Assembly: GCA_018712435.1 (NCBI GenBank)
Contig: DVGZ01000029.1
Span: 1-64,000, forward strand
Direction: 5' to 3'
Source: Candidatus Caccousia avicola
Lineage (GTDB): Bacteria > Bacillota > Clostridia > Oscillospirales > Acutalibacteraceae
Length of the DNA stretch: 64,000 nt
Positions 1-64,000 of this stretch are shown one piece after another. The notes beneath the pieces are model-generated. The model made no database searches. It was not told the DNA's origin and saw only the letters and a program-made list of their open reading frames with translations. The translations under genes were made by a program, and so were the position numbers. The stretch's first letter is position 1. The number at the start of each line of letters is the position of its first letter.

Positions 1-1206
1 TTGGTATGTATCATTGTTGCATTTCAGATTTTCAGTACCCTGTTTACGAGAAAAAAGATTGTCCGTCCCCTCAAAATCATCCAGACGGAAATGCTGGATT
101 TCTCGAAAGGAAATCTTTCTTCCTCAACGGAAATGGTGGAGGATACCTCCGAGCTTGGCATGCTCACCTATGCTGTCAATCAAATGCGTGAGCAGCTGAA
201 AAAGTATATTGAGGATATCCACGATAAACTGCTCCAAATCGCACAGGGAAATTTCAATATTCAAATGGATCTGGAATACATTGGTGATTTCTCTGAAATT
301 GCATTCTCTATGAAAAAAATAAGCACCTCTCTCAGTGAAGCATTCCGTGAAATTGACACTGCCGCCAACCAGGTCGCCGCGGGCTCGGATCAGGTGGCAG
401 CCGGCGCGCAGGCTTTGAGCCAGGGTTCCACGGAACAGGCCAGTTCCGTTCAGGAGCTTGCCGCCACCGTACAGGACATCAATGAAAAGATCCGCCAAAA
501 CGCCAAGGATACGGACTCTGCGAGTGAGCTGACAACCTCTACCGGCATTCAAATCAAGGAAAGCCAGCAGAAAATGCAGAATCTTGTCTCCGCCATGCAG
601 GAGATCAAGGAAACGTCTCAGCAAATTCAGGGTATCATCAAAGCCATCGACGATATCGCGTTCCAGACCAATATTCTCGCATTGAACGCAGCGGTGGAAG
701 CCGCCCGCGCGGGCGTTGCCGGAAAGGGCTTTGCCGTTGTGGCCGATGAAGTGAGAAACCTGGCCGGAAAATCCGCGGAAGCGTCCAGAAACACGCAGGA
801 AATGATCCAGAATTCCATCAAGGCCGTGGAAAACGGCAGTATGCTGGCCGAGAATACCGCGGCAGGACTGGAAGAATTTGCGGAACAGGCTGAGAAGGTT
901 GTGGAATCCATCCAGCGCATCGCGGAAGCTTCCAGAGAACAGTCGGAGGCAGCCGCTCAAATCGCACAGGGACTGGATCAGGTATCCAGTGTGGTTCAGA
1001 CGAACTCCGCCACCGCCGAAGAGAGCGCCGCGGCAAGCGAGGAGCTGTCCGGACAGGCAAGCATGCTCAAATCGCTGGTCGGCAAATTTAAGCTGGTAAG
1101 CGTAAACACAGTCTATCAGGAGAAATCTTCCCCTGATTATGATTATGACTATGGATACGAAGCTCCCACAGCAGTTTCTTCCAACTCTTACTCCGATAAA
1201 TATTAA
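1..1206 (+). CDS. Methyl-accepting chemotaxis protein, 3' part (5' end outside window)
   Basis: C-terminal 401 residues of a chemoreceptor that passes ligand signals to CheA/CheW. The visible protein opens inside a hydrophobic stretch (about residues 1-15), which I read as the last transmembrane helix. A HAMP linker follows at about 17-70, then a long coiled-coil signalling domain. The conserved hairpin tip lies near residues 218-262 ([15 protein letters not shown], then [13 protein letters not shown]). The tail is rich in Tyr, Asp and Ser (about 370-401) and has no CheR-binding NWETF-type pentapeptide. The TTG at position 1 should not be taken as the start; the sensor domain and first membrane helix lie to the left. 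A hairpin terminator follows directly, so this ends its transcript. Confidence 0.93.
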
Positions 1207-1221
1207 GGAAAATATATAAGA

Positions 1222-1257
1222 GAACGGCGTCGCCCGAAAAAGGCGGCGCCGTTTTCT
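1222..1257 (+). terminator. Rho-independent terminator after the chemoreceptor
   Basis: Arms AACGGCGTCGCC and GGCGGCGCCGTT pair around a short A-rich loop and are followed by TTTT. It lies about 15 nt after the receptor stop codon. The partner gene on the other strand converges here and may share it. Confidence 0.8.
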
Positions 1258-1303
1258 GTATGGACAAAATATCTGCGCGCAAATTTCATTCTGTTCAAAT
1301 GCT

Positions 1304-2056
1304 TTAGGGCTTTTGCGCAAGAAAAGCAAGAAAAGTCGGTACACGGTAAGCTTCCAGGACGCCGTATCCGTTGGTATCCTCATACAGATCCAGAAGGCGG
1401 AAGCCCGTACGCAGCAACGGGCGAAGCTGTTCCTCCGTGGTGTGGGAAAACTGGATGCCGTCGCCGTTCTCCACACTTGTGCGGTACAATTCCTCATCCC
1501 GCAGAGGGTTGAACGGCAGAGGGCGGGTCAGCGCGGCACTGTCCTCCTCAAACAAATAGTTGATCCCATTGTCCACTCCGGCTAACAGAACGCCGCCGGG
1601 CTTGAGCACGCGGAAGCACTCGCGCCAGACAGGCTCGACCTCCTCCACATAGCAGTTGGAAACCGGGTGAAAGATGCAGTCAAAGCTCTCCCCTTCAAAA
1701 GGAAAAGGCTTTGTCATATCCGCCTGCACCATTTCGATCGCATAGCCTTCCCGTTGCGCCACCGCTTTCTCACTCTCCAGCTGGAGGGTCGAATAGTCCA
1801 GCACGGTACAGGACGCTCCCAAAAGGGAAAAAACAGGCATCTGCTGGCCGCCCCCGGAAGCAAGGCCCAACAGGCGGCACCCGGCAAACGGTGGGAACCA
1901 ATCGTGCGGGACAGGCTTTGTCGGCGTGAGAAGCACATCCCATTCCCCCTGCCGCACACGGCTGCACACTTCATGGGAGACGGGTTTTCCCCACTCCCAG
2001 CCGTCACGCACCCATTGATCAACGGTTTGCGCATTTATTTTTGTATAATCCTTCAT
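1304..2056 (-). CDS. Class I SAM-dependent methyltransferase
   Basis: A 250-residue Rossmann-fold methyltransferase of unknown substrate. The SAM-binding glycine motif LLGLASGGGQQ is at about residues 62-72. The acidic residue after strand 2 is in VLDYS, the DM pair in QADMTKPFPF, and the post-motif RVLKPGGVLLAG follows. The start was chosen at 2056 (MKDYTK) because an AAGGAG ribosome binding site sits at the right distance; the longer reading from 2092 has none. Its family resembles small-molecule or ubiE-like methyltransferases, but nothing here fixes the acceptor. It converges on the chemoreceptor gene and lies just downstream of the GHL10 gene on the same strand, 19 nt away, so the two may be co-transcribed. 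Confidence 0.85.
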   Translation of the reverse strand: MKDYTKINAQTVDQWVRDGWEWGKPVSHEVCSRVRQGEWDVLLTPTKPVPHDWFPPFAGCRLLGLASGGGQQMPVFSLLGASCTVLDYSTLQLESEKAVAQREGYAIEMVQADMTKPFPFEGESFDCIFHPVSNCYVEEVEPVWRECFRVLKPGGVLLAGVDNGINYLFEEDSAALTRPLPFNPLRDEELYRTSVENGDGIQFSHTTEEQLRPLLRTGFRLLDLYEDTNGYGVLEAYRVPTFLAFLAQKP

Positions 2057-2075
2057 TTTTTCTCCTTTTTGTATA

Positions 2076-3470
2076 TCAAGAATCTCCTTCACGGGACACA
2101 GATTCCTGATTCAATACCTTCATCACATTTTCTACCTCGGCCTTTGTCTGCTCCGTCTGCAGATAATCCCACGAGTAGAACATAAATCCGTCGCACTCCA
2201 CCGTGCGGCCCAGGCTCACCTGACGCGCGAGAATATCGTCCGCCGTTTTCCAGGTGCCGTCGTCCGCGTCGGAACCGGCTTTATAAACCGCAAGGCCGAA
2301 ATACAGCTCGATATCCGGGTCCCGCACGAGATTTTTCCAGGTCTGCGCCGCCGTGCCGAAGGGCAGCGTGGGATTCTCAAAATTGACATAGAGCTGCGGA
2401 CAGATATAATCCAGAAAGCCCTTCGCTTTGCACCAGGAGGCAACGTCCGCGCCCATGTTCCAATCGTTCTGGAGATTTCCCTGCGGGGCAATGCCGAACT
2501 GAGCGTCCGGATTGATGGCTTTGACGCGGCGGTACACCTCGGAAATCAGCGCGTTGATGTTGGCGATCCGCCACTCCTGGAGAGAAAGCGGCGTTCCGCT
2601 CTGGGATGCTTCGTCCGCATACGCCTGATAAGCGGCCTGGTCGAAGGAAGCATCCTGCGTGGGATAAAAATAATCGTCAAACTGGATGCCGTCCACATCA
2701 TAGCGGGAAGCAATCTCCTCCGCACAGGCGGCAATATGGGCGCGCACCTCGGGATAGGCCGGGTTGTAATACTTGCCCGCTCCGCTCTGCACCACCCATC
2801 CGGCTTTTTCCGGGTCATCCTTCCAGAGATTCCAGGGGTTGTTGTCCGCCAGAACAGACGGCGTGTCATTCATCTGAATACGCAGGGGATTCATCCAGGC
2901 GTGCAGCTCAATCCCCTGCTCATGCGCCATCTCCACCATAATCGCCAGCGGATCGTAGCCGGGATCCTTTCCCTGCGTCCCGGTGAGGATATGGCTCCAT
3001 GGCACCAGATCGGAACGGTACAGCGCATCCCCAAAGGGCCTTACATGGACAATCAGGGCGTTCATCCCATATTGCTTTGCCCCGGAGACAATCGCGGAAA
3101 ACATTTCGCGGAATGCTTTTTCGCTCTGATCCTGCTCCTTGCTTCGGTCCAGCGTCATAAAGGGCACCCAAACACCGCGCATTTCCTCCTGCGTTTCCAC
3201 CGGCACAGAGACCTCGACCGCGGAGGAATCTCCCTGCGACGCAAGGGAAGCTTCGGAGGAAACGGCTTGCTCCATCGCCGAGGAGAGCGTTTCCTGTGCA
3301 GAGTTAGAACCGGACGCCGCAGAAACCGACGATTCCTCCACGGCGGAGCTTTGTGGTACAACACTCGTTTCTTCTCCCCCGCCGCCCAGCAGGACCGTTG
3401 CCACCACCGCACAGAGAAGAAGGGCGGCTCCCGCCAGAATACTGTGACGCTTCAGAAAACGCAACCCCAT
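2076..3470 (-). CDS. Membrane-anchored GHL10 (DUF187) glycoside hydrolase-like protein
   Basis: A 464-residue exported protein. An N-terminal hydrophobic helix (about residues 10-30) acts as uncleaved anchor or signal peptide. It is followed by a roughly 60-residue low-complexity Ser/Glu/Ala linker, then a GHL10 domain beginning at MRGVWVPFM. Family hallmarks are visible: HVRPFGDALYRS, HAWMNPLRI, DGIQFDDYFYP and GFMFYSWDYL. Relatives include Bacillus YngK; they are TIM-barrel proteins thought to act on cell-wall or extracellular glycans, but the activity is not firmly established. ATG 3470 was preferred over the two upstream GTG codons because AAAGG lies about 10 nt before it. A 160-bp inverted-end repeat lies immediately upstream and may displace or carry its promoter. 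Confidence 0.85.
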   Translation of the reverse strand: MGLRFLKRHSILAGAALLLCAVVATVLLGGGGEETSVVPQSSAVEESSVSAASGSNSAQETLSSAMEQAVSSEASLASQGDSSAVEVSVPVETQEEMRGVWVPFMTLDRSKEQDQSEKAFREMFSAIVSGAKQYGMNALIVHVRPFGDALYRSDLVPWSHILTGTQGKDPGYDPLAIMVEMAHEQGIELHAWMNPLRIQMNDTPSVLADNNPWNLWKDDPEKAGWVVQSGAGKYYNPAYPEVRAHIAACAEEIASRYDVDGIQFDDYFYPTQDASFDQAAYQAYADEASQSGTPLSLQEWRIANINALISEVYRRVKAINPDAQFGIAPQGNLQNDWNMGADVASWCKAKGFLDYICPQLYVNFENPTLPFGTAAQTWKNLVRDPDIELYFGLAVYKAGSDADDGTWKTADDILARQVSLGRTVECDGFMFYSWDYLQTEQTKAEVENVMKVLNQESVSREGDS

Positions 3471-3505
3471 TCGCACCACGCCTTTCTTTTGACATCTTGT
3501 CCCCA

Positions 3506-3665
3506 GGGCTTGTTTGGAAAATCATAAACATCGTCTTTTCTCCCCATAGCGGCTGCTTTCTGCGTCAAAATGCTCGGAATCTGACAAGGATTCCCGCGCT
3601 TTTTTCCTGGAAATCACCTCGCTCTGGGAAAAAATCCGGCATTTTCTCTATTTTCAAACAAGCCC
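3506..3665. repeat. MITE-like 160-bp repeat, copy A
   Basis: The element starts GGGCTTGTTTGGAAAAT and ends with the near-exact inverse ATTTTCAAACAAGCCC. A near-identical copy in the opposite orientation is at 10113-10272. Both are 160 bp, AT-rich against a GC-rich genome, and have no ORF. An internal short inverted repeat (GGAATC...GGATTCC) lies near the middle. Features fit a non-autonomous miniature inverted-repeat element; no transposase is present in the window. No clear target duplication is seen at this copy. Confidence 0.75.
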
Positions 3666-3719
3666 GAATCCGGTACAATCTTTTTACCGTACTATTTTTA
3701 TGCTGTGGAGGAACAAGGT

Positions 3720-4016
3720 ATGACAATCCGCACCATCCTGCCCGCCGTGCTGATCTGGCTGTGCCTAATCAGCGCGATCTCCGTTTTCGTGACGGTTTTG
3801 GACAAAAAACATGCGCAGAAGCACCAGCGCCGCGTTCCGGAACGGACGCTGCTTTGGCTGTCTGCTCTCGGCGGAAGCGCCGCAATGTATCTCACGATGC
3901 GGCGAATCCATCATAAAACGAAGCATCCTAAATTCATGGTCGGGATTCCGGTTATTTTTTTCGCGGAAGCGGCAGGGATTGCCGCGCTCTTTTTCTTCGG
4001 GATCCTGGTCTGGTAA
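3720..4016 (+). CDS. DUF1294 family small membrane protein
   Basis: A 98-residue integral membrane protein. One N-terminal membrane helix (about 5-24) is followed by a basic stretch, the family signature RRVPERTLLWLSALGGSAAM, the conserved HKTKHPKF motif and a C-terminal helix. This pattern matches DUF1294, whose function is unknown. The ATG at 3720 has GGAGG eight bases upstream, better than the in-frame GTG at 3705. The stop is directly adjacent to the end of the convergent AEC transporter gene, with no room for a separate terminator. Confidence 0.8.
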   Translation: MTIRTILPAVLIWLCLISAISVFVTVLDKKHAQKHQRRVPERTLLWLSALGGSAAMYLTMRRIHHKTKHPKFMVGIPVIFFAEAAGIAALFFFGILVW

Positions 4017-4940
4017 TCAGACGCCGATCCCCATCGTCAGGATCAGGGCCGTGATACAGGCCACACTGATCACAAACGAGAAGGACGCGGTAAAGCCGGA
4101 AAGCGAACCGTCGCCGCAGATCTGCTCCGTAAAATACGGGGACATGGAGGGAATCGGCGAAAAGCTCAGCAAAACGAGAATCTGCCGGATCTCCAACGGG
4201 ATCGGAAGCACATAATAAAAGAAGAGAGCGAACACCGCGGCCGCCGCATAGCGGATTCCCAGCGTCAGGGCCGCTTTCTTCACGCTGTCCGCTTCAAAGG
4301 AGAATTCCAGCATCATGCCTATCATGATCATGGAAAGGAACGGATTCGCCGCCCCCACGCGTTCCGCAAACGCGAGCACCGGTTCCGGCAGGGAAATATG
4401 AAGGCTTCCCAGCACAAGCAGCACCAGATAGGTGTCAATGGTGACGGAAGAAAACAAGCGGCGCAGAAAGGTTTTCAAGCGCCCGCCCTCCGTTTTTCCC
4501 ATGAGCGTGGAGGTGATGGCATAGTTGCCGCCTGTGCACATCAGCGCGTTGCCCATATCAAACATACAAGCCGTCACCACACCGGATGACCCGAGAAAGC
4601 TCTGCACAAACGGCAGCGTAAAGGCTCCAATGTTATAACCGGACACGTTCTGCGTATAAAAGGCGCGCACCGCTTCCCCTCGTTTCCGTGTCGCGAGAAA
4701 AGCCCCTGCCCACAGGATTACATCCGCCGCGAGTCCGAGTACCACAACCAGATACAGCGTGAGATCCTGCTGAAAACCCTCACTGAACGCCGTCACCGCC
4801 GCGCACGGCAGCGTCAGGCGAAAAACCAGCTTGGAAACCGTCTCGCAGTCACTGCGCCCAAACAGGTGAGCGCGCTTGAACACATAACCCAACACAATCA
4901 TGGCAAGCAAAACGCCCGCCTTTGTCAAAACCTCCGCCAA
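4017..4940 (-). CDS. AEC family permease (auxin efflux carrier-like)
   Basis: A 307-residue polytopic membrane protein with about ten predicted helices in two five-helix halves, typical of the AEC family (bacterial malate or other organic-acid permeases, YfdV/MleP-like). Recognisable features are the N-terminal GYVFKRAHLF and KLVFRLTLPC segments and a central loop after GKTEGGRLKTF. Substrate cannot be told from sequence. The start is TTG at 4940 with GGGAG about a dozen bases upstream; no ATG or GTG suits the family N-terminus. It is the last gene before the leuS terminator on the same strand, so it probably has its own promoter. Confidence 0.85.
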   Translation of the reverse strand: MAEVLTKAGVLLAMIVLGYVFKRAHLFGRSDCETVSKLVFRLTLPCAAVTAFSEGFQQDLTLYLVVVLGLAADVILWAGAFLATRKRGEAVRAFYTQNVSGYNIGAFTLPFVQSFLGSSGVVTACMFDMGNALMCTGGNYAITSTLMGKTEGGRLKTFLRRLFSSVTIDTYLVLLVLGSLHISLPEPVLAFAERVGAANPFLSMIMIGMMLEFSFEADSVKKAALTLGIRYAAAAVFALFFYYVLPIPLEIRQILVLLSFSPIPSMSPYFTEQICGDGSLSGFTASFSFVISVACITALILTMGIGV

Positions 4941-5000
4941 AAGATTCTATCTCCCTTCCATACAGCGCTCCGTGCCATTCACGGCAGCCTGTCTCCCCTT

Positions 5001-5050
5001 AGAAAAAACCGTGCGCCTTCCGCTCGCAAAACAACGGAAGGGCACGGTTT
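5001..5050 (-). terminator. Rho-independent terminator after leuS
   Basis: Minus-strand RNA forms a stem AACCGTGCccTTCCG with CGGAAGgcGCACGGTT, then a run of six U. It lies about 20 nt after the leuS stop codon. Confidence 0.85.
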
Positions 5051-5068
5051 GCTTTTTGTTCTCTCTTT

Positions 5069-7483
<2,415 letters not shown>

Positions 7484-7512
7484 GCTGCTGTCGCTCCTAC
7501 TGTGTTAATTTA

Positions 7513-7553
7513 CAAAAAAGATTCCGCCTGTCGAAAAGGCCGGCGAAATCTTG
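7513..7553 (-). terminator. Rho-independent terminator between rsfS and leuS
   Basis: Minus-strand stem AAGATTtCGCC with GGCGGAATCTT followed by TTTTTT. It separates the rsfS operon from leuS; partial read-through into leuS cannot be excluded because only about 30 nt remain before the leuS start. Confidence 0.8.
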
Positions 7554-7564
7554 AATTTTTCGCT

Positions 7565-7924
7565 TTACTCTGCGTCAAGGTATTCCTCTATGGCAACGGG
7601 CACACCGTCCTGCCACAGACGATCCAAATCATAGAAGGCGCGCGCCTCCGGCGTAAAGACGTGGATGATCACCGACTCGTAATCGAGCAGGATCCACGAG
7701 TTGGAACGGTATCCCTCCACGCGTCCGGCGGGAACGCCCTTTTCCTTGAGCTGAAATTCCAGCTCGTCCGCCAGGGATTTGACATGCGTGGCGCTTGTAC
7801 CGGTGGCCAGCACGAAATAATCTCCCAGCGTGGAAATTTGCGAAATATCAATCAGACGGACATTGTCCGCTTTCTTTTTATCCAAAATCTGTACGGCGGC
7901 AATCGCCAGTTCTTTCGGCTGCAT
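7565..7924 (-). CDS. rsfS: Ribosomal silencing factor RsfS
   Basis: A 119-residue RsfS/Iojap protein. The family binds ribosomal protein L14 and blocks joining of the 30S subunit during nutrient limitation or late assembly. The signature LGDYFVLATGTSATHVKSLAD and the downstream GYRSNSWILLDYESVIIHVF are conserved. The ATG at 7924 was chosen because GGGGAGAGG lies directly upstream; the longer reading from 7942 lacks a site. It is the last gene of a minus-strand cluster with yqeK, nadD, yhbY and rdgB, a common Firmicute order, and ends at its own terminator. Confidence 0.96.
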   Translation of the reverse strand: MQPKELAIAAVQILDKKKADNVRLIDISQISTLGDYFVLATGTSATHVKSLADELEFQLKEKGVPAGRVEGYRSNSWILLDYESVIIHVFTPEARAFYDLDRLWQDGVPVAIEEYLDAE

Positions 7925-7944
7925 AACCTCTCTCCCCTGCATCG

Positions 7945-8535
7945 TTATTCTCTGCCGGTTTTTCCGGCGGCCTCCCGCTCCAGCAGCAGGCTGTTGTATA
8001 GGGTCAGGGTATCCGGATGGATCAGCTCACTATGAGACGCCAGCTCCGCGAGCGTGAAGGAGGTTCCCTCCCGCATCGCGTCCTCAAGGTTTTTCTCCGC
8101 GAGGCGGCGCAGCTTTTCCACTCCTTTATAATCCCTGTCTTCCGAGACAAAATCCGCCGTGAAAATAATCTTTTCCAGAAGCGTCATCCCGGCCTTTCCC
8201 GTCGTATGCCAGCGCACCGCACCGAGAATATCCGGGTCAGTCACGCCGCATTCGCGTTCCAGATAGGCGGCGCCGAGCATCGCATGCCAGACCTTCCGGC
8301 TGCGGCGCTCGACATCCGTTAGTATTATACCAAACGACTCCATCATTTTCAATTGCTTCTCCGTGGGAAGCTCCTTCGTGATATCGTGCAGAAGACCGGC
8401 CAGCTCCGCCTTCTCCGGATCCGCGCCGAAACGCTTTGCCAGACGCACGGCCTCCTTCGCCACACAGAGAGAATGATGATACCGCTTATCCGCAAGCATC
8501 GGGCGGATCCAATTCTTTGCCTCCTGTGCCGTCAC
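7945..8535 (-). CDS. yqeK: HD-domain bis(5'-nucleosyl)-tetraphosphatase YqeK
   Basis: A 196-residue HD-superfamily hydrolase of the YqeK type, which in Firmicutes cleaves Ap4A symmetrically to two ADP. Metal-binding residues are visible: H20 or H21 in KRYHHSLCV, H50-D51 in GLLHDITKE, H84 in VWHAMLGA, a further His in VRWHTTGK and Asp in FTADFVSEDRD. The start is GTG at 8535 with AAAGGGGGG six bases upstream. It sits between nadD and rsfS, the usual arrangement, 20 nt before rsfS and 30 nt after nadD, so co-transcription is expected. Confidence 0.93.
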   Translation of the reverse strand: MTAQEAKNWIRPMLADKRYHHSLCVAKEAVRLAKRFGADPEKAELAGLLHDITKELPTEKQLKMMESFGIILTDVERRSRKVWHAMLGAAYLERECGVTDPDILGAVRWHTTGKAGMTLLEKIIFTADFVSEDRDYKGVEKLRRLAEKNLEDAMREGTSFTLAELASHSELIHPDTLTLYNSLLLEREAAGKTGRE

Positions 8536-8565
8536 GGAAAGCCCCCCTTTCGGATGTTTGAAATT

Positions 8566-9168
8566 TCAGGCGCGCCGGTACAAACCGTGCTCCTTGATAT
8601 ACCGCTCTACCGGCGGCGGAACAAGCCCTGCCAGGCTCTCCCCCTTCGCGGCTTTTTCGCGTACCATGGTGGAGGAAATCGGAAGGAAAGAAATCGGGCA
8701 GATATGTGCCCTCGCTCCGAGCCTTTCCAGATATTCCTGATGCAGATACAGCTCGTCCCCCGGATCCGCGCTGCGCGGCGCGGCGCAGATATCCGCCATC
8801 TGCCAGATCTTTTCCGGCTCGCGCCAGGTCTGCATGGTGAGGAACATATCCTCCCCCATCAGCAGAAACAGCCTGGTATCCGGATACTGCTCCGTCAGAA
8901 TGCGCAGAGTATCCACCGTGTAGCTCTTTCCACCGCGCCGGATTTCCGTATCGTTGACGCGGCAGAACGGATGATCCCGCACGGCCATGCGGCAAAGCTC
9001 AAAGCGATCCGCCGCCGGAGCCAGATCCATCGCATCCTTGTGCGGCGGCGTGGCGGTCGGAACAAACAGGACCTGAGACAGCCCGAGCATCCGGGCAAAC
9101 TCCTGTGCGATGTGCAGATGGCCGAAATGGATCGGATTAAAGGTACCGCCGAAAACACCCAGCCTCAT
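8566..9168 (-). CDS. nadD: Nicotinate-nucleotide adenylyltransferase
   Basis: A cytosolic enzyme of NAD biosynthesis that joins nicotinate mononucleotide and ATP to give deamido-NAD. The nucleotidyltransferase motif GVFGGTFNPIHFGHL near the N-terminus carries the HxGH ATP-binding signature. The C-terminal ISSTMVREK provides the second ATP-contact motif. The start is uncertain: ATG 9168 fits the family N-terminus best, but in-frame GTG codons at 9177 and 9186 are possible. The latter overlaps the yhbY stop as GTGA, which would favour translational coupling. Length is about 200 residues either way. Confidence 0.94.
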   Translation of the reverse strand: MRLGVFGGTFNPIHFGHLHIAQEFARMLGLSQVLFVPTATPPHKDAMDLAPAADRFELCRMAVRDHPFCRVNDTEIRRGGKSYTVDTLRILTEQYPDTRLFLLMGEDMFLTMQTWREPEKIWQMADICAAPRSADPGDELYLHQEYLERLGARAHICPISFLPISSTMVREKAAKGESLAGLVPPPVERYIKEHGLYRRA

Positions 9169-9182
9169 CTTTGTCACAGCTC

Positions 9183-9494
9183 TCACACTCCCCGCGGCGC
9201 CCTCGGCAGCTGATATTTGGATTCCTTCGCCTTCTGGCGGAACAGGACAAATTTCGACCCTATCACCTGGACAACCTCGGAAGAAGTCGCCTGCGCCAGC
9301 TCCTCCGCGGCCTCGCGCGGCGAAACAGGGCTGGTTTCGGTCAGCACCTTGCCCTTGATCAGCTCACGGGCTTCCAGAGCGTCGTCGGCCTGTTTGGTCA
9401 GCTCCGGGCTCATGCCGGATTTTCCCACCATCAGGATGGTGTCGAGATCCACGGCCAGGGAACGCAGATACGCACGTTGTTTGCTGGTAAGCAT
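9183..9494 (-). CDS. yhbY: Ribosome assembly RNA-binding protein YhbY (CRM domain)
   Basis: A 103-residue single CRM-domain protein associated with pre-50S ribosomal particles. It starts LTSKQRAYLRSLA as usual, has the GKSGMSPELTKQ loop carrying the GxxG RNA-binding motif (GKSG), and the conserved SSEVVQVIGSKFVLFR strand near the end. It is 17 nt downstream of rdgB and overlaps the candidate GTG start of nadD, so it sits inside a compact operon. Its role is assigned by family. Confidence 0.93.
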   Translation of the reverse strand: MLTSKQRAYLRSLAVDLDTILMVGKSGMSPELTKQADDALEARELIKGKVLTETSPVSPREAAEELAQATSSEVVQVIGSKFVLFRQKAKESKYQLPRAPRGV

Positions 9495-9511
9495 GGGATC
9501 ACCTCTTTCTG

Positions 9512-10096
9512 TCAGTCCTTTGGATTTCTTTCCCGCAGACGCTCCGCCAGCAGGCGCAGCGCCTTTCCGCGATGGCTGACGGCATCCTTTTCCGACGGCG
9601 TCAGCTCCGCGTATGTCTTTTTTCCCACAAGAAAAACGGGATCATAGCCGAAGCCGTCCGTCCCGCGCGGCGCATGGGCCACGCGGCCCTCGCACACGCC
9701 TGTCACCGTGATGGTTTCCCCGTCCGGGAAGGCACAGCAGACGGCGCTGACAAAGCGCGCTGTCCGTTTATCGTCCGGTACATCGCGCAGTTCGTCCAGC
9801 AGCTTGCGGTTCCGGTCCTCATCCGTCGCGTCCGGCCCGGCATAACGGGCGGAATAGACGCCCGGCGCGCCGTCCAGAGCATCGACGGCAATTCCGGAAT
9901 CGTCCGCCACACTGGGAAGCCCGGTCGCCTGACAAGCCGACCGCGCTTTCAGCTCCGCGTTCTCCTCAAAGGTTTTTCCTGTTTCCTCCACCTCCGGCAG
10001 ATCGGCGGTGGCTACCTCGATCCCAAGCGGCGCAAGGATGCGCTGCAATTCCGTCACCTTGTGGCGGTTATGGGTCGCCATGATAAATTTTTCCAA
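9512..10096 (-). CDS. rdgB: RdgB/HAM1 non-canonical purine NTP pyrophosphatase
   Basis: A 194-residue house-cleaning enzyme that hydrolyses dITP, XTP and ITP to monophosphates, preventing their insertion into DNA and RNA. Family features are the N-terminal THNRHKVTEL, the VADDSGIAVDAL metal site and the C-terminal AVSHRGKALRLL specificity loop. The start is TTG at 10096, with AAGGAGAG seven to eight bases upstream; the internal ATG at residue 6 has no site. It is the first gene of the rdgB-yhbY-nadD-yqeK-rsfS run. A MITE-like repeat ends 17 bp upstream, so its promoter must lie in or be donated by that element. Confidence 0.95.
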   Translation of the reverse strand: MEKFIMATHNRHKVTELQRILAPLGIEVATADLPEVEETGKTFEENAELKARSACQATGLPSVADDSGIAVDALDGAPGVYSARYAGPDATDEDRNRKLLDELRDVPDDKRTARFVSAVCCAFPDGETITVTGVCEGRVAHAPRGTDGFGYDPVFLVGKKTYAELTPSEKDAVSHRGKALRLLAERLRERNPKD

Positions 10097-10112
10097 AAAG
10101 CTCTCTCCTTTA

Positions 10113-10272
10113 GGGGTTGTTTGAAAATAGAGAAAATGCCGGATTTTTTCCCAGAGCGAGGGGCTTTCCAGGAAAAAAGCACAGGAATCCTTTTCGGATT
10201 CCGAGCATTTTTGACGCAGAAAGCAGCCGCTGTTGGGGAAAAAGACGGTGATTATGATTTTTCAAACACCCC
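10113..10272. repeat. MITE-like 160-bp repeat, copy B
   Basis: This is the inverse of copy A at 3506-3665, of the same length and very similar by eye (most positions identical, a few substitutions and one-base shifts). Its ends are GGGGTTGTTTGAAAAT and ATTTTTCAAACACCCC, again inverted repeats. TTA flanks it on both sides (10110-10112 and 10273-10275), a possible 2-3 bp target duplication. The right-hand TTA is the ftsY stop codon, so the element abuts that gene exactly. Confidence 0.75.
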
Positions 10273-11181
10273 TTAGTGCTCAAACAGCGCCTTCGCAAAC
10301 TCGTCCGCGTCAAACGGCTGCAAATCGTCGAGCTGCTCGCCCACGCCGATAAACTTCACCGGGATCTTCAAATCCTCCCGAATCGCAATGACCACACCGC
10401 CTTTGGGCGTGCCGTCCAGCTTGGTCAGGACAATGCCCGTGATATGGGCGGCGTTCTGGAACTCGCGCGCCTGATTGACGGCGTTCTGTCCCGTGGCCGC
10501 GTCGAGCACCAGGAGAACCTCCTTTGCCGCGCCCGGAAGCTCACGGTCAATGATTCGATTGATTTTTTCCAGCTCAGCCATCAGATTTTTCTTGTTGTGC
10601 AGACGGCCCGCCGTATCGCAGATCACCACATCCGCGCCGCGCGCCTTTGCCGCCGAGATCGCGTCAAACACCACGCTGGCCGGGTCGCTGCCCTCGCTCT
10701 GGCGGATCAAATCGCATCCGCTGCGCTCCGCCCAAACCTCCAGCTGCTCAATCGCCGCCGCGCGGAAGGTATCCGCCGCAGCCAGGATCACACGCTTGCC
10801 CTCGTTTTTCAGACGGTAAGCCAGCTTGCCGATGGTCGTGGTTTTTCCCACGCCGTTAACGCCGATCACAAGCACCACGGAGGGCTTTGTGGAAACGTCC
10901 AGCGCTTCGCCGCCGCGCATCATGTCGGCGGTAATCTCCTGGATCAGGCCGTAAATCTCATCCGGATCGCTGATTTTGCGCTCCTTGACCTGACGGCGGC
11001 ATTCCTCGCAGATGCGCTCAGCCGTCGGCACGCCGACATCCCCTAGCACCAGCAGCTCTTCCAGCTCCTCAAACAGCTCGTCGTCAATCTTCTGGAAGGA
11101 ATGCAGCATTTTTTCGATGGAAGTGCTGACATTTTCCCTTGTCTTTTTCAGCCCTTCCTTAATCTTTGCAAAAAGTCCCAT
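10273..11181 (-). CDS. ftsY: Signal recognition particle receptor FtsY
   Basis: A 302-residue SRP-type GTPase that docks ribosome-SRP complexes at the membrane for co-translational insertion. The short N-terminal A-type region (about 1-30) begins MGLFAKIKEGLKKTR, followed by the NG domain. GTPase motifs are GVNGVGKTTT (G1), DTAGRLHNK (G3) and TKLDGTPKGG (G4/G5 area). The start at 11181 was chosen because GGGGAGG precedes it; the longer reading from 11292 runs into the untranslated region. It is downstream of smc, as in many Firmicutes. Its stop codon is exactly at the edge of a MITE-like repeat. Confidence 0.97.
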   Translation of the reverse strand: MGLFAKIKEGLKKTRENVSTSIEKMLHSFQKIDDELFEELEELLVLGDVGVPTAERICEECRRQVKERKISDPDEIYGLIQEITADMMRGGEALDVSTKPSVVLVIGVNGVGKTTTIGKLAYRLKNEGKRVILAAADTFRAAAIEQLEVWAERSGCDLIRQSEGSDPASVVFDAISAAKARGADVVICDTAGRLHNKKNLMAELEKINRIIDRELPGAAKEVLLVLDAATGQNAVNQAREFQNAAHITGIVLTKLDGTPKGGVVIAIREDLKIPVKFIGVGEQLDDLQPFDADEFAKALFEH

Positions 11182-11313
11182 AAAAGCCTCCCCTGTCGGA
11201 AGAATAGCGCCGTGCCGGAAAACGGACGGCAGCTTTGTTTTTATTGTACAGCCGAACCGCCGCTCCGTCAAGGCTGGTTTCCGGCTTTGCACACGTCGGA
11301 ATCGGCGCGTCTG

Positions 11314-14300
11314 TTACGCGTTTTTCTGCGCCAGCAGATGCTGCTCGATCTCCGCGGCGGACATTTTCAAAAGCTTGGATACGCCCTCATCCTGCATGGT
11401 GACGCCGTACAGGATATCGGCCTCCTCCATGGTGCCGCGGCGGTGCGTGATGGCGATGAACTGCGTGCGCCGGTTCATGCGCCGCAGATAAGCGGCAAAG
11501 CGTGTCACATTGACATCGTCAAGCGCAGCCTCGATCTCGTCCAGCACACAGAACGGAGGGGGATTGACCTTCATAATGGCGAAATAGAGCGCGATAGCCA
11601 CCAGCGCCTTTTCTCCGCCCGACAAGCTTTCCAGATTGTTGACGATCTTGCCCGGCGGCTGCACGGCAATGTCAATGCCGCATCCCAGCACATCCTCGGG
11701 ATCGCTCAGGGACAGCTCCGCCGTTCCTCCCCCGAACAGCTCACGGAATACCTCTGTAAAGTGGCGGGAGATCTCGGTAAAACGTTCCAGGAACAGATCC
11801 TTCATCTGCTTGGTCAGCTCCGCGATCAGGCGGCGCAGGCTGTCGCGGCTCTGCTCCACATCCGCCATCTGAGAGGTCAGGAATTCATACCGTTCGCTGA
11901 CCTCCTTGTATTCCTCAATTGCCGCCACATTGACGGCTCCGAGATTCTTGATCCCCGTCTTGATCTCATTCAGACGGCGGCGCGACTGCTGGGGATCCTC
12001 CGGCTTGCGGTAGGATTCCTCCGCTTCGCGGCGTGTAAGTTCATATTCCTCCCACAGTCGCGCGGTGATTTCATCGTATTCCTTTTGCAGGTTTCCCCGC
12101 CGTTCTTCGAGACGGGCCACTTCATGGCCGATCGTCTCGCGCTCGGCTGATTTTTCCCGTTCCCGGATCCGCAGCTCGGTGGTCTGCTGTTCCAGCTCCA
12201 TGCGCTTGCGGTTCACGTTTTCCACGCTTGCCGCAGCCTGCCTGGCCTCGGCGCGGAGCCGTTCCGCTTCCACACGGGCTTCGTCCATCCGCTCCCGGAT
12301 TCCGGCAAGGGAATCCTCCACGGACTGCCGCTCCTGCCGCAGGCTTTCCACGCGGTCCTCATGACCGGCGCGGCGGCGCTCCAGCTCCTCAATGACCGCT
12401 TCCAGAGCGGACACGTCCTTGCGCATTTCAAGCAGGCGGAGACGATGCTCCTGCAAACGGGCCGTCAGCTCGTCGGAACGGCCGGTTGCCTCGTCACGAC
12501 TGGCGCGGATAGCGTTGAGCTGCTCCTGCAGCGCGGCGATCTGCTCCGCTGCCTGCGCGGCTCGATCCTCGGCCTCCTGCCGGGCACGTTCCAGCTCCTC
12601 CAAACGGCGGGCGGACTCCTCATCCTCCCTGCGGAGAGCTTCCTCATCGCGCGCCAGCGCTTCCAGCGAAGCGGCGGCGCTCTTTTCCGCCGTCTCAAAG
12701 CGGACGGCGTCCTCCTGTGCGGTGGCAAGCTCCGCGCGGCCCGCGGTGAGCTCGGCTTCCTCGCGGGAGGCTTCCTCCTGAAGCGCTTTCCACTGTGCCT
12801 GCGCCTGCTCCGTCTGAGCGGCCAGCTCCGCCGCTTCGGCGCGGAACCGTTCAATCTCCGCCTTGCGGCTGATCAGACCGGAATTGCGCGCCAGCGAACC
12901 GCCCGTCAGCGAGCCGCCCGCGTTGACCACCTGGCCGTCGAGCGTGACGACACGGAAGCGGTAGGAATAGCGCTTGGCGATGGCGACAGCGCTGTCGAGA
13001 TCCTCCGCGATTGCGATCCGCCCGAGCAGGGAATGCAGAATTCCCTCATACTCCGGCTTGCAGCGGCACAGCGTCCCCGCAATGCCGACAAAGCCCGCGC
13101 AATCCTCCAGCCCCGGCTCCCGCAGCAGCGAGCCGCGAATCGTTGAGATGGGCAGGAAGGTGGCACGGCCCGCGTCGCGCTGTTTGAGCAGGCCGATGGC
13201 AAGCTTTGCGTCGCGCTCCGTGCTGACAACAATGTTCTGCATGGCCGCGCCGAGAGCCGTCTCAATCGCCACGGCGTAGCGCGGCGGCACTTCAAGCAAA
13301 CGCGACACCGGGCCGTGAATGCCTCCCAACGCGCCGCGCTTTGTCTCGCGCATCACCGTCTTGACGCTCTGGGAGAAGCCCTCCATGTTCCGTTCCAAGT
13401 CTTCCAGCAAGCGGGCGCGGCGTTCGCGCTCCTGTGTGTCGAGGTGCAGCGCTTCGCTCTGTTTGCGGGCTTCCTCCACCTTCTTGCGGCGGCTTTCCAA
13501 CCGGAGTTCGCGGCCCCGCACCGCGTTTTTCAGCGCATCAATCTTCTCCCGCGTTTCTGTGAGCATCCGAGCGTAATCTTCCCGTTCCGCTTCCAAAGCG
13601 GCACGGCGCTCCTGCTTTTCCCGGCTGCTGGCCTCGGCGGACTCCCGGCGCAGGCGAAGCTCCTCCACGGAGGAGGACGCCGTTCCCGCCGCGACGCGCG
13701 CTTCGGTGGATTCCGTGGTGCGGTCCGCAATGGCGCGGGACAGATCGGCGATCCGTCCGCTGACCTCGTCCATGCCGCGGCGCAGCTCGTCCAGAGCGGC
13801 GACACACGCGCGCTCCTCCTCCTGCACCTGCCCGGCCTGTTGGTTTTTTTCCTCGATTTGCGCCCGCTTTTCCGCGATCTCCGCGCCGGTTCCACGGCCG
13901 GACTCCGCCGCTTCCTGCATCTCGCGCTCCAAACGGGCCATATTTTCGTTGGCGTGCAGGATATCGTTTTCCAAAACGGAGATCTCTCCGTCCTTGCGTG
14001 CCGCCGCTTCCTCCAGAGACGAGCCCTTCTGGCGCAGCTCGTCGGCCTTTGCCGTGCAGGCCGTACTCTCACGGAACACCTGATCGATCTCCGCGTCAAT
14101 CGCCTCGATGGCCTTTTCCGCGTCCTCATACTGGCTGCGGGCAACCAGCAGCTTGTCCTCGTGCTCGCGCAGGATCCGGCCGGAGCGCTCCAGCGTATCG
14201 AGCCACAGGCCGATCTCCAGCGTGCGCTTTTCCTCGGACAGCGCAAGAAATTTCTGCGCCTTCTCCGACTGCTCCTTCAAAGGTCCGACGCGCTCCTCCA

Positions 14301-14892
14301 GCTCGGAAACAATGTCATGCAAACGCAGAAGATTGTCCTCCGCGCGTGCCAGACGGTTCTCCGACTCCTCCTTGCGGTAGCGGAACCGGGCAATTCCGGC
14401 GGCTTCCTCAAAAATCTCGCGCCGATCCTCGCTTCGGGCCGCTACAATGCTGTCAATTTTACCCTGCCCAATCATGGAGTAGCCGTCCCGGCCCAAACCG
14501 GTGTCAAGAAACAATTCCATGATGTCGCGCAGACGGACGGACGCCTTGTTGAGCTGGTATTCGCTTTCGCCGGAGCGATAATAGCGGCGGGTGATCGCCA
14601 CCTCGTCGCTGTCAAAATTCAGGCCGCGATCGCTGTTGTCGATGGTCAGAGTCACTTCGGCAAAGCCCTGCGCCTTGCGGTGCGGCGTACCGTTGAAGAT
14701 CAGTCCCTCCATGCGGGTACAGCGAAGCGTCCTGGCGGACTGCTCCCCCAGGACCCAGCGGATCGCGTCGGAAATATTGCTTTTTCCACTGCCGTTCGGG
14801 CCGACAACCGCCGTCACACCGCTGTCAAAGGACAGGGTGGTCCGATCGGGAAAGGTTTTGAAGCCCTGCAATTCCAGAGATTTTAAACGCAA
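11314..14892 (-). CDS. smc: Chromosome segregation protein SMC
   Basis: An 1192-residue condensin ATPase that dimerises and extrudes or bridges DNA to organise the chromosome with ScpA and ScpB. The N-terminal Walker A GPNGSGKSN is at residues 31-39. Two long, charged coiled coils flank a hinge around residues 500-650 (GIHGPVSRLLEVPPRY marks its beginning and GGSLTGGS its end). The C-terminal ABC signature LSGGEKALVAIAL and Walker B FCVLDEIEAALDD lie near 1080-1115. Length is full. It follows a radical SAM gene by 18 nt and leads into ftsY, part of an rnc-smc-ftsY type operon. Confidence 0.98.
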   Translation of the reverse strand: MRLKSLELQGFKTFPDRTTLSFDSGVTAVVGPNGSGKSNISDAIRWVLGEQSARTLRCTRMEGLIFNGTPHRKAQGFAEVTLTIDNSDRGLNFDSDEVAITRRYYRSGESEYQLNKASVRLRDIMELFLDTGLGRDGYSMIGQGKIDSIVAARSEDRREIFEEAAGIARFRYRKEESENRLARAEDNLLRLHDIVSELEERVGPLKEQSEKAQKFLALSEEKRTLEIGLWLDTLERSGRILREHEDKLLVARSQYEDAEKAIEAIDAEIDQVFRESTACTAKADELRQKGSSLEEAAARKDGEISVLENDILHANENMARLEREMQEAAESGRGTGAEIAEKRAQIEEKNQQAGQVQEEERACVAALDELRRGMDEVSGRIADLSRAIADRTTESTEARVAAGTASSSVEELRLRRESAEASSREKQERRAALEAEREDYARMLTETREKIDALKNAVRGRELRLESRRKKVEEARKQSEALHLDTQERERRARLLEDLERNMEGFSQSVKTVMRETKRGALGGIHGPVSRLLEVPPRYAVAIETALGAAMQNIVVSTERDAKLAIGLLKQRDAGRATFLPISTIRGSLLREPGLEDCAGFVGIAGTLCRCKPEYEGILHSLLGRIAIAEDLDSAVAIAKRYSYRFRVVTLDGQVVNAGGSLTGGSLARNSGLISRKAEIERFRAEAAELAAQTEQAQAQWKALQEEASREEAELTAGRAELATAQEDAVRFETAEKSAAASLEALARDEEALRREDEESARRLEELERARQEAEDRAAQAAEQIAALQEQLNAIRASRDEATGRSDELTARLQEHRLRLLEMRKDVSALEAVIEELERRRAGHEDRVESLRQERQSVEDSLAGIRERMDEARVEAERLRAEARQAAASVENVNRKRMELEQQTTELRIREREKSAERETIGHEVARLEERRGNLQKEYDEITARLWEEYELTRREAEESYRKPEDPQQSRRRLNEIKTGIKNLGAVNVAAIEEYKEVSERYEFLTSQMADVEQSRDSLRRLIAELTKQMKDLFLERFTEISRHFTEVFRELFGGGTAELSLSDPEDVLGCGIDIAVQPPGKIVNNLESLSGGEKALVAIALYFAIMKVNPPPFCVLDEIEAALDDVNVTRFAAYLRRMNRRTQFIAITHRRGTMEEADILYGVTMQDEGVSKLLKMSAAEIEQHLLAQKNA

Positions 14893-14910
14893 GCAGCCAT
14901 GCCCTCCTTC

Positions 14911-15963
14911 TCAAACCATCTCACTCTCGCCGCCGTCCGGCGCAACCAGCCGCCACGGTTTCCCGTCCTCCAAACAGACGGCAAAAAAGCCGCGCGGAAT
15001 CTCCTCCCGCGCCGCAAATGAAACCGGATAGCCCATCCGGTGCAATGCTTCCGCATTGGCCCGTTTCTGGCCGACGGCGGCGGACAGATCGCGGGGCGAA
15101 ACCAGAATCCGGCAGGGTTCCCCCGCCGGAACCTTCTCCAACGCCTTCTCCATCCGGCGCAGAAACAAGCGGCTGCGGCACAGCTCACAGAACGCCGGAT
15201 GCCACGGCCCCGCCAGCCGGTCCCGTTCCAGCTCCGGGGAGCTGTGCAGTCCCAGCCGGATCACGCGGATTCCCCGCCGCTCAAAAAAATCGAGCAGATC
15301 GGCGCAGAGCTCCACCGCGCTGTCCAGCTCCATCGGCTGATAGGAGCCATCCTCATACCAGCGCGCCATTGCCGTACCGGGGAGGACGATCGCCGGGTAA
15401 ATCCGCATGGTATCGGGGGACAAAGCAGCCAGGCGGCGCGCCGTCTCCCGTGCCCCGTCCGGCGTATCGCCCGGAAGCCCCGTCATCATCTGAAGCCCGA
15501 GGGAAAGCCCCGCTTCCCGAATTCGCCGGGAAGCGATCTCCACGTCCGACGCGGTATGGCCGCGCCCGTTTCGCCGCAGCACCGTATCATCCATACTCTG
15601 CGCGCCCAGCTCCACCGCCTTCACGCCGCAATCCTTCAAAAGCGAAAGGATCTCCGCGTCAACACAGTCGGGCCGCGTCGAGCAGCGGATCCCGGAAAAC
15701 ACGCCCGCGCGCAGATACGGCTGCACCGCGTCGAGCAGCGAGAGCATCAGCCCCCGATCGATCGCCGTGAAGCTGCCCCCGAAGAGGGCAAACTCCGCCG
15801 GTACGCCGGGCGGAAGCGTCTGCGCCGCCCGCTCCGCCGCCGCCTTCACGTCCTCCGGACCAGGCTGCGCGGCCCGGCCCGTGACGGTATTCTGGTTGCA
15901 GAAGCTGCACCGGTGCGGACAGCCGTTGTGCGGCACAAACACCGCCGCGTTTGCGTGGCGCAT
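14911..15963 (-). CDS. Elp3-like radical SAM protein of the rnc-smc cluster
   Basis: A 350-residue radical SAM enzyme. The cluster-binding motif C15-x3-C19-x2-C22 (CPHRCSFC) is intact, followed by a glycine-rich FALFGGSFTAIDRG segment and the strand motifs VELGAQSMDD and QMMTGLPGDT. The C-terminal half resembles the Elp3/YhcC-type radical SAM families, without an acetyltransferase domain. No substrate is known to me. Its start codon shares one base with the rnc stop (TGATG), indicating coupled translation, and smc follows 18 nt later. The position between rnc and smc is repeated in some Clostridia, so a link to RNA maturation is possible but unproven. Confidence 0.85.
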   Translation of the reverse strand: MRHANAAVFVPHNGCPHRCSFCNQNTVTGRAAQPGPEDVKAAAERAAQTLPPGVPAEFALFGGSFTAIDRGLMLSLLDAVQPYLRAGVFSGIRCSTRPDCVDAEILSLLKDCGVKAVELGAQSMDDTVLRRNGRGHTASDVEIASRRIREAGLSLGLQMMTGLPGDTPDGARETARRLAALSPDTMRIYPAIVLPGTAMARWYEDGSYQPMELDSAVELCADLLDFFERRGIRVIRLGLHSSPELERDRLAGPWHPAFCELCRSRLFLRRMEKALEKVPAGEPCRILVSPRDLSAAVGQKRANAEALHRMGYPVSFAAREEIPRGFFAVCLEDGKPWRLVAPDGGESEMV

Positions 15964-16673
15964 CAGTAGCCCATCAGTTCCAGGGCCTCGCGCGCGGCCT
16001 GCTGCTCGGCTTCCTTCTTGCTGCGCCCGCCGCCCTTGCCGATCACATTGGAATTCAGATGCACCTCGACGGAGAAATGCTTGTCATGATCCGGCCCGCT
16101 TTCCCCGGTCAGGACGTATTCCAGCGATTCCTCCGGGTTCTTCTGAATGATCTCCTGGAGCATCGTCTTGTAATCCTTGAACGGCTTCGGACGCGCCGTC
16201 TGGATCATCGGCTTGACAAAGCGCAGAATAAACGCGCGGGCCTCCTCCATGCCGCCATCCAGATAAATCGCGGCGATAATGGCTTCAAACGCGTCCGCCA
16301 AAATGGAGGGGCGGGCATTGCCGCCCGAATTCTGCTCGCCATGGCTCAGCAGCAGGTATTTTCCCACCTCCAGCTGACGCGAAAAACCGCAGCACGCTTT
16401 CTCACAGACAAGAGCGGCGCGCGTCTTGGTCAGATCGCCCTCGGGCAGATGCGGACAGTTGCGGAACAGGTAATCCGCCACCACATAGCCGAGCACGGAA
16501 TCCCCCAAAAATTCCAGACGCTCATTGCTCCCGGAGGATTTCTTGCTCTCGTTCGCGTAGGAGGAATGCGTCAGCGCGTTTTTCAGCAGGCCGATGTCGT
16601 GAAAGGTATATCCGATGTTCTTCTCCAGCCCCTTCCAATCCGGAGCGGGAGCCGTCTGCCTGGCTCGGCTCAT
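15963..16673 (-). CDS. rnc: Ribonuclease III
   Basis: A 236-residue double-strand-specific endoribonuclease that processes rRNA precursors and structured mRNAs. The catalytic signature NERLEFLGDSVLG is near residues 50-62 and the second acidic patch DAFEAIIAAIYLDGG near 125-140. A C-terminal double-stranded RNA-binding domain (about 165-236) contains VIGKGGGRSKKEAEQQAA. It overlaps plsX by four bases (ATGA), with no acpP between them, unlike the classic Bacillus order. Confidence 0.97.
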   Translation of the reverse strand: MSRARQTAPAPDWKGLEKNIGYTFHDIGLLKNALTHSSYANESKKSSGSNERLEFLGDSVLGYVVADYLFRNCPHLPEGDLTKTRAALVCEKACCGFSRQLEVGKYLLLSHGEQNSGGNARPSILADAFEAIIAAIYLDGGMEEARAFILRFVKPMIQTARPKPFKDYKTMLQEIIQKNPEESLEYVLTGESGPDHDKHFSVEVHLNSNVIGKGGGRSKKEAEQQAAREALELMGY

Positions 16674-17677
16674 CCTTCCTCCGCCCCTTTCAGCGCCTGG
16701 ATGGAATCGGCGATCTCCTGCACCACATTTCCGGCCACATACGCCTTCGTCAGCCGCAGAGCGCTCTTGATCGTTTTGGCCGTCGAGCTGCCATGCGCCT
16801 TAAAGACGGGTTTGGCCGCGCCCATGATCGGCGCTCCGCCGTACTCATTGTAATCCATTTCCTTTTTCAGGCCCTTGACGTCGTTGAGGATCAGGGAAGC
16901 CGCAATCTTATTTTTCAGACTCTTCTGGAAAATGCCCTTGAATTTGCGCATCATGACCATCGCAACGCCCTCGTACAGCTTGAGGATGCAGTTTCCGGTA
17001 AAGCCGTCGGCCACCACAACGTCGGCGGCGTCGTCCGGGATATCGCGGGCTTCGATGTTGCCGATGAAGTTGATCGGGGCATTTTTGAGCAGGGCAAACG
17101 CCTGATGCTGCAATTCGCCGCCCTTGTGGTCCTCCACGCCGACATTAGCCAGGCCGACGCGCGGATTCTTCACACCCATGACCTTTTCCACATAGATCGA
17201 AGCCATCACGCCGAACTGGCACAGCATCTCCGGCTTGCATTCCACATTCGCACCACTGTCGATCAGCATGAAAAAGCCCTTGTTCTTCGGCATGACGGGG
17301 GCAAACGCCACGCGCTTGACGCCCTTGATGCGCTTGACAATCATCGTCGCGCCCACGACGAGCGCGCCGGAGTTACCGGCGGAAAGGAACGCGTCTCCCG
17401 CGCCTTCCGCAAGCTTTTTCAAGCCGACCGCCATGGAGGAATTGCTTTTCGATTTCAGAATATCCCCGGCGGCGTCCTCCATCGTGATGACGTCGGGAGC
17501 GTCCGCGATCTCGATGCGATCGAGCGGGATCTGATTCGCCTGCGCCACGCGGCGGATCTCTTTCTCATCGCCGGTGAGCATAATATCCAGATCCAGCTCC
17601 TTGACCGCCTCGGCGCAGCCCTTGATGATTTCGAGAGGGGCGTTATCCCCGCCAAACGCATCCACAATGATTTTCAT
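16670..17677 (-). CDS. plsX: Phosphate acyltransferase PlsX
   Basis: A 335-residue enzyme that converts acyl-ACP and phosphate to acyl-phosphate, the donor for PlsY in phosphatidic acid synthesis at the membrane surface. The N-terminus MKIIVDAFGGDNAPLE is diagnostic; other conserved parts are GNSGALVVGA, LIDSGANVECKPE and VVADGFTGNCILK. Full length. It overlaps rnc by four bases and follows trmFO by 24 nt. The usual neighbours fapR, fabD and acpP are absent here, so the fatty acid genes must lie elsewhere. Confidence 0.97.
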   Translation of the reverse strand: MKIIVDAFGGDNAPLEIIKGCAEAVKELDLDIMLTGDEKEIRRVAQANQIPLDRIEIADAPDVITMEDAAGDILKSKSNSSMAVGLKKLAEGAGDAFLSAGNSGALVVGATMIVKRIKGVKRVAFAPVMPKNKGFFMLIDSGANVECKPEMLCQFGVMASIYVEKVMGVKNPRVGLANVGVEDHKGGELQHQAFALLKNAPINFIGNIEARDIPDDAADVVVADGFTGNCILKLYEGVAMVMMRKFKGIFQKSLKNKIAASLILNDVKGLKKEMDYNEYGGAPIMGAAKPVFKAHGSSTAKTIKSALRLTKAYVAGNVVQEIADSIQALKGAEEG

Positions 17678-17701
17678 ACCTGTGTCCCTGCCTTCCTTTG
17701 C

Positions 17702-19021
17702 TTACGGCTGGAAGCCGTGTTCCTGCAAATATTCCGTCAGCGCGCGAAGGCCTCGCTCCGCAAAGGCGGCGTAGCGGTCGCGCTTATCTTTGATTTTCAT
17801 GCCGAGCGGCGGCACGATGCCGAAATTCGCCCCCATGGGCTGAAACTCTCCCTCGCCGCCCTCGGCCATATACCGGCTCAGCGCGCCGATCATTGTCTCG
17901 CGCGGGAGCACCCAGGTTTCCTCTCCGCGCAGGCGGCGCACCGCGTTTTGGCCCGCCATCAGTCCGGCGGCCGCAGATTCCATGTATCCCTCCACACCGG
18001 TGATCTGTCCGGCGAAAAAGAGGGAGGGCCGTTCCCGCATGCTGAAATCAGCGTGCAGCAGCGCGGGGGAATTGAGGAAGGTGTTCCGGTGCATCACGCC
18101 GTACCGCGTGAACTCCGCGTTCGCAAGGCCCGGGATCATCCCGAATACCCGCTTCTGCTCCCCAAATTTGAGGTTTGTCTGAAATCCGACGAGATTATAC
18201 AGCGTTCCTTCCCGATCCTCGCGCCGCAGCTGCACCACCGCCCACGGACGGCGGCCCGTGGCGGGATCGCGCAGGCCGACGGGCTTCATCGGCCCGTAGC
18301 GCATCGCGTCCATTCCGCGCTGTGCCAGCACCTCGATCGGCATGCAGCCCTCGTACACCTTGGGATCGCGCACGTCGAAATCATGCACCGGGGCGCGCTC
18401 CGCTTCCACCAGCGCCTCACGAAAGGCTTCGTAGGCGGGCTTGTCCATCGGGCAGTTGAGATACGCGTCATCCCCGCCCTTATCGTACCGGGACGCACAG
18501 AAAATCTGACTCATGTCAAGGCTGTCCGCCGTCACGATAGGCGCGGCGGCGTCAAAAAAGCTCAGCCCACCGCCGCACAGCGCCTGGATTTGCTCCGCGA
18601 GCGTGTCGGAGGTCAGCGGGCCTGTCGCCACGATAGCGATCCCCTCACGGGGCAGCTCCCGGATCTCCTCGCCCTCATGGACATGGATCCGCGGATGCTC
18701 CCGAATCCGCTCCGTGACAAGGGAGGAAAACTCCTCCCGGTCCACGGCAAGCGCCCCGCCCGCCGGAACGGCGCACGAAGCCGCGCACTCCGTCAGAAGC
18801 GAGCCGAGACGGCGCATCTCCTCTTTCAGCAGTCCGGCGGCGCTCTCGATCCGTGCCGCTTTGAGCGAATTCGAGCAGATCAGCTCAGCAAACAGCGGGC
18901 TTTTGTGCGCCGGAGAATACCGGGCAGGCTTCATCTCAAACAGCTCCGCCTCTTCCCCGGCCTGCGCGATCTGCCACGCCGCTTCACAGCCGGCCAGGCC
19001 GGCTCCTATCACCTGAATCAT
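17702..19021 (-). CDS. trmFO: tRNA (uracil-54-C5) methyltransferase, folate-dependent (TrmFO)
   Basis: A 439-residue flavoprotein that makes ribothymidine at position 54 in the T-loop using methylenetetrahydrofolate and FADH2. The N-terminal dinucleotide motif GAGLAGCEAAWQ is present, as are the ELICSNSLKA region and the cysteine-bearing DAYLNCPMDKPAYEAF segment, which holds the proposed catalytic Cys. The C-terminal GQITGVEGYMESAAAGLMAG closes the FAD site. Its start overlaps the topA stop by four bases, the conserved Firmicute topA-trmFO pairing. Confidence 0.97.
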   Translation of the reverse strand: MIQVIGAGLAGCEAAWQIAQAGEEAELFEMKPARYSPAHKSPLFAELICSNSLKAARIESAAGLLKEEMRRLGSLLTECAASCAVPAGGALAVDREEFSSLVTERIREHPRIHVHEGEEIRELPREGIAIVATGPLTSDTLAEQIQALCGGGLSFFDAAAPIVTADSLDMSQIFCASRYDKGGDDAYLNCPMDKPAYEAFREALVEAERAPVHDFDVRDPKVYEGCMPIEVLAQRGMDAMRYGPMKPVGLRDPATGRRPWAVVQLRREDREGTLYNLVGFQTNLKFGEQKRVFGMIPGLANAEFTRYGVMHRNTFLNSPALLHADFSMRERPSLFFAGQITGVEGYMESAAAGLMAGQNAVRRLRGEETWVLPRETMIGALSRYMAEGGEGEFQPMGANFGIVPPLGMKIKDKRDRYAAFAERGLRALTEYLQEHGFQP

Positions 19022-21120
19022 TCCTCGTTATCCTCTGTCTTTTCATAGCCGCAGTCCGGCGTGATGCAGTAATACTTCGGCTTCTTTCCCTTCTTTTTCA
19101 GCAGCGTCTTGCCGCAGCGGGGGCACTTCTGCTGCGTCGGTTCATCCCAGGAGACGAAGTCGCAGTTCGGATAATTGCTGCATCCGTAAAACACACGGCC
19201 CTTTTTCGATTTCTTGACCACGACCTTCCCGCCGCACTTCGGGCAGTCCGCGCCGTTTTCCTGCACCAGCTTCTTCACATTCTTGCACTCAGGGTAGCCC
19301 GGACACGCGATAAAACGGCCAAAACGGCCCGTCTTGATGACCATGCGGCGGCCGCACTTCTCGCAGATGATGTCCGTCTCATCCTCTTTGAGCTGGATCT
19401 TGACGCCCTTCATCTCCTCCTTGGCCTGTTTGAGCGTCTTGTCAAAGTCGCTGTAGAAGTGGTCGAGCGTCTCCACCCAATCGGTCTCCCCGCTCTGCAC
19501 CTTGTCCAGATCGCTTTCCACCTGGGCGGTAAACTTGACGTTGACAATCTTCGGGAACCGCTCGCGCATCAGTTTCGTCGTCACCTCGCCGAGCTCCGTC
19601 GGTTTGAGAACCTTGCCCTCGCGGACCACATAATTGCGCCCGGTGATGGTCGAGATCGTCGCAGCATACGTCGACGGGCGGCCAATTCCGTTTTCTTCGA
19701 GCGCCTTGATCAGCGTGGCTTCCGTGAAGCGGGCGGGCGGCTGGGTGAAGTGCTGGTTGCCCGCAATCTCCTTGCAGCGCAGCTTCATGCCGTTCTCGAG
19801 CGGCGGCAGGCTGCCCTCGTCCGCCGTCTCCTCGTCCTTGCCCTCCTCGTAGAGCACGGTAAAGCCGTCGAACGTCACAGTGTAGCCGGACGCCTTGAAC
19901 AGGTATTCCGTTCCGGACGCGCCGGGGGCCGTGATATCGGCCTGCGTGGTGCTTTGCAGGCAGTTTGCCATCTGGCAGGCGACAAAGCGCTCCCAGATCA
20001 GCTTATACAGCTTATACTGGTCATTGGAAAGGCTGTCCTTGACCTTATCGGGAGACAGATCGATCGTGGTGGGACGGATTGCCTCATGGCCGTCCTGCGC
20101 GTTGGCACGCGTCTTGAAATGGCGCGGCGAATCGGGAAGATACTTCTTTCCCCAGCGTCCCTCAATATAAGCCGTCACCTCGTTGATGGCGTCCTCGGAG
20201 ATACGCAGGGAGTCCGTTCTCATGTAAGTGATCAGACCCACCGCGCCAAGCTCTCCGATCTCCACGCCTTCATACAGCTCCTGCGCGGCCTTCATGGTAC
20301 GCTTGGCCTGAAAACCGAGACGGCGGGAAGCCTCCTGCTGCAATGTGGAGGTGATGAAGGGCGGCGCGGGAGACTTGCGGCGGGTACCCTTTTTCACCTT
20401 TGCGATCTGATAGGCCGCGTCCTTCAAATCGTCCAGGATGCGGTTCGCCTCGTCGCCGCTGGTAATTTTCATTTTTTCCTGCGTCGTGCCGTAGAACGCG
20501 GCGGGAAACGCCTTGCGCGATCCCTGCGGGATCATTTTCGCGTCGATCGTCCAGTACTCCTCGGGCTTGAACGCGCGGATTTCCTCCTCGCGATCCACAA
20601 TCAGGCGCACGGCGACGGACTGCACACGCCCCGCCGACAAGCCGCGCCGGATTTTCTGCGAGAGGAAGGGGCTGAGCTTATAACCCACGAGACGGTCGAG
20701 AATGCGGCGGGCCTGCTGGGCGTTGACCAGATTCTGATCGATGCTGCGGGGATGCTCCATTCCGGCGGTCACGCCGGTTTTGGTAATTTCATTGAAGGTA
20801 ACGCGGTTTTTGTCGTTGGTATCCAGACCGAGAATATAGGCCAGATGCCAGGAGATCGCTTCTCCCTCGCGGTCCGGGTCGGTGGCCAGCAGCACACCGC
20901 TGCTCTTTTCCGCTTTTTCCTTCAGCTCCTCCACCAGCTTTTCCTTGCCCTTGATGATTTCATACTTGGGCGCAAATTTCTTCTTGATATCCACGCTCAG
21001 TCTGGATTCCGGCAAATCGCGGATATGACCCATGGTCGCGACCACATCGTAATCCGTTCCGAGATATTTTTTTATCGTTTTCACCTTGGTAGGCGACTCC
21101 ACAATGACAAGCTTCGGCAT
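19018..21120 (-). CDS. topA: DNA topoisomerase I
   Basis: A 700-residue type IA topoisomerase that relaxes negative supercoils. The TOPRIM domain starts at KLVIVESPTKVKTI and contains the acidic triad region ATDPDREGEAISWHL. The catalytic tyrosine is in LITYMRTDSLRIS. The C-terminus holds three zinc ribbons with paired cysteines: CEKCG...CPGYPEC, CPKCG...CSNYPNC and CPRCG...C-x5-C. The start at 21120 was chosen because GAGGTG lies seven bases upstream; the ATG at 21135 overlaps that site. It heads a topA-trmFO pair, with dprA upstream after a 146-bp gap that contains two palindromes. Confidence 0.98.
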   Translation of the reverse strand: MPKLVIVESPTKVKTIKKYLGTDYDVVATMGHIRDLPESRLSVDIKKKFAPKYEIIKGKEKLVEELKEKAEKSSGVLLATDPDREGEAISWHLAYILGLDTNDKNRVTFNEITKTGVTAGMEHPRSIDQNLVNAQQARRILDRLVGYKLSPFLSQKIRRGLSAGRVQSVAVRLIVDREEEIRAFKPEEYWTIDAKMIPQGSRKAFPAAFYGTTQEKMKITSGDEANRILDDLKDAAYQIAKVKKGTRRKSPAPPFITSTLQQEASRRLGFQAKRTMKAAQELYEGVEIGELGAVGLITYMRTDSLRISEDAINEVTAYIEGRWGKKYLPDSPRHFKTRANAQDGHEAIRPTTIDLSPDKVKDSLSNDQYKLYKLIWERFVACQMANCLQSTTQADITAPGASGTEYLFKASGYTVTFDGFTVLYEEGKDEETADEGSLPPLENGMKLRCKEIAGNQHFTQPPARFTEATLIKALEENGIGRPSTYAATISTITGRNYVVREGKVLKPTELGEVTTKLMRERFPKIVNVKFTAQVESDLDKVQSGETDWVETLDHFYSDFDKTLKQAKEEMKGVKIQLKEDETDIICEKCGRRMVIKTGRFGRFIACPGYPECKNVKKLVQENGADCPKCGGKVVVKKSKKGRVFYGCSNYPNCDFVSWDEPTQQKCPRCGKTLLKKKGKKPKYYCITPDCGYEKTEDNEE

Positions 21121-21203
21121 AAGAAAACACCTCATTTTCCGTTCTGATTGACGGGACGCCTCAGCGCCCGGCAGACGGCTTCCCCGCCTGCTTGGATCGT
21201 CTT

Positions 21204-21268
21204 GCCCTGTTAAAATCCGCCGTGAAGCATCCGGCGAATTTTAACAGGGCACGGCCAAAACCGTGCCT
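21204..21268 (-). terminator. Two stacked hairpins between dprA and topA (probable terminator)
   Basis: On the minus strand GGCACGGttttggCCGTGCC is followed at once by a large stem, GCCCTGTTAAAAT-CGCCG pairing with CGGCG-ATTTTAACAGGGC (21204-21250). The second hairpin has no clean U-run after it, so termination is inferred from strength and position just past the dprA stop. The symmetrical AT-rich arms could also be a protein-binding site. Confidence 0.5.
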
Positions 21269-22400
21269 ACCGGCTATACCGGCGACCGGAAAAAGAACGC
21301 GCCCGTCCGCAAAGCTCCAGCTCCGTCACAGCGGCCAGCGCGTGATGGACGGAAAGCCCCGCGTCCAAAGCAATTTCTGTGATGTGGCGCGGAGAGGTTC
21401 CGAGCGCCTGATACAGCTTTGCCGCGTTGGCAGAGAGGGCTCCCGGCAATTCCAAGGGTTCCGGCGCAGTCTCTTCCTCAGGAACCGCCGGGATACTCCG
21501 GCTGCTTTCCTTCTCCGTCTCTTCCCAATAACGCCCCGGGTATTCTTCCAGAATATCCTGTGCGGACATCACCGGCTTTGCGCCCTCGCGGATCAGCTCA
21601 TTGGCTCCCCGCGCGGCCTCATTGACCATTGCGCCCGGCACGGCAAAAACGTCGCGCCCCTGCTCGATCGCCGCGCTGACAGTGATCAGAGCGCCGCTCT
21701 TTTTGGCGGCCTCCACCACGACCGTTCCCGCGCACAGACCGGAGATCAGCCGGTTACGGATCGGGAAGGAATGCGCGGACGAGGGCGTGTTCGGGGGATA
21801 CTCCGAAATCAGCGCGCCGTTCTGGGAAATGGTTTCGCGCAGCGGTGCGTTTTTCATCAGATAATTGTAATCAATTCCGCAGCCCAATATGCACAGGGTT
21901 TTCCCTCCCGCGCGCAAAGCGCCCCGATGACAGGCGCTGTCAATTCCCAAAGCGCCGCCGCTTACCACCACAACGCCCGCCTTCGCCAGGGAATACGACA
22001 GCCGATCGGCCGCCGCCAGTCCGTCCGGCGTGGCCTGCCGTGTCCCGACCATCGCGATGCACAGCGCGTCGGCTGGGGGCAGCGTCCCTTTGTAATAGAG
22101 CACACAGGGCGGCGAGGGAATCTCGCGCAGAAGAACGGGAAACTCCGGATGATCCGGGCAAATCACCGACTGTCCGAGGGACTGTGCCAGCCTGAGCTGA
22201 GCAGCCGCCTGTTCCAGCGTCCCGTCGGCCATGCGTTTTCTCTCAACCGGCGTAAAAATCCCGGCCTGTTCCCAGCTTTCCCGCCCGCTTTCGTAGCAGG
22301 CACGCGCACTTCCATAGTGTGCCAGAAGCTTGCGCGGCTTTGTGCTCCCCGGGCCGAGGGCATGCTGGAGCCAGAGCCAGTACAGGAGGTTATCCTCCAC
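21267..22400 (-). CDS. dprA: DNA-processing protein DprA
   Basis: A 377-residue Rossmann-fold protein that loads RecA on incoming single-stranded DNA during transformation. Core motifs are MVGTRQATPDG, VVSGGALGIDSACHRGAL, LGCGIDYNY, FPIRNRLISGL and FAVPGAMVNEAARGANELI. An N-terminal helix-hairpin-like region (1-70) and a C-terminal winged helix (about 315-377) complete the protein. It starts with GTG at 22400 and overlaps the end of the upstream RNA methyltransferase gene by 11 nt. Presence does not prove competence, since dprA is kept in many non-transforming bacteria. Confidence 0.95.
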   Translation of the reverse strand: MEDNLLYWLWLQHALGPGSTKPRKLLAHYGSARACYESGRESWEQAGIFTPVERKRMADGTLEQAAAQLRLAQSLGQSVICPDHPEFPVLLREIPSPPCVLYYKGTLPPADALCIAMVGTRQATPDGLAAADRLSYSLAKAGVVVVSGGALGIDSACHRGALRAGGKTLCILGCGIDYNYLMKNAPLRETISQNGALISEYPPNTPSSAHSFPIRNRLISGLCAGTVVVEAAKKSGALITVSAAIEQGRDVFAVPGAMVNEAARGANELIREGAKPVMSAQDILEEYPGRYWEETEKESSRSIPAVPEEETAPEPLELPGALSANAAKLYQALGTSPRHITEIALDAGLSVHHALAAVTELELCGRARSFSGRRYSR

Positions 22401-23199
22401 GGCGCGTTCCTCCCTCCCGCATCATTTCCCACATCAGAATCGCGGCGGAGGAAGCCGCGTTGAGACTCTCCGCGCGTCCCAGCATCGGGATCGTCACACG
22501 GGTATCGCAGGCCGCGATCGTCTCCGGGGAAAGACCGTTTCCTTCGTTTCCCACCGCCATCACGCAGGGACGGGAAAAATCCGCGCGCGTCACCGGGACA
22601 GCGTCCGCGTCCGGCACGGCGGCACAGGAGGAAAAGCCCTGAGCGGACAGCTCCGGGAGCGTTTCGGGAAGGCTTTCACAGAAAAAGACGGGCAGACGGA
22701 ACACGGCTCCCATACTGGCGCGCAGCACCTTGGGAGCGTACACGTCGCAGCATTCCCCCGCGAGAAGAACGCTGCCGATCCCGAGCGCTTCGGCGGTGCG
22801 CAGGGCCGCGCCGAGGTTTCCGGGATCCTGCACCGTTTCGAGCGCCAGGCAATGCGCCCGCGGCAGAGACTTCATCCCCTCCCGCGTCCTTTTTTCGCAC
22901 ACGCAGAACACGCCCTGACTTGCGTCCGTGCACGCCAGAAGCGACGCCACCGGCTCCGCGACCGCAAACGACCGCTCCGCCGTCCGCAGGATGGGTTCCA
23001 GGTACGAGGCGTACTTTTCCGCCGCTCGGTCCGTGAAATACACCTCGCGGATCCGCACGCCGCTGAGCGCCGCATCCGCGCACAGGCGCGCCCCCTCCGC
23101 GAGGAAAAGGCCGCTCTCCCGGCGCAGGGACGCGCTCTGTCCCAGCTTCGCCGCGAACCGGACTGTTTCGTTTTTTCGGCTGGTGATGCGCTCCGCCAA
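22390..23199 (-). CDS. TrmH/SpoU-family RNA 2'-O-ribose methyltransferase
   Basis: A 269-residue SPOUT-class methyltransferase. The three knot motifs are visible: motif 1 ETVQDPGNLGAALRTAEALG, motif 2 AVGNEGNGLSPE and motif 3 IPMLGRAESLNAASSAAI. An N-terminal substrate-binding domain of L30e type spans about 1-95. Relatives act on 23S rRNA (RlmB, YsgA) or tRNA; the exact target is not evident. The start is TTG at 23199, preceded by AGGGAGGG at seven bases. It lies just after the rplT terminator and runs into dprA, so it may depend on read-through or a promoter near that terminator. Confidence 0.92.
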   Translation of the reverse strand: MAERITSRKNETVRFAAKLGQSASLRRESGLFLAEGARLCADAALSGVRIREVYFTDRAAEKYASYLEPILRTAERSFAVAEPVASLLACTDASQGVFCVCEKRTREGMKSLPRAHCLALETVQDPGNLGAALRTAEALGIGSVLLAGECCDVYAPKVLRASMGAVFRLPVFFCESLPETLPELSAQGFSSCAAVPDADAVPVTRADFSRPCVMAVGNEGNGLSPETIAACDTRVTIPMLGRAESLNAASSAAILMWEMMREGGTRRGG

Positions 23200-23212
23200 G
23201 GCGTTTCCCTCC

Positions 23213-23251
23213 CTGAAAAACAATGCGCCCGGGAAGTTCCGGGCGCATTGA
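23213..23251 (-). terminator. Rho-independent terminator after rplT
   Basis: Minus-strand stem TGCGCCCGG with CCGGGCGCA, followed by GTTTTTC. It closes the infC-rpmI-rplT operon eight nucleotides after the rplT stop. Confidence 0.85.
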
Positions 23252-23258
23252 CAGCTTT

Positions 23259-23612
23259 TTATAAAGCGGCTTTCGCCTTCTCCACAAGAGCCGTGAACGC
23301 GGCCTCGTCAGCCACGGCGATCTCGGCGAGCATCTTGCGGTTGAGAGCGATATTCGCCTTCTTCAGGCCGTTCATGAACACGGAATAGCTCACGCCGTTC
23401 ATGCGGCAGGCGGCGGAAATACGGGTGATCCAGAGACGGCGGAAATCACGCTTTCTAGCCTTACGGCCGATGAACGCGTAGTTGCCGGACTTCATGACGG
23501 CCTGTTTGGCCATCTTAAAGTGCTTGCTCTTTGCGCCCCAGTAGCCCTTGGCCAGCTTCAGAGTCTTCTTTCTTCTTTTGCGAGTCATCATCGCGCCCTT
23601 AATACGAGCCAT
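23259..23612 (-). CDS. rplT: 50S ribosomal protein L20
   Basis: A 117-residue ribosomal protein needed for early 50S assembly, and in Firmicutes the repressor of its own operon by binding a leader that mimics 23S rRNA. The N-terminus [21 protein letters not shown] is the usual basic tail. The C-terminal globular half has [20 protein letters not shown]. It is the last gene of infC-rpmI-rplT, 49 nt after rpmI. Confidence 0.99.
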
Positions 23613-23661
23613 TTATCATTACCTCCAACTATTCGTGGTTCTTATATTTTGATTAACCGGC

Positions 23662-23868
23662 TTACTGCTGATAGGGCAGCAGTCTCTTCACCTGCGCCAC
23701 ATTCGTCTTGTCGGCGACAGTGGTGCCTCTCAGGGCTCTCTTGGTCTTGCGGGTCTTGCCGTGACCGTTGAGCAGGTGGGATTTGTTCGCATGAGCGCGA
23801 ATGACCTTTCCATTCTTAGAAAGCTTGAAGCGCTTCTTGGCGCCGGAATGAGTCTTAAGCTTAGGCAT
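23662..23868 (-). CDS. rpmI: 50S ribosomal protein L35
   Basis: A small, very basic ribosomal protein of 68 residues beginning [17 protein letters not shown], exactly the family N-terminus, with [16 protein letters not shown] in the middle. Middle gene of the infC-rpmI-rplT operon. The length and sequence are ordinary. Confidence 0.99.
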
Positions 23869-23897
23869 GATTTTGCCCCTCCTTGATTTTATAGAAA

Positions 23898-24419
23898 TTA
23901 TGATTTGGCGGGTTTGGCTGCCAGGAACATCAGCATATTGCGCCCTTCGAGCTTCGCGGGCTTTTCCACGTTCGCCACTTCCTCAAGGGCGGCGGCAAAG
24001 CGCTTCATAACCTCGTAGCCCTGCTCCGGATGGCCCATTTCGCGGCCGCGGAAACGGATGGACACCTTGACCTTGTTCCCTTCCTTGAGGAACCGCATTG
24101 CGTGACCGGCCTTCGTCTCAAAATCGTGTGTGTCGATATTCAGAGACAGCCGGACCTCCTTGATATCCACCACGCGCTGGTTCTTTCTCGCTTCCTTTTC
24201 GCGCTTGGCCTGTTCAAAACGGAACTTGCCGTAGTCGATGATTTTACACACCGGCGGCGTGGCCTGCGGCGCAATCTTCACCAGATCAAGGTTCTGTGCA
24301 AAGGCCATCTCCAGCGCTTTCTGAGAGGACATGACCCCCATCTGTGCGCCGTCCGGGCCGATAACACGAACTTCCCTGTCGCGGATCTCTTCGTTGATCT
24401 GCAGTTCCTTGCTGCTAAT
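23898..24419 (-). CDS. infC: Translation initiation factor IF-3, with AUU start codon
   Basis: A 173-residue factor that keeps 30S subunits free and checks start codon and initiator tRNA. The N-domain begins [19 protein letters not shown] and the C-domain covers [14 protein letters not shown] and [17 protein letters not shown] chose ATT at 24419 as start because GGAGGTG lies nine bases upstream and the N-terminus fits the family; no ATG, GTG or TTG does both. An AUU start is the known device by which IF-3 limits its own synthesis in E. coli and Bacillus. Upstream are a leader hairpin terminator and a perfect sigma-A promoter. Confidence 0.96.
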
Positions 24420-24607
24420 GGTTAAGCACCTCCAAAACACGTTTTCCGTGATTCTCAAAGCAAAACAAAAAGCGGGCGGAAATTCTCCGCCCGCAACAAC
24501 GTCAAGTCACGCCGCAGGTTCCCCTGCGGAATTCTCAATCGCTATTGACCCGTGCCGGACGGAACCTCACAGGTGAGGGGGCAGATCGCACCCTTCTTTG
24601 TTTTACT
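24420..24607 (-). promoter_or_regulatory. Candidate L20-type leader RNA of infC-rpmI-rplT
   Basis: About 185 nt of untranslated leader separate the promoter from infC. It contains further hairpins (for example CCGCAGGGGAACCTGCGG) before the terminator at 24461-24494. Low-GC Gram-positive bacteria control this operon by L20 binding to such a leader. The class is inferred from gene order and architecture, not from a covariance match. Confidence 0.6.
24461..24494 (-). terminator. Leader attenuator terminator of the infC operon
   Basis: Minus-strand stem GCGGGCGGA with TCCGCCCGC followed by TTTTTGTTTTG. It lies 42 nt before the infC start and about 115 nt after the promoter, that is inside the leader. 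Position and strength fit conditional termination of the L20-leader kind, though I cannot verify the alternative pairing by eye. Confidence 0.75.
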
Positions 24608-24613
24608 TGTGTT

Positions 24614-24642
24614 ATTATACGCATTCTCCCAACAAATGTCAA
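24614..24642 (-). promoter_or_regulatory. Sigma-A promoter of infC-rpmI-rplT
   Basis: On the minus strand TTGACA (24642-24637), 17-bp spacer and TATAAT (24619-24614): exact consensus at both hexamers. It overlaps the last codons of addA. Confidence 0.9.
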
Positions 24643-27600
24643 GAGATTTTTTCGTCCTCCGTCCCTGAAAACGAGAGAAAATCCCCCAGATGGAAGGAAT
24701 ACAGCACGCATTCGCGCACCGGCAGCCCTGTGCACTGAGCCAGCGCGCCGCGATACAGCACCAGCTGCGCGCGGTAGCGGGCGAGCAGCGCGCCCAGATC
24801 CGGCACGCGGTCCGTCTTGAAGTCGAGAACGACGAGCGCGCCGTCCTCCACAAACGCGCAGTCCACCACGCCCTGCAAAATCACGGGCTTCTGCGCGTCC
24901 TCGCCGGACAGTCCTTCCCGCACCGCCCCGGCGGGCAGCTCGGACGTAAACCGGTACTCCCGCAGCACGCGCGGCGACGCGAAGATCCGCGCCGCCAGAT
25001 CAGAGGAAAAGAATTTTTTCACGCGGGACAAATCCACCGCGCCGGCCTGTTCCCCGGTCAGATACCGACCGTCGCGCAGACGGCGCAGCTCCGCGTCCGG
25101 CGAGACGCGGGCCGCTTCCCAGTCCGCGAACTGCAAAAACTGATGCAGCGCCGTGCCGCGCTCGGCGGGAGTCAGTCCGCCCTTTCCAAGAAAGGCGGGA
25201 CGCGACGACGCCCAATGCTCCCGGCGCAGACCGCGCTCCGCGAGATCGGACGCTGTAACCTTAGAGGGCACGCCCGCAAGCTTTTGTCCGGGATACTGCC
25301 ACGCGATCCGCTCCCGCAGCTGTTGCAGAAGGGCGTCGTCCGGCGGCTCTGCGTTTGTCTGCTCTTCTCCCGCCCGCTCCACAGGCTCAGGACGGGTGAT
25401 CCGCACCAGCCACGGCTCGGCGGCGGGCAGCATCAGACCCGGCAGGGCCCCGCCCCGGTCGCGCAGTTCTCCGCCGCTCGGGTGGCGCAGCGCGCACAGA
25501 ATGAGCCAGTCCGCGATGCTCGCGCAGGTGCGCACTGTGTAGGGCGGCAGCTTTTCCTCCTGCCGCAGGCGGGGAACCAACCGTTCCAGCGTGCGCCTCG
25601 CGTCCTTCACGCCCGCCAGCAGGATCAATTTTTGCTTCGCGCGCGTCATGGCCACATACAGTACGCGCAGCTCCTCGCTCATCTCGTCGCGGTCCAATTC
25701 AAGCGCCGCCGCCTGACGCGGCAGAACGTCATACCGCACCCCCGTCTCCTCATCCGGCAGGCGCACGCCAAGCCCCAGATCCGGATGCAGCAGCACCTCG
25801 CCCCGCTCCTTGTTGAAGCGGCGCGAACAGCCCGCCAGCACGCAGACAGGAAATTCCAGCCCCTTACTGCGGTGGATGCTCATGATCCGCACAGCGTCGC
25901 CCTGTTCTCCCGGCTGCTGCGCGGCGGCGAGATCCGCCTTTTTGCGTTCCAGACGGTCCAGAAAGCGCAGAAAGCCCGATAATCCGCCATGGCCGGATTC
26001 CTCGTATTTCCCGGCGTATTCCAGCAGCAGGCGCAGGTTTGCCAGACGCAGCTCCCCGCCGTTCATGGCCTGCACCAGCTCCGGCAGTTTCGTTTTGTCG
26101 TACAGCTCCGCCAGCAGACGGTTCGACGGCAGAGCCGCCGCCAGCCCGCGAAATTCCGCCAGCTCGTGCAGAAACGCGGCAAGGCGTTCGTCCTCCCGCG
26201 CGGCGTTCTGCACCGCCAGATACAGGCAGGAATGCCGGTCGGAAAGGCGCACGCGGGCGAGATCGCCGGGTGTGAAACCGTAGATGGGGCTGAGCAGAAC
26301 AGCGGCCAGCGGAATGTCCAGCAAGGGGTTATCCACACAGCGCAGGAGCGAGAGGGCAAGCGACACCTCCCGCGCGGCAAAAAAGCCGCCGGACGCATCC
26401 GCGCGGGCCGGGATCCCCAGGCTTTGCAGCTCCCGTGCGTACTCGTAGGCGAAACGGTTGGCACTGCGCAGAAGGACGCAGACGTCCGACCAGCGCAGCG
26501 GGCGTTCCCGTCCATCCTCCCAGACGCGCGTTTTCTCCTTGTGTTCCAGCAGCAGCGCGCCGATCCGGCGTCCCTCCTGCACGGCGAGCGCTTCGTCCTC
26601 CTCCGCGTCCGCGAGGTCGAGCAGTTCCAGCTCCACGGCCGGTTCCGCCGAATCCGGATACGACGCGGCGGGCACCAGCTCCTCCAGACCACCGTAATCG
26701 AGGTCGCCTGTCTCCCGGCTCATGAGCTGACGGAACACGAAATTCACCGCGTCCGTGATTCCCTTGGCACTGCGGAAATTCCGGTCGAGCACCACGCTGG
26801 CCGGGTAGCGGTCCTGCTCCCGGTCATAGAGCGGGAAGGACGCGCGGCGGCGCAGGAAGATCTGCGGCATGGCCTGCCGGAAACCATAGATACTCTGCTT
26901 GACGTCTCCCACCATAAAAAGGTTTTCCTCCCGCTGGGAGACGGCGCGGAAGATCATGTCCTGCGCTTCGTTGGTATCCTGGTATTCGTCCACCATCACC
27001 TCGTCGAAGCGCGCCGCGATCTCGGCGGCCTCAGGGGTCAGCTCCGGCCCGTTCTCGCCGTCCTTCCACAGCAGGCGGAGCGTCCAGTGCTCCAAATCTC
27101 CGAAATCAGCCGCGCGGCGCTCCGCTTTCTTTGCGTCGAGCGCGCGGGCATACGCCATCGTCACTTCAAACAGCTTTTCCACCAGCGGAGCCAGGCGCGC
27201 GATATCGTGGGCGCACTCCTCCCGCGACGCGCAGAACAGCCCGGTCAGCCGCTTGATCACAGCCTTAACCTCATCCCGCGCGGCAGACACGCGAAGCTTG
27301 ACCGGATCCTCGGAAAAGCCGCGCACCGCTTTGAGCCGGGCAAATGAGAACGACGAGCAGCGGAACACCATCTCGTCCCAGTCGCCTGCCCGCGCTGTTT
27401 CCTTCAGTGCCAGAAGGCCCGCGCGGTCAGAAGCGTAGGCCTCCTGATACGCGGCTTCCAACTCCGGGGCTTCCCGCAGAAGAAGCAGCGAGTGGTCCGT
27501 GATGGAGAGGGCGTATTCCACCGCCTGCTCCGCGAACGCAAGCACTGTTTTTCCCCACTCGGTCTGCGCCGGGTCCGTCACATCCCGGTAAGCCGCCGCC

Positions 27601-28184
27601 TTCTCGCGAAGCCACCGCTCCGGAAACGGATGGGAACGGATGAAATCATAGAGCGTATCCACCGTGCGCACAATACGGCTGTCATCCCGGCCCGCGGCGA
27701 ACGCGTCGATCAGCGCCAGAAATCCTTCGTCCCCGCGCCCGTAATACTCCTCCAGCACCTCCTCCACCGCGTCGGCGCGCAGAACAGCCATCTCACTGTC
27801 GTCGAGGATGCGGAAATCCGGGGAGATTTCCAGCTTATAGAAAAACTCGCGCACCAGATCGCCGCAGAAGCTGTGAATCGTACTGATATGTGCGCGCGCC
27901 ATACGGATCTGCTGGCGCTGCAAGTGAACGTCGCGCGGGTTCTGCTCCAACAGCAGCGCGATCTGCCGCGAAATACGGGCGCTCATCTCAGCGGCGGCGG
28001 CGCGGGTGAAGGTCACGACAAGCAGACGATCCGCCGCCGTGGGATGCTCGGGATCCGTGAGCCGTTCCAGCACGCGCTCCACAAGCACCGCCGTTTTTCC
28101 GGATCCCGCCGCCGCCGAGACAAGCAGGCTGCCGCCGCGCGCGCGGATCGCGTCAGTCTGTGCCGGGGTCCATTGCCTTGCCAT
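24639..28184 (-). CDS. addA: AddA, ATP-dependent helicase/nuclease subunit A
   Basis: An 1181-residue UvrD-like helicase with a C-terminal RecB-family nuclease, working with AddB to resect double-strand breaks up to a Chi-like site for RecA. Walker A SAAAGSGKTAV is at residues 23-33 and Walker B is in VDEYQDTNEAQD. Helicase motifs IV-VI include VLDRNFRSAKGI and LYVAMTRAKQKL. The nuclease motif runs GVVDCAFVEDGALVVLDFKT near residue 1115-1135, with the D-x-DxK residues intact. It overlaps addB by 32 nt and has GAGGAGG upstream, so translation is coupled. Full length for the family. Confidence 0.97.
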   Translation of the reverse strand: MARQWTPAQTDAIRARGGSLLVSAAAGSGKTAVLVERVLERLTDPEHPTAADRLLVVTFTRAAAAEMSARISRQIALLLEQNPRDVHLQRQQIRMARAHISTIHSFCGDLVREFFYKLEISPDFRILDDSEMAVLRADAVEEVLEEYYGRGDEGFLALIDAFAAGRDDSRIVRTVDTLYDFIRSHPFPERWLREKAAAYRDVTDPAQTEWGKTVLAFAEQAVEYALSITDHSLLLLREAPELEAAYQEAYASDRAGLLALKETARAGDWDEMVFRCSSFSFARLKAVRGFSEDPVKLRVSAARDEVKAVIKRLTGLFCASREECAHDIARLAPLVEKLFEVTMAYARALDAKKAERRAADFGDLEHWTLRLLWKDGENGPELTPEAAEIAARFDEVMVDEYQDTNEAQDMIFRAVSQREENLFMVGDVKQSIYGFRQAMPQIFLRRRASFPLYDREQDRYPASVVLDRNFRSAKGITDAVNFVFRQLMSRETGDLDYGGLEELVPAASYPDSAEPAVELELLDLADAEEDEALAVQEGRRIGALLLEHKEKTRVWEDGRERPLRWSDVCVLLRSANRFAYEYARELQSLGIPARADASGGFFAAREVSLALSLLRCVDNPLLDIPLAAVLLSPIYGFTPGDLARVRLSDRHSCLYLAVQNAAREDERLAAFLHELAEFRGLAAALPSNRLLAELYDKTKLPELVQAMNGGELRLANLRLLLEYAGKYEESGHGGLSGFLRFLDRLERKKADLAAAQQPGEQGDAVRIMSIHRSKGLEFPVCVLAGCSRRFNKERGEVLLHPDLGLGVRLPDEETGVRYDVLPRQAAALELDRDEMSEELRVLYVAMTRAKQKLILLAGVKDARRTLERLVPRLRQEEKLPPYTVRTCASIADWLILCALRHPSGGELRDRGGALPGLMLPAAEPWLVRITRPEPVERAGEEQTNAEPPDDALLQQLRERIAWQYPGQKLAGVPSKVTASDLAERGLRREHWASSRPAFLGKGGLTPAERGTALHQFLQFADWEAARVSPDAELRRLRDGRYLTGEQAGAVDLSRVKKFFSSDLAARIFASPRVLREYRFTSELPAGAVREGLSGEDAQKPVILQGVVDCAFVEDGALVVLDFKTDRVPDLGALLARYRAQLVLYRGALAQCTGLPVRECVLYSFHLGDFLSFSGTEDEKIS

Positions 28185-31100
28185 GTGCTTCCTCCTCTCG
28201 GATCTGTTCCATTGCCTGCGCCTTTGTCAGCTTTTCAAGCGGGCGCGTGGGATCGTCCTTTTCGTGGCCGCACACCGCCCCGTAGGGACACCACAGGCAC
28301 GCGTCCGTTCCGCCGGACACCGGCTCGGCCTCGATGTGCCCCTCGTGAAGCTCCCGCGCCATTTCCTCCACCATGCGGCACACATGGGACAGCACGCTCT
28401 CCAGCTCAGCGGGCGTGGCTACATTGTCGCGCCGCGCCGGTTCGCCGTCTTTGAGCGTGACGGGGATGAATTTCCCCTCTCCCTTTTCCTCCATCGCGCG
28501 CAGAACGTCGGGGTCGTCCAGCACCAGGCCGTTCATGCGCAGAGCCTTGTCGCGCTCGGCTTTCGCCCGCTTCGCGCCCATTCCCCGGCTTCCCGTGATC
28601 TGCGGCTCCGCCGAGGGCATGTACAGCACGCCCGCCGGATGCGGCCGTGCGCCGTAGCGCGCCGCGCCGTTGCCGGACACGGCGGCCAGATACAGGAGCA
28701 TCTGCAAATTCAGCCCCTGCAAGACATCCGACAGGCGAAATTCCTTCTTGCCTGTCTTGTAATCAACCACCCGGACATAGGCTTCCCCGTTTTCGCGGTA
28801 CAGATCCACGCGGTCGATCTGCCCCTCCACCCGGGCGGTTCCCCCATCCGGCAGCGGAATCCGCAGAGCGGGAACGCCGCCCTTGCCGACGGGAAGCTCA
28901 AAATCCGTGGGGACAAAACGGCTCTGCGCCAGCTCCTCCGCGATCCGGCGCACCACCGCCGCCGCGGCCCCCGCCAGACGGGAAAACAGATGGGTAAACC
29001 GGGCGGTTTTCATGGCTTCGCCGCTGAGCTTGCGCGCGGCATAATCGCGCAGCAGGCCGGAAAGGCGCTGTTCCAGCTCCTCCGGCTCCATTGCCAAAAG
29101 CTTCTGCACGCCGTCCTCTTTCAGCACCGTTTCCAGGAGAAAATGCATCACGCTGCCGTATTCGAGCGCGTCCAGGGCGGCGGCGCGCCGCTCCTTCGCC
29201 CCCAGGCCGAACCGGCAGAAATACTGGAAATGGCAAAGGAAAAATTTCTCCACCTGCGTCGCAGAAAGCGTCATGGAGCGGCCAAACAAAGCGAGAGCCA
29301 GATCGGATTCCTCGAGCCGGGCGGGACTGCGATCCCGCGCGCGATCCAGAGCGGCAAAGCGCGGCGCATAATCGGGATCCTCCGCAAAACAGGCGCGCAG
29401 CGTCTCCGACCACGACGATCCATCCCGCCACAGACGCGCGGCTTCCTCGAAAGCGGGCTGTGCGGCGTTGGCAAAGAAATCGCGCGGCAGCTCCCCGCGT
29501 GAGAGCACGGGCGTATCCAGCAGGATGGCAAGAAGCTCGCTCACCAGTGTGGACGGTTCCCGCACGCCGCCATCCCCTCCGCTCTCCGGCCAGCTCACAA
29601 ACAGCCGGTCGGAGGAGCTGGTCATGGCGGTGTACGTCAGGTAACGCTCCTGCACGGCTGTGCCCTCCAGCGTCTCGTTGAGCGGCAGGCCGAGGGCGAT
29701 CAGCTCCCGGCGCTCCGTATCGCTGAACACGGAGCTCTGCGAGGGTGCGAGCGGAAATTCGCCCTGCGCCGCACCGACGACAAAGGTGATTTTCGGCTTG
29801 TTCGGGCGCATGCGGTCGGCGCTGCCCACCGTGACCTGATCCAGCCCCTGCGGAATGGTCGCGAGTGTGCCGCAGGCAATCACGCGGCGGAGAAGCTCGG
29901 AAAAGCGCGCGCAGCCGAGAACGGTTTCTCCCAATACCATCGCGCACTGGTCAAGGATCTGCATGAGCATATCCCACAACCGGATCCCGCGCTCCGCGAG
30001 ATCGGGACGCCCAGCCCCTTCCAGCTGAACAGCCAGCGAGCGGAGCGCTTCGGCGGCCTGCGTGCGTTCCAGGTAACGGTACAGCGCGCGGGCGCAGTCC
30101 TCGCCCGTTCCCGTCTCCACCACGGAGGCCAGCTCCTCCAGCGGCTCCACGGCGCGGCGGCGGCAGTCGTTCAGGCTTTCCAGCAGCTGCCCGTCCTCCT
30201 CGGTCCATTCCTCCTCGAAGCCGCGCGGATGCGCCGTCCATTCCTCCCGCCACGTCCGGCCCGAGACGTTCCACAGGAAAGCGTAGTTTTCCAACCGCGC
30301 GATCTCCTCCGTGTCCAGCCCGGCAAGACCTGTTTTCAGACAGAGCAGAAGCTCGTCCGTACGAAAGCCCGTGCGCACCGTTTGCAGAGCGGCAAGCACA
30401 AAGCGCATGAGCGGTTCGGATTCGATGGCGGCGGGCTGATCCATAAAATAGGGAATCTCCCGCGCATCCAGCGCCCGATCCAGCACACCCGCGTAAGTAT
30501 CGGCATTGCGGGCAATCACCGCGAAATCGCCGTAACGGTAGCCTTCCTCCATGACAAGACGGCGGATGGAGGACGCGACGAAAGCGGCTTCCTCATACAC
30601 GCCCGAAGCCCGGTATACCGTGGCGCAATCCGTTCCGGGAAAGCTCCGCCGCCGCGCGCGGTACAGATTTTCTTCCAGACCGCGCAGTCCCTCGCAGGAA
30701 AAACGCGCTCCCGGCGGCAGCACGACCGGCGCGGCGACGGAAACGCCGATCTCACGCGCGAGCACCCGAAGCTGCCGCGCCGTGCGCTTGACGAGAGAAA
30801 ACAGCCCCACGCCGTCGTCCGGGTCGTCGAGGGAATCGGCGCACAGGGAGACCGCCATTTCCTCCGACTGTTCGAGAATCACCCGCAAAATGGCGTACTG
30901 CTGTACCGTGAAGGCCGTAAAAGAGTCCACCGCCACCAACGCGCCGCGGAAAAAGCCGTGCTCCCGCAGAAGCGGCAGAGCACGCGTCAGATCGTCGAGC
31001 GGATCGAGATAGCTCTGCGCCACCATCGCGTCATAAGCGGAGAGGATCAGCGACACCTCCCGCAGCTTGCGGCTCAGCGCTCCCTCGGGCATCCGGCCCG

Positions 31101-31524
31101 CCGCTTCCGCGAGCGTTGCGGGGGAGACGGCGCACAGTTTAAGCTCCGACGAGATCGCCAGCATGAGTGAAACCAGCTCGCCGCCCGCCGCGCTGCGCCG
31201 GTAGAAATCGAGCCGATCCTGCACGGCGGAGAGCGCCAGGCTCATAAACATGCTGCGTCCGCCGTCGTCCAGCCGCCGCCCCGCTCCCCCGCCGTACAGC
31301 CGGAAGGCTTCGTCCGCCAGACGCGAAAAGCTGAGGACGTGCACCAGCTGCGCGTCCTCAGCCCCCAAAAGCGAAAGCATCGCCCGTTCATTTTCAAAGG
31401 AAGCCTGCTCCGGCACGATCAGGAACACCGGACGTTCCCGATCCTCCCGCAGAGATTGCCGCACCAGCTCCCGCAGCGTCGTTGTCTTTCCGCTCCCCGA
31501 GCGGCCCAGCACCAATTTCAGCAT
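28153..31524 (-). CDS. addB: AddB, ATP-dependent helicase/nuclease subunit B
   Basis: An 1123-residue partner of AddA. A Walker A motif GRSGSGKT is at residues 7-14, followed by a helicase-like fold that recognises Chi. The C-terminal nuclease domain carries the VEGQIDRVDLY and VRVVDYKTGKKEF motifs. The iron-sulphur cluster ligands of AddB family members appear as a Cys in FFLCHFQYFC before the nuclease and a C-terminal group in CLWCPYGAVCGHE. It lies 15 nt after spoIIR and overlaps addA, in a minus-strand run that starts at lrp. Confidence 0.96.
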   Translation of the reverse strand: MLKLVLGRSGSGKTTTLRELVRQSLREDRERPVFLIVPEQASFENERAMLSLLGAEDAQLVHVLSFSRLADEAFRLYGGGAGRRLDDGGRSMFMSLALSAVQDRLDFYRRSAAGGELVSLMLAISSELKLCAVSPATLAEAAGRMPEGALSRKLREVSLILSAYDAMVAQSYLDPLDDLTRALPLLREHGFFRGALVAVDSFTAFTVQQYAILRVILEQSEEMAVSLCADSLDDPDDGVGLFSLVKRTARQLRVLAREIGVSVAAPVVLPPGARFSCEGLRGLEENLYRARRRSFPGTDCATVYRASGVYEEAAFVASSIRRLVMEEGYRYGDFAVIARNADTYAGVLDRALDAREIPYFMDQPAAIESEPLMRFVLAALQTVRTGFRTDELLLCLKTGLAGLDTEEIARLENYAFLWNVSGRTWREEWTAHPRGFEEEWTEEDGQLLESLNDCRRRAVEPLEELASVVETGTGEDCARALYRYLERTQAAEALRSLAVQLEGAGRPDLAERGIRLWDMLMQILDQCAMVLGETVLGCARFSELLRRVIACGTLATIPQGLDQVTVGSADRMRPNKPKITFVVGAAQGEFPLAPSQSSVFSDTERRELIALGLPLNETLEGTAVQERYLTYTAMTSSSDRLFVSWPESGGDGGVREPSTLVSELLAILLDTPVLSRGELPRDFFANAAQPAFEEAARLWRDGSSWSETLRACFAEDPDYAPRFAALDRARDRSPARLEESDLALALFGRSMTLSATQVEKFFLCHFQYFCRFGLGAKERRAAALDALEYGSVMHFLLETVLKEDGVQKLLAMEPEELEQRLSGLLRDYAARKLSGEAMKTARFTHLFSRLAGAAAAVVRRIAEELAQSRFVPTDFELPVGKGGVPALRIPLPDGGTARVEGQIDRVDLYRENGEAYVRVVDYKTGKKEFRLSDVLQGLNLQMLLYLAAVSGNGAARYGARPHPAGVLYMPSAEPQITGSRGMGAKRAKAERDKALRMNGLVLDDPDVLRAMEEKGEGKFIPVTLKDGEPARRDNVATPAELESVLSHVCRMVEEMARELHEGHIEAEPVSGGTDACLWCPYGAVCGHEKDDPTRPLEKLTKAQAMEQIREEEAHGKAMDPGTD

Positions 31525-31539
31525 GGCTTCCCCCGTCTC

Positions 31540-32136
31540 TCACCAGTTTTCCACCCAGCCGCGGAACTGCTCATACAGCTCCACCGCCTTAAATTTCACT
31601 TCATAGCCGCCCTGCACCACGTCCAGCTCCCCGCTGGACAGCACATCGTCGAGCGAAGCGCTGTCCTGCGCGGCGGGCAGGCAGAGCGCCGGAAAGAGGA
31701 CGCACCACCAGTTGTGGCCCGCTCCCTCCCCGATTGTGACCCGCAGCGCCTGATACCGGCCCGCCGGAAGCGTCACATTGTCATACTGCCGCGTGGGAAA
31801 ATACATTTCCACCAGCTCGGCTTTCACCGGGTAGGTGTACCCGGCGGCCAATACCTCATCCTGTGCGGCCTTGCAAAGCTCCGGCAGCGCGTCCCGCACC
31901 GCCTGGATCGCTTCCTCCCGCGTGGTGACTCCGTCCATCAGGCTCCCGTTCTCCTCGAGCAGCCGATCGCGCACACGCAGTTTGAGCGCCTGATCCGCGT
32001 CGGAATCCGAGTTTGCGAGAATGTGCAGGCGCAGCACCTCGCCGGGAATGGACTCGCACTGAGCGGTGAATCCGAGCATCGAAAACAGCGCGGCGCAAAA
32101 CAGGCCGAACAGCACACATTTTTCCCAAAGCTTCAT
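31540..32136 (-). CDS. spoIIR: Stage II sporulation protein R
   Basis: A 198-residue secreted signalling protein made in the forespore. In Bacillus it activates the SpoIIGA protease so that pro-sigma-E is processed in the mother cell. An N-terminal hydrophobic signal sequence (about 4-24) precedes the family motif VLRLHILANSDSDADQALKL, and GEGAGHNWWCVLFPALC is the conserved central block. The start at 32136 has GGGAGG nine bases upstream. It lies between ispE (72 nt away) and addB (15 nt away). This gene is the clearest sign that the organism belongs to a spore-forming lineage. Confidence 0.95.
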   Translation of the reverse strand: MKLWEKCVLFGLFCAALFSMLGFTAQCESIPGEVLRLHILANSDSDADQALKLRVRDRLLEENGSLMDGVTTREEAIQAVRDALPELCKAAQDEVLAAGYTYPVKAELVEMYFPTRQYDNVTLPAGRYQALRVTIGEGAGHNWWCVLFPALCLPAAQDSASLDDVLSSGELDVVQGGYEVKFKAVELYEQFRGWVENW

Positions 32137-32208
32137 CGAAAAAGCCTCCCATTCCATCCATTTCGTCTTTTACGGCGTTGGTTTCAGTATGGGAGGAAAA
32201 TTTTCCCT

Positions 32209-33051
32209 TTATACAGGGACGCAGAAAAAAGTTTGCGGATACTCGTGCTTCAGCTGATCAGCACAGCGCCGCGCCGCCCCCTCGTCCGCGAAAAGGCCGA
32301 ACACCGCCGAGCCGCTGCCCGTCATGCGGGCCCCCGCCGCCCCGGTCTCCAGGAGCAGGCTTTTGATGCGCTCCACCTCGGGCAGACGCGTCACATCCTC
32401 AAAATCGTTGCCGATCGCCGCGCCCAGCGACGCAAGATCGCCCGTTTCCAGCGCGCGCAGAACGGCTCCCGTGTAATCGTGTCCACCGTCCGTGCGCGCG
32501 TCCGCGCGGCGGAAAGCGTCTGGGGTGGAAACGCCCACAGGCGGCTTGCTGATCACCAGAAAGCACGGGATCATGGGCGGCGCGGGAGACAGAATCTCCC
32601 CCACGCCCCCAACCAGACGGATCCCGCCTTCCAGACAAAACGGCACATCCGCGCCGACGCGCAGGCCGAGGGAGAGCAGCTCCTCCTTCGGCAGAGCCGC
32701 GCCGGTCAGCTCGTTCAGGCCGTGCAGCACAGCCGCCGCGTCCGCACTTCCGCCGCCCAGACCGGCCTGCGAGGGAATCCGTTTATCGAGCGTGATCCGC
32801 ACGCCCGTGCGCTCCGCCAGCCCGGTATGATGGAGAAACAGCGACGCGGCGCGGCACGCCGTGTTCGACTCCCCGTCCGGCACAGACGGATCGGAGCACG
32901 CAAACGATACGCCGGGCGGCGTGAGCGTCAGCGTCAGCTCGTCGCAGAGGGAGACGGACAGCATCACCATGGAAAGATCATGATAGCCGTCCTCCCGCCT
33001 GCCGAGAATATCCAGGCTCAGGTTGATTTTCGCGTGGGCTTGCAGCTTCAT
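32209..33051 (-). CDS. ispE: 4-diphosphocytidyl-2-C-methyl-D-erythritol kinase
   Basis: A 280-residue GHMP kinase of the non-mevalonate isoprenoid pathway, which phosphorylates the 2-hydroxyl of CDP-methylerythritol. The N-terminus QAHAKINLSLDILGRREDGYH is diagnostic. The ATP-binding glycine loop is SQAGLGGGSADAAAVLHGL, and MTGSGSAVFGLF near the end is the third GHMP motif. Full length. It is 31 nt downstream of a DUF362 gene on the same strand and upstream of spoIIR, an arrangement that echoes the ispE/spoIIR proximity seen in other clostridia. Confidence 0.97.
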   Translation of the reverse strand: MKLQAHAKINLSLDILGRREDGYHDLSMVMLSVSLCDELTLTLTPPGVSFACSDPSVPDGESNTACRAASLFLHHTGLAERTGVRITLDKRIPSQAGLGGGSADAAAVLHGLNELTGAALPKEELLSLGLRVGADVPFCLEGGIRLVGGVGEILSPAPPMIPCFLVISKPPVGVSTPDAFRRADARTDGGHDYTGAVLRALETGDLASLGAAIGNDFEDVTRLPEVERIKSLLLETGAAGARMTGSGSAVFGLFADEGAARRCADQLKHEYPQTFFCVPV

Positions 33052-33082
33052 TTATATAGTTCTCCTTTGCCGCGCCCTCCTG

Positions 33083-34219
33083 TCAATGACGGAACAGGGA
33101 CAGGCGTCGGATATCAATCACATGCTTCGGGCACATCTCATGGCAGCAATAACAGCGGATGCAGTTTGTGTAATCGATCACAGCTTTGCGATCCCGGATG
33201 GTGATCGTGTGCTGCGGACAGCTTTCGGCGCATTTGCCGCAGCCAACGCACTCTGCTGTCCGGATCTTCGGGGACGGCGTGGCCAGCCGGGTCGCCAGCG
33301 GCTGCAAAAACTTCGGCAGGCGCGTGATGAAGTCCGCGGACTTCGACTCCGGCTGGAGAAAATCCGGGACGGCAAACCGCGAGGCCGGTTCACACAGCCA
33401 CACCAGCTCCTCCGCCGTGCGCGGGCACAGATCGCGTTCCATCGCGGAGCGCAGCGGATACACCGACTCCGGGTCCATGCCGATGATCTGCGTGCAGGCC
33501 AGATCCACCGCGTAGGGACTGCGGCTTGCCAGCAGAGCGCCGACGTGACGCGGCTGCCCGCCCGTCGGCCCGTTGCCCTCCATCGCGGTCACAGCGTCAA
33601 CGACGCTCAGCACCGGGTGCAGCGCCTGACAGAGATCCGTGATCATGGTGCCGAAGGGCTCCTTCTCCGGGAAACGGCAGTGCAGCTCCGGCTTCATCAG
33701 GCCGGGAACCGATCCAAACAGATTTTTCACCGCCGCGCTCATGCCCATCATACAGTGCGTTTTCAGCTTGCAAACGTCAACGATCGCATCTGCCTGCAAA
33801 AGCGGCGTAATGACGGAAAACGACCGGCACAGGCGCGCTTTGGGCGCTTTCAGCTCGCCCCAGGTGCAGTCCAGATTCAGTTCTGCTCCGTACTGCTCCG
33901 CCTGCGCACAGCCGGACTGCTCATAAATCCCTTTGAGAAGGGAGGGCGTATACGGCCCGCCGGGGCTTTCCGCGATCACCACGGACGCACCGAGCTCCTT
34001 TAATAAGGAAACCACAGCGCAGATCACGACGGGATGCGTCACCGCGCTCTCGTCCGGCGTGGAGCGCGTGACCAGATTCGGCTTGACAGCCACACGCATG
34101 CCCGGACGGATCACCTCTTCCGCTTTCAATAAATAGAATTGCTCTTCAAGAACGGCCCGCACTTTTTCATATTCATACGCTTCGCACGCCGAAACGCAGA
34201 CCTCCACTGGTTCTCTCAT
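33083..34219 (-). CDS. DUF362 protein with two C-terminal [4Fe-4S] motifs
   Basis: A 378-residue protein. The N-terminal DUF362 domain (about 1-290) includes MRVAVKPNLVTRSTPDESAV, VVIAESPGGPYT and VDVCKLKTHCMMGMSAA. The C-terminus is a bacterial ferredoxin unit with CVGCGKCAESCP and CIRCYCCHEMCP, giving ligands for two [4Fe-4S] clusters. Function of the family is unclear; a redox role is implied by the clusters. Its start overlaps the aminotransferase stop by four bases, so both are translated together, and ispE follows. Confidence 0.88.
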   Translation of the reverse strand: MREPVEVCVSACEAYEYEKVRAVLEEQFYLLKAEEVIRPGMRVAVKPNLVTRSTPDESAVTHPVVICAVVSLLKELGASVVIAESPGGPYTPSLLKGIYEQSGCAQAEQYGAELNLDCTWGELKAPKARLCRSFSVITPLLQADAIVDVCKLKTHCMMGMSAAVKNLFGSVPGLMKPELHCRFPEKEPFGTMITDLCQALHPVLSVVDAVTAMEGNGPTGGQPRHVGALLASRSPYAVDLACTQIIGMDPESVYPLRSAMERDLCPRTAEELVWLCEPASRFAVPDFLQPESKSADFITRLPKFLQPLATRLATPSPKIRTAECVGCGKCAESCPQHTITIRDRKAVIDYTNCIRCYCCHEMCPKHVIDIRRLSLFRH

Positions 34220-35391
34220 GCGCGGTGCTCCTCAAGAAAGCGCTCGATCCGGTGAAGCGCCTCGGTGATATGTTTGATGGAATAGGAATAGGAAACGCGG
34301 ACAAAGCCCTCCCCGCATGCACCGAAGGCGGGACCGGGTACCACGGCCACATGCTGCTCATAGATCAGCTTTTCGCAGAATTCCTCGCTTGTCATCCCCG
34401 TGCTGCGGATGCAGGGGAACACATAGAACGCGCCCTCCGGCTCAAAGCACGTCAAGCCCATGCGGTTGAAGCTATCCACGATCAGACGGCGGCGCATATC
34501 GTACTGCGAGCGCATGTTCTGAATATCGGAATCGCCGTTTTTCAGCGCCTCAATGGCGGCATACTGCGCCGTGGTGGGCGCGCACATGATCCCGTACTGG
34601 TGCAGCTTCGTCATCTGGGCGACAAGCTCCTTCGGACCGGCCGCATAGCCGAGCCGCCAGCCCGTCATGGCGAAGGCCTTAGAGAAGCCGTTCACCACGA
34701 TGGTGCGCTCCCGCATCCCCTCAATGGTGGAAAAGCAGACATGGGGCGTTCCCCCATATGTCAGTTCGCTGTAGATTTCATCGGAGAGCACCAGCAGGTC
34801 GCGGCGTTTGACCACCTCGGCCACCGCTTCCAGATCGGCGCGGCGCATGACGGCGCCCGTCGGATTGTTCGGGAACGGAAGCACCAGCAGCTTGGTGCGG
34901 GGCGTCAGCTTTTCCTCGATCTCCTCCGGCGTCAGACGGAAGCTGTTCTCCGCCTTCGTCTCAATGATCACGGGAACGCCGCCCGCCATGCTGGCCAGCG
35001 GTCCATAGCAGACAAAGCTGGGCTGCGGGACGAGAACCTCGTCGCCCGGAGCCAGCAGCGTGCGGAAGCACAGATCGATGGCTTCGCTGCCGCCGACCGT
35101 GACAAGAAGTTCCTTGTCCGGATCGTATTCCACCTGATAATGACGGTCGAGCCAGCGGGAGATCTCCTGCCGCAGCTCGGAAAAGCCGCGGTTCGGGCTG
35201 TACCACGTTTTGCCGTCCTCCAGCGACCGGATTCCCTCCTGCCGGACATGCCAGGGAGTCACGAAATCCGGCTCGCCGATGGAGAGGGAGATCACATCCT
35301 CCATCTCGTTTGCAATATCAAAAAACTTGCGGATCCCCGAGGGCGGGATCTCGAGGACCGCCGGGTTCATTTTCTGCTGATAATCAATCAC
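34216..35391 (-). CDS. Pyridoxal-phosphate aminotransferase, class I/II (AlaT/PatA-like)
   Basis: A 391-residue fold-type I aminotransferase. SLSIGEPDFVTPWHV near the N-terminus, LVLPFPNNPTGAVMRRADLE in the middle and the PLP-lysine segment VVNGFSKAFAMTGWRLGYAA are all intact. The C-terminal FYVFPCIRSTGM and the Arg in FVRVSYSYS bind the substrate carboxylate. Start GTG 35391 has GGAGG ten bases upstream and overlaps the lrp stop by eight bases. Pairing with an Lrp regulator resembles Bacillus alaR-alaT, so an alanine/glutamate transaminase is a reasonable guess; substrate is not proven. Confidence 0.9.
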   Translation of the reverse strand: MIDYQQKMNPAVLEIPPSGIRKFFDIANEMEDVISLSIGEPDFVTPWHVRQEGIRSLEDGKTWYSPNRGFSELRQEISRWLDRHYQVEYDPDKELLVTVGGSEAIDLCFRTLLAPGDEVLVPQPSFVCYGPLASMAGGVPVIIETKAENSFRLTPEEIEEKLTPRTKLLVLPFPNNPTGAVMRRADLEAVAEVVKRRDLLVLSDEIYSELTYGGTPHVCFSTIEGMRERTIVVNGFSKAFAMTGWRLGYAAGPKELVAQMTKLHQYGIMCAPTTAQYAAIEALKNGDSDIQNMRSQYDMRRRLIVDSFNRMGLTCFEPEGAFYVFPCIRSTGMTSEEFCEKLIYEQHVAVVPGPAFGACGEGFVRVSYSYSIKHITEALHRIERFLEEHRA

Positions 35392-35878
35392 AGAGCACGG
35401 TCCTCCTCTCGTCGCGCTCATCCTCCGGATCGAGCACCACCCCGCCATCCTTATAACGGGTCAGAATAAAATGCGTGGCCGTGGACAGCACGGAATCGAG
35501 CGGAGCGAGCCGCTTGGCCACAAAGAGCGCGATATCCTGCATGGATCTGGCGTTGACGCGCACCGCCAGATCAAAGCCGCCGGACATGAGGTAGACGCTC
35601 TCCACCTCTTCAAACTGCATGATCTTGTCAGCAATCTCGTCAAAGCCCTTGTCTGGCTTCGGCGTCACGCGCAGCTCAATCAAAGCGGAGGCGCGGTTGG
35701 CGTCGGCCTTTTCCCAGTTGATCAGCGTATGGTAGCCGCGAATCACGCCGTCCTTTTCATACTGCGCGATCTGCGCCCGAACCTCCTCCGCCGTCTTCCC
35801 CAGCATCACAGCCATCTGCTCGCAGCTCAGGCGGGCATTTTCCTGAAGCAGTCCCAGCAATTTATCCATTGTTCGCAC
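35384..35878 (-). CDS. Lrp/AsnC-family transcriptional regulator
   Basis: A 164-residue regulator with an N-terminal winged helix (MDKLLGLLQENARLSCEQMA, recognition region KTAEEVRAQIAQYEKDGVI) and a C-terminal RAM/ACT-like ligand domain (ALIELRVTPKPDKGFDEIA). Members respond to amino acids and form octamers. It heads a run of genes with coupled or nearly coupled starts (aminotransferase, DUF362, then ispE and beyond), suggesting that it controls the neighbouring aminotransferase. It has its own good promoter 60-90 bp upstream. Confidence 0.93.
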   Translation of the reverse strand: MRTMDKLLGLLQENARLSCEQMAVMLGKTAEEVRAQIAQYEKDGVIRGYHTLINWEKADANRASALIELRVTPKPDKGFDEIADKIMQFEEVESVYLMSGGFDLAVRVNARSMQDIALFVAKRLAPLDSVLSTATHFILTRYKDGGVVLDPEDERDERRTVLCD

Positions 35879-35941
35879 GCTCCTTTTTGCATATTTTTTG
35901 AATCATTTTTCCTTTTCCGTTCCCGGAACTTTTCTTTTTTA

Positions 35942-35970
35942 AGTATACTCACCCTCGGAACGATTTGCAA
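35942..35970 (-). promoter_or_regulatory. Promoter of the lrp-led operon
   Basis: Minus strand TTGCAA (35970-35965), 17-bp spacer, TATACT (35947-35942). Both hexamers match four to five of six consensus bases, and a T/A-rich leader leads to the lrp start 64 bp downstream. Confidence 0.7.
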
Positions 35971-35988
35971 CCTTTCCCCTAAATTCAT

Positions 35989-36801
35989 TCACAGCGGCAA
36001 AAGCCGGGGCACTCTCTTTTCATAGACGGCGATCTCGGAGAAACCGCAGGCGCGCAGCATCGCGGCCCCTTCCTCCAACCCTGTTCCCACGTCCGCGCCC
36101 CGGTGCGCGTCCGAGCCGATGGTGACCAGTTTGCCGCCCAGCTCCCGGTAGCGCTGCAAATACTCCCGATCGGGAAGCAGCTTTCCGATCTTCTGGCGCA
36201 GGCCGGAGGTGTTGACCTCCAGCGCGCGCCCGGAGCGGATCAGGGTTCGGAAAATATCATCCACAATCCCCGAAAAACGGCGCAGATCCACGGAAACGCC
36301 ATATTCCCCCATCAGATAGCGCAGAGGGTAGGTCAGGTGCGCCAGGGAGTCGAAATCGCCCCAGTCCCGCACCAGCTCCAGCTCCTCCTCAAAATAGCGA
36401 TCCAACAGGGCGCAGGGATCGTCCATCGCCGTATAATCGAGGAAATAAAAGTCCTGCTCTCCTCTTATGGCATGGATGGATCCCAGAACAAAGTCAAACG
36501 CATGGGAGGAAAGAAGCTTTCTGGCCGCTTCCGGATTCTGCATGGGCTGCGCGAGCTCCACTCCGCACAGGATTTGCAGGTCCCCAAAGGCTCCCTGCTG
36601 CGCTTTCGCCGCTGCAAACGAGCCGTCAATCCGCTCTCCATAGGAATCCTTTTCAAATTCGTTGCATTCACAGTGGTCTGTAATCGTCAGATGGGAAATC
36701 CCCTTCTCGGCCGCCGCCGCGCACAGGCTTTCCACCGGCTCCTCGGAATCGGGGGAAAAAAGCGTGTGTGTGTGGCTGTCCGGCAAATTCATGTTCCGCA
36801 T
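35989..36801 (-). CDS. PHP-domain histidinol-phosphatase family protein
   Basis: A 270-residue PHP phosphoesterase. The first metal motif is DSHTHTLFSPDSEEP, followed by LTITDHCECNEF, the Glu in GVELAQPMQN, the His in GSIHAIRG and LAHLTYPLRY, and the C-terminal GSDAHRGADVG. This matches the HisK/HisJ-type histidinol-phosphate phosphatases, which finish histidine synthesis, but closely related proteins have other phosphoesters as substrates and no his genes are near. ATG 36801 and ATG 36792 are both possible; neither has a strong ribosome binding site. It is transcribed away from the ACT gene. Confidence 0.85.
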   Translation of the reverse strand: MRNMNLPDSHTHTLFSPDSEEPVESLCAAAAEKGISHLTITDHCECNEFEKDSYGERIDGSFAAAKAQQGAFGDLQILCGVELAQPMQNPEAARKLLSSHAFDFVLGSIHAIRGEQDFYFLDYTAMDDPCALLDRYFEEELELVRDWGDFDSLAHLTYPLRYLMGEYGVSVDLRRFSGIVDDIFRTLIRSGRALEVNTSGLRQKIGKLLPDREYLQRYRELGGKLVTIGSDAHRGADVGTGLEEGAAMLRACGFSEIAVYEKRVPRLLPL

Positions 36802-36922
36802 CGCTGCACCAGGCTTTCTGTCTTTATTTTATTATCAGGATAACAGGAATCCGGCTTTTTTTCCAGTTCTTTTTGCTTCTTTTCGCTGTAATTCCCGAAA
36901 AAGTCGCCGTCCCTCTTTGCGG

Positions 36923-36951
36923 TTGACAATTCCGGCTAAAAGGAACATAAT
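36923..36951 (+). promoter_or_regulatory. Promoter of the ACT-UPF0210 pair
   Basis: TTGACA (36923-36928), 17-bp spacer, CATAAT (36946-36951): eleven of twelve consensus bases. A 5' leader of about 65 nt follows before the start codon at 37024. Confidence 0.85.
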
Positions 36952-37023
36952 GAATTTATCTATAATTTCTGGTTTCTGTTGGGAAAACAGCTTCCTGAAA
37001 CAATTAAGCTTGGAGGTATTTTT

Positions 37024-37293
37024 ATGCATGCTGTAATCACTGTAATCGGTAAGGACATGGTGGGAATCCTTGCCCGTGTCTCCACCATCTGCGCGGAGCA
37101 CAACGTCAATGTGGTGGAAGTCACCCAGTCGATTTTGCAGGAGCTTTTCGCCATGATCATGATGGTGGACATTTCCAAATGCAGCGTTCCTTTCAGCGAG
37201 CTCTCCGATTGCCTGACCTCCCTCGGCAGTGAAATGGGCCTGACCGTCCATGTGATGCATGAGGATATTTTCAATAGTATGCACCATATCTAA
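37024..37293 (+). CDS. ACT-domain protein (UPF0237)
   Basis: An 89-residue single ACT domain: [20 protein letters not shown], then [20 protein letters not shown] and a second helix. ACT domains bind amino acids or other small effectors. The family UPF0237 is of unknown function. ATG 37024 has TTGGAGG seven bases before it; the in-frame ATG at 36979 lies in the leader. UPF0210 follows 53 nt later and the two are almost always found together, so the ACT domain probably regulates or partners that protein. Confidence 0.92.
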
Positions 37294-37346
37294 GTATCAC
37301 CCCGGCAGCCCGAACCTTTCATTTTACTCTGAAGGAGTGTTTTAGC

Positions 37347-38705
37347 TTGATCAACTCCCATGATATCCTGGAAACGATCAACATGATCGACAATGAAAAT
37401 CTGGATGTGCGCACCATCACGATGGGCATTTCCCTGCTCGACTGCATTGACAGCGACTGCGACAAGGCATGTGACAAGATCTATGACAAGATCTGCCGCT
37501 ATGCCGGCCGGCTGGTGCAGACCGGCGAGGACATCAGCAAAGAGTACGGAATCCCGATCATCAACAAGCGGATCTCCGTCACCCCGATCGCCATGATCGC
37601 GGGCGCCTGCCCGGGCGCGGACCCGATCCGCTACGCCAAGGCGCTGGACCGCGCCGCGCACACCGTGGGCGTCAACTTCATCGGCGGCTACAGCGCGCTG
37701 GTGCACAAGGGCTTCGGCCCCGGCGACTACGCCCTGATGCGCAGTATCCCGCAGGCCCTTTCCGAGACGGAGCTGGTCTGCTCCTCCGTGAACATCGGCA
37801 CCACGAAATCCGGCATCAACATGGACGCGGTGGACCGCATGGGCCAGATCGTGCTGGAAACGGCGCAGGCCACGGCGGACCGCGACTGCATCGGCGCGGC
37901 CAAGCTGGTGGTATTCTGCAACGCGCCGGAGGATAACCCCTTTATGGCGGGCGCGTTTCACGGCCCCGGCGAGCCGGACTGCGTGATTAACGTCGGCGTT
38001 TCCGGCCCCGGCGTGGTGCGCGCGGCCCTCGCGAAGGCGGGCGACTGCGACATCACGGAGGTCGCGGACATTGTGAAAAAGACGGCCTTCAAAATCACCC
38101 GCATGGGCCAGCTTGTCGCGCAGGAGGCCTCCCGCCGCCTGTATGTACCGTTCGGCATTGTGGACCTCTCCCTCGCGCCCACGCCCGCCGTGGGAGACAG
38201 CGTGGCGCACATTCTGGAGGAAATGGGCCTGGAGCGCTGCGGCGCGCACGGCACCACGGCCTGCCTTGCCCTGCTCAACGACGCGGTGAAAAAGGGCGGC
38301 GTCATGGCTTCCTCCCATGTCGGCGGCCTGTCCGGCGCGTTTATCCCGGTCACGGAGGATGCGGGCATGATCCGCGCCGCGAGCTGCGGAGCGCTCTCAA
38401 TCACCAAGCTGGAGGCCATGACGGCGGTCTGCTCCGTCGGCCTTGACATGATCAACATCCCCGGCGATACGCCCGCGGAAGTCATTTCCGCCATCATCGC
38501 GGACGAGGCGGCCATCGGCATGGTCAACTCCAAAACGACAGCGGTGCGCGTGATTCCCGCCATCGGCAAAAAGGCGGGCGAGGAGCTCAGCTTCGGCGGT
38601 CTGCTCGGCGGCGGTCCCGTCATGGAGGTCAACCGCTGGTCCCCGCTGAAATTCATCCGCCGCGGCGGCCGGATCCCCGCCCCGATGCAGAGCCTCAAAA
38701 ACTGA
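37347..38705 (+). CDS. UPF0210 (PFL-like, DUF711) protein
   Basis: A 452-residue cytosolic protein conserved in anaerobic bacteria and archaea. Family landmarks are [15 protein letters not shown] near the N-terminus, [34 protein letters not shown], and the C-terminal [19 protein letters not shown] and [15 protein letters not shown]. The fold relates to pyruvate formate-lyase/glycyl-radical type barrels in some databases, but there is no C-terminal glycyl-radical signature and no function is established. TTG start at 37347 with AAGGAG upstream. Second gene of an ACT-UPF0210 pair. Confidence 0.92.
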
Positions 38706-38843
38706 GTAAACGGCTGCGCAAGGGACGTGGAAATCGATCGATTTTTTGTGTTTAATTCTTTTATAGAAAAATAATTTTAAAATTTTGTGTGATATCTCCA
38801 TTTTTGTACAGTGAGTTTTCAACATATTTCATTTTATTCGATA

Positions 38844-38872
38844 TTGCCAAACAAAAAATTGAGGTCTATAAT
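38844..38872 (+). promoter_or_regulatory. Promoter of the V-ATPase operon
   Basis: TTGCCA (38844-38849), 17-bp spacer, TATAAT (38867-38872). The upstream 100 bp are strongly AT-rich against the GC-rich surroundings and could act as an UP element. The first gene starts 57 bp downstream. Confidence 0.85.
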
Positions 38873-38929
38873 AGCCACGAAAAAAATGATTGCTGCTTCC
38901 AGAAAATCCTGTGAGGAGGTGCGTGCAGC

Positions 38930-39241
38930 ATGCAGAATATGGTCAAAGAAATCGTTGATATGGATCGCCGGGCCAGAGAAATCACAGAAGCGGCCCAGCA
39001 GGAAAAAATCAACTCGGAAAAAGAGGTTGCGGCGAAGCGCGAGGAAATCCGGGAGGATTATCTCAAACGGGCCCGCGAGAGAATCGCGCTCAATGAGCCG
39101 AAGGAACGGGAAGCCGCTGAAAATGCCTGGAAGCTTGTACAGGCCAGGCAGAATGAAATTTCCGCGCAGCTTGACGCACAGTACGCTGAAAACGCCGACC
39201 GCTGGGCTCAGGAATTGGCAAAACGGGTTCTTGAGGCATAA
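38930..39241 (+). CDS. V-type ATPase peripheral-stalk subunit (G/H-like coiled coil)
   Basis: A 103-residue, highly charged protein predicted as one long coiled coil: AREITEAAQQEKINSEKEVA onward, with Glu, Arg and Ala heptads. First gene of the V-ATPase operon, 35 nt before subunit C. Small helical proteins at this position pair with subunit E to make the peripheral stalk (NtpF in Enterococcus, AtpH in some annotations). Assigned by position and composition, since coiled coils give weak family signals. GGAGG lies upstream of ATG 38930. Confidence 0.75.
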   Translation: MQNMVKEIVDMDRRAREITEAAQQEKINSEKEVAAKREEIREDYLKRARERIALNEPKEREAAENAWKLVQARQNEISAQLDAQYAENADRWAQELAKRVLEA

Positions 39242-39276
39242 GCGCCCGATATTCCCCCGGAAAGGCGGTATCAGCT

Positions 39277-40329
39277 ATGGTTCCAACTTATTCTTCCAAT
39301 GTGATTCTGGCTAAGGCGCGCGCCATGTACGGACGCCGCCTGACGCGCGCGAACTACCGCGAGCTGCTGGAATGCCGGACGGTGGGCGAGGTTGCCTCCT
39401 ATCTGAAAAATCAGACCTCCTACGGCTCCATTCTCGCCGGAATCAATGAAAGCGACATTCACCGCGGACAGCTGGAAATCCGGCTGCGCCAGAAGCTGTT
39501 TGAGGACAATTCCGCTCTGTGCCGCTATGAGGTCACCATCGGCGAGCATTTCGCCAATTATCTGATTTCGCGCGGCGAGATCGAACAGATCCTTCACAGT
39601 CTCGTTCTTCTGGAAGGCGATGTGCCGGAGGAATACCTGTTCGCGATGCCCGCTTATCTCACGGCGCATACCCACCTGGATCTCACGGCCCTGTCGCACA
39701 TCCGCAGCTACGACGATCTTCTCCTTGCGGTTTCCCACACGCCGTACCGCAAGGCTCTGGAAAGCTTCCGGCCCGCGCCGGGCGTCCCGCTCAACTACAC
39801 GGGAATCGAGAACGCGCTGTACACCTACCTGTACGGCCAGGTGTTCGAGGTGATCCGCAAGTACACGCGGGGCGAGACGGCGGCCCAGCTTCGCCAGATG
39901 TTTGAATCCTACATTGATTTGCAGAATTACCTGCGCATCGCCCGCCTGCGCTTCATCCACAACGAGGGAATCGATGTGGTGCGCAGCGCGCTTCTGCCCT
40001 TCGGGCAGCTTCACGAGCGTCATCTGAACGCTCTGCTGGAAGCGCAGAGTCAGGAGGAGCTTGCCTCCATTATGCGCAAAACTCCCGTCGGAATGCAGTT
40101 CATCAAATCACAGGGCTCCTACGCCTATGTCGAACAGCTGATGAACCGGACGAAATACCGGATCTGCCGCCGGGATATCCGTTTTTCCACGCATCCGAGC
40201 GTTGTGCTCATGAGCTACATCTTCCTGATGGAGATTGAAGTCGGAGACATCATCACCATCGTCGAGGGGATTCGCTACCAGCTCGCGCCGGATGAGATCA
40301 AAAGCATGCTCACTGTGGTTGATTTTTGA
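39277..40329 (+). CDS. ntpC: V-type ATP synthase subunit C
   Basis: A 350-residue subunit (V0D/AC39 family) that caps the membrane rotor ring and links it to the central stalk DF. It opens VPTYSSNVILAKARAMYGRRL; FESYIDLQNYLRIARLRFI in the middle and YRICRRDIRFSTHP toward the end fit the three-domain helical family. No membrane helices. It overlaps the ORF of subunit I at its end, so translation is coupled. Confidence 0.92.
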   Translation: MVPTYSSNVILAKARAMYGRRLTRANYRELLECRTVGEVASYLKNQTSYGSILAGINESDIHRGQLEIRLRQKLFEDNSALCRYEVTIGEHFANYLISRGEIEQILHSLVLLEGDVPEEYLFAMPAYLTAHTHLDLTALSHIRSYDDLLLAVSHTPYRKALESFRPAPGVPLNYTGIENALYTYLYGQVFEVIRKYTRGETAAQLRQMFESYIDLQNYLRIARLRFIHNEGIDVVRSALLPFGQLHERHLNALLEAQSQEELASIMRKTPVGMQFIKSQGSYAYVEQLMNRTKYRICRRDIRFSTHPSVVLMSYIFLMEIEVGDIITIVEGIRYQLAPDEIKSMLTVVDF

Positions 40330-40343
40330 AGGGAGGTGTTTGT

Positions 40344-42290
40344 TTGGCCGTCCTCAAAATTAAGGTTGTGAGTATGATCGGGCGGATGACGGAGCTCGAC
40401 AGCGTGACCGCCGTGTGCGGACGATCCGCGTGCTTCCATCCCGACAACTCGCTTTCCTTTTACTCAGACACCGCGAAATTCTCCCCCATTACGGAGGAAA
40501 ACCCCTATGCGGAACCCTTACAGCGTCTCTGCGACGCGTTCAACGGCTCCCGCATACGGCTGGAGCTGCTGCCGAACGAAGCGCTGGACAACGTCAGCTA
40601 CGACCGGGATGAGCTTGAGGAATATGTTTCTTCCCTGGCTGAACAATTCCAGCATTTGCAAGAGGAGCGAAACGACGCGCAGGCCCGGATTCAGTCCTGT
40701 ACACGGGAGATGGAGGAAGCCAGCCACTTTACGGGGCTGGATCTCGACTTGGATTCCATCCGGGAATGCCGCTATATTAAGGTACGGTTTGGCCGCCTGC
40801 CAAAGGACAGCTATGAAAAGCTGAACCATTACCACCAGAACCCTTATGTGATTTTCTTCCCCTGCACCTCGGACGACATTCAATACTGGGGCGTCTATTT
40901 CTCCCCGATTGAGATGGTCAGCGAGGTGGACCGGATTTTCTCGAGTCTCTACTTTGAGCGCGTGCGGCTGGCCGAACTGCACAGCACGCCGGAGCACGTT
41001 GTGGAGGCGCTGCGCGAGGAGCGCGCGAAGGAAATCGGGCGGATTAAGGCTGTGGATGCGAAGATTCACGCACTGTGGCAAAAAGAGCGCAAAGAAGCGC
41101 AGAAGGTCTATTCCTACCTCAACCAACAGTCTGTTTATTTCTCCATCCGCCACTACGCGGCACGGTATCACGATAACTTCATCCTCACCGGCTGGATTCC
41201 CGCCGAAAAAGAGGAAAGCTTCTGCCGGGAGCTGGACAAGCTGACCAGCGTCGACTACACGCTGGATAAAGCGGAAAACGAGCTGGAGCATTCTCCGCCC
41301 GTACAGCTCAAAAACAAGAAGCTGATCCGGCCCTTCGAATTCTTCGTGGACATGTTCGGTCTGCCGCAGTACGACGAGCTGGATCCCACGCCGTTTGTCG
41401 CCATCACCTATGTGCTGCTCTTCGGCATCATGTTCGGAGACGTCGGCCAGGGCCTGTGCGTGTCGCTTGTGGGCGCGCTGATGTGGCGATTCAAGCGCAT
41501 GGCGCTCGGCAAAGCCCTGATTCCCTGCGGCTTCTCTTCCGCCTTCTTCGGGCTGGTCTACGGCTCCGTTTTCGGTTACGAGCATGTGCTCGATCCCATG
41601 TACAAGGCTTTGTTCGGCCTTTCGGAAAAGCCGGTGGAGGTCATGGAGTCGGATACAACCATCATGATCATTCTTGCCGCCGTGTGCATCGGCATTGTAT
41701 TGGTTCTGACAGCGATCGCCATCAATATTATCTGTTCTCTGCGGCGCAAGCGGTATGAGAGCGCGCTGTTCGGGCCGAACGGGATCGCGGGCTTTATCTT
41801 TTACGGCAGCCTGGTCGTCGGCTTCGGCGGACAGCTTGCCTTCGGCTGGCAGATTGTCACGCCGGTCTATGTGGCCCTGCTGATTATCCTTCCACTGCTC
41901 GTTATTATGTTTGCCGGAGTCCTCGGCGGCCTGGTGGAGCACCGGCCCGACTGGAAGCCGGAAAGCTGGGGCGGATATATCACCGAAAATTTCTTTGAGC
42001 TGTTTGAAGTCCTGCTCGGCTACGCGAGCAACACCATTTCGTTCCTGCGCGTCGGCGCGTTCGTGCTGGTTCACGCCGGTATGATGACGATGGTGTTCAC
42101 GCTGGCGGACATGTCGGGTGGAATCGGCTACCTGCTGATCGTCGTCCTCGGCAACATCGTGGTGATGGGCATGGAGGGACTGCTGGTCGGCATCCAGGTG
42201 ATGCGTCTCGAATTCTACGAGATGTTCAGCCGCTTCTTTGAGGGCGGCGGCCGTCCGTTCCGTCCGATTGTCGTTGGACAAAAGCGTTGA
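40344..42290 (+). CDS. ntpI: V-type ATP synthase subunit I (a subunit, 116 kDa family)
   Basis: A 648-residue stator membrane subunit. The N-terminal half (about 1-330) is a soluble coiled-coil arm that meets the peripheral stalks; the C-terminal half has seven to eight membrane helices and supplies the ion half-channels. The conserved EFFVDMFGLPQYDELDPTPF and GIMFGDVGQG mark the membrane entry. The essential arginine is probably the one in NTISFLRVGAFVLVHAGM (near residue 572). Start TTG 40344 has GGGAGG seven bases upstream. Unlike the other genes in the operon it is followed by a 100-bp gap with a long hairpin. Confidence 0.94.
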   Translation: MAVLKIKVVSMIGRMTELDSVTAVCGRSACFHPDNSLSFYSDTAKFSPITEENPYAEPLQRLCDAFNGSRIRLELLPNEALDNVSYDRDELEEYVSSLAEQFQHLQEERNDAQARIQSCTREMEEASHFTGLDLDLDSIRECRYIKVRFGRLPKDSYEKLNHYHQNPYVIFFPCTSDDIQYWGVYFSPIEMVSEVDRIFSSLYFERVRLAELHSTPEHVVEALREERAKEIGRIKAVDAKIHALWQKERKEAQKVYSYLNQQSVYFSIRHYAARYHDNFILTGWIPAEKEESFCRELDKLTSVDYTLDKAENELEHSPPVQLKNKKLIRPFEFFVDMFGLPQYDELDPTPFVAITYVLLFGIMFGDVGQGLCVSLVGALMWRFKRMALGKALIPCGFSSAFFGLVYGSVFGYEHVLDPMYKALFGLSEKPVEVMESDTTIMIILAAVCIGIVLVLTAIAINIICSLRRKRYESALFGPNGIAGFIFYGSLVVGFGGQLAFGWQIVTPVYVALLIILPLLVIMFAGVLGGLVEHRPDWKPESWGGYITENFFELFEVLLGYASNTISFLRVGAFVLVHAGMMTMVFTLADMSGGIGYLLIVVLGNIVVMGMEGLLVGIQVMRLEFYEMFSRFFEGGGRPFRPIVVGQKR

Positions 42291-42293
42291 GCT

Positions 42294-42327
42294 GCTTTTT
42301 GGGAAAAGGGCCCTTTCCTCAAAAAGC
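42294..42327 (+). other. Intercistronic hairpin between ntpI and ntpK
   Basis: GCTTTTTG-GGAAA-GGG pairs with CCC-TTTCC-CAAAAAGC, an interrupted stem of about 15 bp directly after the ntpI stop. There is no U-run at its 3' side, so it is unlikely to be a full terminator. Possible roles are RNA processing or protection of the downstream ntpK message, whose product is needed in many copies. Confidence 0.55.
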
Positions 42328-42390
42328 TCCCCATATACCGGCGGCGCTTTGCCGCCATCCACTATACTGCATTGTTTGGAGGTATCACAC

Positions 42391-42843
42391 ATGACTGCTC
42401 TGTTTCTTGCCATTCCGACCGTATTTTTGATTGCTTCCGCCGTTCTGGCGGTTCGTTCCGTCCGCCGCGGCGCTAAGAAAAGCCGCGCCTTCGCGCTCCA
42501 GCTGCTGAGCTTCCTGGCTGTGTGCGCTCTCTCCTTCGCCCTGCCTGTCGCGAGTTCCTTCGCGGCGGGCGACGTGGAGCCCACCGCCACCGCTGCCGAG
42601 ACGCAGGAAACTGCGGCTGAGACCGGCGCTGTGAACGGCCTGGGTCTTGTCGCTGCTGCTCTGGCTGTCGGTATCGCCGGCGTCGGCGGCGGTATCGCCG
42701 TTGCTTCCGCCGCTCCCGCCGCTATCGGTGCGACGAGCGAGGATCCGAAGGCCTTCGGTAAAGCGATGATTTTCGTGGCTCTTGGCGAAGGTATCGCCCT
42801 GTACGGCCTGCTGATCGCTATCCTGATTTGGATGAAGTGCTGA
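42391..42843 (+). CDS. ntpK: V-type ATP synthase subunit K (c-ring proteolipid)
   Basis: A 150-residue rotor-ring proteolipid. Helices lie near residues 3-22, 32-58, 82-108 and 118-147. The second pair is the canonical hairpin: GIAGVGGGIAVASAAPAAIGA, a polar loop TSEDPKAFGK, and the ion-binding Glu133 in LGEGIALYGL. The first pair has no carboxylate or GxGxG pattern and is followed by an acidic loop (GDVEPTATAAETQETAAE), so only one ion site per subunit is expected. ATG 42391 has GGAGG upstream. The neighbourhood of Glu133 lacks the Gln and Thr ligands known from Na+ rings, which favours protons. Confidence 0.92.
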   Translation: MTALFLAIPTVFLIASAVLAVRSVRRGAKKSRAFALQLLSFLAVCALSFALPVASSFAAGDVEPTATAAETQETAAETGAVNGLGLVAAALAVGIAGVGGGIAVASAAPAAIGATSEDPKAFGKAMIFVALGEGIALYGLLIAILIWMKC

Positions 42844-42899
42844 GCCTGCGTCTCAGCTTGAAGCCAATCTTAATTATTTACAGGAAAGCAGGTGCGCCG

Positions 42900-43208
42900 A
42901 TGCGATTTTACCTCATCAGCGATAACGTGGACACCCAGGTCGGCATGCGCCTTGCCGGGATCGAAGGGGTTGTGGTGCATGAGCGCGAGGAAGTTGAACA
43001 CGCGCTTCGCAGCGCCATGGCGATGGAGGATGTGGCTGTGGTGCTGATCACGGAAACTCTCCTCCAGCTGTGCCCCGATCTGGTTTACGACTTGAAGCTG
43101 AACCAGAAGCGCCCCCTTATCGTGGAGATCCCGGATCGCCACGGCAACGGGCGCACCAAGGACTCCATTACCCGCTATGTGCGAGAGGCAATCGGAGTAA
43201 AAATTTAA
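42900..43208 (+). CDS. ntpG: V-type ATP synthase subunit F
   Basis: A 102-residue central-stalk subunit that joins subunit D and connects it to the C cap (called NtpG in Enterococcus, AtpF elsewhere). The Rossmann-like fold starts MRFYLISDNVDTQVGMRLAG, with DVAVVLITETLLQL in the middle and PLIVEIPDRHG before the C-terminal helix. ATG 42900 has GCAGGTG just upstream; the longer frame from 42828 overlaps ntpK and is a chance extension. Position K-F-E is typical of Firmicute operons. Confidence 0.9.
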   Translation: MRFYLISDNVDTQVGMRLAGIEGVVVHEREEVEHALRSAMAMEDVAVVLITETLLQLCPDLVYDLKLNQKRPLIVEIPDRHGNGRTKDSITRYVREAIGVKI

Positions 43209-43247
43209 GTAGCCGCCGCGCACGGCGGAGACGGGAGGGTTTCCCAC

Positions 43248-43865
43248 ATGGCCAATGAAGAAAAACTCGCCAAGTTCCACCAGGCGATCAACCATTACGC
43301 GCTTGAACAGCGCCAGAAGATCGAGGAGGAAGTGGCGGATTTCAAAAAGAAAGAGCTGCAGGAGGCGGAGGACGAGGTTCTCGTCGAGTCCTACCACCTG
43401 ATCCAGAAGGAAATGGCCGACATGCGCGGCCGGATTTCCAGAGAAATGGCTCAGCGGGAGATGGCCGGACGGCGCGCGCTTCTGGAACAGCGCAGCCGCA
43501 TCACGCAGGAGGTTTTCAACAAAGCCTCCGCCATTCTCAGCGAGGAAACAAAGAGCGAGCACTATCCCAAGCTGCTCGAGCGTTTCGCGGATCAGGCGCG
43601 CAAAGCGTTTGACAGCCGCGCGGCCGGAGCCAAGCTGCCGGAGGACATTGTGTTCTTTCTGCGCGCCGCGGACAAATCGTTCGAGCCTGTAATCCAGAAG
43701 GCCTTCGGCGCACCGTGCCGCTTCTGCGAGGATGATTCCATCCTGCTCGGCGGACTGCGCGCGGAGAGCGCCGCGCTGCATCTGGAGCTTGACTCCACGC
43801 TTGACGCCCTGCTGGAAAACCAGCGGGAATGGTTTGAAGAGATCTCCCATCTCTCGGTGGGCTGA
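43248..43865 (+). CDS. ntpE: V-type ATP synthase subunit E
   Basis: A 205-residue peripheral-stalk subunit. The N-terminal half is a charged helix (HQAINHYALEQRQKIEEEVA onward, to about 100) that coils with the G-type subunit. The C-terminal globular part (about 105-205) includes CEDDSILLGGLRAES and contacts the top of subunit B. A 91-bp gap with a GC-rich hairpin separates it from ntpA. Confidence 0.88.
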   Translation: MANEEKLAKFHQAINHYALEQRQKIEEEVADFKKKELQEAEDEVLVESYHLIQKEMADMRGRISREMAQREMAGRRALLEQRSRITQEVFNKASAILSEETKSEHYPKLLERFADQARKAFDSRAAGAKLPEDIVFFLRAADKSFEPVIQKAFGAPCRFCEDDSILLGGLRAESAALHLELDSTLDALLENQREWFEEISHLSVG

Positions 43866-43956
43866 GCCCGCCGGCAAGTCCGGAGGGGATTGAGGCTTCC
43901 CCGCCGCGCCCGGGACGGTTCCCGGGAAGTCCTTTCAGGAAGGCGATGATATCCGA

Positions 43957-45717
43957 ATGAACGATATGAACGTAATTTACGGGATTAACGGCCCTGTCGT
44001 TACCGTAAAGGAGTCCCACAGCTTTTCCATGATGGAAATGGTCTATGTGGGAAATGAGCGCCTGGTGGGCGAGGTCATCGGCATCACAAGCGAGCTGACC
44101 ACCATCCAGGTGTACGAGGAAACGACGGGTCTGCGCCCCGGCGAGCCCGTGGTCGGAACCGGAAGCCCCATGAACGTCACGCTGGGCCCCGGCATTCTGG
44201 ACAATATTTTTGACGGTATCGAGCGTCCGCTCAAAGCGATTGAGGAGCAGAGCGGCGCGTTTATCTCGCGCGGCAGCAGCGTCTCCGCTCTGAACGAGGA
44301 GCGCGAATGGGACGTAACACTTCGCGTGAAAAAAGGCGACGAGGTCAAGGGCGGCGACATTTACGCCGTCTGCCCGGAGACTCCCATCATCGAGCACCGC
44401 TGCATGGTTCCCCCGCTTCTGAGCGGTGTGATTGAGTCCGTCCAGCCGGACGGCAAATACAAGGTCAACGACACGGTGGCGGTTCTGCGCGACAAAAAGG
44501 GCGCGCTCCATGAGCTGACGCTGTGCCAGCACTGGCCGATCCGTACCCCCCGCCCGGTGGAACAGCGTTTGCAGACGACGCTGCCGCTCATCACCGGACA
44601 GCGCGTCATCGACACCCTCTTCCCCATCGCCAAGGGCGGCACGGCCGCTATCCCCGGCGGTTTCGGAACGGGCAAGACCATGACGCAGCACCAGCTCGCC
44701 AAATGGTGCGACGCCGATATCATTATTTATGTCGGCTGCGGCGAGCGCGGCAACGAGATGAGCCAGGTGCTTGACGAGTTCTCCGAACTGATTGACCCGA
44801 AATCCGGCCGTCCGATGACGGACCGCACCGTTTTGATTGCCAACACCAGCAACATGCCCGTGGCCGCCCGTGAAGCGTCCATCTACACAGGCATCACTCT
44901 GGCGGAATACTACCGCGACATGGGCTACCATGTGGCCATCATGGCGGACTCCACGTCCCGCTGGGCGGAGGCTCTGCGTGAGATCTCCGGCCGTCTGGAA
45001 GAGATGCCCGCCGAGGAGGGCTTCCCGGCTTACCTGCCGAGCCGCCTTTCCGAGTTCTACGAGCGCGCCGGTATGAGCGTCAACCTCAACGGCTCCGACG
45101 GCTCCGTCACCATCATCGGCGCTGTGTCTCCGCAGGGCTCCGACTTCTCCGAGCCTGTCACGCAGAACACAAAGCGCTTTACCCGCTGTTTCTGGGCGCT
45201 GGATAAGGCGCTGGCCTACGCCCGCCATTATCCCGCCATCAACTGGACCCAGAGCTACAGCGAATATTTCCTGGACCTGGATCCGTGGTACACCGAAAAC
45301 CTCGGAGAGGATTTCATCAAATATCGCCGCCGCATCAACCAACTGCTTCAGGAAGAAAACCAGCTGATGGAGATCGTCAAGCTGATTGGCTCCGATGTTC
45401 TGCCGGACGATCAGAAGCTCGTCATAGAGACGGCCCGCGTGATCCGCGTCGGCTTCCTCCAGCAGAACGCTTTCCACAAGGACGACACCTTCGTCCCCAT
45501 GGAAAAGCAGAAGCAGATGATGCGCGTCATCCTTCATCTGTACCGCAAGGCCCGGCAGCTTGTCTCCGCCAGCGTCCCGATCTCGAACATTCTCGAGACG
45601 GGTCTGTTTGACAAGCTGGTCAAGATGAAGTACGACATCCCCAACGACCGGCTGGATCTCTTCGATGAATATGTCGCGGAGATTGACAAGCTGCTGGCCG
45701 AACTGGTGGCGTCGTGA
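43957..45717 (+). CDS. ntpA: V-type ATP synthase catalytic subunit A
   Basis: A 586-residue nucleotide-binding catalytic subunit of the V1 head. The P-loop GGFGTGKT is at residues 234-241, after the non-homologous insertion that distinguishes A from F-type beta (about 110-190). ERGNEMSQVL carries the catalytic Glu, and MADSTSRWAEALREISGRL is the conserved Walker B-adjacent block. Full length. Together with NtpB it makes the A3B3 hexamer. The start has AGGAAGG ribosome binding sequence upstream. Confidence 0.98.
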   Translation: MNDMNVIYGINGPVVTVKESHSFSMMEMVYVGNERLVGEVIGITSELTTIQVYEETTGLRPGEPVVGTGSPMNVTLGPGILDNIFDGIERPLKAIEEQSGAFISRGSSVSALNEEREWDVTLRVKKGDEVKGGDIYAVCPETPIIEHRCMVPPLLSGVIESVQPDGKYKVNDTVAVLRDKKGALHELTLCQHWPIRTPRPVEQRLQTTLPLITGQRVIDTLFPIAKGGTAAIPGGFGTGKTMTQHQLAKWCDADIIIYVGCGERGNEMSQVLDEFSELIDPKSGRPMTDRTVLIANTSNMPVAAREASIYTGITLAEYYRDMGYHVAIMADSTSRWAEALREISGRLEEMPAEEGFPAYLPSRLSEFYERAGMSVNLNGSDGSVTIIGAVSPQGSDFSEPVTQNTKRFTRCFWALDKALAYARHYPAINWTQSYSEYFLDLDPWYTENLGEDFIKYRRRINQLLQEENQLMEIVKLIGSDVLPDDQKLVIETARVIRVGFLQQNAFHKDDTFVPMEKQKQMMRVILHLYRKARQLVSASVPISNILETGLFDKLVKMKYDIPNDRLDLFDEYVAEIDKLLAELVAS

Positions 45718-45740
45718 CGCGGCAAGGAGGCGATTGAACA

Positions 45741-47129
45741 ATGCTGATCGATTATTTGGGCGTGCGCGAGATCAACGGCTCGCTGATCGTTCTGGACGAC
45801 GTGGAGGGCGCATCCTTTGAGGAGGTTGTGGACATCCGTCTGGAGGACGGAACCCTGCGCCAGGGCCGTGTGGTCCAGATGGAGGGCAGCCGCGTGGTCA
45901 TTCAGGTGTTCGAGGGCACGCGTGGAATCTCGCTGGACAACACGCGCACCCGCCTGAAAGGCCACCCGATGGAGCTGGCCCTCTCCCCCGAGCTTCTCGG
46001 GCGTGTGTTTGACGGCGCGGGACGGCCGATCGACGGTCTGGGCGATATTTACCCCGTGGCGCGCGCCAACATCAACGGGACTCCGATCAACCCGGTTTCC
46101 CGTGTCTATCCGAAAAACTATATCAATACCGGTATTTCGACCATCGACACGCTGATGACGCTGATTCGCGGCCAGAAGCTTCCCATCTTCTCCGGCTCCG
46201 GCATGAAGCACAACGAGCTGGCCGTGCAGATCGCGCGTCAGGCCCGCATCAGCGATGAGGGCGAGGAAAAATTCTGCATCGTGTTCGCCGCCATGGGCGC
46301 AAAGAACGACGTAGCCGAATATTTCCGCCGTTCGTTCGACGAGTCCGGCGTTCTGCAAAAGGTTGTCATGTTCCTCAACCTCTCGAACGACCCGATCATC
46401 GAGCGTATCCTGACCCCCCGCTGCGCGCTGACCGCCGCCGAATATCTGGCCTTTGAGCAGGGGATGCATGTGCTGGTCATCATGACGGACATGACCTCCT
46501 ACGCCGAGGCTCTGCGTGAATTCAGCTCCAGTAAGGGCGAGATCCCCGGCAGAAAGGGATTCCCCGGATACCTCTATTCCGACCTGGCTTCCCTGTATGA
46601 GCGCGCCGGCATGGTGCGCGGCAAGAGCGGTTCGGTGACGCAGATCCCGATCCTGACGATGCCGAACGACGACGTGACGCACCCGGTGCCCGATCTGACG
46701 GGCTACATCACCGAGGGCCAGATCGTGCTGGACCGCACGCTGGACAATTCCGGCGTCTATCCGCCCGTCTCGATCCTGCCGTCCCTGTCCCGTCTGATGA
46801 AGGACGGCATCGGCGAGGGCTACACCCGCGCCGACCACTCCGCCCTCTCCAACCAGCTCTTTGCTTCCTACGCGAAGGTGATGGACGCCCGTTCGCTGGC
46901 TTCCGTTATCGGCGAGGAGGAGCTTTCCCCCACGGATAAGAAATACATTGAGTTCGGCAAGCTCTTTGAGCAGCATTTTGTCAGCCAGGGAGCCAACGAA
47001 AACCGCTCCATCGGAGAAAGTCTGGATCTCGGCTGGCAGCTGCTCTCCACGCTGCCGCGCGAGGAGCTGGATCGTGTGGACGACAAGATGCTCGATCAGT
47101 ATTACCATCCGGAACAGAAGGAGGCGTAA
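45741..47129 (+). CDS. ntpB: V-type ATP synthase subunit B
   Basis: A 462-residue non-catalytic subunit of the V1 hexamer. It lacks a standard P-loop, having [18 protein letters not shown] at that position, as expected for [21 protein letters not shown] and [19 protein letters not shown] are diagnostic. The C-terminal helical bundle ends at the stop codon, three bases before ntpD starts. Full length. Confidence 0.98.
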
Positions 47130-47132
47130 GCC

Positions 47133-47762
47133 ATGGCGGTCCAGACGGTCCCCACAAAAGGCAACCTTCTGGCGACGAAGAAATCGCTTGAACTGTCGCG
47201 CACAGGCTTTGAGCTTCTGGATCGGAAGCGCAATATCCTGATCCGCGAGATGATGGCCCTGATCGACCGCGCCGCCAGCATTCAGGACAAGATTGACACG
47301 ACCTACGCGCAGGCTTACAAGGCGCTCCAGATGGCCAACATTGCCTCGGGCATCTGCTACGAAGTCTCGCGCACCGTCCCGGTGGAAAACGGTCTGAACG
47401 TCGCCTTCCGCAGCGTTATGGGTGTGGAGATCCCCATGGTTTCCCTCGCGGAGCACAACGATCCCATCCCCTACGGCCTGTCCAGCACCAACTCGATGAT
47501 GGACCGCGCCTACGAACGCTTCAACGAGGTCAAGCGGCTGACGGCTGAGCTGGCCGAGGTGGAAAACAGCGTGTACCGGCTGGCCGACGCGATCAAAAAG
47601 ACGCAGAAGCGGGCAAACGCGCTGAAAAACATCATGATCCCGCGCTTCGAGGAAACGGTGAAATTCATTACCGACGCTTTGGAGGAAAAGGATCGTGAGG
47701 AGTTCTCCCGCCTGAAGGTCATCAAAAGTCAGAAAACGGCAAAGAGCCAGAAGAACGCATAA
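47133..47762 (+). CDS. ntpD: V-type ATP synthase subunit D
   Basis: A 209-residue central rotor-shaft subunit, mostly a long antiparallel coiled coil. The N-terminal helix VPTKGNLLATKKSLELSRTG and the C-terminal helix KKTQKRANALKNIMIPRFEE are the conserved ends that fill the A3B3 core. The tail is Lys/Gln-rich. Last gene of the operon, followed by a terminator. Confidence 0.96.
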   Translation: MAVQTVPTKGNLLATKKSLELSRTGFELLDRKRNILIREMMALIDRAASIQDKIDTTYAQAYKALQMANIASGICYEVSRTVPVENGLNVAFRSVMGVEIPMVSLAEHNDPIPYGLSSTNSMMDRAYERFNEVKRLTAELAEVENSVYRLADAIKKTQKRANALKNIMIPRFEETVKFITDALEEKDREEFSRLKVIKSQKTAKSQKNA

Positions 47763-47785
47763 ATCCGCGCCGATACGGCGCATAT

Positions 47786-47824
47786 AAAAAGCAGAGAGAC
47801 GCCCGAGGCGTTTCTCTGCTTTTT
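47786..47824 (+). terminator. Terminator of the V-ATPase operon
   Basis: AAAAAGCAGAGA-ACGCC pairs with GGCGT-CTCTGCTTTTT around a CGAG tetraloop. A strong hairpin with a T-run, 24 nt after the ntpD stop. Confidence 0.9.
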
Positions 47825-47845
47825 CTCTCGCACCGGAGATTTTCC

Positions 47846-47874
47846 TTGCGTTTTCTTTTCAATCCCGGTATCAT
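47846..47874 (+). promoter_or_regulatory. Promoter of the NuoE-like/sda operon
   Basis: TTGCGT (47846-47851), 17-bp spacer, TATCAT (47869-47874). Placed just after the V-ATPase terminator and 48 bp before the first start codon. Confidence 0.65.
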
Positions 47875-47921
47875 GAAAAGGAGATCCGGGAACACTTTTT
47901 CAGAAGAAAAGGAGGGGCAGC

Positions 47922-48401
47922 ATGCAGGAAGCGATTCAGGAAATCCTGGACTATTACGCCGGACGGCGCGATAAAACGGATCAAACCGTTCTGGTGGAGC
48001 TGCTGCGCGAGATTCAGGAGGTGTGCGGCTGCGTTCCCCCTGACGTGCAGCACGAAGCCGCCGTGGCCTGCGGCGTGCCGAAAAGCCTGATCGCCGGGCT
48101 GGTCCGGCGTTATCCGAGCCTGCGGGAAGCGGCGTACCGGCACGTCATCACGGCCTGCACCGGCCGCTGCTGTCTTGCCAAACAGGGCGGAGCCGTGCTC
48201 GAAGCCCTGCGCCGCGAGCTTGGGGTGGAAACCGACGGCATCTCGCGCGACGGAAGCATTCTTCTCAAAACGCAGATCTGTCTCAAAAGCTGCGGCACCG
48301 CGCCGAACCTGCGAATCGACGGCGATCTGGTTCCGCACGTTTCCCCGGAGCAAATCCCGGCGCTGCTGAAAAAACTCCGCGACACGGATCCGCACGCATA
48401 G
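47922..48401 (+). CDS. Stand-alone NuoE-like thioredoxin-fold [2Fe-2S] protein
   Basis: A 159-residue protein of the 24-kDa NADH dehydrogenase (NuoE/HydC) family. An N-terminal helical part (1-75) contains LLREIQEVCGCVPPDVQHE. The thioredoxin-like domain carries four cluster ligands as CTGRCC (C-x4-C) and CLKSC (C-x3-C). It is about the normal length but no NuoF, hydrogenase or formate dehydrogenase gene is nearby. It is instead 33 nt upstream of an unknown gene and the serine dehydratase genes. It may pass electrons to a distant partner, or serve the iron-sulphur enzyme SdaA; the latter is only a guess from context. Confidence 0.85.
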   Translation: MQEAIQEILDYYAGRRDKTDQTVLVELLREIQEVCGCVPPDVQHEAAVACGVPKSLIAGLVRRYPSLREAAYRHVITACTGRCCLAKQGGAVLEALRRELGVETDGISRDGSILLKTQICLKSCGTAPNLRIDGDLVPHVSPEQIPALLKKLRDTDPHA

Positions 48402-48433
48402 AATCCAACGGTACAGCCAAAAGGAGAATCCTC

Positions 48434-48703
48434 ATGGAAGAAAACCGCTTTGAGATCCCAAAGGCGGATTATTTCACTTTAAATTACAACATCTATTGCG
48501 GAAGCATGGACGGCTTCAATTACCGGCTGAACGCCAAAAGCAAGGAGACGCTCACCGTCTCTGTCTGGCTGGGACGCCTTTGTCTGGAAAAAAGCGAACT
48601 GGCCGCCGAGGAAAGCTTTCCGCTGGATGAGGAGGGCTATCAGAAAGCGCTCTCCTGGCTCGAAACAGAATTTCAGACCTTGCACGAAGGAGGCGGCACA
48701 TGA
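48434..48703 (+). CDS. Small protein of unknown function, coupled to sdaAB
   Basis: An 89-residue soluble, acidic protein that I do not recognise. It is likely mixed alpha/beta: strands in YFTLNYNIYCGS and TLTVSVWLGRLCL, ending in a helix (EEGYQKALSWLETEFQTL). Two cysteines do not form a metal motif. It is real: AAAGGAG precedes the ATG, coding bias matches its neighbours, and its stop overlaps the sdaAB start as ATGA. Translational coupling suggests it is needed in step with the serine dehydratase. Confidence 0.8.
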   Translation: MEENRFEIPKADYFTLNYNIYCGSMDGFNYRLNAKSKETLTVSVWLGRLCLEKSELAAEESFPLDEEGYQKALSWLETEFQTLHEGGGT

Positions 48704-49362
48704 GACTGTTTGACGTAATTGGACCCATCATGACAGGGCCTTCCAGCTCCCACACGGCGGGAGCGGTGAAAATCGGGCTGGTGACGCGCGCCATGCTGGG
48801 CGGGGAACCTGCCCGCGCGTCCATTCTGCTGCACGGCTCGTTCGCGCAGACAGGGCGGGGCCATGGCACCGACCGCGCCATTGTGGCGGGACTTTTGGGG
48901 ATGCACCCGGACGATCCGCGGATCCCGGACAGCTTTGCCCTCGCGGAGCAGGCGGGGCTTTCCTTTTCCTTCACCACCGGAACGCTCAAAAACGTGCATC
49001 CAAACACAGCCGCGCTGACGGTGCAAAATACGAATGGGAATCAGCTTGAAGTCGTCGCTTCGTCGCTCGGCGGCGGGCGAATCCAGATCTGCCGCGTGGA
49101 CGGCATTGAGACGGGTTTCTCCGGCGGCAGCAACACGCTCATTGTCCACAACGAGGACAAGCCCGGCTGTGCCGCCGTCGTGACGGCGCTGCTGGCGCGT
49201 TTCGGGCTGAACATTGCCACCATGCAGCTGTGCCGCAATTTTCCGGGAGGCTACGCTGTGATGGTGATTGAGTGCGACCAATACATCCCGGAGGAGCTGG
49301 CACACGAGCTGGAACAGGCGGACGGTGTGGCCCGCGTCACCCGGCTGAATCTCGACGTATGA
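48700..49362 (+). CDS. sdaAB: L-serine ammonia-lyase, beta subunit
   Basis: A 220-residue subunit of the iron-sulphur serine dehydratase that turns L-serine into pyruvate and ammonia. The N-terminal domain has the signature GPSSSHTAGAVKIG at about residues 10-23 and a second block GHGTDRAIVAGLLG. The C-terminal ACT domain (about 148-220) begins NTLIVHNEDKPGCAAVV and may sense serine. Two-subunit arrangement as in Bacillus. sdaAA follows 13 nt later. Confidence 0.95.
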   Translation: MRLFDVIGPIMTGPSSSHTAGAVKIGLVTRAMLGGEPARASILLHGSFAQTGRGHGTDRAIVAGLLGMHPDDPRIPDSFALAEQAGLSFSFTTGTLKNVHPNTAALTVQNTNGNQLEVVASSLGGGRIQICRVDGIETGFSGGSNTLIVHNEDKPGCAAVVTALLARFGLNIATMQLCRNFPGGYAVMVIECDQYIPEELAHELEQADGVARVTRLNLDV

Positions 49363-49375
49363 AAGGAGACGCGTT

Positions 49376-50248
49376 ATGGCGATCGATTCCATTGCCGCCC
49401 TGTTGAGCCGGACGGAGGAAAGCGGCCTTCCGCTCTGGGAGGTCATTTTACAGGAGGATCTGGCGGAGGGGCAATCCTCACGGGAGGACTCTCTGAAACA
49501 AATGGCGCGTCTCTGGGAGGCCATGAAGGAATCCGGCGACGCGTACCGGCCGGAAGAACGCTCCCGAAGCGGCCTGTCCGGCGGCGACAGCGCCAAGGTG
49601 CAGGCCGCTATGGAGGGCGGCACGCTCTACGGCGGCCGCTTTTTTCAGGAAGTGATTGCGCAAGCTTTGCGGATCAGCGAGTGCAACGCCTGTATGAAAC
49701 GTATTGTAGCGGCTCCGACCGCCGGTTCCTGCGGCGTTCTTCCCGCCGTCCTGCTTCCCCTGCTGCGGCAGGGAGAAAGCGAGGAGGAGATCCTGCACGC
49801 CCTCTATGTGGCGGCGGGTTTTGGAGAAGTGATCGCCACGCGCGCTTCGATCTCCGGCGCGGAGGGCGGATGCCAGGCGGAGATCGGCTCCGCTTCGGCC
49901 ATGGCGGCCGCTGCTCTCACCCAGCTGCGCGGCGGCACGCCCGCCATGTGCGCCCACGCCTGCGCGATGGCTCTGTCCAACCTGATGGGGCTGGTCTGCG
50001 ATCCCGTGGCCGGGCTGGTGGAGGTTCCCTGTATCCATCGGAACGTGGTGGGAGCGGTCAACGCGCTGAGCTGCGCCGATATGGCGCTTTCCGGCGTGGA
50101 GTGCCGCATCCCGGCAGACGAGGTGATTGACGCAATGGCCCGCGTCGGTACGGAAATGGACGATTCCCTGCGAGAGACGGGCGAGGGCGGTCTTGCAGGC
50201 ACCCCGACCGGCAAGGCCATTGCGGAACGTCTGGCGGCGGAGGGATAA
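49376..50248 (+). CDS. sdaAA: L-serine ammonia-lyase, alpha subunit
   Basis: A 290-residue catalytic subunit carrying the [4Fe-4S] cluster of the oxygen-sensitive serine dehydratase. Cluster-type cysteines are in ECNACMKRIVAAPTAGSCGV, in HACAMALSNLMGLVCDP and in VEVPCIHRN. GAEGGCQAEIGSASAMAAAA is the conserved glycine-rich region. Full length. AAAGGAG lies upstream of the ATG. It ends the operon; a damaged stretch with two gene remnants follows directly. Confidence 0.96.
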   Translation: MAIDSIAALLSRTEESGLPLWEVILQEDLAEGQSSREDSLKQMARLWEAMKESGDAYRPEERSRSGLSGGDSAKVQAAMEGGTLYGGRFFQEVIAQALRISECNACMKRIVAAPTAGSCGVLPAVLLPLLRQGESEEEILHALYVAAGFGEVIATRASISGAEGGCQAEIGSASAMAAAALTQLRGGTPAMCAHACAMALSNLMGLVCDPVAGLVEVPCIHRNVVGAVNALSCADMALSGVECRIPADEVIDAMARVGTEMDDSLRETGEGGLAGTPTGKAIAERLAAEG

Positions 50249-50261
50249 CGGATCCTTCCAT

Positions 50262-50327
50262 TCAGACAAAATGGGAAAAATGCTTTCGGAACTGGGAAGG
50301 CGACAGCCCGTAATACCGCCGGAACGC
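50262..50327 (-). pseudogene. AraC-family regulator, C-terminal remnant
   Basis: The last 21 codons of an AraC/XylS regulator, reading AFRRYYGLSPSQFRK and then HFSHFV and a stop. The FRRYYGLSPSQFRK block is the conserved end of the second helix-turn-helix. Everything upstream of it is missing: to the right the same strand continues as antisense of a different gene fragment. No start or DNA-binding domain remains. Confidence 0.7.
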
Positions 50328-50479
50328 CGGACGAAGTGCGGGCCAAGGTATTCGAGCATATGGAAATCGCCAAACCCTTCGGAGGGCTTTTGCCCGCTCC
50401 CACCCATCTCCTGGAACCCGAAGTACCATGGGAAAACATCCTCGCCTATGTGGAGACCTGCCAGGATTACCGTCCTTAA
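50312..50479 (+). pseudogene. URO-D family protein, C-terminal remnant
   Basis: The open frame gives NTAGTPDEVRAKVFEHMEIA, then KPFGGLLPAPTHLLEPEVPW and ENILAYVETCQDYRP before TAA. The pattern GTPDEV...GG..PAPTH...PEVPWENI is the C-terminus of uroporphyrinogen-decarboxylase-like proteins (often corrinoid-linked methyltransferases in anaerobes). Only about 55 codons survive; the barrel and metal site are gone. It joins the AraC remnant at about 50312-50327 and runs up to the gluQ stop on the opposite strand. Confidence 0.7.
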
Positions 50480-51432
50480 TCCCACAGCCAGGCCGGGAGA
50501 CGGATATCCTCACGGGGCAGCTTGTCCCACGCAAACAGCGGAATCAAATCCCCGGCGGAAACCGGTTCCGGACGATCCATCAGTCCCGCGGCACAGGCAA
50601 GGAATCCCAGGATCTCTCCGGAGGAAAAGCGTTTGCGGAGAGCACCGAGATCCAAAGCGCCGTCGCGCTTGGAAAGCCGCCTGCCGTCCGGGGCCAGCAA
50701 AAGCGGAATATGTCCGAACTCCGGCGCGTGCAGCTGAAGAAGGCGGTACAAATAAAGCTGGCGTGGTGTGGAATCGAGAAGATCCCGTCCCCGCACCACC
50801 TGCGTGACGCCCATCAAAGCGTCGTCCACCACCACGGCAAGCTGGTAAGCGAACACACCGTCGGAGCGGCGCACAAGGAAATCTCCGCATTCTTGGGCCA
50901 GATTTTCCCGGTAAACGCCGCAGCAGAGGTCACAAAAGGAGACAATTTCGTCGGGAACCATCAGGCGGGCGGCGGGCCTGCGGCTCTTTGCAAGCGTCTG
51001 CCGTTCCTGCTCCGTCAGGGATCGGCAGCGGCCTGTATACAAAACACGTCCATCGGAAAGGTGCGGAGCTTCGGCGGCATGAAGCTCCGCGCGGCTGCAA
51101 AAGCAGGGGTAGATCAACCCCTGCTTTTGTAATTTTTGGAAGGCTTCCTCGTAAATCGCGGTGCGCTCACTCTGATAATAGGGGCCACGCGGCCCTCCCC
51201 GGCTGCCGCCTTCGTCCCAATCCAGGCCGAGCCAGAGGAGATCCTGCTCCAGCATATCCGCATTTGTGCGGAGACAGCGCTGCGGATCCAGATCCTCCTG
51301 CCGAAGAAGGATGCGCCCACCTTCCGATCGGGCCGCCAGCCACGCCATCAGCGCGCAAAACACATTGCCCAGGTGCATTCTTCCGCTGGGACTGGGCGCA
51401 AACCGCCCCACCGTCTGTTTTCCCTGCTCCAT
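50476..51432 (-). CDS. gluQ: Glutamyl-Q tRNA(Asp) synthetase
   Basis: A 318-residue GluRS paralogue without the anticodon-binding domain, which attaches glutamate to queuosine 34 of tRNA-Asp. The HIGH region is RFAPSPSGRMHLGNVFCAL, and the KMSKS counterpart is GRRLSKRDGAL. A zinc site typical of this family is visible as C-F-C in YPCFCSRAELHA and Tyr/Cys in VLYTGRCR. The sequence RQEDLDPQR replaces the usual RIEDTD. A discriminating GluRS is much longer (about 480), so this is GluQ. It is common in Proteobacteria but patchy in Firmicutes. A structured leader of about 180 nt lies upstream. Confidence 0.9.
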   Translation of the reverse strand: MEQGKQTVGRFAPSPSGRMHLGNVFCALMAWLAARSEGGRILLRQEDLDPQRCLRTNADMLEQDLLWLGLDWDEGGSRGGPRGPYYQSERTAIYEEAFQKLQKQGLIYPCFCSRAELHAAEAPHLSDGRVLYTGRCRSLTEQERQTLAKSRRPAARLMVPDEIVSFCDLCCGVYRENLAQECGDFLVRRSDGVFAYQLAVVVDDALMGVTQVVRGRDLLDSTPRQLYLYRLLQLHAPEFGHIPLLLAPDGRRLSKRDGALDLGALRKRFSSGEILGFLACAAGLMDRPEPVSAGDLIPLFAWDKLPREDIRLPAWLWD

Positions 51433-51439
51433 TGTCTTC

Positions 51440-51621
51440 CCCTCTCTATTCGTACACTCTCCCCGGCCATCGGTGTATTTAGCTGAACGCTTTACGTCCG
51501 CTGCTGCCGCGGAGAAACACGGGAGCAGGTCCAGACCGTCCCGCGCTGGCGGGCTGACACTTTACACCGTGCTAATGCGCGGGCCGCTGCGTGCAGACTC
51601 AGTCTGCCTGCGTCTATTATA
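51440..51621 (-). promoter_or_regulatory. Candidate structured leader and -10 box of gluQ
   Basis: A minus-strand TATAAT (51621-51616) begins a leader of about 175 nt before gluQ. Right after the expected start is the palindrome GCAGACTGAGTCTGC (51591-51605). Then a GC-rich stem CCCGCGC...GCGCGGG spans about 51540-51582, and further arms occur toward the gene. It contains no ORF and no T-box consensus, and I do not recognise a known riboswitch class. The rest of this 378-bp gap (51622-51810) holds the AT-rich promoter region for the plus-strand gene. Confidence 0.5.
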
Positions 51622-51739
51622 CCATACTTTCTTTTCGCCAAAATAAGAGATTACTCTTTTGCTTGTCGAAAGAGGGGCGCAAAAACTTCACCAGATTGTA
51701 AAATTTTTCAAATTTGATAGATTCTTTCCTGGGAAATGA

Positions 51740-51745
51740 TATAAT
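51740..51745 (+). promoter_or_regulatory. Extended -10 element of the polyphosphate kinase gene
   Basis: TGATATAAT gives an extended TGn and a perfect TATAAT. The -35 is weak: a TTGATA lies at a spacing of about 20 bp. The start codon is 66 bp downstream. Confidence 0.6.
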
Positions 51746-51810
51746 ATGATTGATATGCCTCATAAAATCCGACACGAAAACCGGTTGGAGAAAAAGAAAG
51801 GTGTGATACC

Positions 51811-53298
51811 ATGTTGAAGGAATTCCCGCTGGGCCGCGAAATTGATCGACCCTCGGCGGAATCCGCCATCGAGTCTTTTCGGGAAAAACTCTCCGCGCAG
51901 CAGCTTCTGCTCAAGGAAAAAAAGCTTCCCGTTATTCTTTTGATTGAAGGCTGGGGCGCTTCCGGAAAAGGAAGCCTGATCGGCCGCTTGATCCGCTATC
52001 TGGATCCCCGCTTTTACACCGTCTGCACCCGCAGCGTTCCATCCGACGAGGAGTTGCGCAAGCCCTTCCTCTGGCACTACTTCACCAAAATCCCGCAGGC
52101 CGGAAAAATCGTCCTGTTTGATTCCGGATGGATGGAAGAAACTGTGCGGAGTGTGGAAAGCAAGGAACTGAAAAAAAGAGAGCTGACGGAGCGTTTGGAC
52201 GGCATCCGCATTTTCGAGCGGCAGCTTGTGGAAAACGGCTACCTGGTGATTAAGCTGTTCCTTCATATTTCCAGAGAGGAACAGAAAAAGCGTTTGGAAG
52301 CGCTGGAAGAGGATAAAAACACCGACTGGCGCGTCACCAAGAACGACTGGCAGCAGAACAAGCACTATGACAAACAGCTCAAGCGCTTTGACAAATACCT
52401 GGAAGCGACCTCCGTTCCCTGGGCTCCCTGGCATATTCTCGACGCCACCAACCGTAAGGAGGCGGAGCTTGCCGCATTCCGCATTGTGACGGAATCCATT
52501 GATCGTGCTCTGGAACGCCGTCCCGGCTCCACCCCTCTTCCGAAAACGGAACAGTTCCCGCTGGTGCAGATGCCTCTGCTGTCCAAGGTCAGCCTGGACA
52601 AAACGGTGCGCTCGGACGAAGAATACCGCACGCAGCTGAAATCCGCGCAGAAGCGATTGCGCGAGCTTCACAATATGCTGTACCGCAAAAAGATTCCGCT
52701 TATCATCGTTTACGAGGGCTGGGACGCGGCCGGAAAGGGCGGCAATATCAAACGCCTTGCCTCCGCTCTCGACCCGCGCGGCGCCGAGGTACATCCCATT
52801 GCCGCGCCGGAATCGTTTGAGCTTTCCCGCCATTATCTTTGGCGCTTCTGGACCCGCCTGCCCAAAACGGGGCACGTTGCCATTTTCGATCGCAGCTGGT
52901 ATGGCCGCGTGATGGTGGAGCGTCTGGAAGGTCTTTGCTCCGAAGCGGACTGGAAACGCGCGTACCACGAAATGAATGAGTTTGAACATGAGCTGGTTCG
53001 CTGGGGAGCCATCGTGATCAAGTTCTGGATCCACATCGACCCTGACACCCAGCTCGAGCGTTTCCAGGAACGTCAAAACACCCCGGAAAAGCGCTGGAAG
53101 ATCACCGACGAGGATTGGCGCAACCGTGAAAAATGGCCGCAGTACGAAAAGGCGGTCAACGAAATGCTGCGCAAGACCAGCACGCAGTTCGCCCCCTGGT
53201 ATATTGTGGAGTCGAAGGACAAGCGCTACGCGCGTCTGAAAGCTTTGAACACCGTTATCCAGGCCATCGAAACCAGAATTCGGGACGACGAAAAATAA
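51811..53298 (+). CDS. Two-domain polyphosphate kinase 2 (polyphosphate:AMP phosphotransferase type)
   Basis: A 495-residue protein with two tandem PPK2 domains. The N-terminal domain has Walker A in EGWGASGKGSLIGRL (about residue 48-58) and LDPRFYTVCTRSVPS. The C-terminal domain has YEGWDAAGKGGNIKRLASAL and FDRSWYGRVMVERLEGLC, with both Walker motifs and the lid region intact. In Pseudomonas and Acinetobacter the two-domain form phosphorylates AMP to ADP with polyphosphate, using mainly the C-terminal site. The donor is likely polyphosphate; nucleotide preference is inferred. It is followed by an RlmI-like gene 32 nt away, perhaps co-transcribed. Confidence 0.92.
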   Translation: MLKEFPLGREIDRPSAESAIESFREKLSAQQLLLKEKKLPVILLIEGWGASGKGSLIGRLIRYLDPRFYTVCTRSVPSDEELRKPFLWHYFTKIPQAGKIVLFDSGWMEETVRSVESKELKKRELTERLDGIRIFERQLVENGYLVIKLFLHISREEQKKRLEALEEDKNTDWRVTKNDWQQNKHYDKQLKRFDKYLEATSVPWAPWHILDATNRKEAELAAFRIVTESIDRALERRPGSTPLPKTEQFPLVQMPLLSKVSLDKTVRSDEEYRTQLKSAQKRLRELHNMLYRKKIPLIIVYEGWDAAGKGGNIKRLASALDPRGAEVHPIAAPESFELSRHYLWRFWTRLPKTGHVAIFDRSWYGRVMVERLEGLCSEADWKRAYHEMNEFEHELVRWGAIVIKFWIHIDPDTQLERFQERQNTPEKRWKITDEDWRNREKWPQYEKAVNEMLRKTSTQFAPWYIVESKDKRYARLKALNTVIQAIETRIRDDEK

Positions 53299-53330
53299 AA
53301 AAGCAACGCACAGAAAGGATAGAATACAGA

Positions 53331-54548
53331 ATGGATCAAGGTTTTCCCCGGTTTACCGTATCGGATAAGGCGGAACGGAGCATCCGTCTCGGCCATCCCT
53401 GGGTGTACGATACGGAAATTCTCTCAGGCGAAGGAGCGGACGGCTGCCTGGCCACCGTCCTCAACCGAAAAGGCCGCTGGCTCGGCACTGCCCTGTTTAA
53501 CAGCCGCTCAAAAATCCGTCTTCGCCTGATCTCCCGCAACACCAACGACGATTTCAGCGAATCCTTTTTTGAGCGCCGCCTGCGCCACGCCGTGGAGTAC
53601 CGCCGCACCGTCATGGGGCCGGATTTTTCCTGCTGCCGTCTGATTTTCGGAGAGGCAGACTTCTTCCCCGGCCTGACCGTCGACCGCTTCGGCAATATCC
53701 TTGTCGCGCAGACGCTTTCGCTTGGTATGGAGCAGCGCAAAGAGATGCTTTTCCGCCTGCTGGTCAAAATTCTGCGCGAGGAAGGGGAAACCATTGACGC
53801 CCTCTATGAGCGCAACGATGTGCGCATCCGTGAGCTGGAGGGCATGGAGCAGGGCAAGGGCTTCTTTGAAATGGAAGGACTGGCCAAGGATCTGTCCGGC
53901 GTGACAGAGATCTGTGAAAACGGGATCCGGTATGAGGTTGACTATATCAATGGACAAAAAACCGGCTTTTTTCTGGATCAGAAATACAACCGTCAGGCGG
54001 CGGCGCGTCTGGCCCCCGGACGGCGGGTGCTGGACTGCTTCACACATACCGGCGCGTTTGCCCTCAACGCGGCAAAGGCGGGAGCCGAGCACGTCTGTGC
54101 CGTGGACGTCTCAGCCGATGCTCTCACCATGGCAAGGAAAAATGCGGAGCGCAACGATCTGACGGGAAACATGTCCTTCCGGGAAGCCAATGTCTTTGAG
54201 CTTCTGACCGCCATGGGAGACACAAAAAACCGGGAATACGATTACATCATTCTGGACCCGCCTGCCTTTACCAAGTCCCACGGAACCGTGCACAGCGCGG
54301 AGCGCGGCTACCATGAGATCAACCGGCGCGCGATGCAGATTCTCCCGCGCGGCGGTTATCTGGCGACCTGCTCCTGCTCTCACTTCATGACGGAGGAGCT
54401 GTTCTGCAAAATGCTGCGGCATGCCGCGTCCGACGCGGGCCGCTCCCTGCGGCAGATCGAAGCAAGGCAGCAGTCGCCGGATCACCCCATTCTCTGGAAT
54501 GTGCCGGAGACGAATTATTTGAAATTCTATCTGTTCCAGGTGGTTTAA
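53331..54548 (+). CDS. RlmI/RlmK-like class I rRNA methyltransferase with PUA domain
   Basis: A 405-residue protein. The N-terminal PUA domain runs from about 8-80 (SIRLGHPWVYDTEILSGEGA). A linking EEHD-like domain follows, then a Rossmann methyltransferase (about 200-405). SAM motif I is VLDCFTHTGAFALNAAKAG, the acidic loop AVDVSADAL, and the catalytic-site motif IILDPPAFTKS. RlmI methylates C5 of C1962 in 23S rRNA; this protein has the same layout, but the exact base is not certain. ATG 53331 was chosen at the PUA N-terminus; the longer frame from 53133 lies inside the preceding gene. Confidence 0.9.
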   Translation: MDQGFPRFTVSDKAERSIRLGHPWVYDTEILSGEGADGCLATVLNRKGRWLGTALFNSRSKIRLRLISRNTNDDFSESFFERRLRHAVEYRRTVMGPDFSCCRLIFGEADFFPGLTVDRFGNILVAQTLSLGMEQRKEMLFRLLVKILREEGETIDALYERNDVRIRELEGMEQGKGFFEMEGLAKDLSGVTEICENGIRYEVDYINGQKTGFFLDQKYNRQAAARLAPGRRVLDCFTHTGAFALNAAKAGAEHVCAVDVSADALTMARKNAERNDLTGNMSFREANVFELLTAMGDTKNREYDYIILDPPAFTKSHGTVHSAERGYHEINRRAMQILPRGGYLATCSCSHFMTEELFCKMLRHAASDAGRSLRQIEARQQSPDHPILWNVPETNYLKFYLFQVV

Positions 54549-54560
54549 GGAGGGATTCCA

Positions 54561-54986
54561 ATGGAAATCACATTGACGCGGGGACTTCCCAACGGCGGCA
54601 GGCAGGTTCGGTTGGCTGTCTTTGTACAGGAGCAGGGCTTTGCCGAAGCTTCGGAGTTTGACGCGGTGGATCCCGCCGCCTGGCACGCTGTTCTCTGGGA
54701 GAACGGCCTTCCTCTTGCCACGGGACGGGTATTCCCCGACGAATCCCGGGAAAGCCGCTTTACGATCGGACGCATCGCGGTGCAGCGCGAATACCGCGGC
54801 TCACGGCTCGGTGCACAGATTATGGAAGCACTCGAAGAAAAAGCTCGAACCCTTGGCGCGAGGGAGGTTGGTCTGTGCGCACAGGTTCAGGCTCGGGGCT
54901 TTTATGAATCTCTCGGTTATGCTGCCTATGGCGACACGATATATGAGGAATCGGTACCGCATATCCATATGCTCAAAAAGCTGTAA
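54561..54986 (+). CDS. GNAT family N-acetyltransferase
   Basis: A 141-residue Gcn5-related acyltransferase. The acetyl-CoA pyrophosphate loop is REYRGSRLGAQIMEAL (Q/RxxGxG/A type), preceded by the strand FTIGRIAVQ. QEQGFAEASEFDAVD near the N-terminus and FYESLGYAAYGDTIYEE near the end resemble the ElaA/YjcF type that binds polyamines or small amines. The substrate is unknown. AAGGAGG precedes the ATG, 12 nt after the methyltransferase, and a strong terminator follows. Confidence 0.9.
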   Translation: MEITLTRGLPNGGRQVRLAVFVQEQGFAEASEFDAVDPAAWHAVLWENGLPLATGRVFPDESRESRFTIGRIAVQREYRGSRLGAQIMEALEEKARTLGAREVGLCAQVQARGFYESLGYAAYGDTIYEESVPHIHMLKKL

Positions 54987-55005
54987 CGTGCCTACATAGA
55001 ACAAA

Positions 55006-55057
55006 ATAACAGGGCTGTCTGAAGAAAGTTCTTCAGACAGCCCTGTTATCTGTTTTT
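55006..55057. terminator. Bidirectional terminator between GNAT and melA
   Basis: ATAACAGGGCTGTCTGAAG pairs perfectly with CTTCAGACAGCCCTGTTAT over a short loop. T-rich tracts flank both sides (TCTGTTTTTA and, on the other strand, TTTTGT), so it can end both converging genes. Confidence 0.88.
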
Positions 55058-55079
55058 ATGCGGCTTTTCAGCCCTGCTC

Positions 55080-56399
55080 TCAGTGGTAAGCGGGCAGATA
55101 ATCGCCGTGAGCCTCGATCAGCTCATCGACCATCTTCACAATATCGTCGATGGACAGCTCCGCGGCCGTGTGCGGCTCAAGCATGGCAGCGTTATAGATG
55201 AGGTCGCGCTTCTTTGTCACAGCGGCTTCAATGGTCAGAAGCTGTACATTGATGTTTGTCATATTCATGGCAGCCAGCTGCACGGGCAGCCGTCCCACAT
55301 GGCACGGCGTGACACCGCTGCCGTCCACCAGGCAGGGAACCTCCACGCAGGCGTCCGCGGGCAGGTTGTCGATCAGGCCGGTGTTCAGCACGTTGCCGCC
55401 AATCTTATACGGCTTGTTCGTCACAATGGCCTCCATGATATAGGAAGCATACTCGCGGCTTCTCTCATGGGTCAGGGCGGTGTTGTGCACCAGCTCGTCG
55501 CGGCGCTTGTTCCAGTCCTCAATCTGCTTGACGCAGCGGCGGGGATATTCGTCCAGCGGGATCTGATAGCGGTCAATCAGCTCCGGATACTTGGCCTTGA
55601 TGAAGAACGGGTTATACTCCGCGTTGTGCTCGCTCGACTCGGTGCAGTAATAGCCCAGACGGCGGATGTACTCATAGCGCACCATGTCGTTGTGCTTTTC
55701 CGTGTCGTTCTTGTGCAGGGCGCGGCGGCGGATCTCGGGATAAAGATCGTTGCCGTCCTTGTCGTAAATTTCAAGCAGCCAGGCCATATGGTTGATACCA
55801 GCGATCAGTTCGCGGCGGCCTTCCAGCTTATCCTTCATGTCGAGCGCTTCCAGCAGGTTCTGGGAGCAGGTCTGCACGCTGTGGCACAGGCCTACCGTCT
55901 TGATGCCGGTATAGCGCTGCATGAAGCCGCTGAGCATCGCCATCGGGTTCGTATAGTTGAGGAACCACGCGTCGGGGCAAACTTCTTCCATATCGCGGGC
56001 AAAATCCTCCATCACCGGGATGGTGCGGAGAGCGCGCATGATGCCGCCGATTCCCAGCGTATCCGCGATCGTCTGGCGCAGGCCGTACTTTTTCGGAATC
56101 TCAAAATCGATCACGGTGCAGGGCTCATAGCCGCCCACCTGAATCGCGTTGATCACGAAATCCGCGCCGCGCAGCGCCTCCTTGCGGTTTTCCACGCCGA
56201 GGAAGGTCTTGATCGTGGCCTTGCCGCCGTTGCTGTTGCGGTTGATATTGTCAAGCATCATGCAGGATTCCTTCAGACGCGCGCCGTCAATGTCATAAAG
56301 GCAGATCTCGCTCTCCGAAAGGACATCGCAAAGCATGGAGTCTCCCAACACATTCTTGGCGAAAACCGTGCTGCCCGCTCCCATAAATGTAATTTTCAT
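55080..56399 (-). CDS. melA: Alpha-galactosidase, glycoside hydrolase family 4 (MelA type)
   Basis: A 439-residue NAD- and divalent-metal-dependent glycosidase. The dinucleotide motif TFMGAGSTVFAKNVLGD is at the N-terminus; FLNYTNPMAMLSGF and INHMAWL are conserved metal-site blocks. The signature after the metal Cys reads CHSV, which in family 4 marks alpha-galactosidases (the phospho-specific members have CNIP or CDMP). ATG 56399 has TAGGAGG upstream; the reading from 56450 is an extension. It is divergent from an AraC gene, which is likely its regulator. No sugar transporter is adjacent, so substrate entry must be encoded elsewhere. Confidence 0.9.
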   Translation of the reverse strand: MKITFMGAGSTVFAKNVLGDSMLCDVLSESEICLYDIDGARLKESCMMLDNINRNSNGGKATIKTFLGVENRKEALRGADFVINAIQVGGYEPCTVIDFEIPKKYGLRQTIADTLGIGGIMRALRTIPVMEDFARDMEEVCPDAWFLNYTNPMAMLSGFMQRYTGIKTVGLCHSVQTCSQNLLEALDMKDKLEGRRELIAGINHMAWLLEIYDKDGNDLYPEIRRRALHKNDTEKHNDMVRYEYIRRLGYYCTESSEHNAEYNPFFIKAKYPELIDRYQIPLDEYPRRCVKQIEDWNKRRDELVHNTALTHERSREYASYIMEAIVTNKPYKIGGNVLNTGLIDNLPADACVEVPCLVDGSGVTPCHVGRLPVQLAAMNMTNINVQLLTIEAAVTKKRDLIYNAAMLEPHTAAELSIDDIVKMVDELIEAHGDYLPAYH

Positions 56400-56452
56400 C
56401 TTACAATTCCTCCTAATTTTTTTCGGGAACTCCTCCCTTTCTATAGGCAATC

Positions 56453-56508
56453 ATACCATGGAAGTTTGAAAAAAAGAATTGCATAAAGGAATCCATTCAT
56501 GGTATTAT
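56453..56508. promoter_or_regulatory. Divergent promoter with inverted half-sites between melA and araC
   Basis: ATACCATG (56453-56460) and CATGGTAT (56498-56505) are exact inverses, 45 bp apart centre to centre. Each overlaps a -10 region: minus-strand TATGAT (56455-56450) for melA, with a poor -35, and plus-strand TATTAT (56503-56508) with TTGCAT (56479-56484) for araC. The layout fits AraC-type control, with melA needing activation. Confidence 0.6.
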
Positions 56509-56592
56509 GTAACTAAAGCGTCCCCGAAACGATGGGTTTTCACTCCGGGCACGCTGTTTCTCTGATTTTCATGCAGGAAGGAGGAAATCCAG

Positions 56593-57411
56593 ATGGCGGT
56601 GGAGCGTTCCGTGCTCAACCGAAGCTTTCCGGGTCTGAATCCCATCACCTATGGAGATGAACGCTGTGAGCCTGGCCATGCCTACGGCTACGCCTCGCGC
56701 GAATATTATCTGATCCATTATATTATGAGCGGCTGCGGAACCTTCGCGCGCGGCGGTGTGACCTACTCGCTGCACCGGGGCTGCATGTTTCTGATTCGTC
56801 CCGGCGAGCTGACGTTTTACCAGGCGGATGAAAAAACGCCGTGGGAATACATCTGGATCGGCTTTGACGGGGCGTTGTGCCCTTCCCTGCTGCGCTCCTC
56901 CGGCTTTACCGACGACGTATGCTGGCGGGACGTGCCGCAGGCCTCCTCCCTCTTTGAGGAGCTGCGTTCCATCCCGGACCGCCGCCCCTCCACAGAGCTT
57001 TCCCTGTGCTCGCTCCTGTACGGGCTGTTCAGCATGCTGTGCTCGCAGGACGCATCCCCACGCACGCCGCGGGACTATGTGGCGCGCACCTCCGATTATA
57101 TCCGCGCCAACTACGCGCTTCCCATCTCCATTGAATCCATCGCCTCCATGCTGGGGATCGATCGCCGCTATCTCAGCCGGATTTTCCTCCGGGAAACCGG
57201 CGTCACGCCGAAAGAATTTCTCGTGCGTGTGCGTCTGAACCGCGCGGCGGAGCTTCTGGAAACCAGCTCTTGCACGGTTACGGAGACGGCACGGTCGGTG
57301 GGTTATGACGATGTGTATAATTTTTCCAAAATATTCAAAAAGAAATACGGGATCAGCCCTGCCCATTACCGGCAGCGGCTTTTTTCCCGCAAGACAGAAA
57401 AGGATGATTGA
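56593..57411 (+). CDS. AraC-family transcriptional regulator
   Basis: A 272-residue regulator with an N-terminal cupin ligand domain (about 30-150; GTFARGGVTYSLHRGCMFLI, then PWEYIWIGFDG) and two C-terminal helix-turn-helix units: ISIESIASMLGIDRRYLSRI and VTETARSVGYDDVYNFSKIF, closing with KYGISPAHYRQ. Divergent from melA with inverted half-sites between, so it most likely responds to an alpha-galactoside or its products. A terminator is not seen after it; the next gene starts six bases later. Confidence 0.93.
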   Translation: MAVERSVLNRSFPGLNPITYGDERCEPGHAYGYASREYYLIHYIMSGCGTFARGGVTYSLHRGCMFLIRPGELTFYQADEKTPWEYIWIGFDGALCPSLLRSSGFTDDVCWRDVPQASSLFEELRSIPDRRPSTELSLCSLLYGLFSMLCSQDASPRTPRDYVARTSDYIRANYALPISIESIASMLGIDRRYLSRIFLRETGVTPKEFLVRVRLNRAAELLETSSCTVTETARSVGYDDVYNFSKIFKKKYGISPAHYRQRLFSRKTEKDD

Positions 57412-57417
57412 AACAAT

Positions 57418-58299
57418 ATGCAGCAATATGAGCTTCCCCCATACGCACTGACGCATGCGGGAAAATTTCACGCGGACGATGTGTTCTCCGGCGCTCTGCT
57501 GCGCCTGCTGCGTCCGGGGATCGGCATCTCCCGTGTCTTTCAGATTCCGGAAAACTTTGACGGGCTGGTATTCGATATCGGCTGGGGAGAATTTGATCAC
57601 CATCAGCAGGGCGCTCCCGTGCGCGAAAACGGCGTGCCCTACGCGGCCTTCGGCCTTTTGTGGCGCGCCTTTGGAGAGCAGCTGCTCCGCCGGGGCTGTT
57701 CCCCCGAGGAAGCGGCGCGGGAAGCCGCCCACTTTGACGAAAAATTCATCCAGCCTTTGGATCTCGACGACAACACCGGCTGCGGCAGCGAGCTGGCTTC
57801 TGCCGTGGGGGCCTTCAATCCGGCCTGGGATTCTGACGTGTCCGCCGATGAACGGTATTTCGAGGCTGTGGAGTTTGCCTGCGGAATCCTGAAAAGAAAG
57901 CTGGAAGAAATCTGGGCTGTGTGCCGCGCCTCGGCGCGCGTGCGCGAGGCTCTCGCCAACATGCAGAACGGCGTGGTAGTGCTCGACTGCTACTGTCCGT
58001 GGAAATATGTGCTCGCCCATTCGGACGCGCAGTTTGTGGTTTATCCCTCCCAGCGCGGCGGCTTCGGCGCACAGGTGGTTCCCAGCGGCGAAGACGGGGA
58101 AGCGCCCGTCGATTTTCCCGCCGCATGGGCTGGACAGGAAGCAGAAAAGCTTCAGCAGCTCACAGGCCTTTCCACCATCCGGTTCTGCCATAAGAGCAGA
58201 TTTCTTGTCACCTGCGATACGCTGGAGGACGCGGTGGCGGCCTGCCGCCTTGCCCAGCAGGCGGGTGAAAGAAAGACGAAAGAAATGTTTCCGGCGTAA
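57418..58299 (+). CDS. MYG1-family (UPF0160) DHH-like metal-dependent hydrolase
   Basis: A 293-residue bacterial member of the MYG1 family. Metal-type residues are H13, H18 and D20 in THAGKFHADDVFSG and D60-H61-H62 in WGEFDHHQQGAP. The Asp/Gly-rich LDLDDNTGCGSELAS follows, and a C-terminal VLDCYCPWKYVL and FCHKSRFLVTCDT complete the protein. Eukaryotic MYG1 is a 3'-5' RNA exonuclease; the bacterial function is untested. It starts six bases after the AraC gene, so they may share a transcript by chance or by design. Confidence 0.85.
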   Translation: MQQYELPPYALTHAGKFHADDVFSGALLRLLRPGIGISRVFQIPENFDGLVFDIGWGEFDHHQQGAPVRENGVPYAAFGLLWRAFGEQLLRRGCSPEEAAREAAHFDEKFIQPLDLDDNTGCGSELASAVGAFNPAWDSDVSADERYFEAVEFACGILKRKLEEIWAVCRASARVREALANMQNGVVVLDCYCPWKYVLAHSDAQFVVYPSQRGGFGAQVVPSGEDGEAPVDFPAAWAGQEAEKLQQLTGLSTIRFCHKSRFLVTCDTLEDAVAACRLAQQAGERKTKEMFPA

Positions 58300-58359
58300 C
58301 GGCCAGCCCTTGGAGAGGGGCGATAAACACTACTACTTTACAGGAAAAGGAAGATTTCC

Positions 58360-59277
58360 ATGGGACTTTTTTCCAAGTTCAATAAGAAGAAAAAGAAAAA
58401 AGGAGGCTCCACCGAGCCAAAGCGCAGCGAATCCATCCTCGCCCCCGAGACCGGCAGCAACGGGGCTCCCGATCCGGATTCCCCGGAGGGAAAGCAGCTT
58501 CAAAAATTTGAAGAGCTCAAACCGCGCATTTATCCGTTCCTCCGCCCCGCCAACACGCCTCCCTTTCTTCGCTTTGAAACGGCAGGGCGCGCCATTGACA
58601 TTCCTCTGCCCTGCATTCCCTTCCACGCCGCGACACGAATTTTCTTTGTGGAGGACACCGGAACCTCGTTCCGCGTCCTGCAAAAAACAGCCGTTCCCGA
58701 ATCCGTCAGCCTGCTGGAGCTGCTGAACCTTTCCATCCGGAACCTGGTGCAGAACGTGCGCTTTGAGGTGCGTGCAACAACCTTCGGCGGCTACATTTTG
58801 GTGGGAAATCCCAACCATGTCACCTCCTACATCCTGGTCAAAAATCTGTGGAAGGATTTGGCCAAGCGGTTGGACGACAATCTGATCATCGCCATGCCTG
58901 TGCGGGAAGCCCTGCTGTTTATTCCGGAGAAAAAGCAGGAGGAGCTGCTTCCCAAGCTGGCCACCGCCTGTGTGGGAATGCTCAAAGATCCCCAGCATCG
59001 CACCCATCCCCTGACGCCGCTGCTCTTCCACTACAACCGCGAAACCGAACAGCTTTCCACCTACGCGGTGCGCAAGCCGAAGGAAGGCAGCGCCCCGGCT
59101 GAGGCCCCCAAAGCGGAGCCCCATGTTCCCGAGTCGGAGATTCCGGCCGAACCGTTACAGGAGGAAATGCCGAAGGCTTCGGACGATGCTCCCGCATCCG
59201 CCCCGGAAGAAAAGGAAGCGCCGCATCTGTATATTGTACCGGACGATAACAAAGAAGAGCAAAAAACAGAAGAATAA
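58360..59277 (+). CDS. DUF1444-like protein with acidic Pro/Glu tail
   Basis: A 305-residue soluble protein. A Lys-rich start (KKKKKK) and disordered acidic segment (1-45) precede a folded core of about 46-235: IYPFLRPANTPPFL, RIFFVEDTGTSFRVL, LWKDLAKRLDDNLIIAMPV and LTPLLFHYNRE. The core pattern resembles DUF1444 (Bacillus YtpQ), a family of unknown function. The last 65 residues are a Pro/Ala/Glu-rich tail without visible domains. It has a fair ribosome binding site and a terminator directly after. Confidence 0.55.
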   Translation: MGLFSKFNKKKKKKGGSTEPKRSESILAPETGSNGAPDPDSPEGKQLQKFEELKPRIYPFLRPANTPPFLRFETAGRAIDIPLPCIPFHAATRIFFVEDTGTSFRVLQKTAVPESVSLLELLNLSIRNLVQNVRFEVRATTFGGYILVGNPNHVTSYILVKNLWKDLAKRLDDNLIIAMPVREALLFIPEKKQEELLPKLATACVGMLKDPQHRTHPLTPLLFHYNRETEQLSTYAVRKPKEGSAPAEAPKAEPHVPESEIPAEPLQEEMPKASDDAPASAPEEKEAPHLYIVPDDNKEEQKTEE

Positions 59278-59297
59278 AATTCCATTGTGATGATAAG

Positions 59298-59341
59298 AAA
59301 GCAATCCTTCGGCCTTTCAGGCCGAAGGATTGCTTTCTTTT
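59298..59341. terminator. Bidirectional terminator
   Basis: AAAGCAATCCTTCGGCC pairs with GGCCGAAGGATTGCTTT around TTTCA, with T-runs on the plus strand (CTTTTT). It lies between two converging genes. Confidence 0.88.
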
Positions 59342-59359
59342 TCCCCGTCAGCGGGGCCA

Positions 59360-59770
59360 TCATGTTTTCCGGATAAATTCCGTCCGGCAAACCGGGCAGG
59401 TGATCTGGATTTTTCCTTTTCCGCGCGGGACGCGCAATTTATTTTTGCATTTGGGGCATTTATAATACCGGTGATCCTTATCACGCCATTGCGCGGCCTT
59501 GGAAGTGAAAAAGCCCTTGAATTTGTTCCAAAATCTCAGAAATTTCTGATTTTCCGCCCACCGCTTTGAGGTATTGCGGGACAGCATACGAAACAGCACC
59601 AAAAAGAACAGAAGCCAGGACAAAATGGGAAACACCACAATGTGCGTCACCACTCCCAGCAGCCACAAAAGCAGATACAGGATCAACAGCGCCCAATTCA
59701 GCTGATCTCCTCCATACCGGCCATAAAAGAAGCGCTGCAACCAATATTGAAACCGCGAAAAGAAATTCAT
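59360..59770 (-). CDS. Small membrane protein with C-terminal zinc ribbon
   Basis: A 136-residue protein I do not recognise. Two membrane helices span about 26-62 (LLILYLLLWLLGVV, FPILSWLLFFLVLF). A basic segment follows, then a zinc ribbon at the C-terminus with CPKCKNKLRVPRG and CPVCRTEF (two C-x2-C pairs). Its start overlaps the marR stop as ATGA, so it is translationally coupled to the regulator. A membrane-bound zinc-ribbon partner for a MarR protein is unusual, but the role is unknown. Confidence 0.75.
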   Translation of the reverse strand: MNFFSRFQYWLQRFFYGRYGGDQLNWALLILYLLLWLLGVVTHIVVFPILSWLLFFLVLFRMLSRNTSKRWAENQKFLRFWNKFKGFFTSKAAQWRDKDHRYYKCPKCKNKLRVPRGKGKIQITCPVCRTEFIRKT

Positions 59771-60222
59771 CCTTCTTGCCTCCTGTCATTTTCCAGATGC
59801 TGCTGCATGATTTTTGAAGCACTGATCAACGCGTCGAGCTCCTCGCCGCTGTAGGACTCAAAGGAATGCTCCAGAGTGGAGAGAGCCTCGCACAAAACAC
59901 TCTGCATCGCCTGACGTCCCAAATCCGTCATCGTCAAAAACACCATCCGCCTGTTCTCCGCGCTCTGTTCCCTCCGGACAAAGCCGCGATCCTCCAGACA
60001 ATTTGCCACCTTTGTCAGCTGCTGGCGTGAAATGCAGAGTTCTTCCGCCAGCCATGTCATATTTGCCTGTCCTTCCGCTCGTTCCAGCAGCATCAGCGTT
60101 TGCAGCTGCGTCGGCGGCAGATCGGGAAGCGCGGTCCTTCTGCTTGTCTGAAACAGGCGGCGGAACAAAAGCGGCAGCAGGCGGAGAGTTTCCCTCGCCA
60201 GCTCCTTCCTGCGCTCATCCAA
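59767..60222 (-). CDS. MarR-family transcriptional regulator
   Basis: A 151-residue winged-helix dimeric regulator. The recognition area is MTWLAEELCISRQQLTKVAN, followed by the wing GFVRREQSAENRRMVFLTMT. Dimerisation helices lie at both ends. Start TTG 60222 has GGGGGT just upstream; the longer reading to 60402 would run into the promoter and operators. It sits divergent from ftsH with a perfect sigma-A promoter and two palindromes in between, and is coupled to the small zinc-ribbon gene. Confidence 0.9.
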   Translation of the reverse strand: MDERRKELARETLRLLPLLFRRLFQTSRRTALPDLPPTQLQTLMLLERAEGQANMTWLAEELCISRQQLTKVANCLEDRGFVRREQSAENRRMVFLTMTDLGRQAMQSVLCEALSTLEHSFESYSGEELDALISASKIMQQHLENDRRQEG

Positions 60223-60252
60223 AGCGCCACCCCCTTTCTGTTTCTGGCGTTC

Positions 60253-60281
60253 ATTATACGGGAGCGCTTCTCTCCTGTCAA
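60253..60281 (-). promoter_or_regulatory. Sigma-A promoter of marR
   Basis: Minus strand TTGACA (60281-60276), 17-bp spacer, TATAAT (60258-60253): exact consensus in both hexamers and ideal spacing. Confidence 0.9.
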
Positions 60282-60295
60282 GAAACGAAACGTGA

Positions 60296-60335
60296 ACAAT
60301 AAATAAAAATTTATTGTAAATAAAAGTTAACTTTT
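60296..60335. promoter_or_regulatory. Two palindromes between marR and ftsH (candidate MarR operators)
   Basis: ACAATAAAT-4 bp-ATTTATTGT (60296-60317) has perfect nine-base arms, and AAAAGTTAACTTTT (60322-60335) is a perfect 14-bp palindrome. Both lie between the marR -35 box and the ftsH -10 box (TATAAT 60364-60369). Size and symmetry suit a MarR dimer. They could instead be AT-rich UP elements. Confidence 0.6.
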
Positions 60336-60363
60336 TATTCACGCATTTCTTCTGTCCCGGCTC

Positions 60364-60369
60364 TATAAT
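60364..60369 (+). promoter_or_regulatory. -10 element of ftsH
   Basis: A perfect TATAAT 70 bp before the ftsH start. No good -35 hexamer is found at 16-18 bp, so an activator or the AT-rich palindromic region upstream may help. Confidence 0.55.
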
Positions 60370-60439
60370 AGTTTCAAGATTCAGGTTCCTTGAAGCGCAC
60401 ACCGAAAAGCGTTTCTCTTACAAACTGGAGGTATCCGCT

Positions 60440-62284
<1,845 letters not shown>

Positions 62285-62294
62285 GAACAAAGCG

Positions 62295-62330
62295 GAAGGA
62301 CCGGATGCCTTTACAGGCATCCGGTCCTTC
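62295..62330 (+). terminator. Hairpin after ftsH
   Basis: GAAGGACCGGATGCC pairs with GGCATCCGGTCCTTC over a short loop. The stem is strong, but the 3' side is followed by AATTCAT rather than a T-run, so termination may be inefficient. Confidence 0.7.
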
Positions 62331-62339
62331 AATTCATCT

Positions 62340-62560
62340 AAAATGATTGTTACTTAGCGAAGCTTGTTCAGCTTTCGCCTTATGATAAAAGTCCGAAAAA
62401 AATCGCTTTGCTCTTTTTTCTAGCTACTTTACGGCTCCGCGAGGATTTTCTGGGGCTCTGGGTCTCGCCTGCCGGCTCGGTCGACGCTAATCCGTGCGCC
62501 ACTGGCGCACCGCGCCCCCAAACCCCGCCGCCTTTTGAAAAAGGCGGGCGAAAACTTCAC
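62340..62560. other. Non-coding 311-bp gap with hairpins (possible dispersed element)
   Basis: The gap between ftsH and the ABC permease has no credible ORF. It contains GTGCGCC-ACT-GGCGCAC (62493-62509) and CCGCCTTTT-GAAAAAGGCGG (about 62529-62548). From memory, similar GC-rich hairpin strings recur after genes in related clostridial genomes, which suggests a dispersed repeat or terminator cassette; no second copy lies in this window. Confidence 0.35.
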
Positions 62561-62595
62561 GTTTGCATTTTTTACAGCTTTGTTATGCTTCCCGT

Positions 62596-63441
62596 TTATT
62601 CCAGATTCAATCGCTTTTTCAGCATCTGGCGGTTCAGGATATAATATCCGCCTCCAAGCAGGATATTATACAGAATCATTCCTCCCAGAATCAACTCCAC
62701 AACAACCATCATTGCCTGCGCGTTCTCATACGGATAACCGAAGATCCAGAGAAGACCCATCGGAAAATCCGGTATCAAAAACAGAGCCGTAAAAGCCATC
62801 GATGTGATGAACTGTTCCACCACGGAAAAAAGGAGATACACACCGATTCCGGCCAGAATCCGGTATTTTTTCGCCTGGCATCCCAGTACAATCGCCCCAT
62901 AGATTTCGAGAATGGCATGCAGCAGAGAGGTTACCAGGAAAATCAGGAGCAGAAGCAGCAGCACCCACGAATGAGGCGCTTCCTTCCACATGGCTTCTCC
63001 CAAAGCAGAGAAGAAATCCGCCAGATCGACAAAAAACGTGCTTTCGGCAAACAGGACAACGAAAGACAGGAGCGTAATCAAAATGCCGCCCATATACCAT
63101 ACAAAGGCTGTCAGAATCTTACTCCAAAGATGCTGCACCGGTGTGACGGGCAGGGTAAACATCAAATACCCCTCGTCCCCCAGCAGGTTTTTGTAAAAGC
63201 GCTGGACGATGATCAGAAGTGTAATCACATAGACGGCCAGAAGTCCCGCTCCATAGGCAAACCCCATCACCACCGAAGGGATATCCACCAGAAAGCTCTT
63301 CACAAAGGTATTATCCGTCTGCATAAAGGCCAGAGAAAAGGTCAGACGTGTCACAAGCGCAAGGACCAGCAAAAGAAGATACATCGGCAGGAAATAGCGA
63401 GCTGTGGCCTGAAACTCGTATTTCATCAATTTTCTCAGCAT
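62596..63441 (-). CDS. ABC-2 type transporter permease
   Basis: A 281-residue membrane protein with about six helices, starting LRKLMKYEFQATARYFLPMY. A short positively charged N-terminus and hydrophobic blocks such as LLLLVLALVTRL, VVMGFAYGAGLLAVYVITLL and LLLLLLIFLVTSLL match ABC-2 permeases of the efflux or lipid/peptide type. The start overlaps the stop of the upstream ATPase gene by seven bases, so the two form one transporter. Cargo unknown; such pairs are often controlled by a GntR gene further upstream, outside this window. Confidence 0.85.
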   Translation of the reverse strand: MLRKLMKYEFQATARYFLPMYLLLLVLALVTRLTFSLAFMQTDNTFVKSFLVDIPSVVMGFAYGAGLLAVYVITLLIIVQRFYKNLLGDEGYLMFTLPVTPVQHLWSKILTAFVWYMGGILITLLSFVVLFAESTFFVDLADFFSALGEAMWKEAPHSWVLLLLLLIFLVTSLLHAILEIYGAIVLGCQAKKYRILAGIGVYLLFSVVEQFITSMAFTALFLIPDFPMGLLWIFGYPYENAQAMMVVVELILGGMILYNILLGGGYYILNRQMLKKRLNLE

Positions 63442-64000
63442 CGGAACACCTCCCGGAACAGCATGTCCACACTTTTATCCTGCTGTGCCCGAATGTTATC
63501 CACCGAATCACACAGGACAATATTGCCGCCGTTGATAAAAACAACGTCATCCAGAATCTTTTCCACATCCGAGATCAGATGCGTGGAAATCACTACGCTT
63601 CCCTCCGGATTGTAGTTGCTGATGATCGTGTTGAGAATAAAATCGCGGGCCGCGGGATCCACACCGCCGATCGGCTCGTCGAGCAGATACAGCCTGGCAC
63701 GGCGGCTCATCACCAGAATGAGCTGCACCTTTTCCTTGGTTCCCTTGCTCATGGTTTTCATCCGCTGAGCCGGATTGATGTTGAGACGGGAGAGCATATC
63801 ATAGGCGCGGGCGCTCTCGAAGTCCTCATAGAAATCCGCGAAAAAGCGGATCATCTGGTTCACATTCATCCAATCGTTCAGATAGGTGCGCTCCGGCAGA
63901 TAGGAGACAACCTTTTTGGTCTCCACGCCGGGCGTATTGCCGCAAATCAAAAGCTGACCGCTGTCCGGCGAAAGCAGGCCGTTGCACAGCTTGATAAATG
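63435..64000 (-). CDS. ABC transporter ATP-binding protein (5' end outside window)
   Basis: The last 188 or so codons of an ABC ATPase; the reading frame stays open to the window edge (LCNGLLSPDSGQLLICGN). Visible parts are the Q-loop region VVSYLPERTYLNDWM, a relaxed signature MSKGTKEKVQLIL in place of LSGGQ, Walker B RLYLLDEPIGGVDP and the H-loop STHLISDVE. The divergent signature is usual for the YtrB/EcsA-type ABC-2 partners. The Walker A motif lies beyond position 64000. It is translated together with the permease gene. Confidence 0.93.
   Translation of the reverse strand, partial: FIKLCNGLLSPDSGQLLICGNTPGVETKKVVSYLPERTYLNDWMNVNQMIRFFADFYEDFESARAYDMLSRLNINPAQRMKTMSKGTKEKVQLILVMSRRARLYLLDEPIGGVDPAARDFILNTIISNYNPEGSVVISTHLISDVEKILDDVVFINGGNIVLCDSVDNIRAQQDKSVDMLFREVFRC

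Follow-up and report, generated by a model that had tools for sequence, protein, structure and literature searches.

Two MITEs with IS5-family ends in Candidatus Caccousia avicola and their place in a Clostridia-wide set of elements sharing a hairpin core

MITEs are usually explained by their ends alone, the interior being regarded as under no constraint. Stem-loop-forming MITEs of bacteria include RUP, NEMIS, bcr1, ERIC and Nezha (PMC3733652), as well as QMITE2 and BOX/SPRITE (PMC10969869). The elements described here resemble all of these in being short, non-coding and intergenic, with inverted ends and stable folds. To our knowledge, each of those families has a single set of ends and is confined to one species group; in contrast, the core of the present elements spans the class Clostridia and many types of ends. 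REP palindromes, which are 20-40 bp long and carry a GTAG or CGTC tag that is unpaired at one end (PMC3733652), are likewise high-copy hairpins lying outside genes, but the Clostridia elements, at ~160 or ~277 bp and with terminal inverted repeats (TIRs), fall outside that category in both size and structure. In their ends, their TA target duplication and the presence of an ~850-bp full-length partner with two transposase ORFs, they are closest to the IS5-family insertion sequences (IS) and their MITEs, from which they differ in possessing a central hairpin that is conserved across different ends and absent from the partner IS of Anaeromassilibacillus sp. An200. Insertion into the loops of hairpins or terminators is known for IS1111 elements in attC and for group IIC introns. 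A subset of the 277-bp class is similarly placed in terminator loops; however, this class has other ends and another size, and no protein was found in it.

The window, namely the whole 64,000-nucleotide stretch of contig DVGZ01000029.1 that was analysed, contains two copies of the 160-bp form, with the following features:

3506-3665, minus strand (the strand of the core): MITE copy A, in the gap between two divergently read genes; the site is empty in genomes G001 and G003
3506-3522, plus strand: TIR of copy A, outer end (the right end on the core strand), read from the sequence
3649-3665, minus strand: TIR of copy A at its other end, GGGCTTGTTTGAAAATA on the minus strand, read from the sequence
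3560-3610, minus strand: conserved hairpin core of copy A, with its T-run one T short (covariance model R1, E 1.7e-10)
10113-10272, plus strand: MITE copy B, with the ftsY stop codon on one side and the next minus-strand gene on the other; the site is occupied in G004 (An200) and empty in G001 and G003
10168-10219, plus strand: conserved hairpin core of copy B (covariance model R1, E 5.5e-16)
10110-10112, no strand: left target duplication at copy B, TTA (TA in most full copies), against the empty site CCTTTACTG in G001
10273-10275, no strand: right target duplication at copy B, coinciding with the ftsY stop codon, from the empty-site comparison

As the original prediction had stated, the two copies are of the same length, lie in opposite orientation and match over nearly their full extent (144 of 160 positions, with two one-base gaps). 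At a GC of 0.46 each, they are richer in AT than the window as a whole (0.59), and neither encodes a credible gene, the long ORFs that cross them being spurious. Their inverted ends are present, albeit partly decayed from those of typical full copies (TAGGGCTTGTTTGAAAA...TTTTCAAACAAGCCCTA): without gaps, 14 of 17 positions pair in copy A and 12 of 17 in copy B. The inverted-repeat arms of the A/B pair measure 102 and 60 bp. Both copies fold far more stably than shuffled sequence, with copy B reaching -71.1 kcal/mol as RNA against a shuffle mean of -45.8 (z -6.2). A putative third copy in the window (36639-36668, 30 bp) was rejected as a chance-level match (E 1.26). Elsewhere in the window, an almost perfect inverted repeat of 32 bp, its arms 2 bp apart (54995-55060), is probably an intrinsic terminator.

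The count of two copies turned out to be too low, with the genome carrying ~15 copies or fragments of the 160-bp element (E <= 0.001). Several contigs of this genome stop inside a copy, as is expected when an assembly breaks at repeats. The site of copy B is filled in An200 at 98% identity, and that of copy A holds an internally deleted version of ~60 bp (G004:C140:107625-107680; L036 / L084), whereas G001 and G003 lack an insertion at either site, their flanks joining within a few bases. The short An200 version has lost its centre and retained both ends, and a similar one lies near position 73038 of G000:C126 (L015). Most copies of this type (type I) are flanked by a TA duplication, copy B by a TTA-like one, and the ends of copy A have decayed. 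Both insertions would be older than the divergence of this species from An200 and younger than its divergence from two further members of the genus. These repeats are therefore short, non-coding, multicopy sequences with TIRs, target duplications, occupied and empty sites, and an autonomous element with matching ends. Their mobility as MITEs, the reading originally offered, is well supported; taken alone, the window pair is an ordinary MITE pair with good support.

The autonomous element was recovered by a pattern search in An200 as an inward-facing pair of GGGCTTGTTTGAAAA ends ~850 bp apart, whose 20-bp termini match the MITE ends, which supplies the full-length transposon that had been anticipated. 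It encloses two overlapping ORFs with the IS5-family domains PF13340, PF01609 and NF033580; ORF2 scores 149.6 bits against NF033580 (cut-off 110), and the PF13340 and PF01609 matches also exceed their cut-offs, identifying an IS5-type DDE transposase. A run of seven A residues at the overlap suggests a programmed frameshift. The intact partner is present in the sister species and not in this genome, where the nearest IS5 transposase is 58% identical. A related IS is present in seven copies in G249, with a transposase 76% identical and ends such as TAGGGCTTGTCTGTAAAAT; the G249 MITEs end in TAGGCCTTGTTTGTAAA, and this likeness of IS and MITE ends indicates that the ends follow the transposase. 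Judging from these sequence matches, the MITE is probably mobilised in trans by an IS of the An200 type, whose DDE transposase would bind the ~17-20 bp ends and duplicate TA upon insertion. A comparable search in G514 for a larger element with GGCAACACCGCACAATTC ends yielded no transposon, the ends being mostly paired at a spacing of ~170 bp.

What the original prediction missed was a structured core at the centre of these elements, found class-wide and common to elements with different ends. When the family was searched with the element, many matches were limited to the centre and lay within elements bearing other ends. This core occupies the central ~52 nt and forms a hairpin whose base pairs covary strongly: across 52 diverse aligned cores, 94.4% of the stem pairs are standard, with 41 double changes against 9.6 in shuffles. 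Within the fold, an asymmetric internal loop (RCA / GA) is well conserved, and the CAAGG / ACGCAG flanks are conserved too. When genome samples of the order, class and phylum were searched with covariance model R1, the core turned up in 56 of the 295 genomes from the order and in 49 of the 291 from the class Clostridia, often in many copies each; in the phylum sample it was present in only 3 of 398 genomes, all three from this class and none from outside it. A core pattern scan of named genomes had Oscillospiraceae, Anaerotruncus, Pseudoflavonifractor, Gemmiger, Faecalibacterium and other Clostridia among the matches listed.

Rfam gave no relevant match above the gathering cut-off for the window and 11 further loci, and the viral contigs searched had no match to the core. 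Nine fecal scaffolds of 4-8 kb labelled 'Bacteriophage sp.' have a related core, two of them (L272 and L273; MT838409.1 and MT838915.1) being unannotated and marked unverified; these scaffolds may be bacterial DNA, and we make no claim of phage carriage. Subdoligranulum variabile records deposited as plasmids also carry the core (OY725839.1, OY725877.1 and others; L274, L275), at up to five places per record. A literature search by core sequence and keywords, which is weak evidence given that most subscription journals lay outside its scope, returned no description of these elements, and the Clostridia-wide set is apparently previously undescribed.

To compare their architectures, we delimited 25 representative types with different ends, some of which are interrelated, so that this number does not count independent origins. 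They fall into two size classes. The 11 types of the ~160-bp class form a single long hairpin tipped by the core, with spacers of 54-56 nt to the left end and of 53-56 nt (64-65 nt in two types) to the right end. In the 14 types of the ~277-bp class, most of which have a second arm in the fold, these spacers measure 166-174 nt on the left and 50-57 nt on the right, the lowest of these distances coming from type XVI, which is 268 bp as cut. The second arm bears a C-G-closed tetraloop, mostly GTCA, in 12 of the 277-bp types; its stem covaries too, though the arm sequences were chosen by eye from folds and the count is hence biased towards pairing. The 160-bp types show TA, TNA or four-base YTAR-like duplications (read by eye), which we take to be habits of groups within the IS5 family.

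Taken together, we consider it likely that the two copies are trans-mobilised IS5-type MITEs within a Clostridia-wide set, in which selection has kept an RNA hairpin on the core strand. Under this proposal, members of the set use different TIRs, hence probably different transposases, around one hairpin core at a near-fixed distance from the ends. The core strand would fold as RNA into a long hairpin (in the 277-bp class, a branched structure) in which the conserved hairpin forms a tip, and selection would maintain this fold; the hairpin itself would probably serve the persistence or spread of the element, possibly as a binding site for a host or transposition factor.

The foremost alternative is that these are ordinary, IS-derived parasitic MITEs, with a non-functional core that merely reflects common ancestry and ends that diverged along with their transposases. 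Part of the end diversity is indeed plain divergence, inasmuch as ends within the IS5-like group are related and follow the transposase. However, a neutral core should decay like the arms, and from type to type the core retains a median identity of 0.81 and 0.75 in the two size classes, against 0.51-0.57 outside it, where shuffles give 0.48-0.51; these outer parts are thus near shuffle level in sequence, yet their arms still pair. Further, the distances from core to ends vary by only a few nucleotides, and the covariation of the core along with the strand-biased mismatches of the arms requires selection on the fold. We accordingly regard a functionless core as unlikely.

Those mismatches bear on the molecule in which the selected fold acts. 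On the core strand of 75 non-redundant elements, the arms have 223 G.U against 70 A.C mismatches and 235 A.G against 29 C.T. The G.U excess surpasses what is expected from composition (ratio 1.36; p 5e-11) and also a stricter control in which arms of different elements are paired (p 4e-5), although this cross-element pairing already has a ratio of 1.85, such that shared arm ancestry explains part of the wobble excess. A bias of this kind is not expected if only double-stranded DNA mattered; hence, a single-stranded form of the core strand is probably under selection. The initial suggestion that the copies may bring RNA hairpins is thereby borne out in part, to the extent that one strand appears favoured in a single-stranded fold. 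Its companion suggestion, that they may bring promoters, gained no support from a scan of the copies.

The single-stranded form could instead be DNA, for example a hairpin extruded during replication and seen by a transposase or nuclease. DNA hairpins also tolerate G.T and G.A, which makes the mismatch bias compatible with this idea, and some 277-bp elements insert into the loops of palindromes. Against it, the copies in one closed genome are divided equally between the replication strands (20 versus 20), and the target duplications of the 160-bp types resemble DDE transposase action on duplex DNA. Since a replication-strand bias is absent, RNA is to be preferred over lagging-strand DNA, and we infer that RNA is the active molecule, with single-stranded DNA an improbable substitute. 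The orientation of the core relative to neighbouring genes shows no preference for sense or antisense (17 versus 18), where read-through RNA would predict one.

More doubtful still is the proposal that the core acts as an intrinsic terminator in both directions and so renders insertions harmless. A terminator scan does call terminator-like sites at the core on both strands, and copies are enriched between convergent genes (20 of 62 copies, where such gaps make up about 17% of the total, in a partly redundant sample with simple ORF calling). However, the variants break the T-run or swap in paired G-C (TTTTGG, GCGCTTTC), indicating that pairing rather than the U-run is kept, and invariant internal loops are unnecessary for termination. 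Lastly, a plain segmental duplication of a single 160-bp stretch, for which only the similarity of copies A and B speaks, is refuted by the many copies, the precise empty sites and the matching IS.

Terminators also enter this picture as insertion sites of part of the larger class. Inverted-repeat flanks above the 99% level of swapped flanks occur at 7 of 38 277-bp elements against 1 of 55 160-bp elements, and in the former they look like intrinsic terminators interrupted within the loop. The 277-bp elements at L332, L342, L112, L162, L164 and L108 sit in the loops of such terminator hairpins. As a separate observation on genomic context, L449 (G249:C1:2322001-2334000) has a local GC skew of -0.297, extreme relative to the rest of G249.

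Accordingly, the wider set, with its single structured module held in near-fixed geometry between different ends, deserves attention, and there is a real chance that it is more than a MITE variant. More tentatively, and at less than even odds in our estimation, it could represent a new kind of mobile structured RNA: a hairpin module, accompanied in the 277-bp class by the second tetraloop arm, that is mounted on many unrelated ends and recognised by its fold rather than its sequence by a host- or element-coded factor, with a subset aimed at terminator loops. Across the class Clostridia, it is the middle of these elements that is best conserved, while the ends and arms vary. Should the strand-biased pairing reflect RNA, they would amount to a bacterial analogue of SINE-like elements, in which a structured transcript rides on borrowed transposases, and the conserved hairpin opens the way to a direct search for a protein that binds it.
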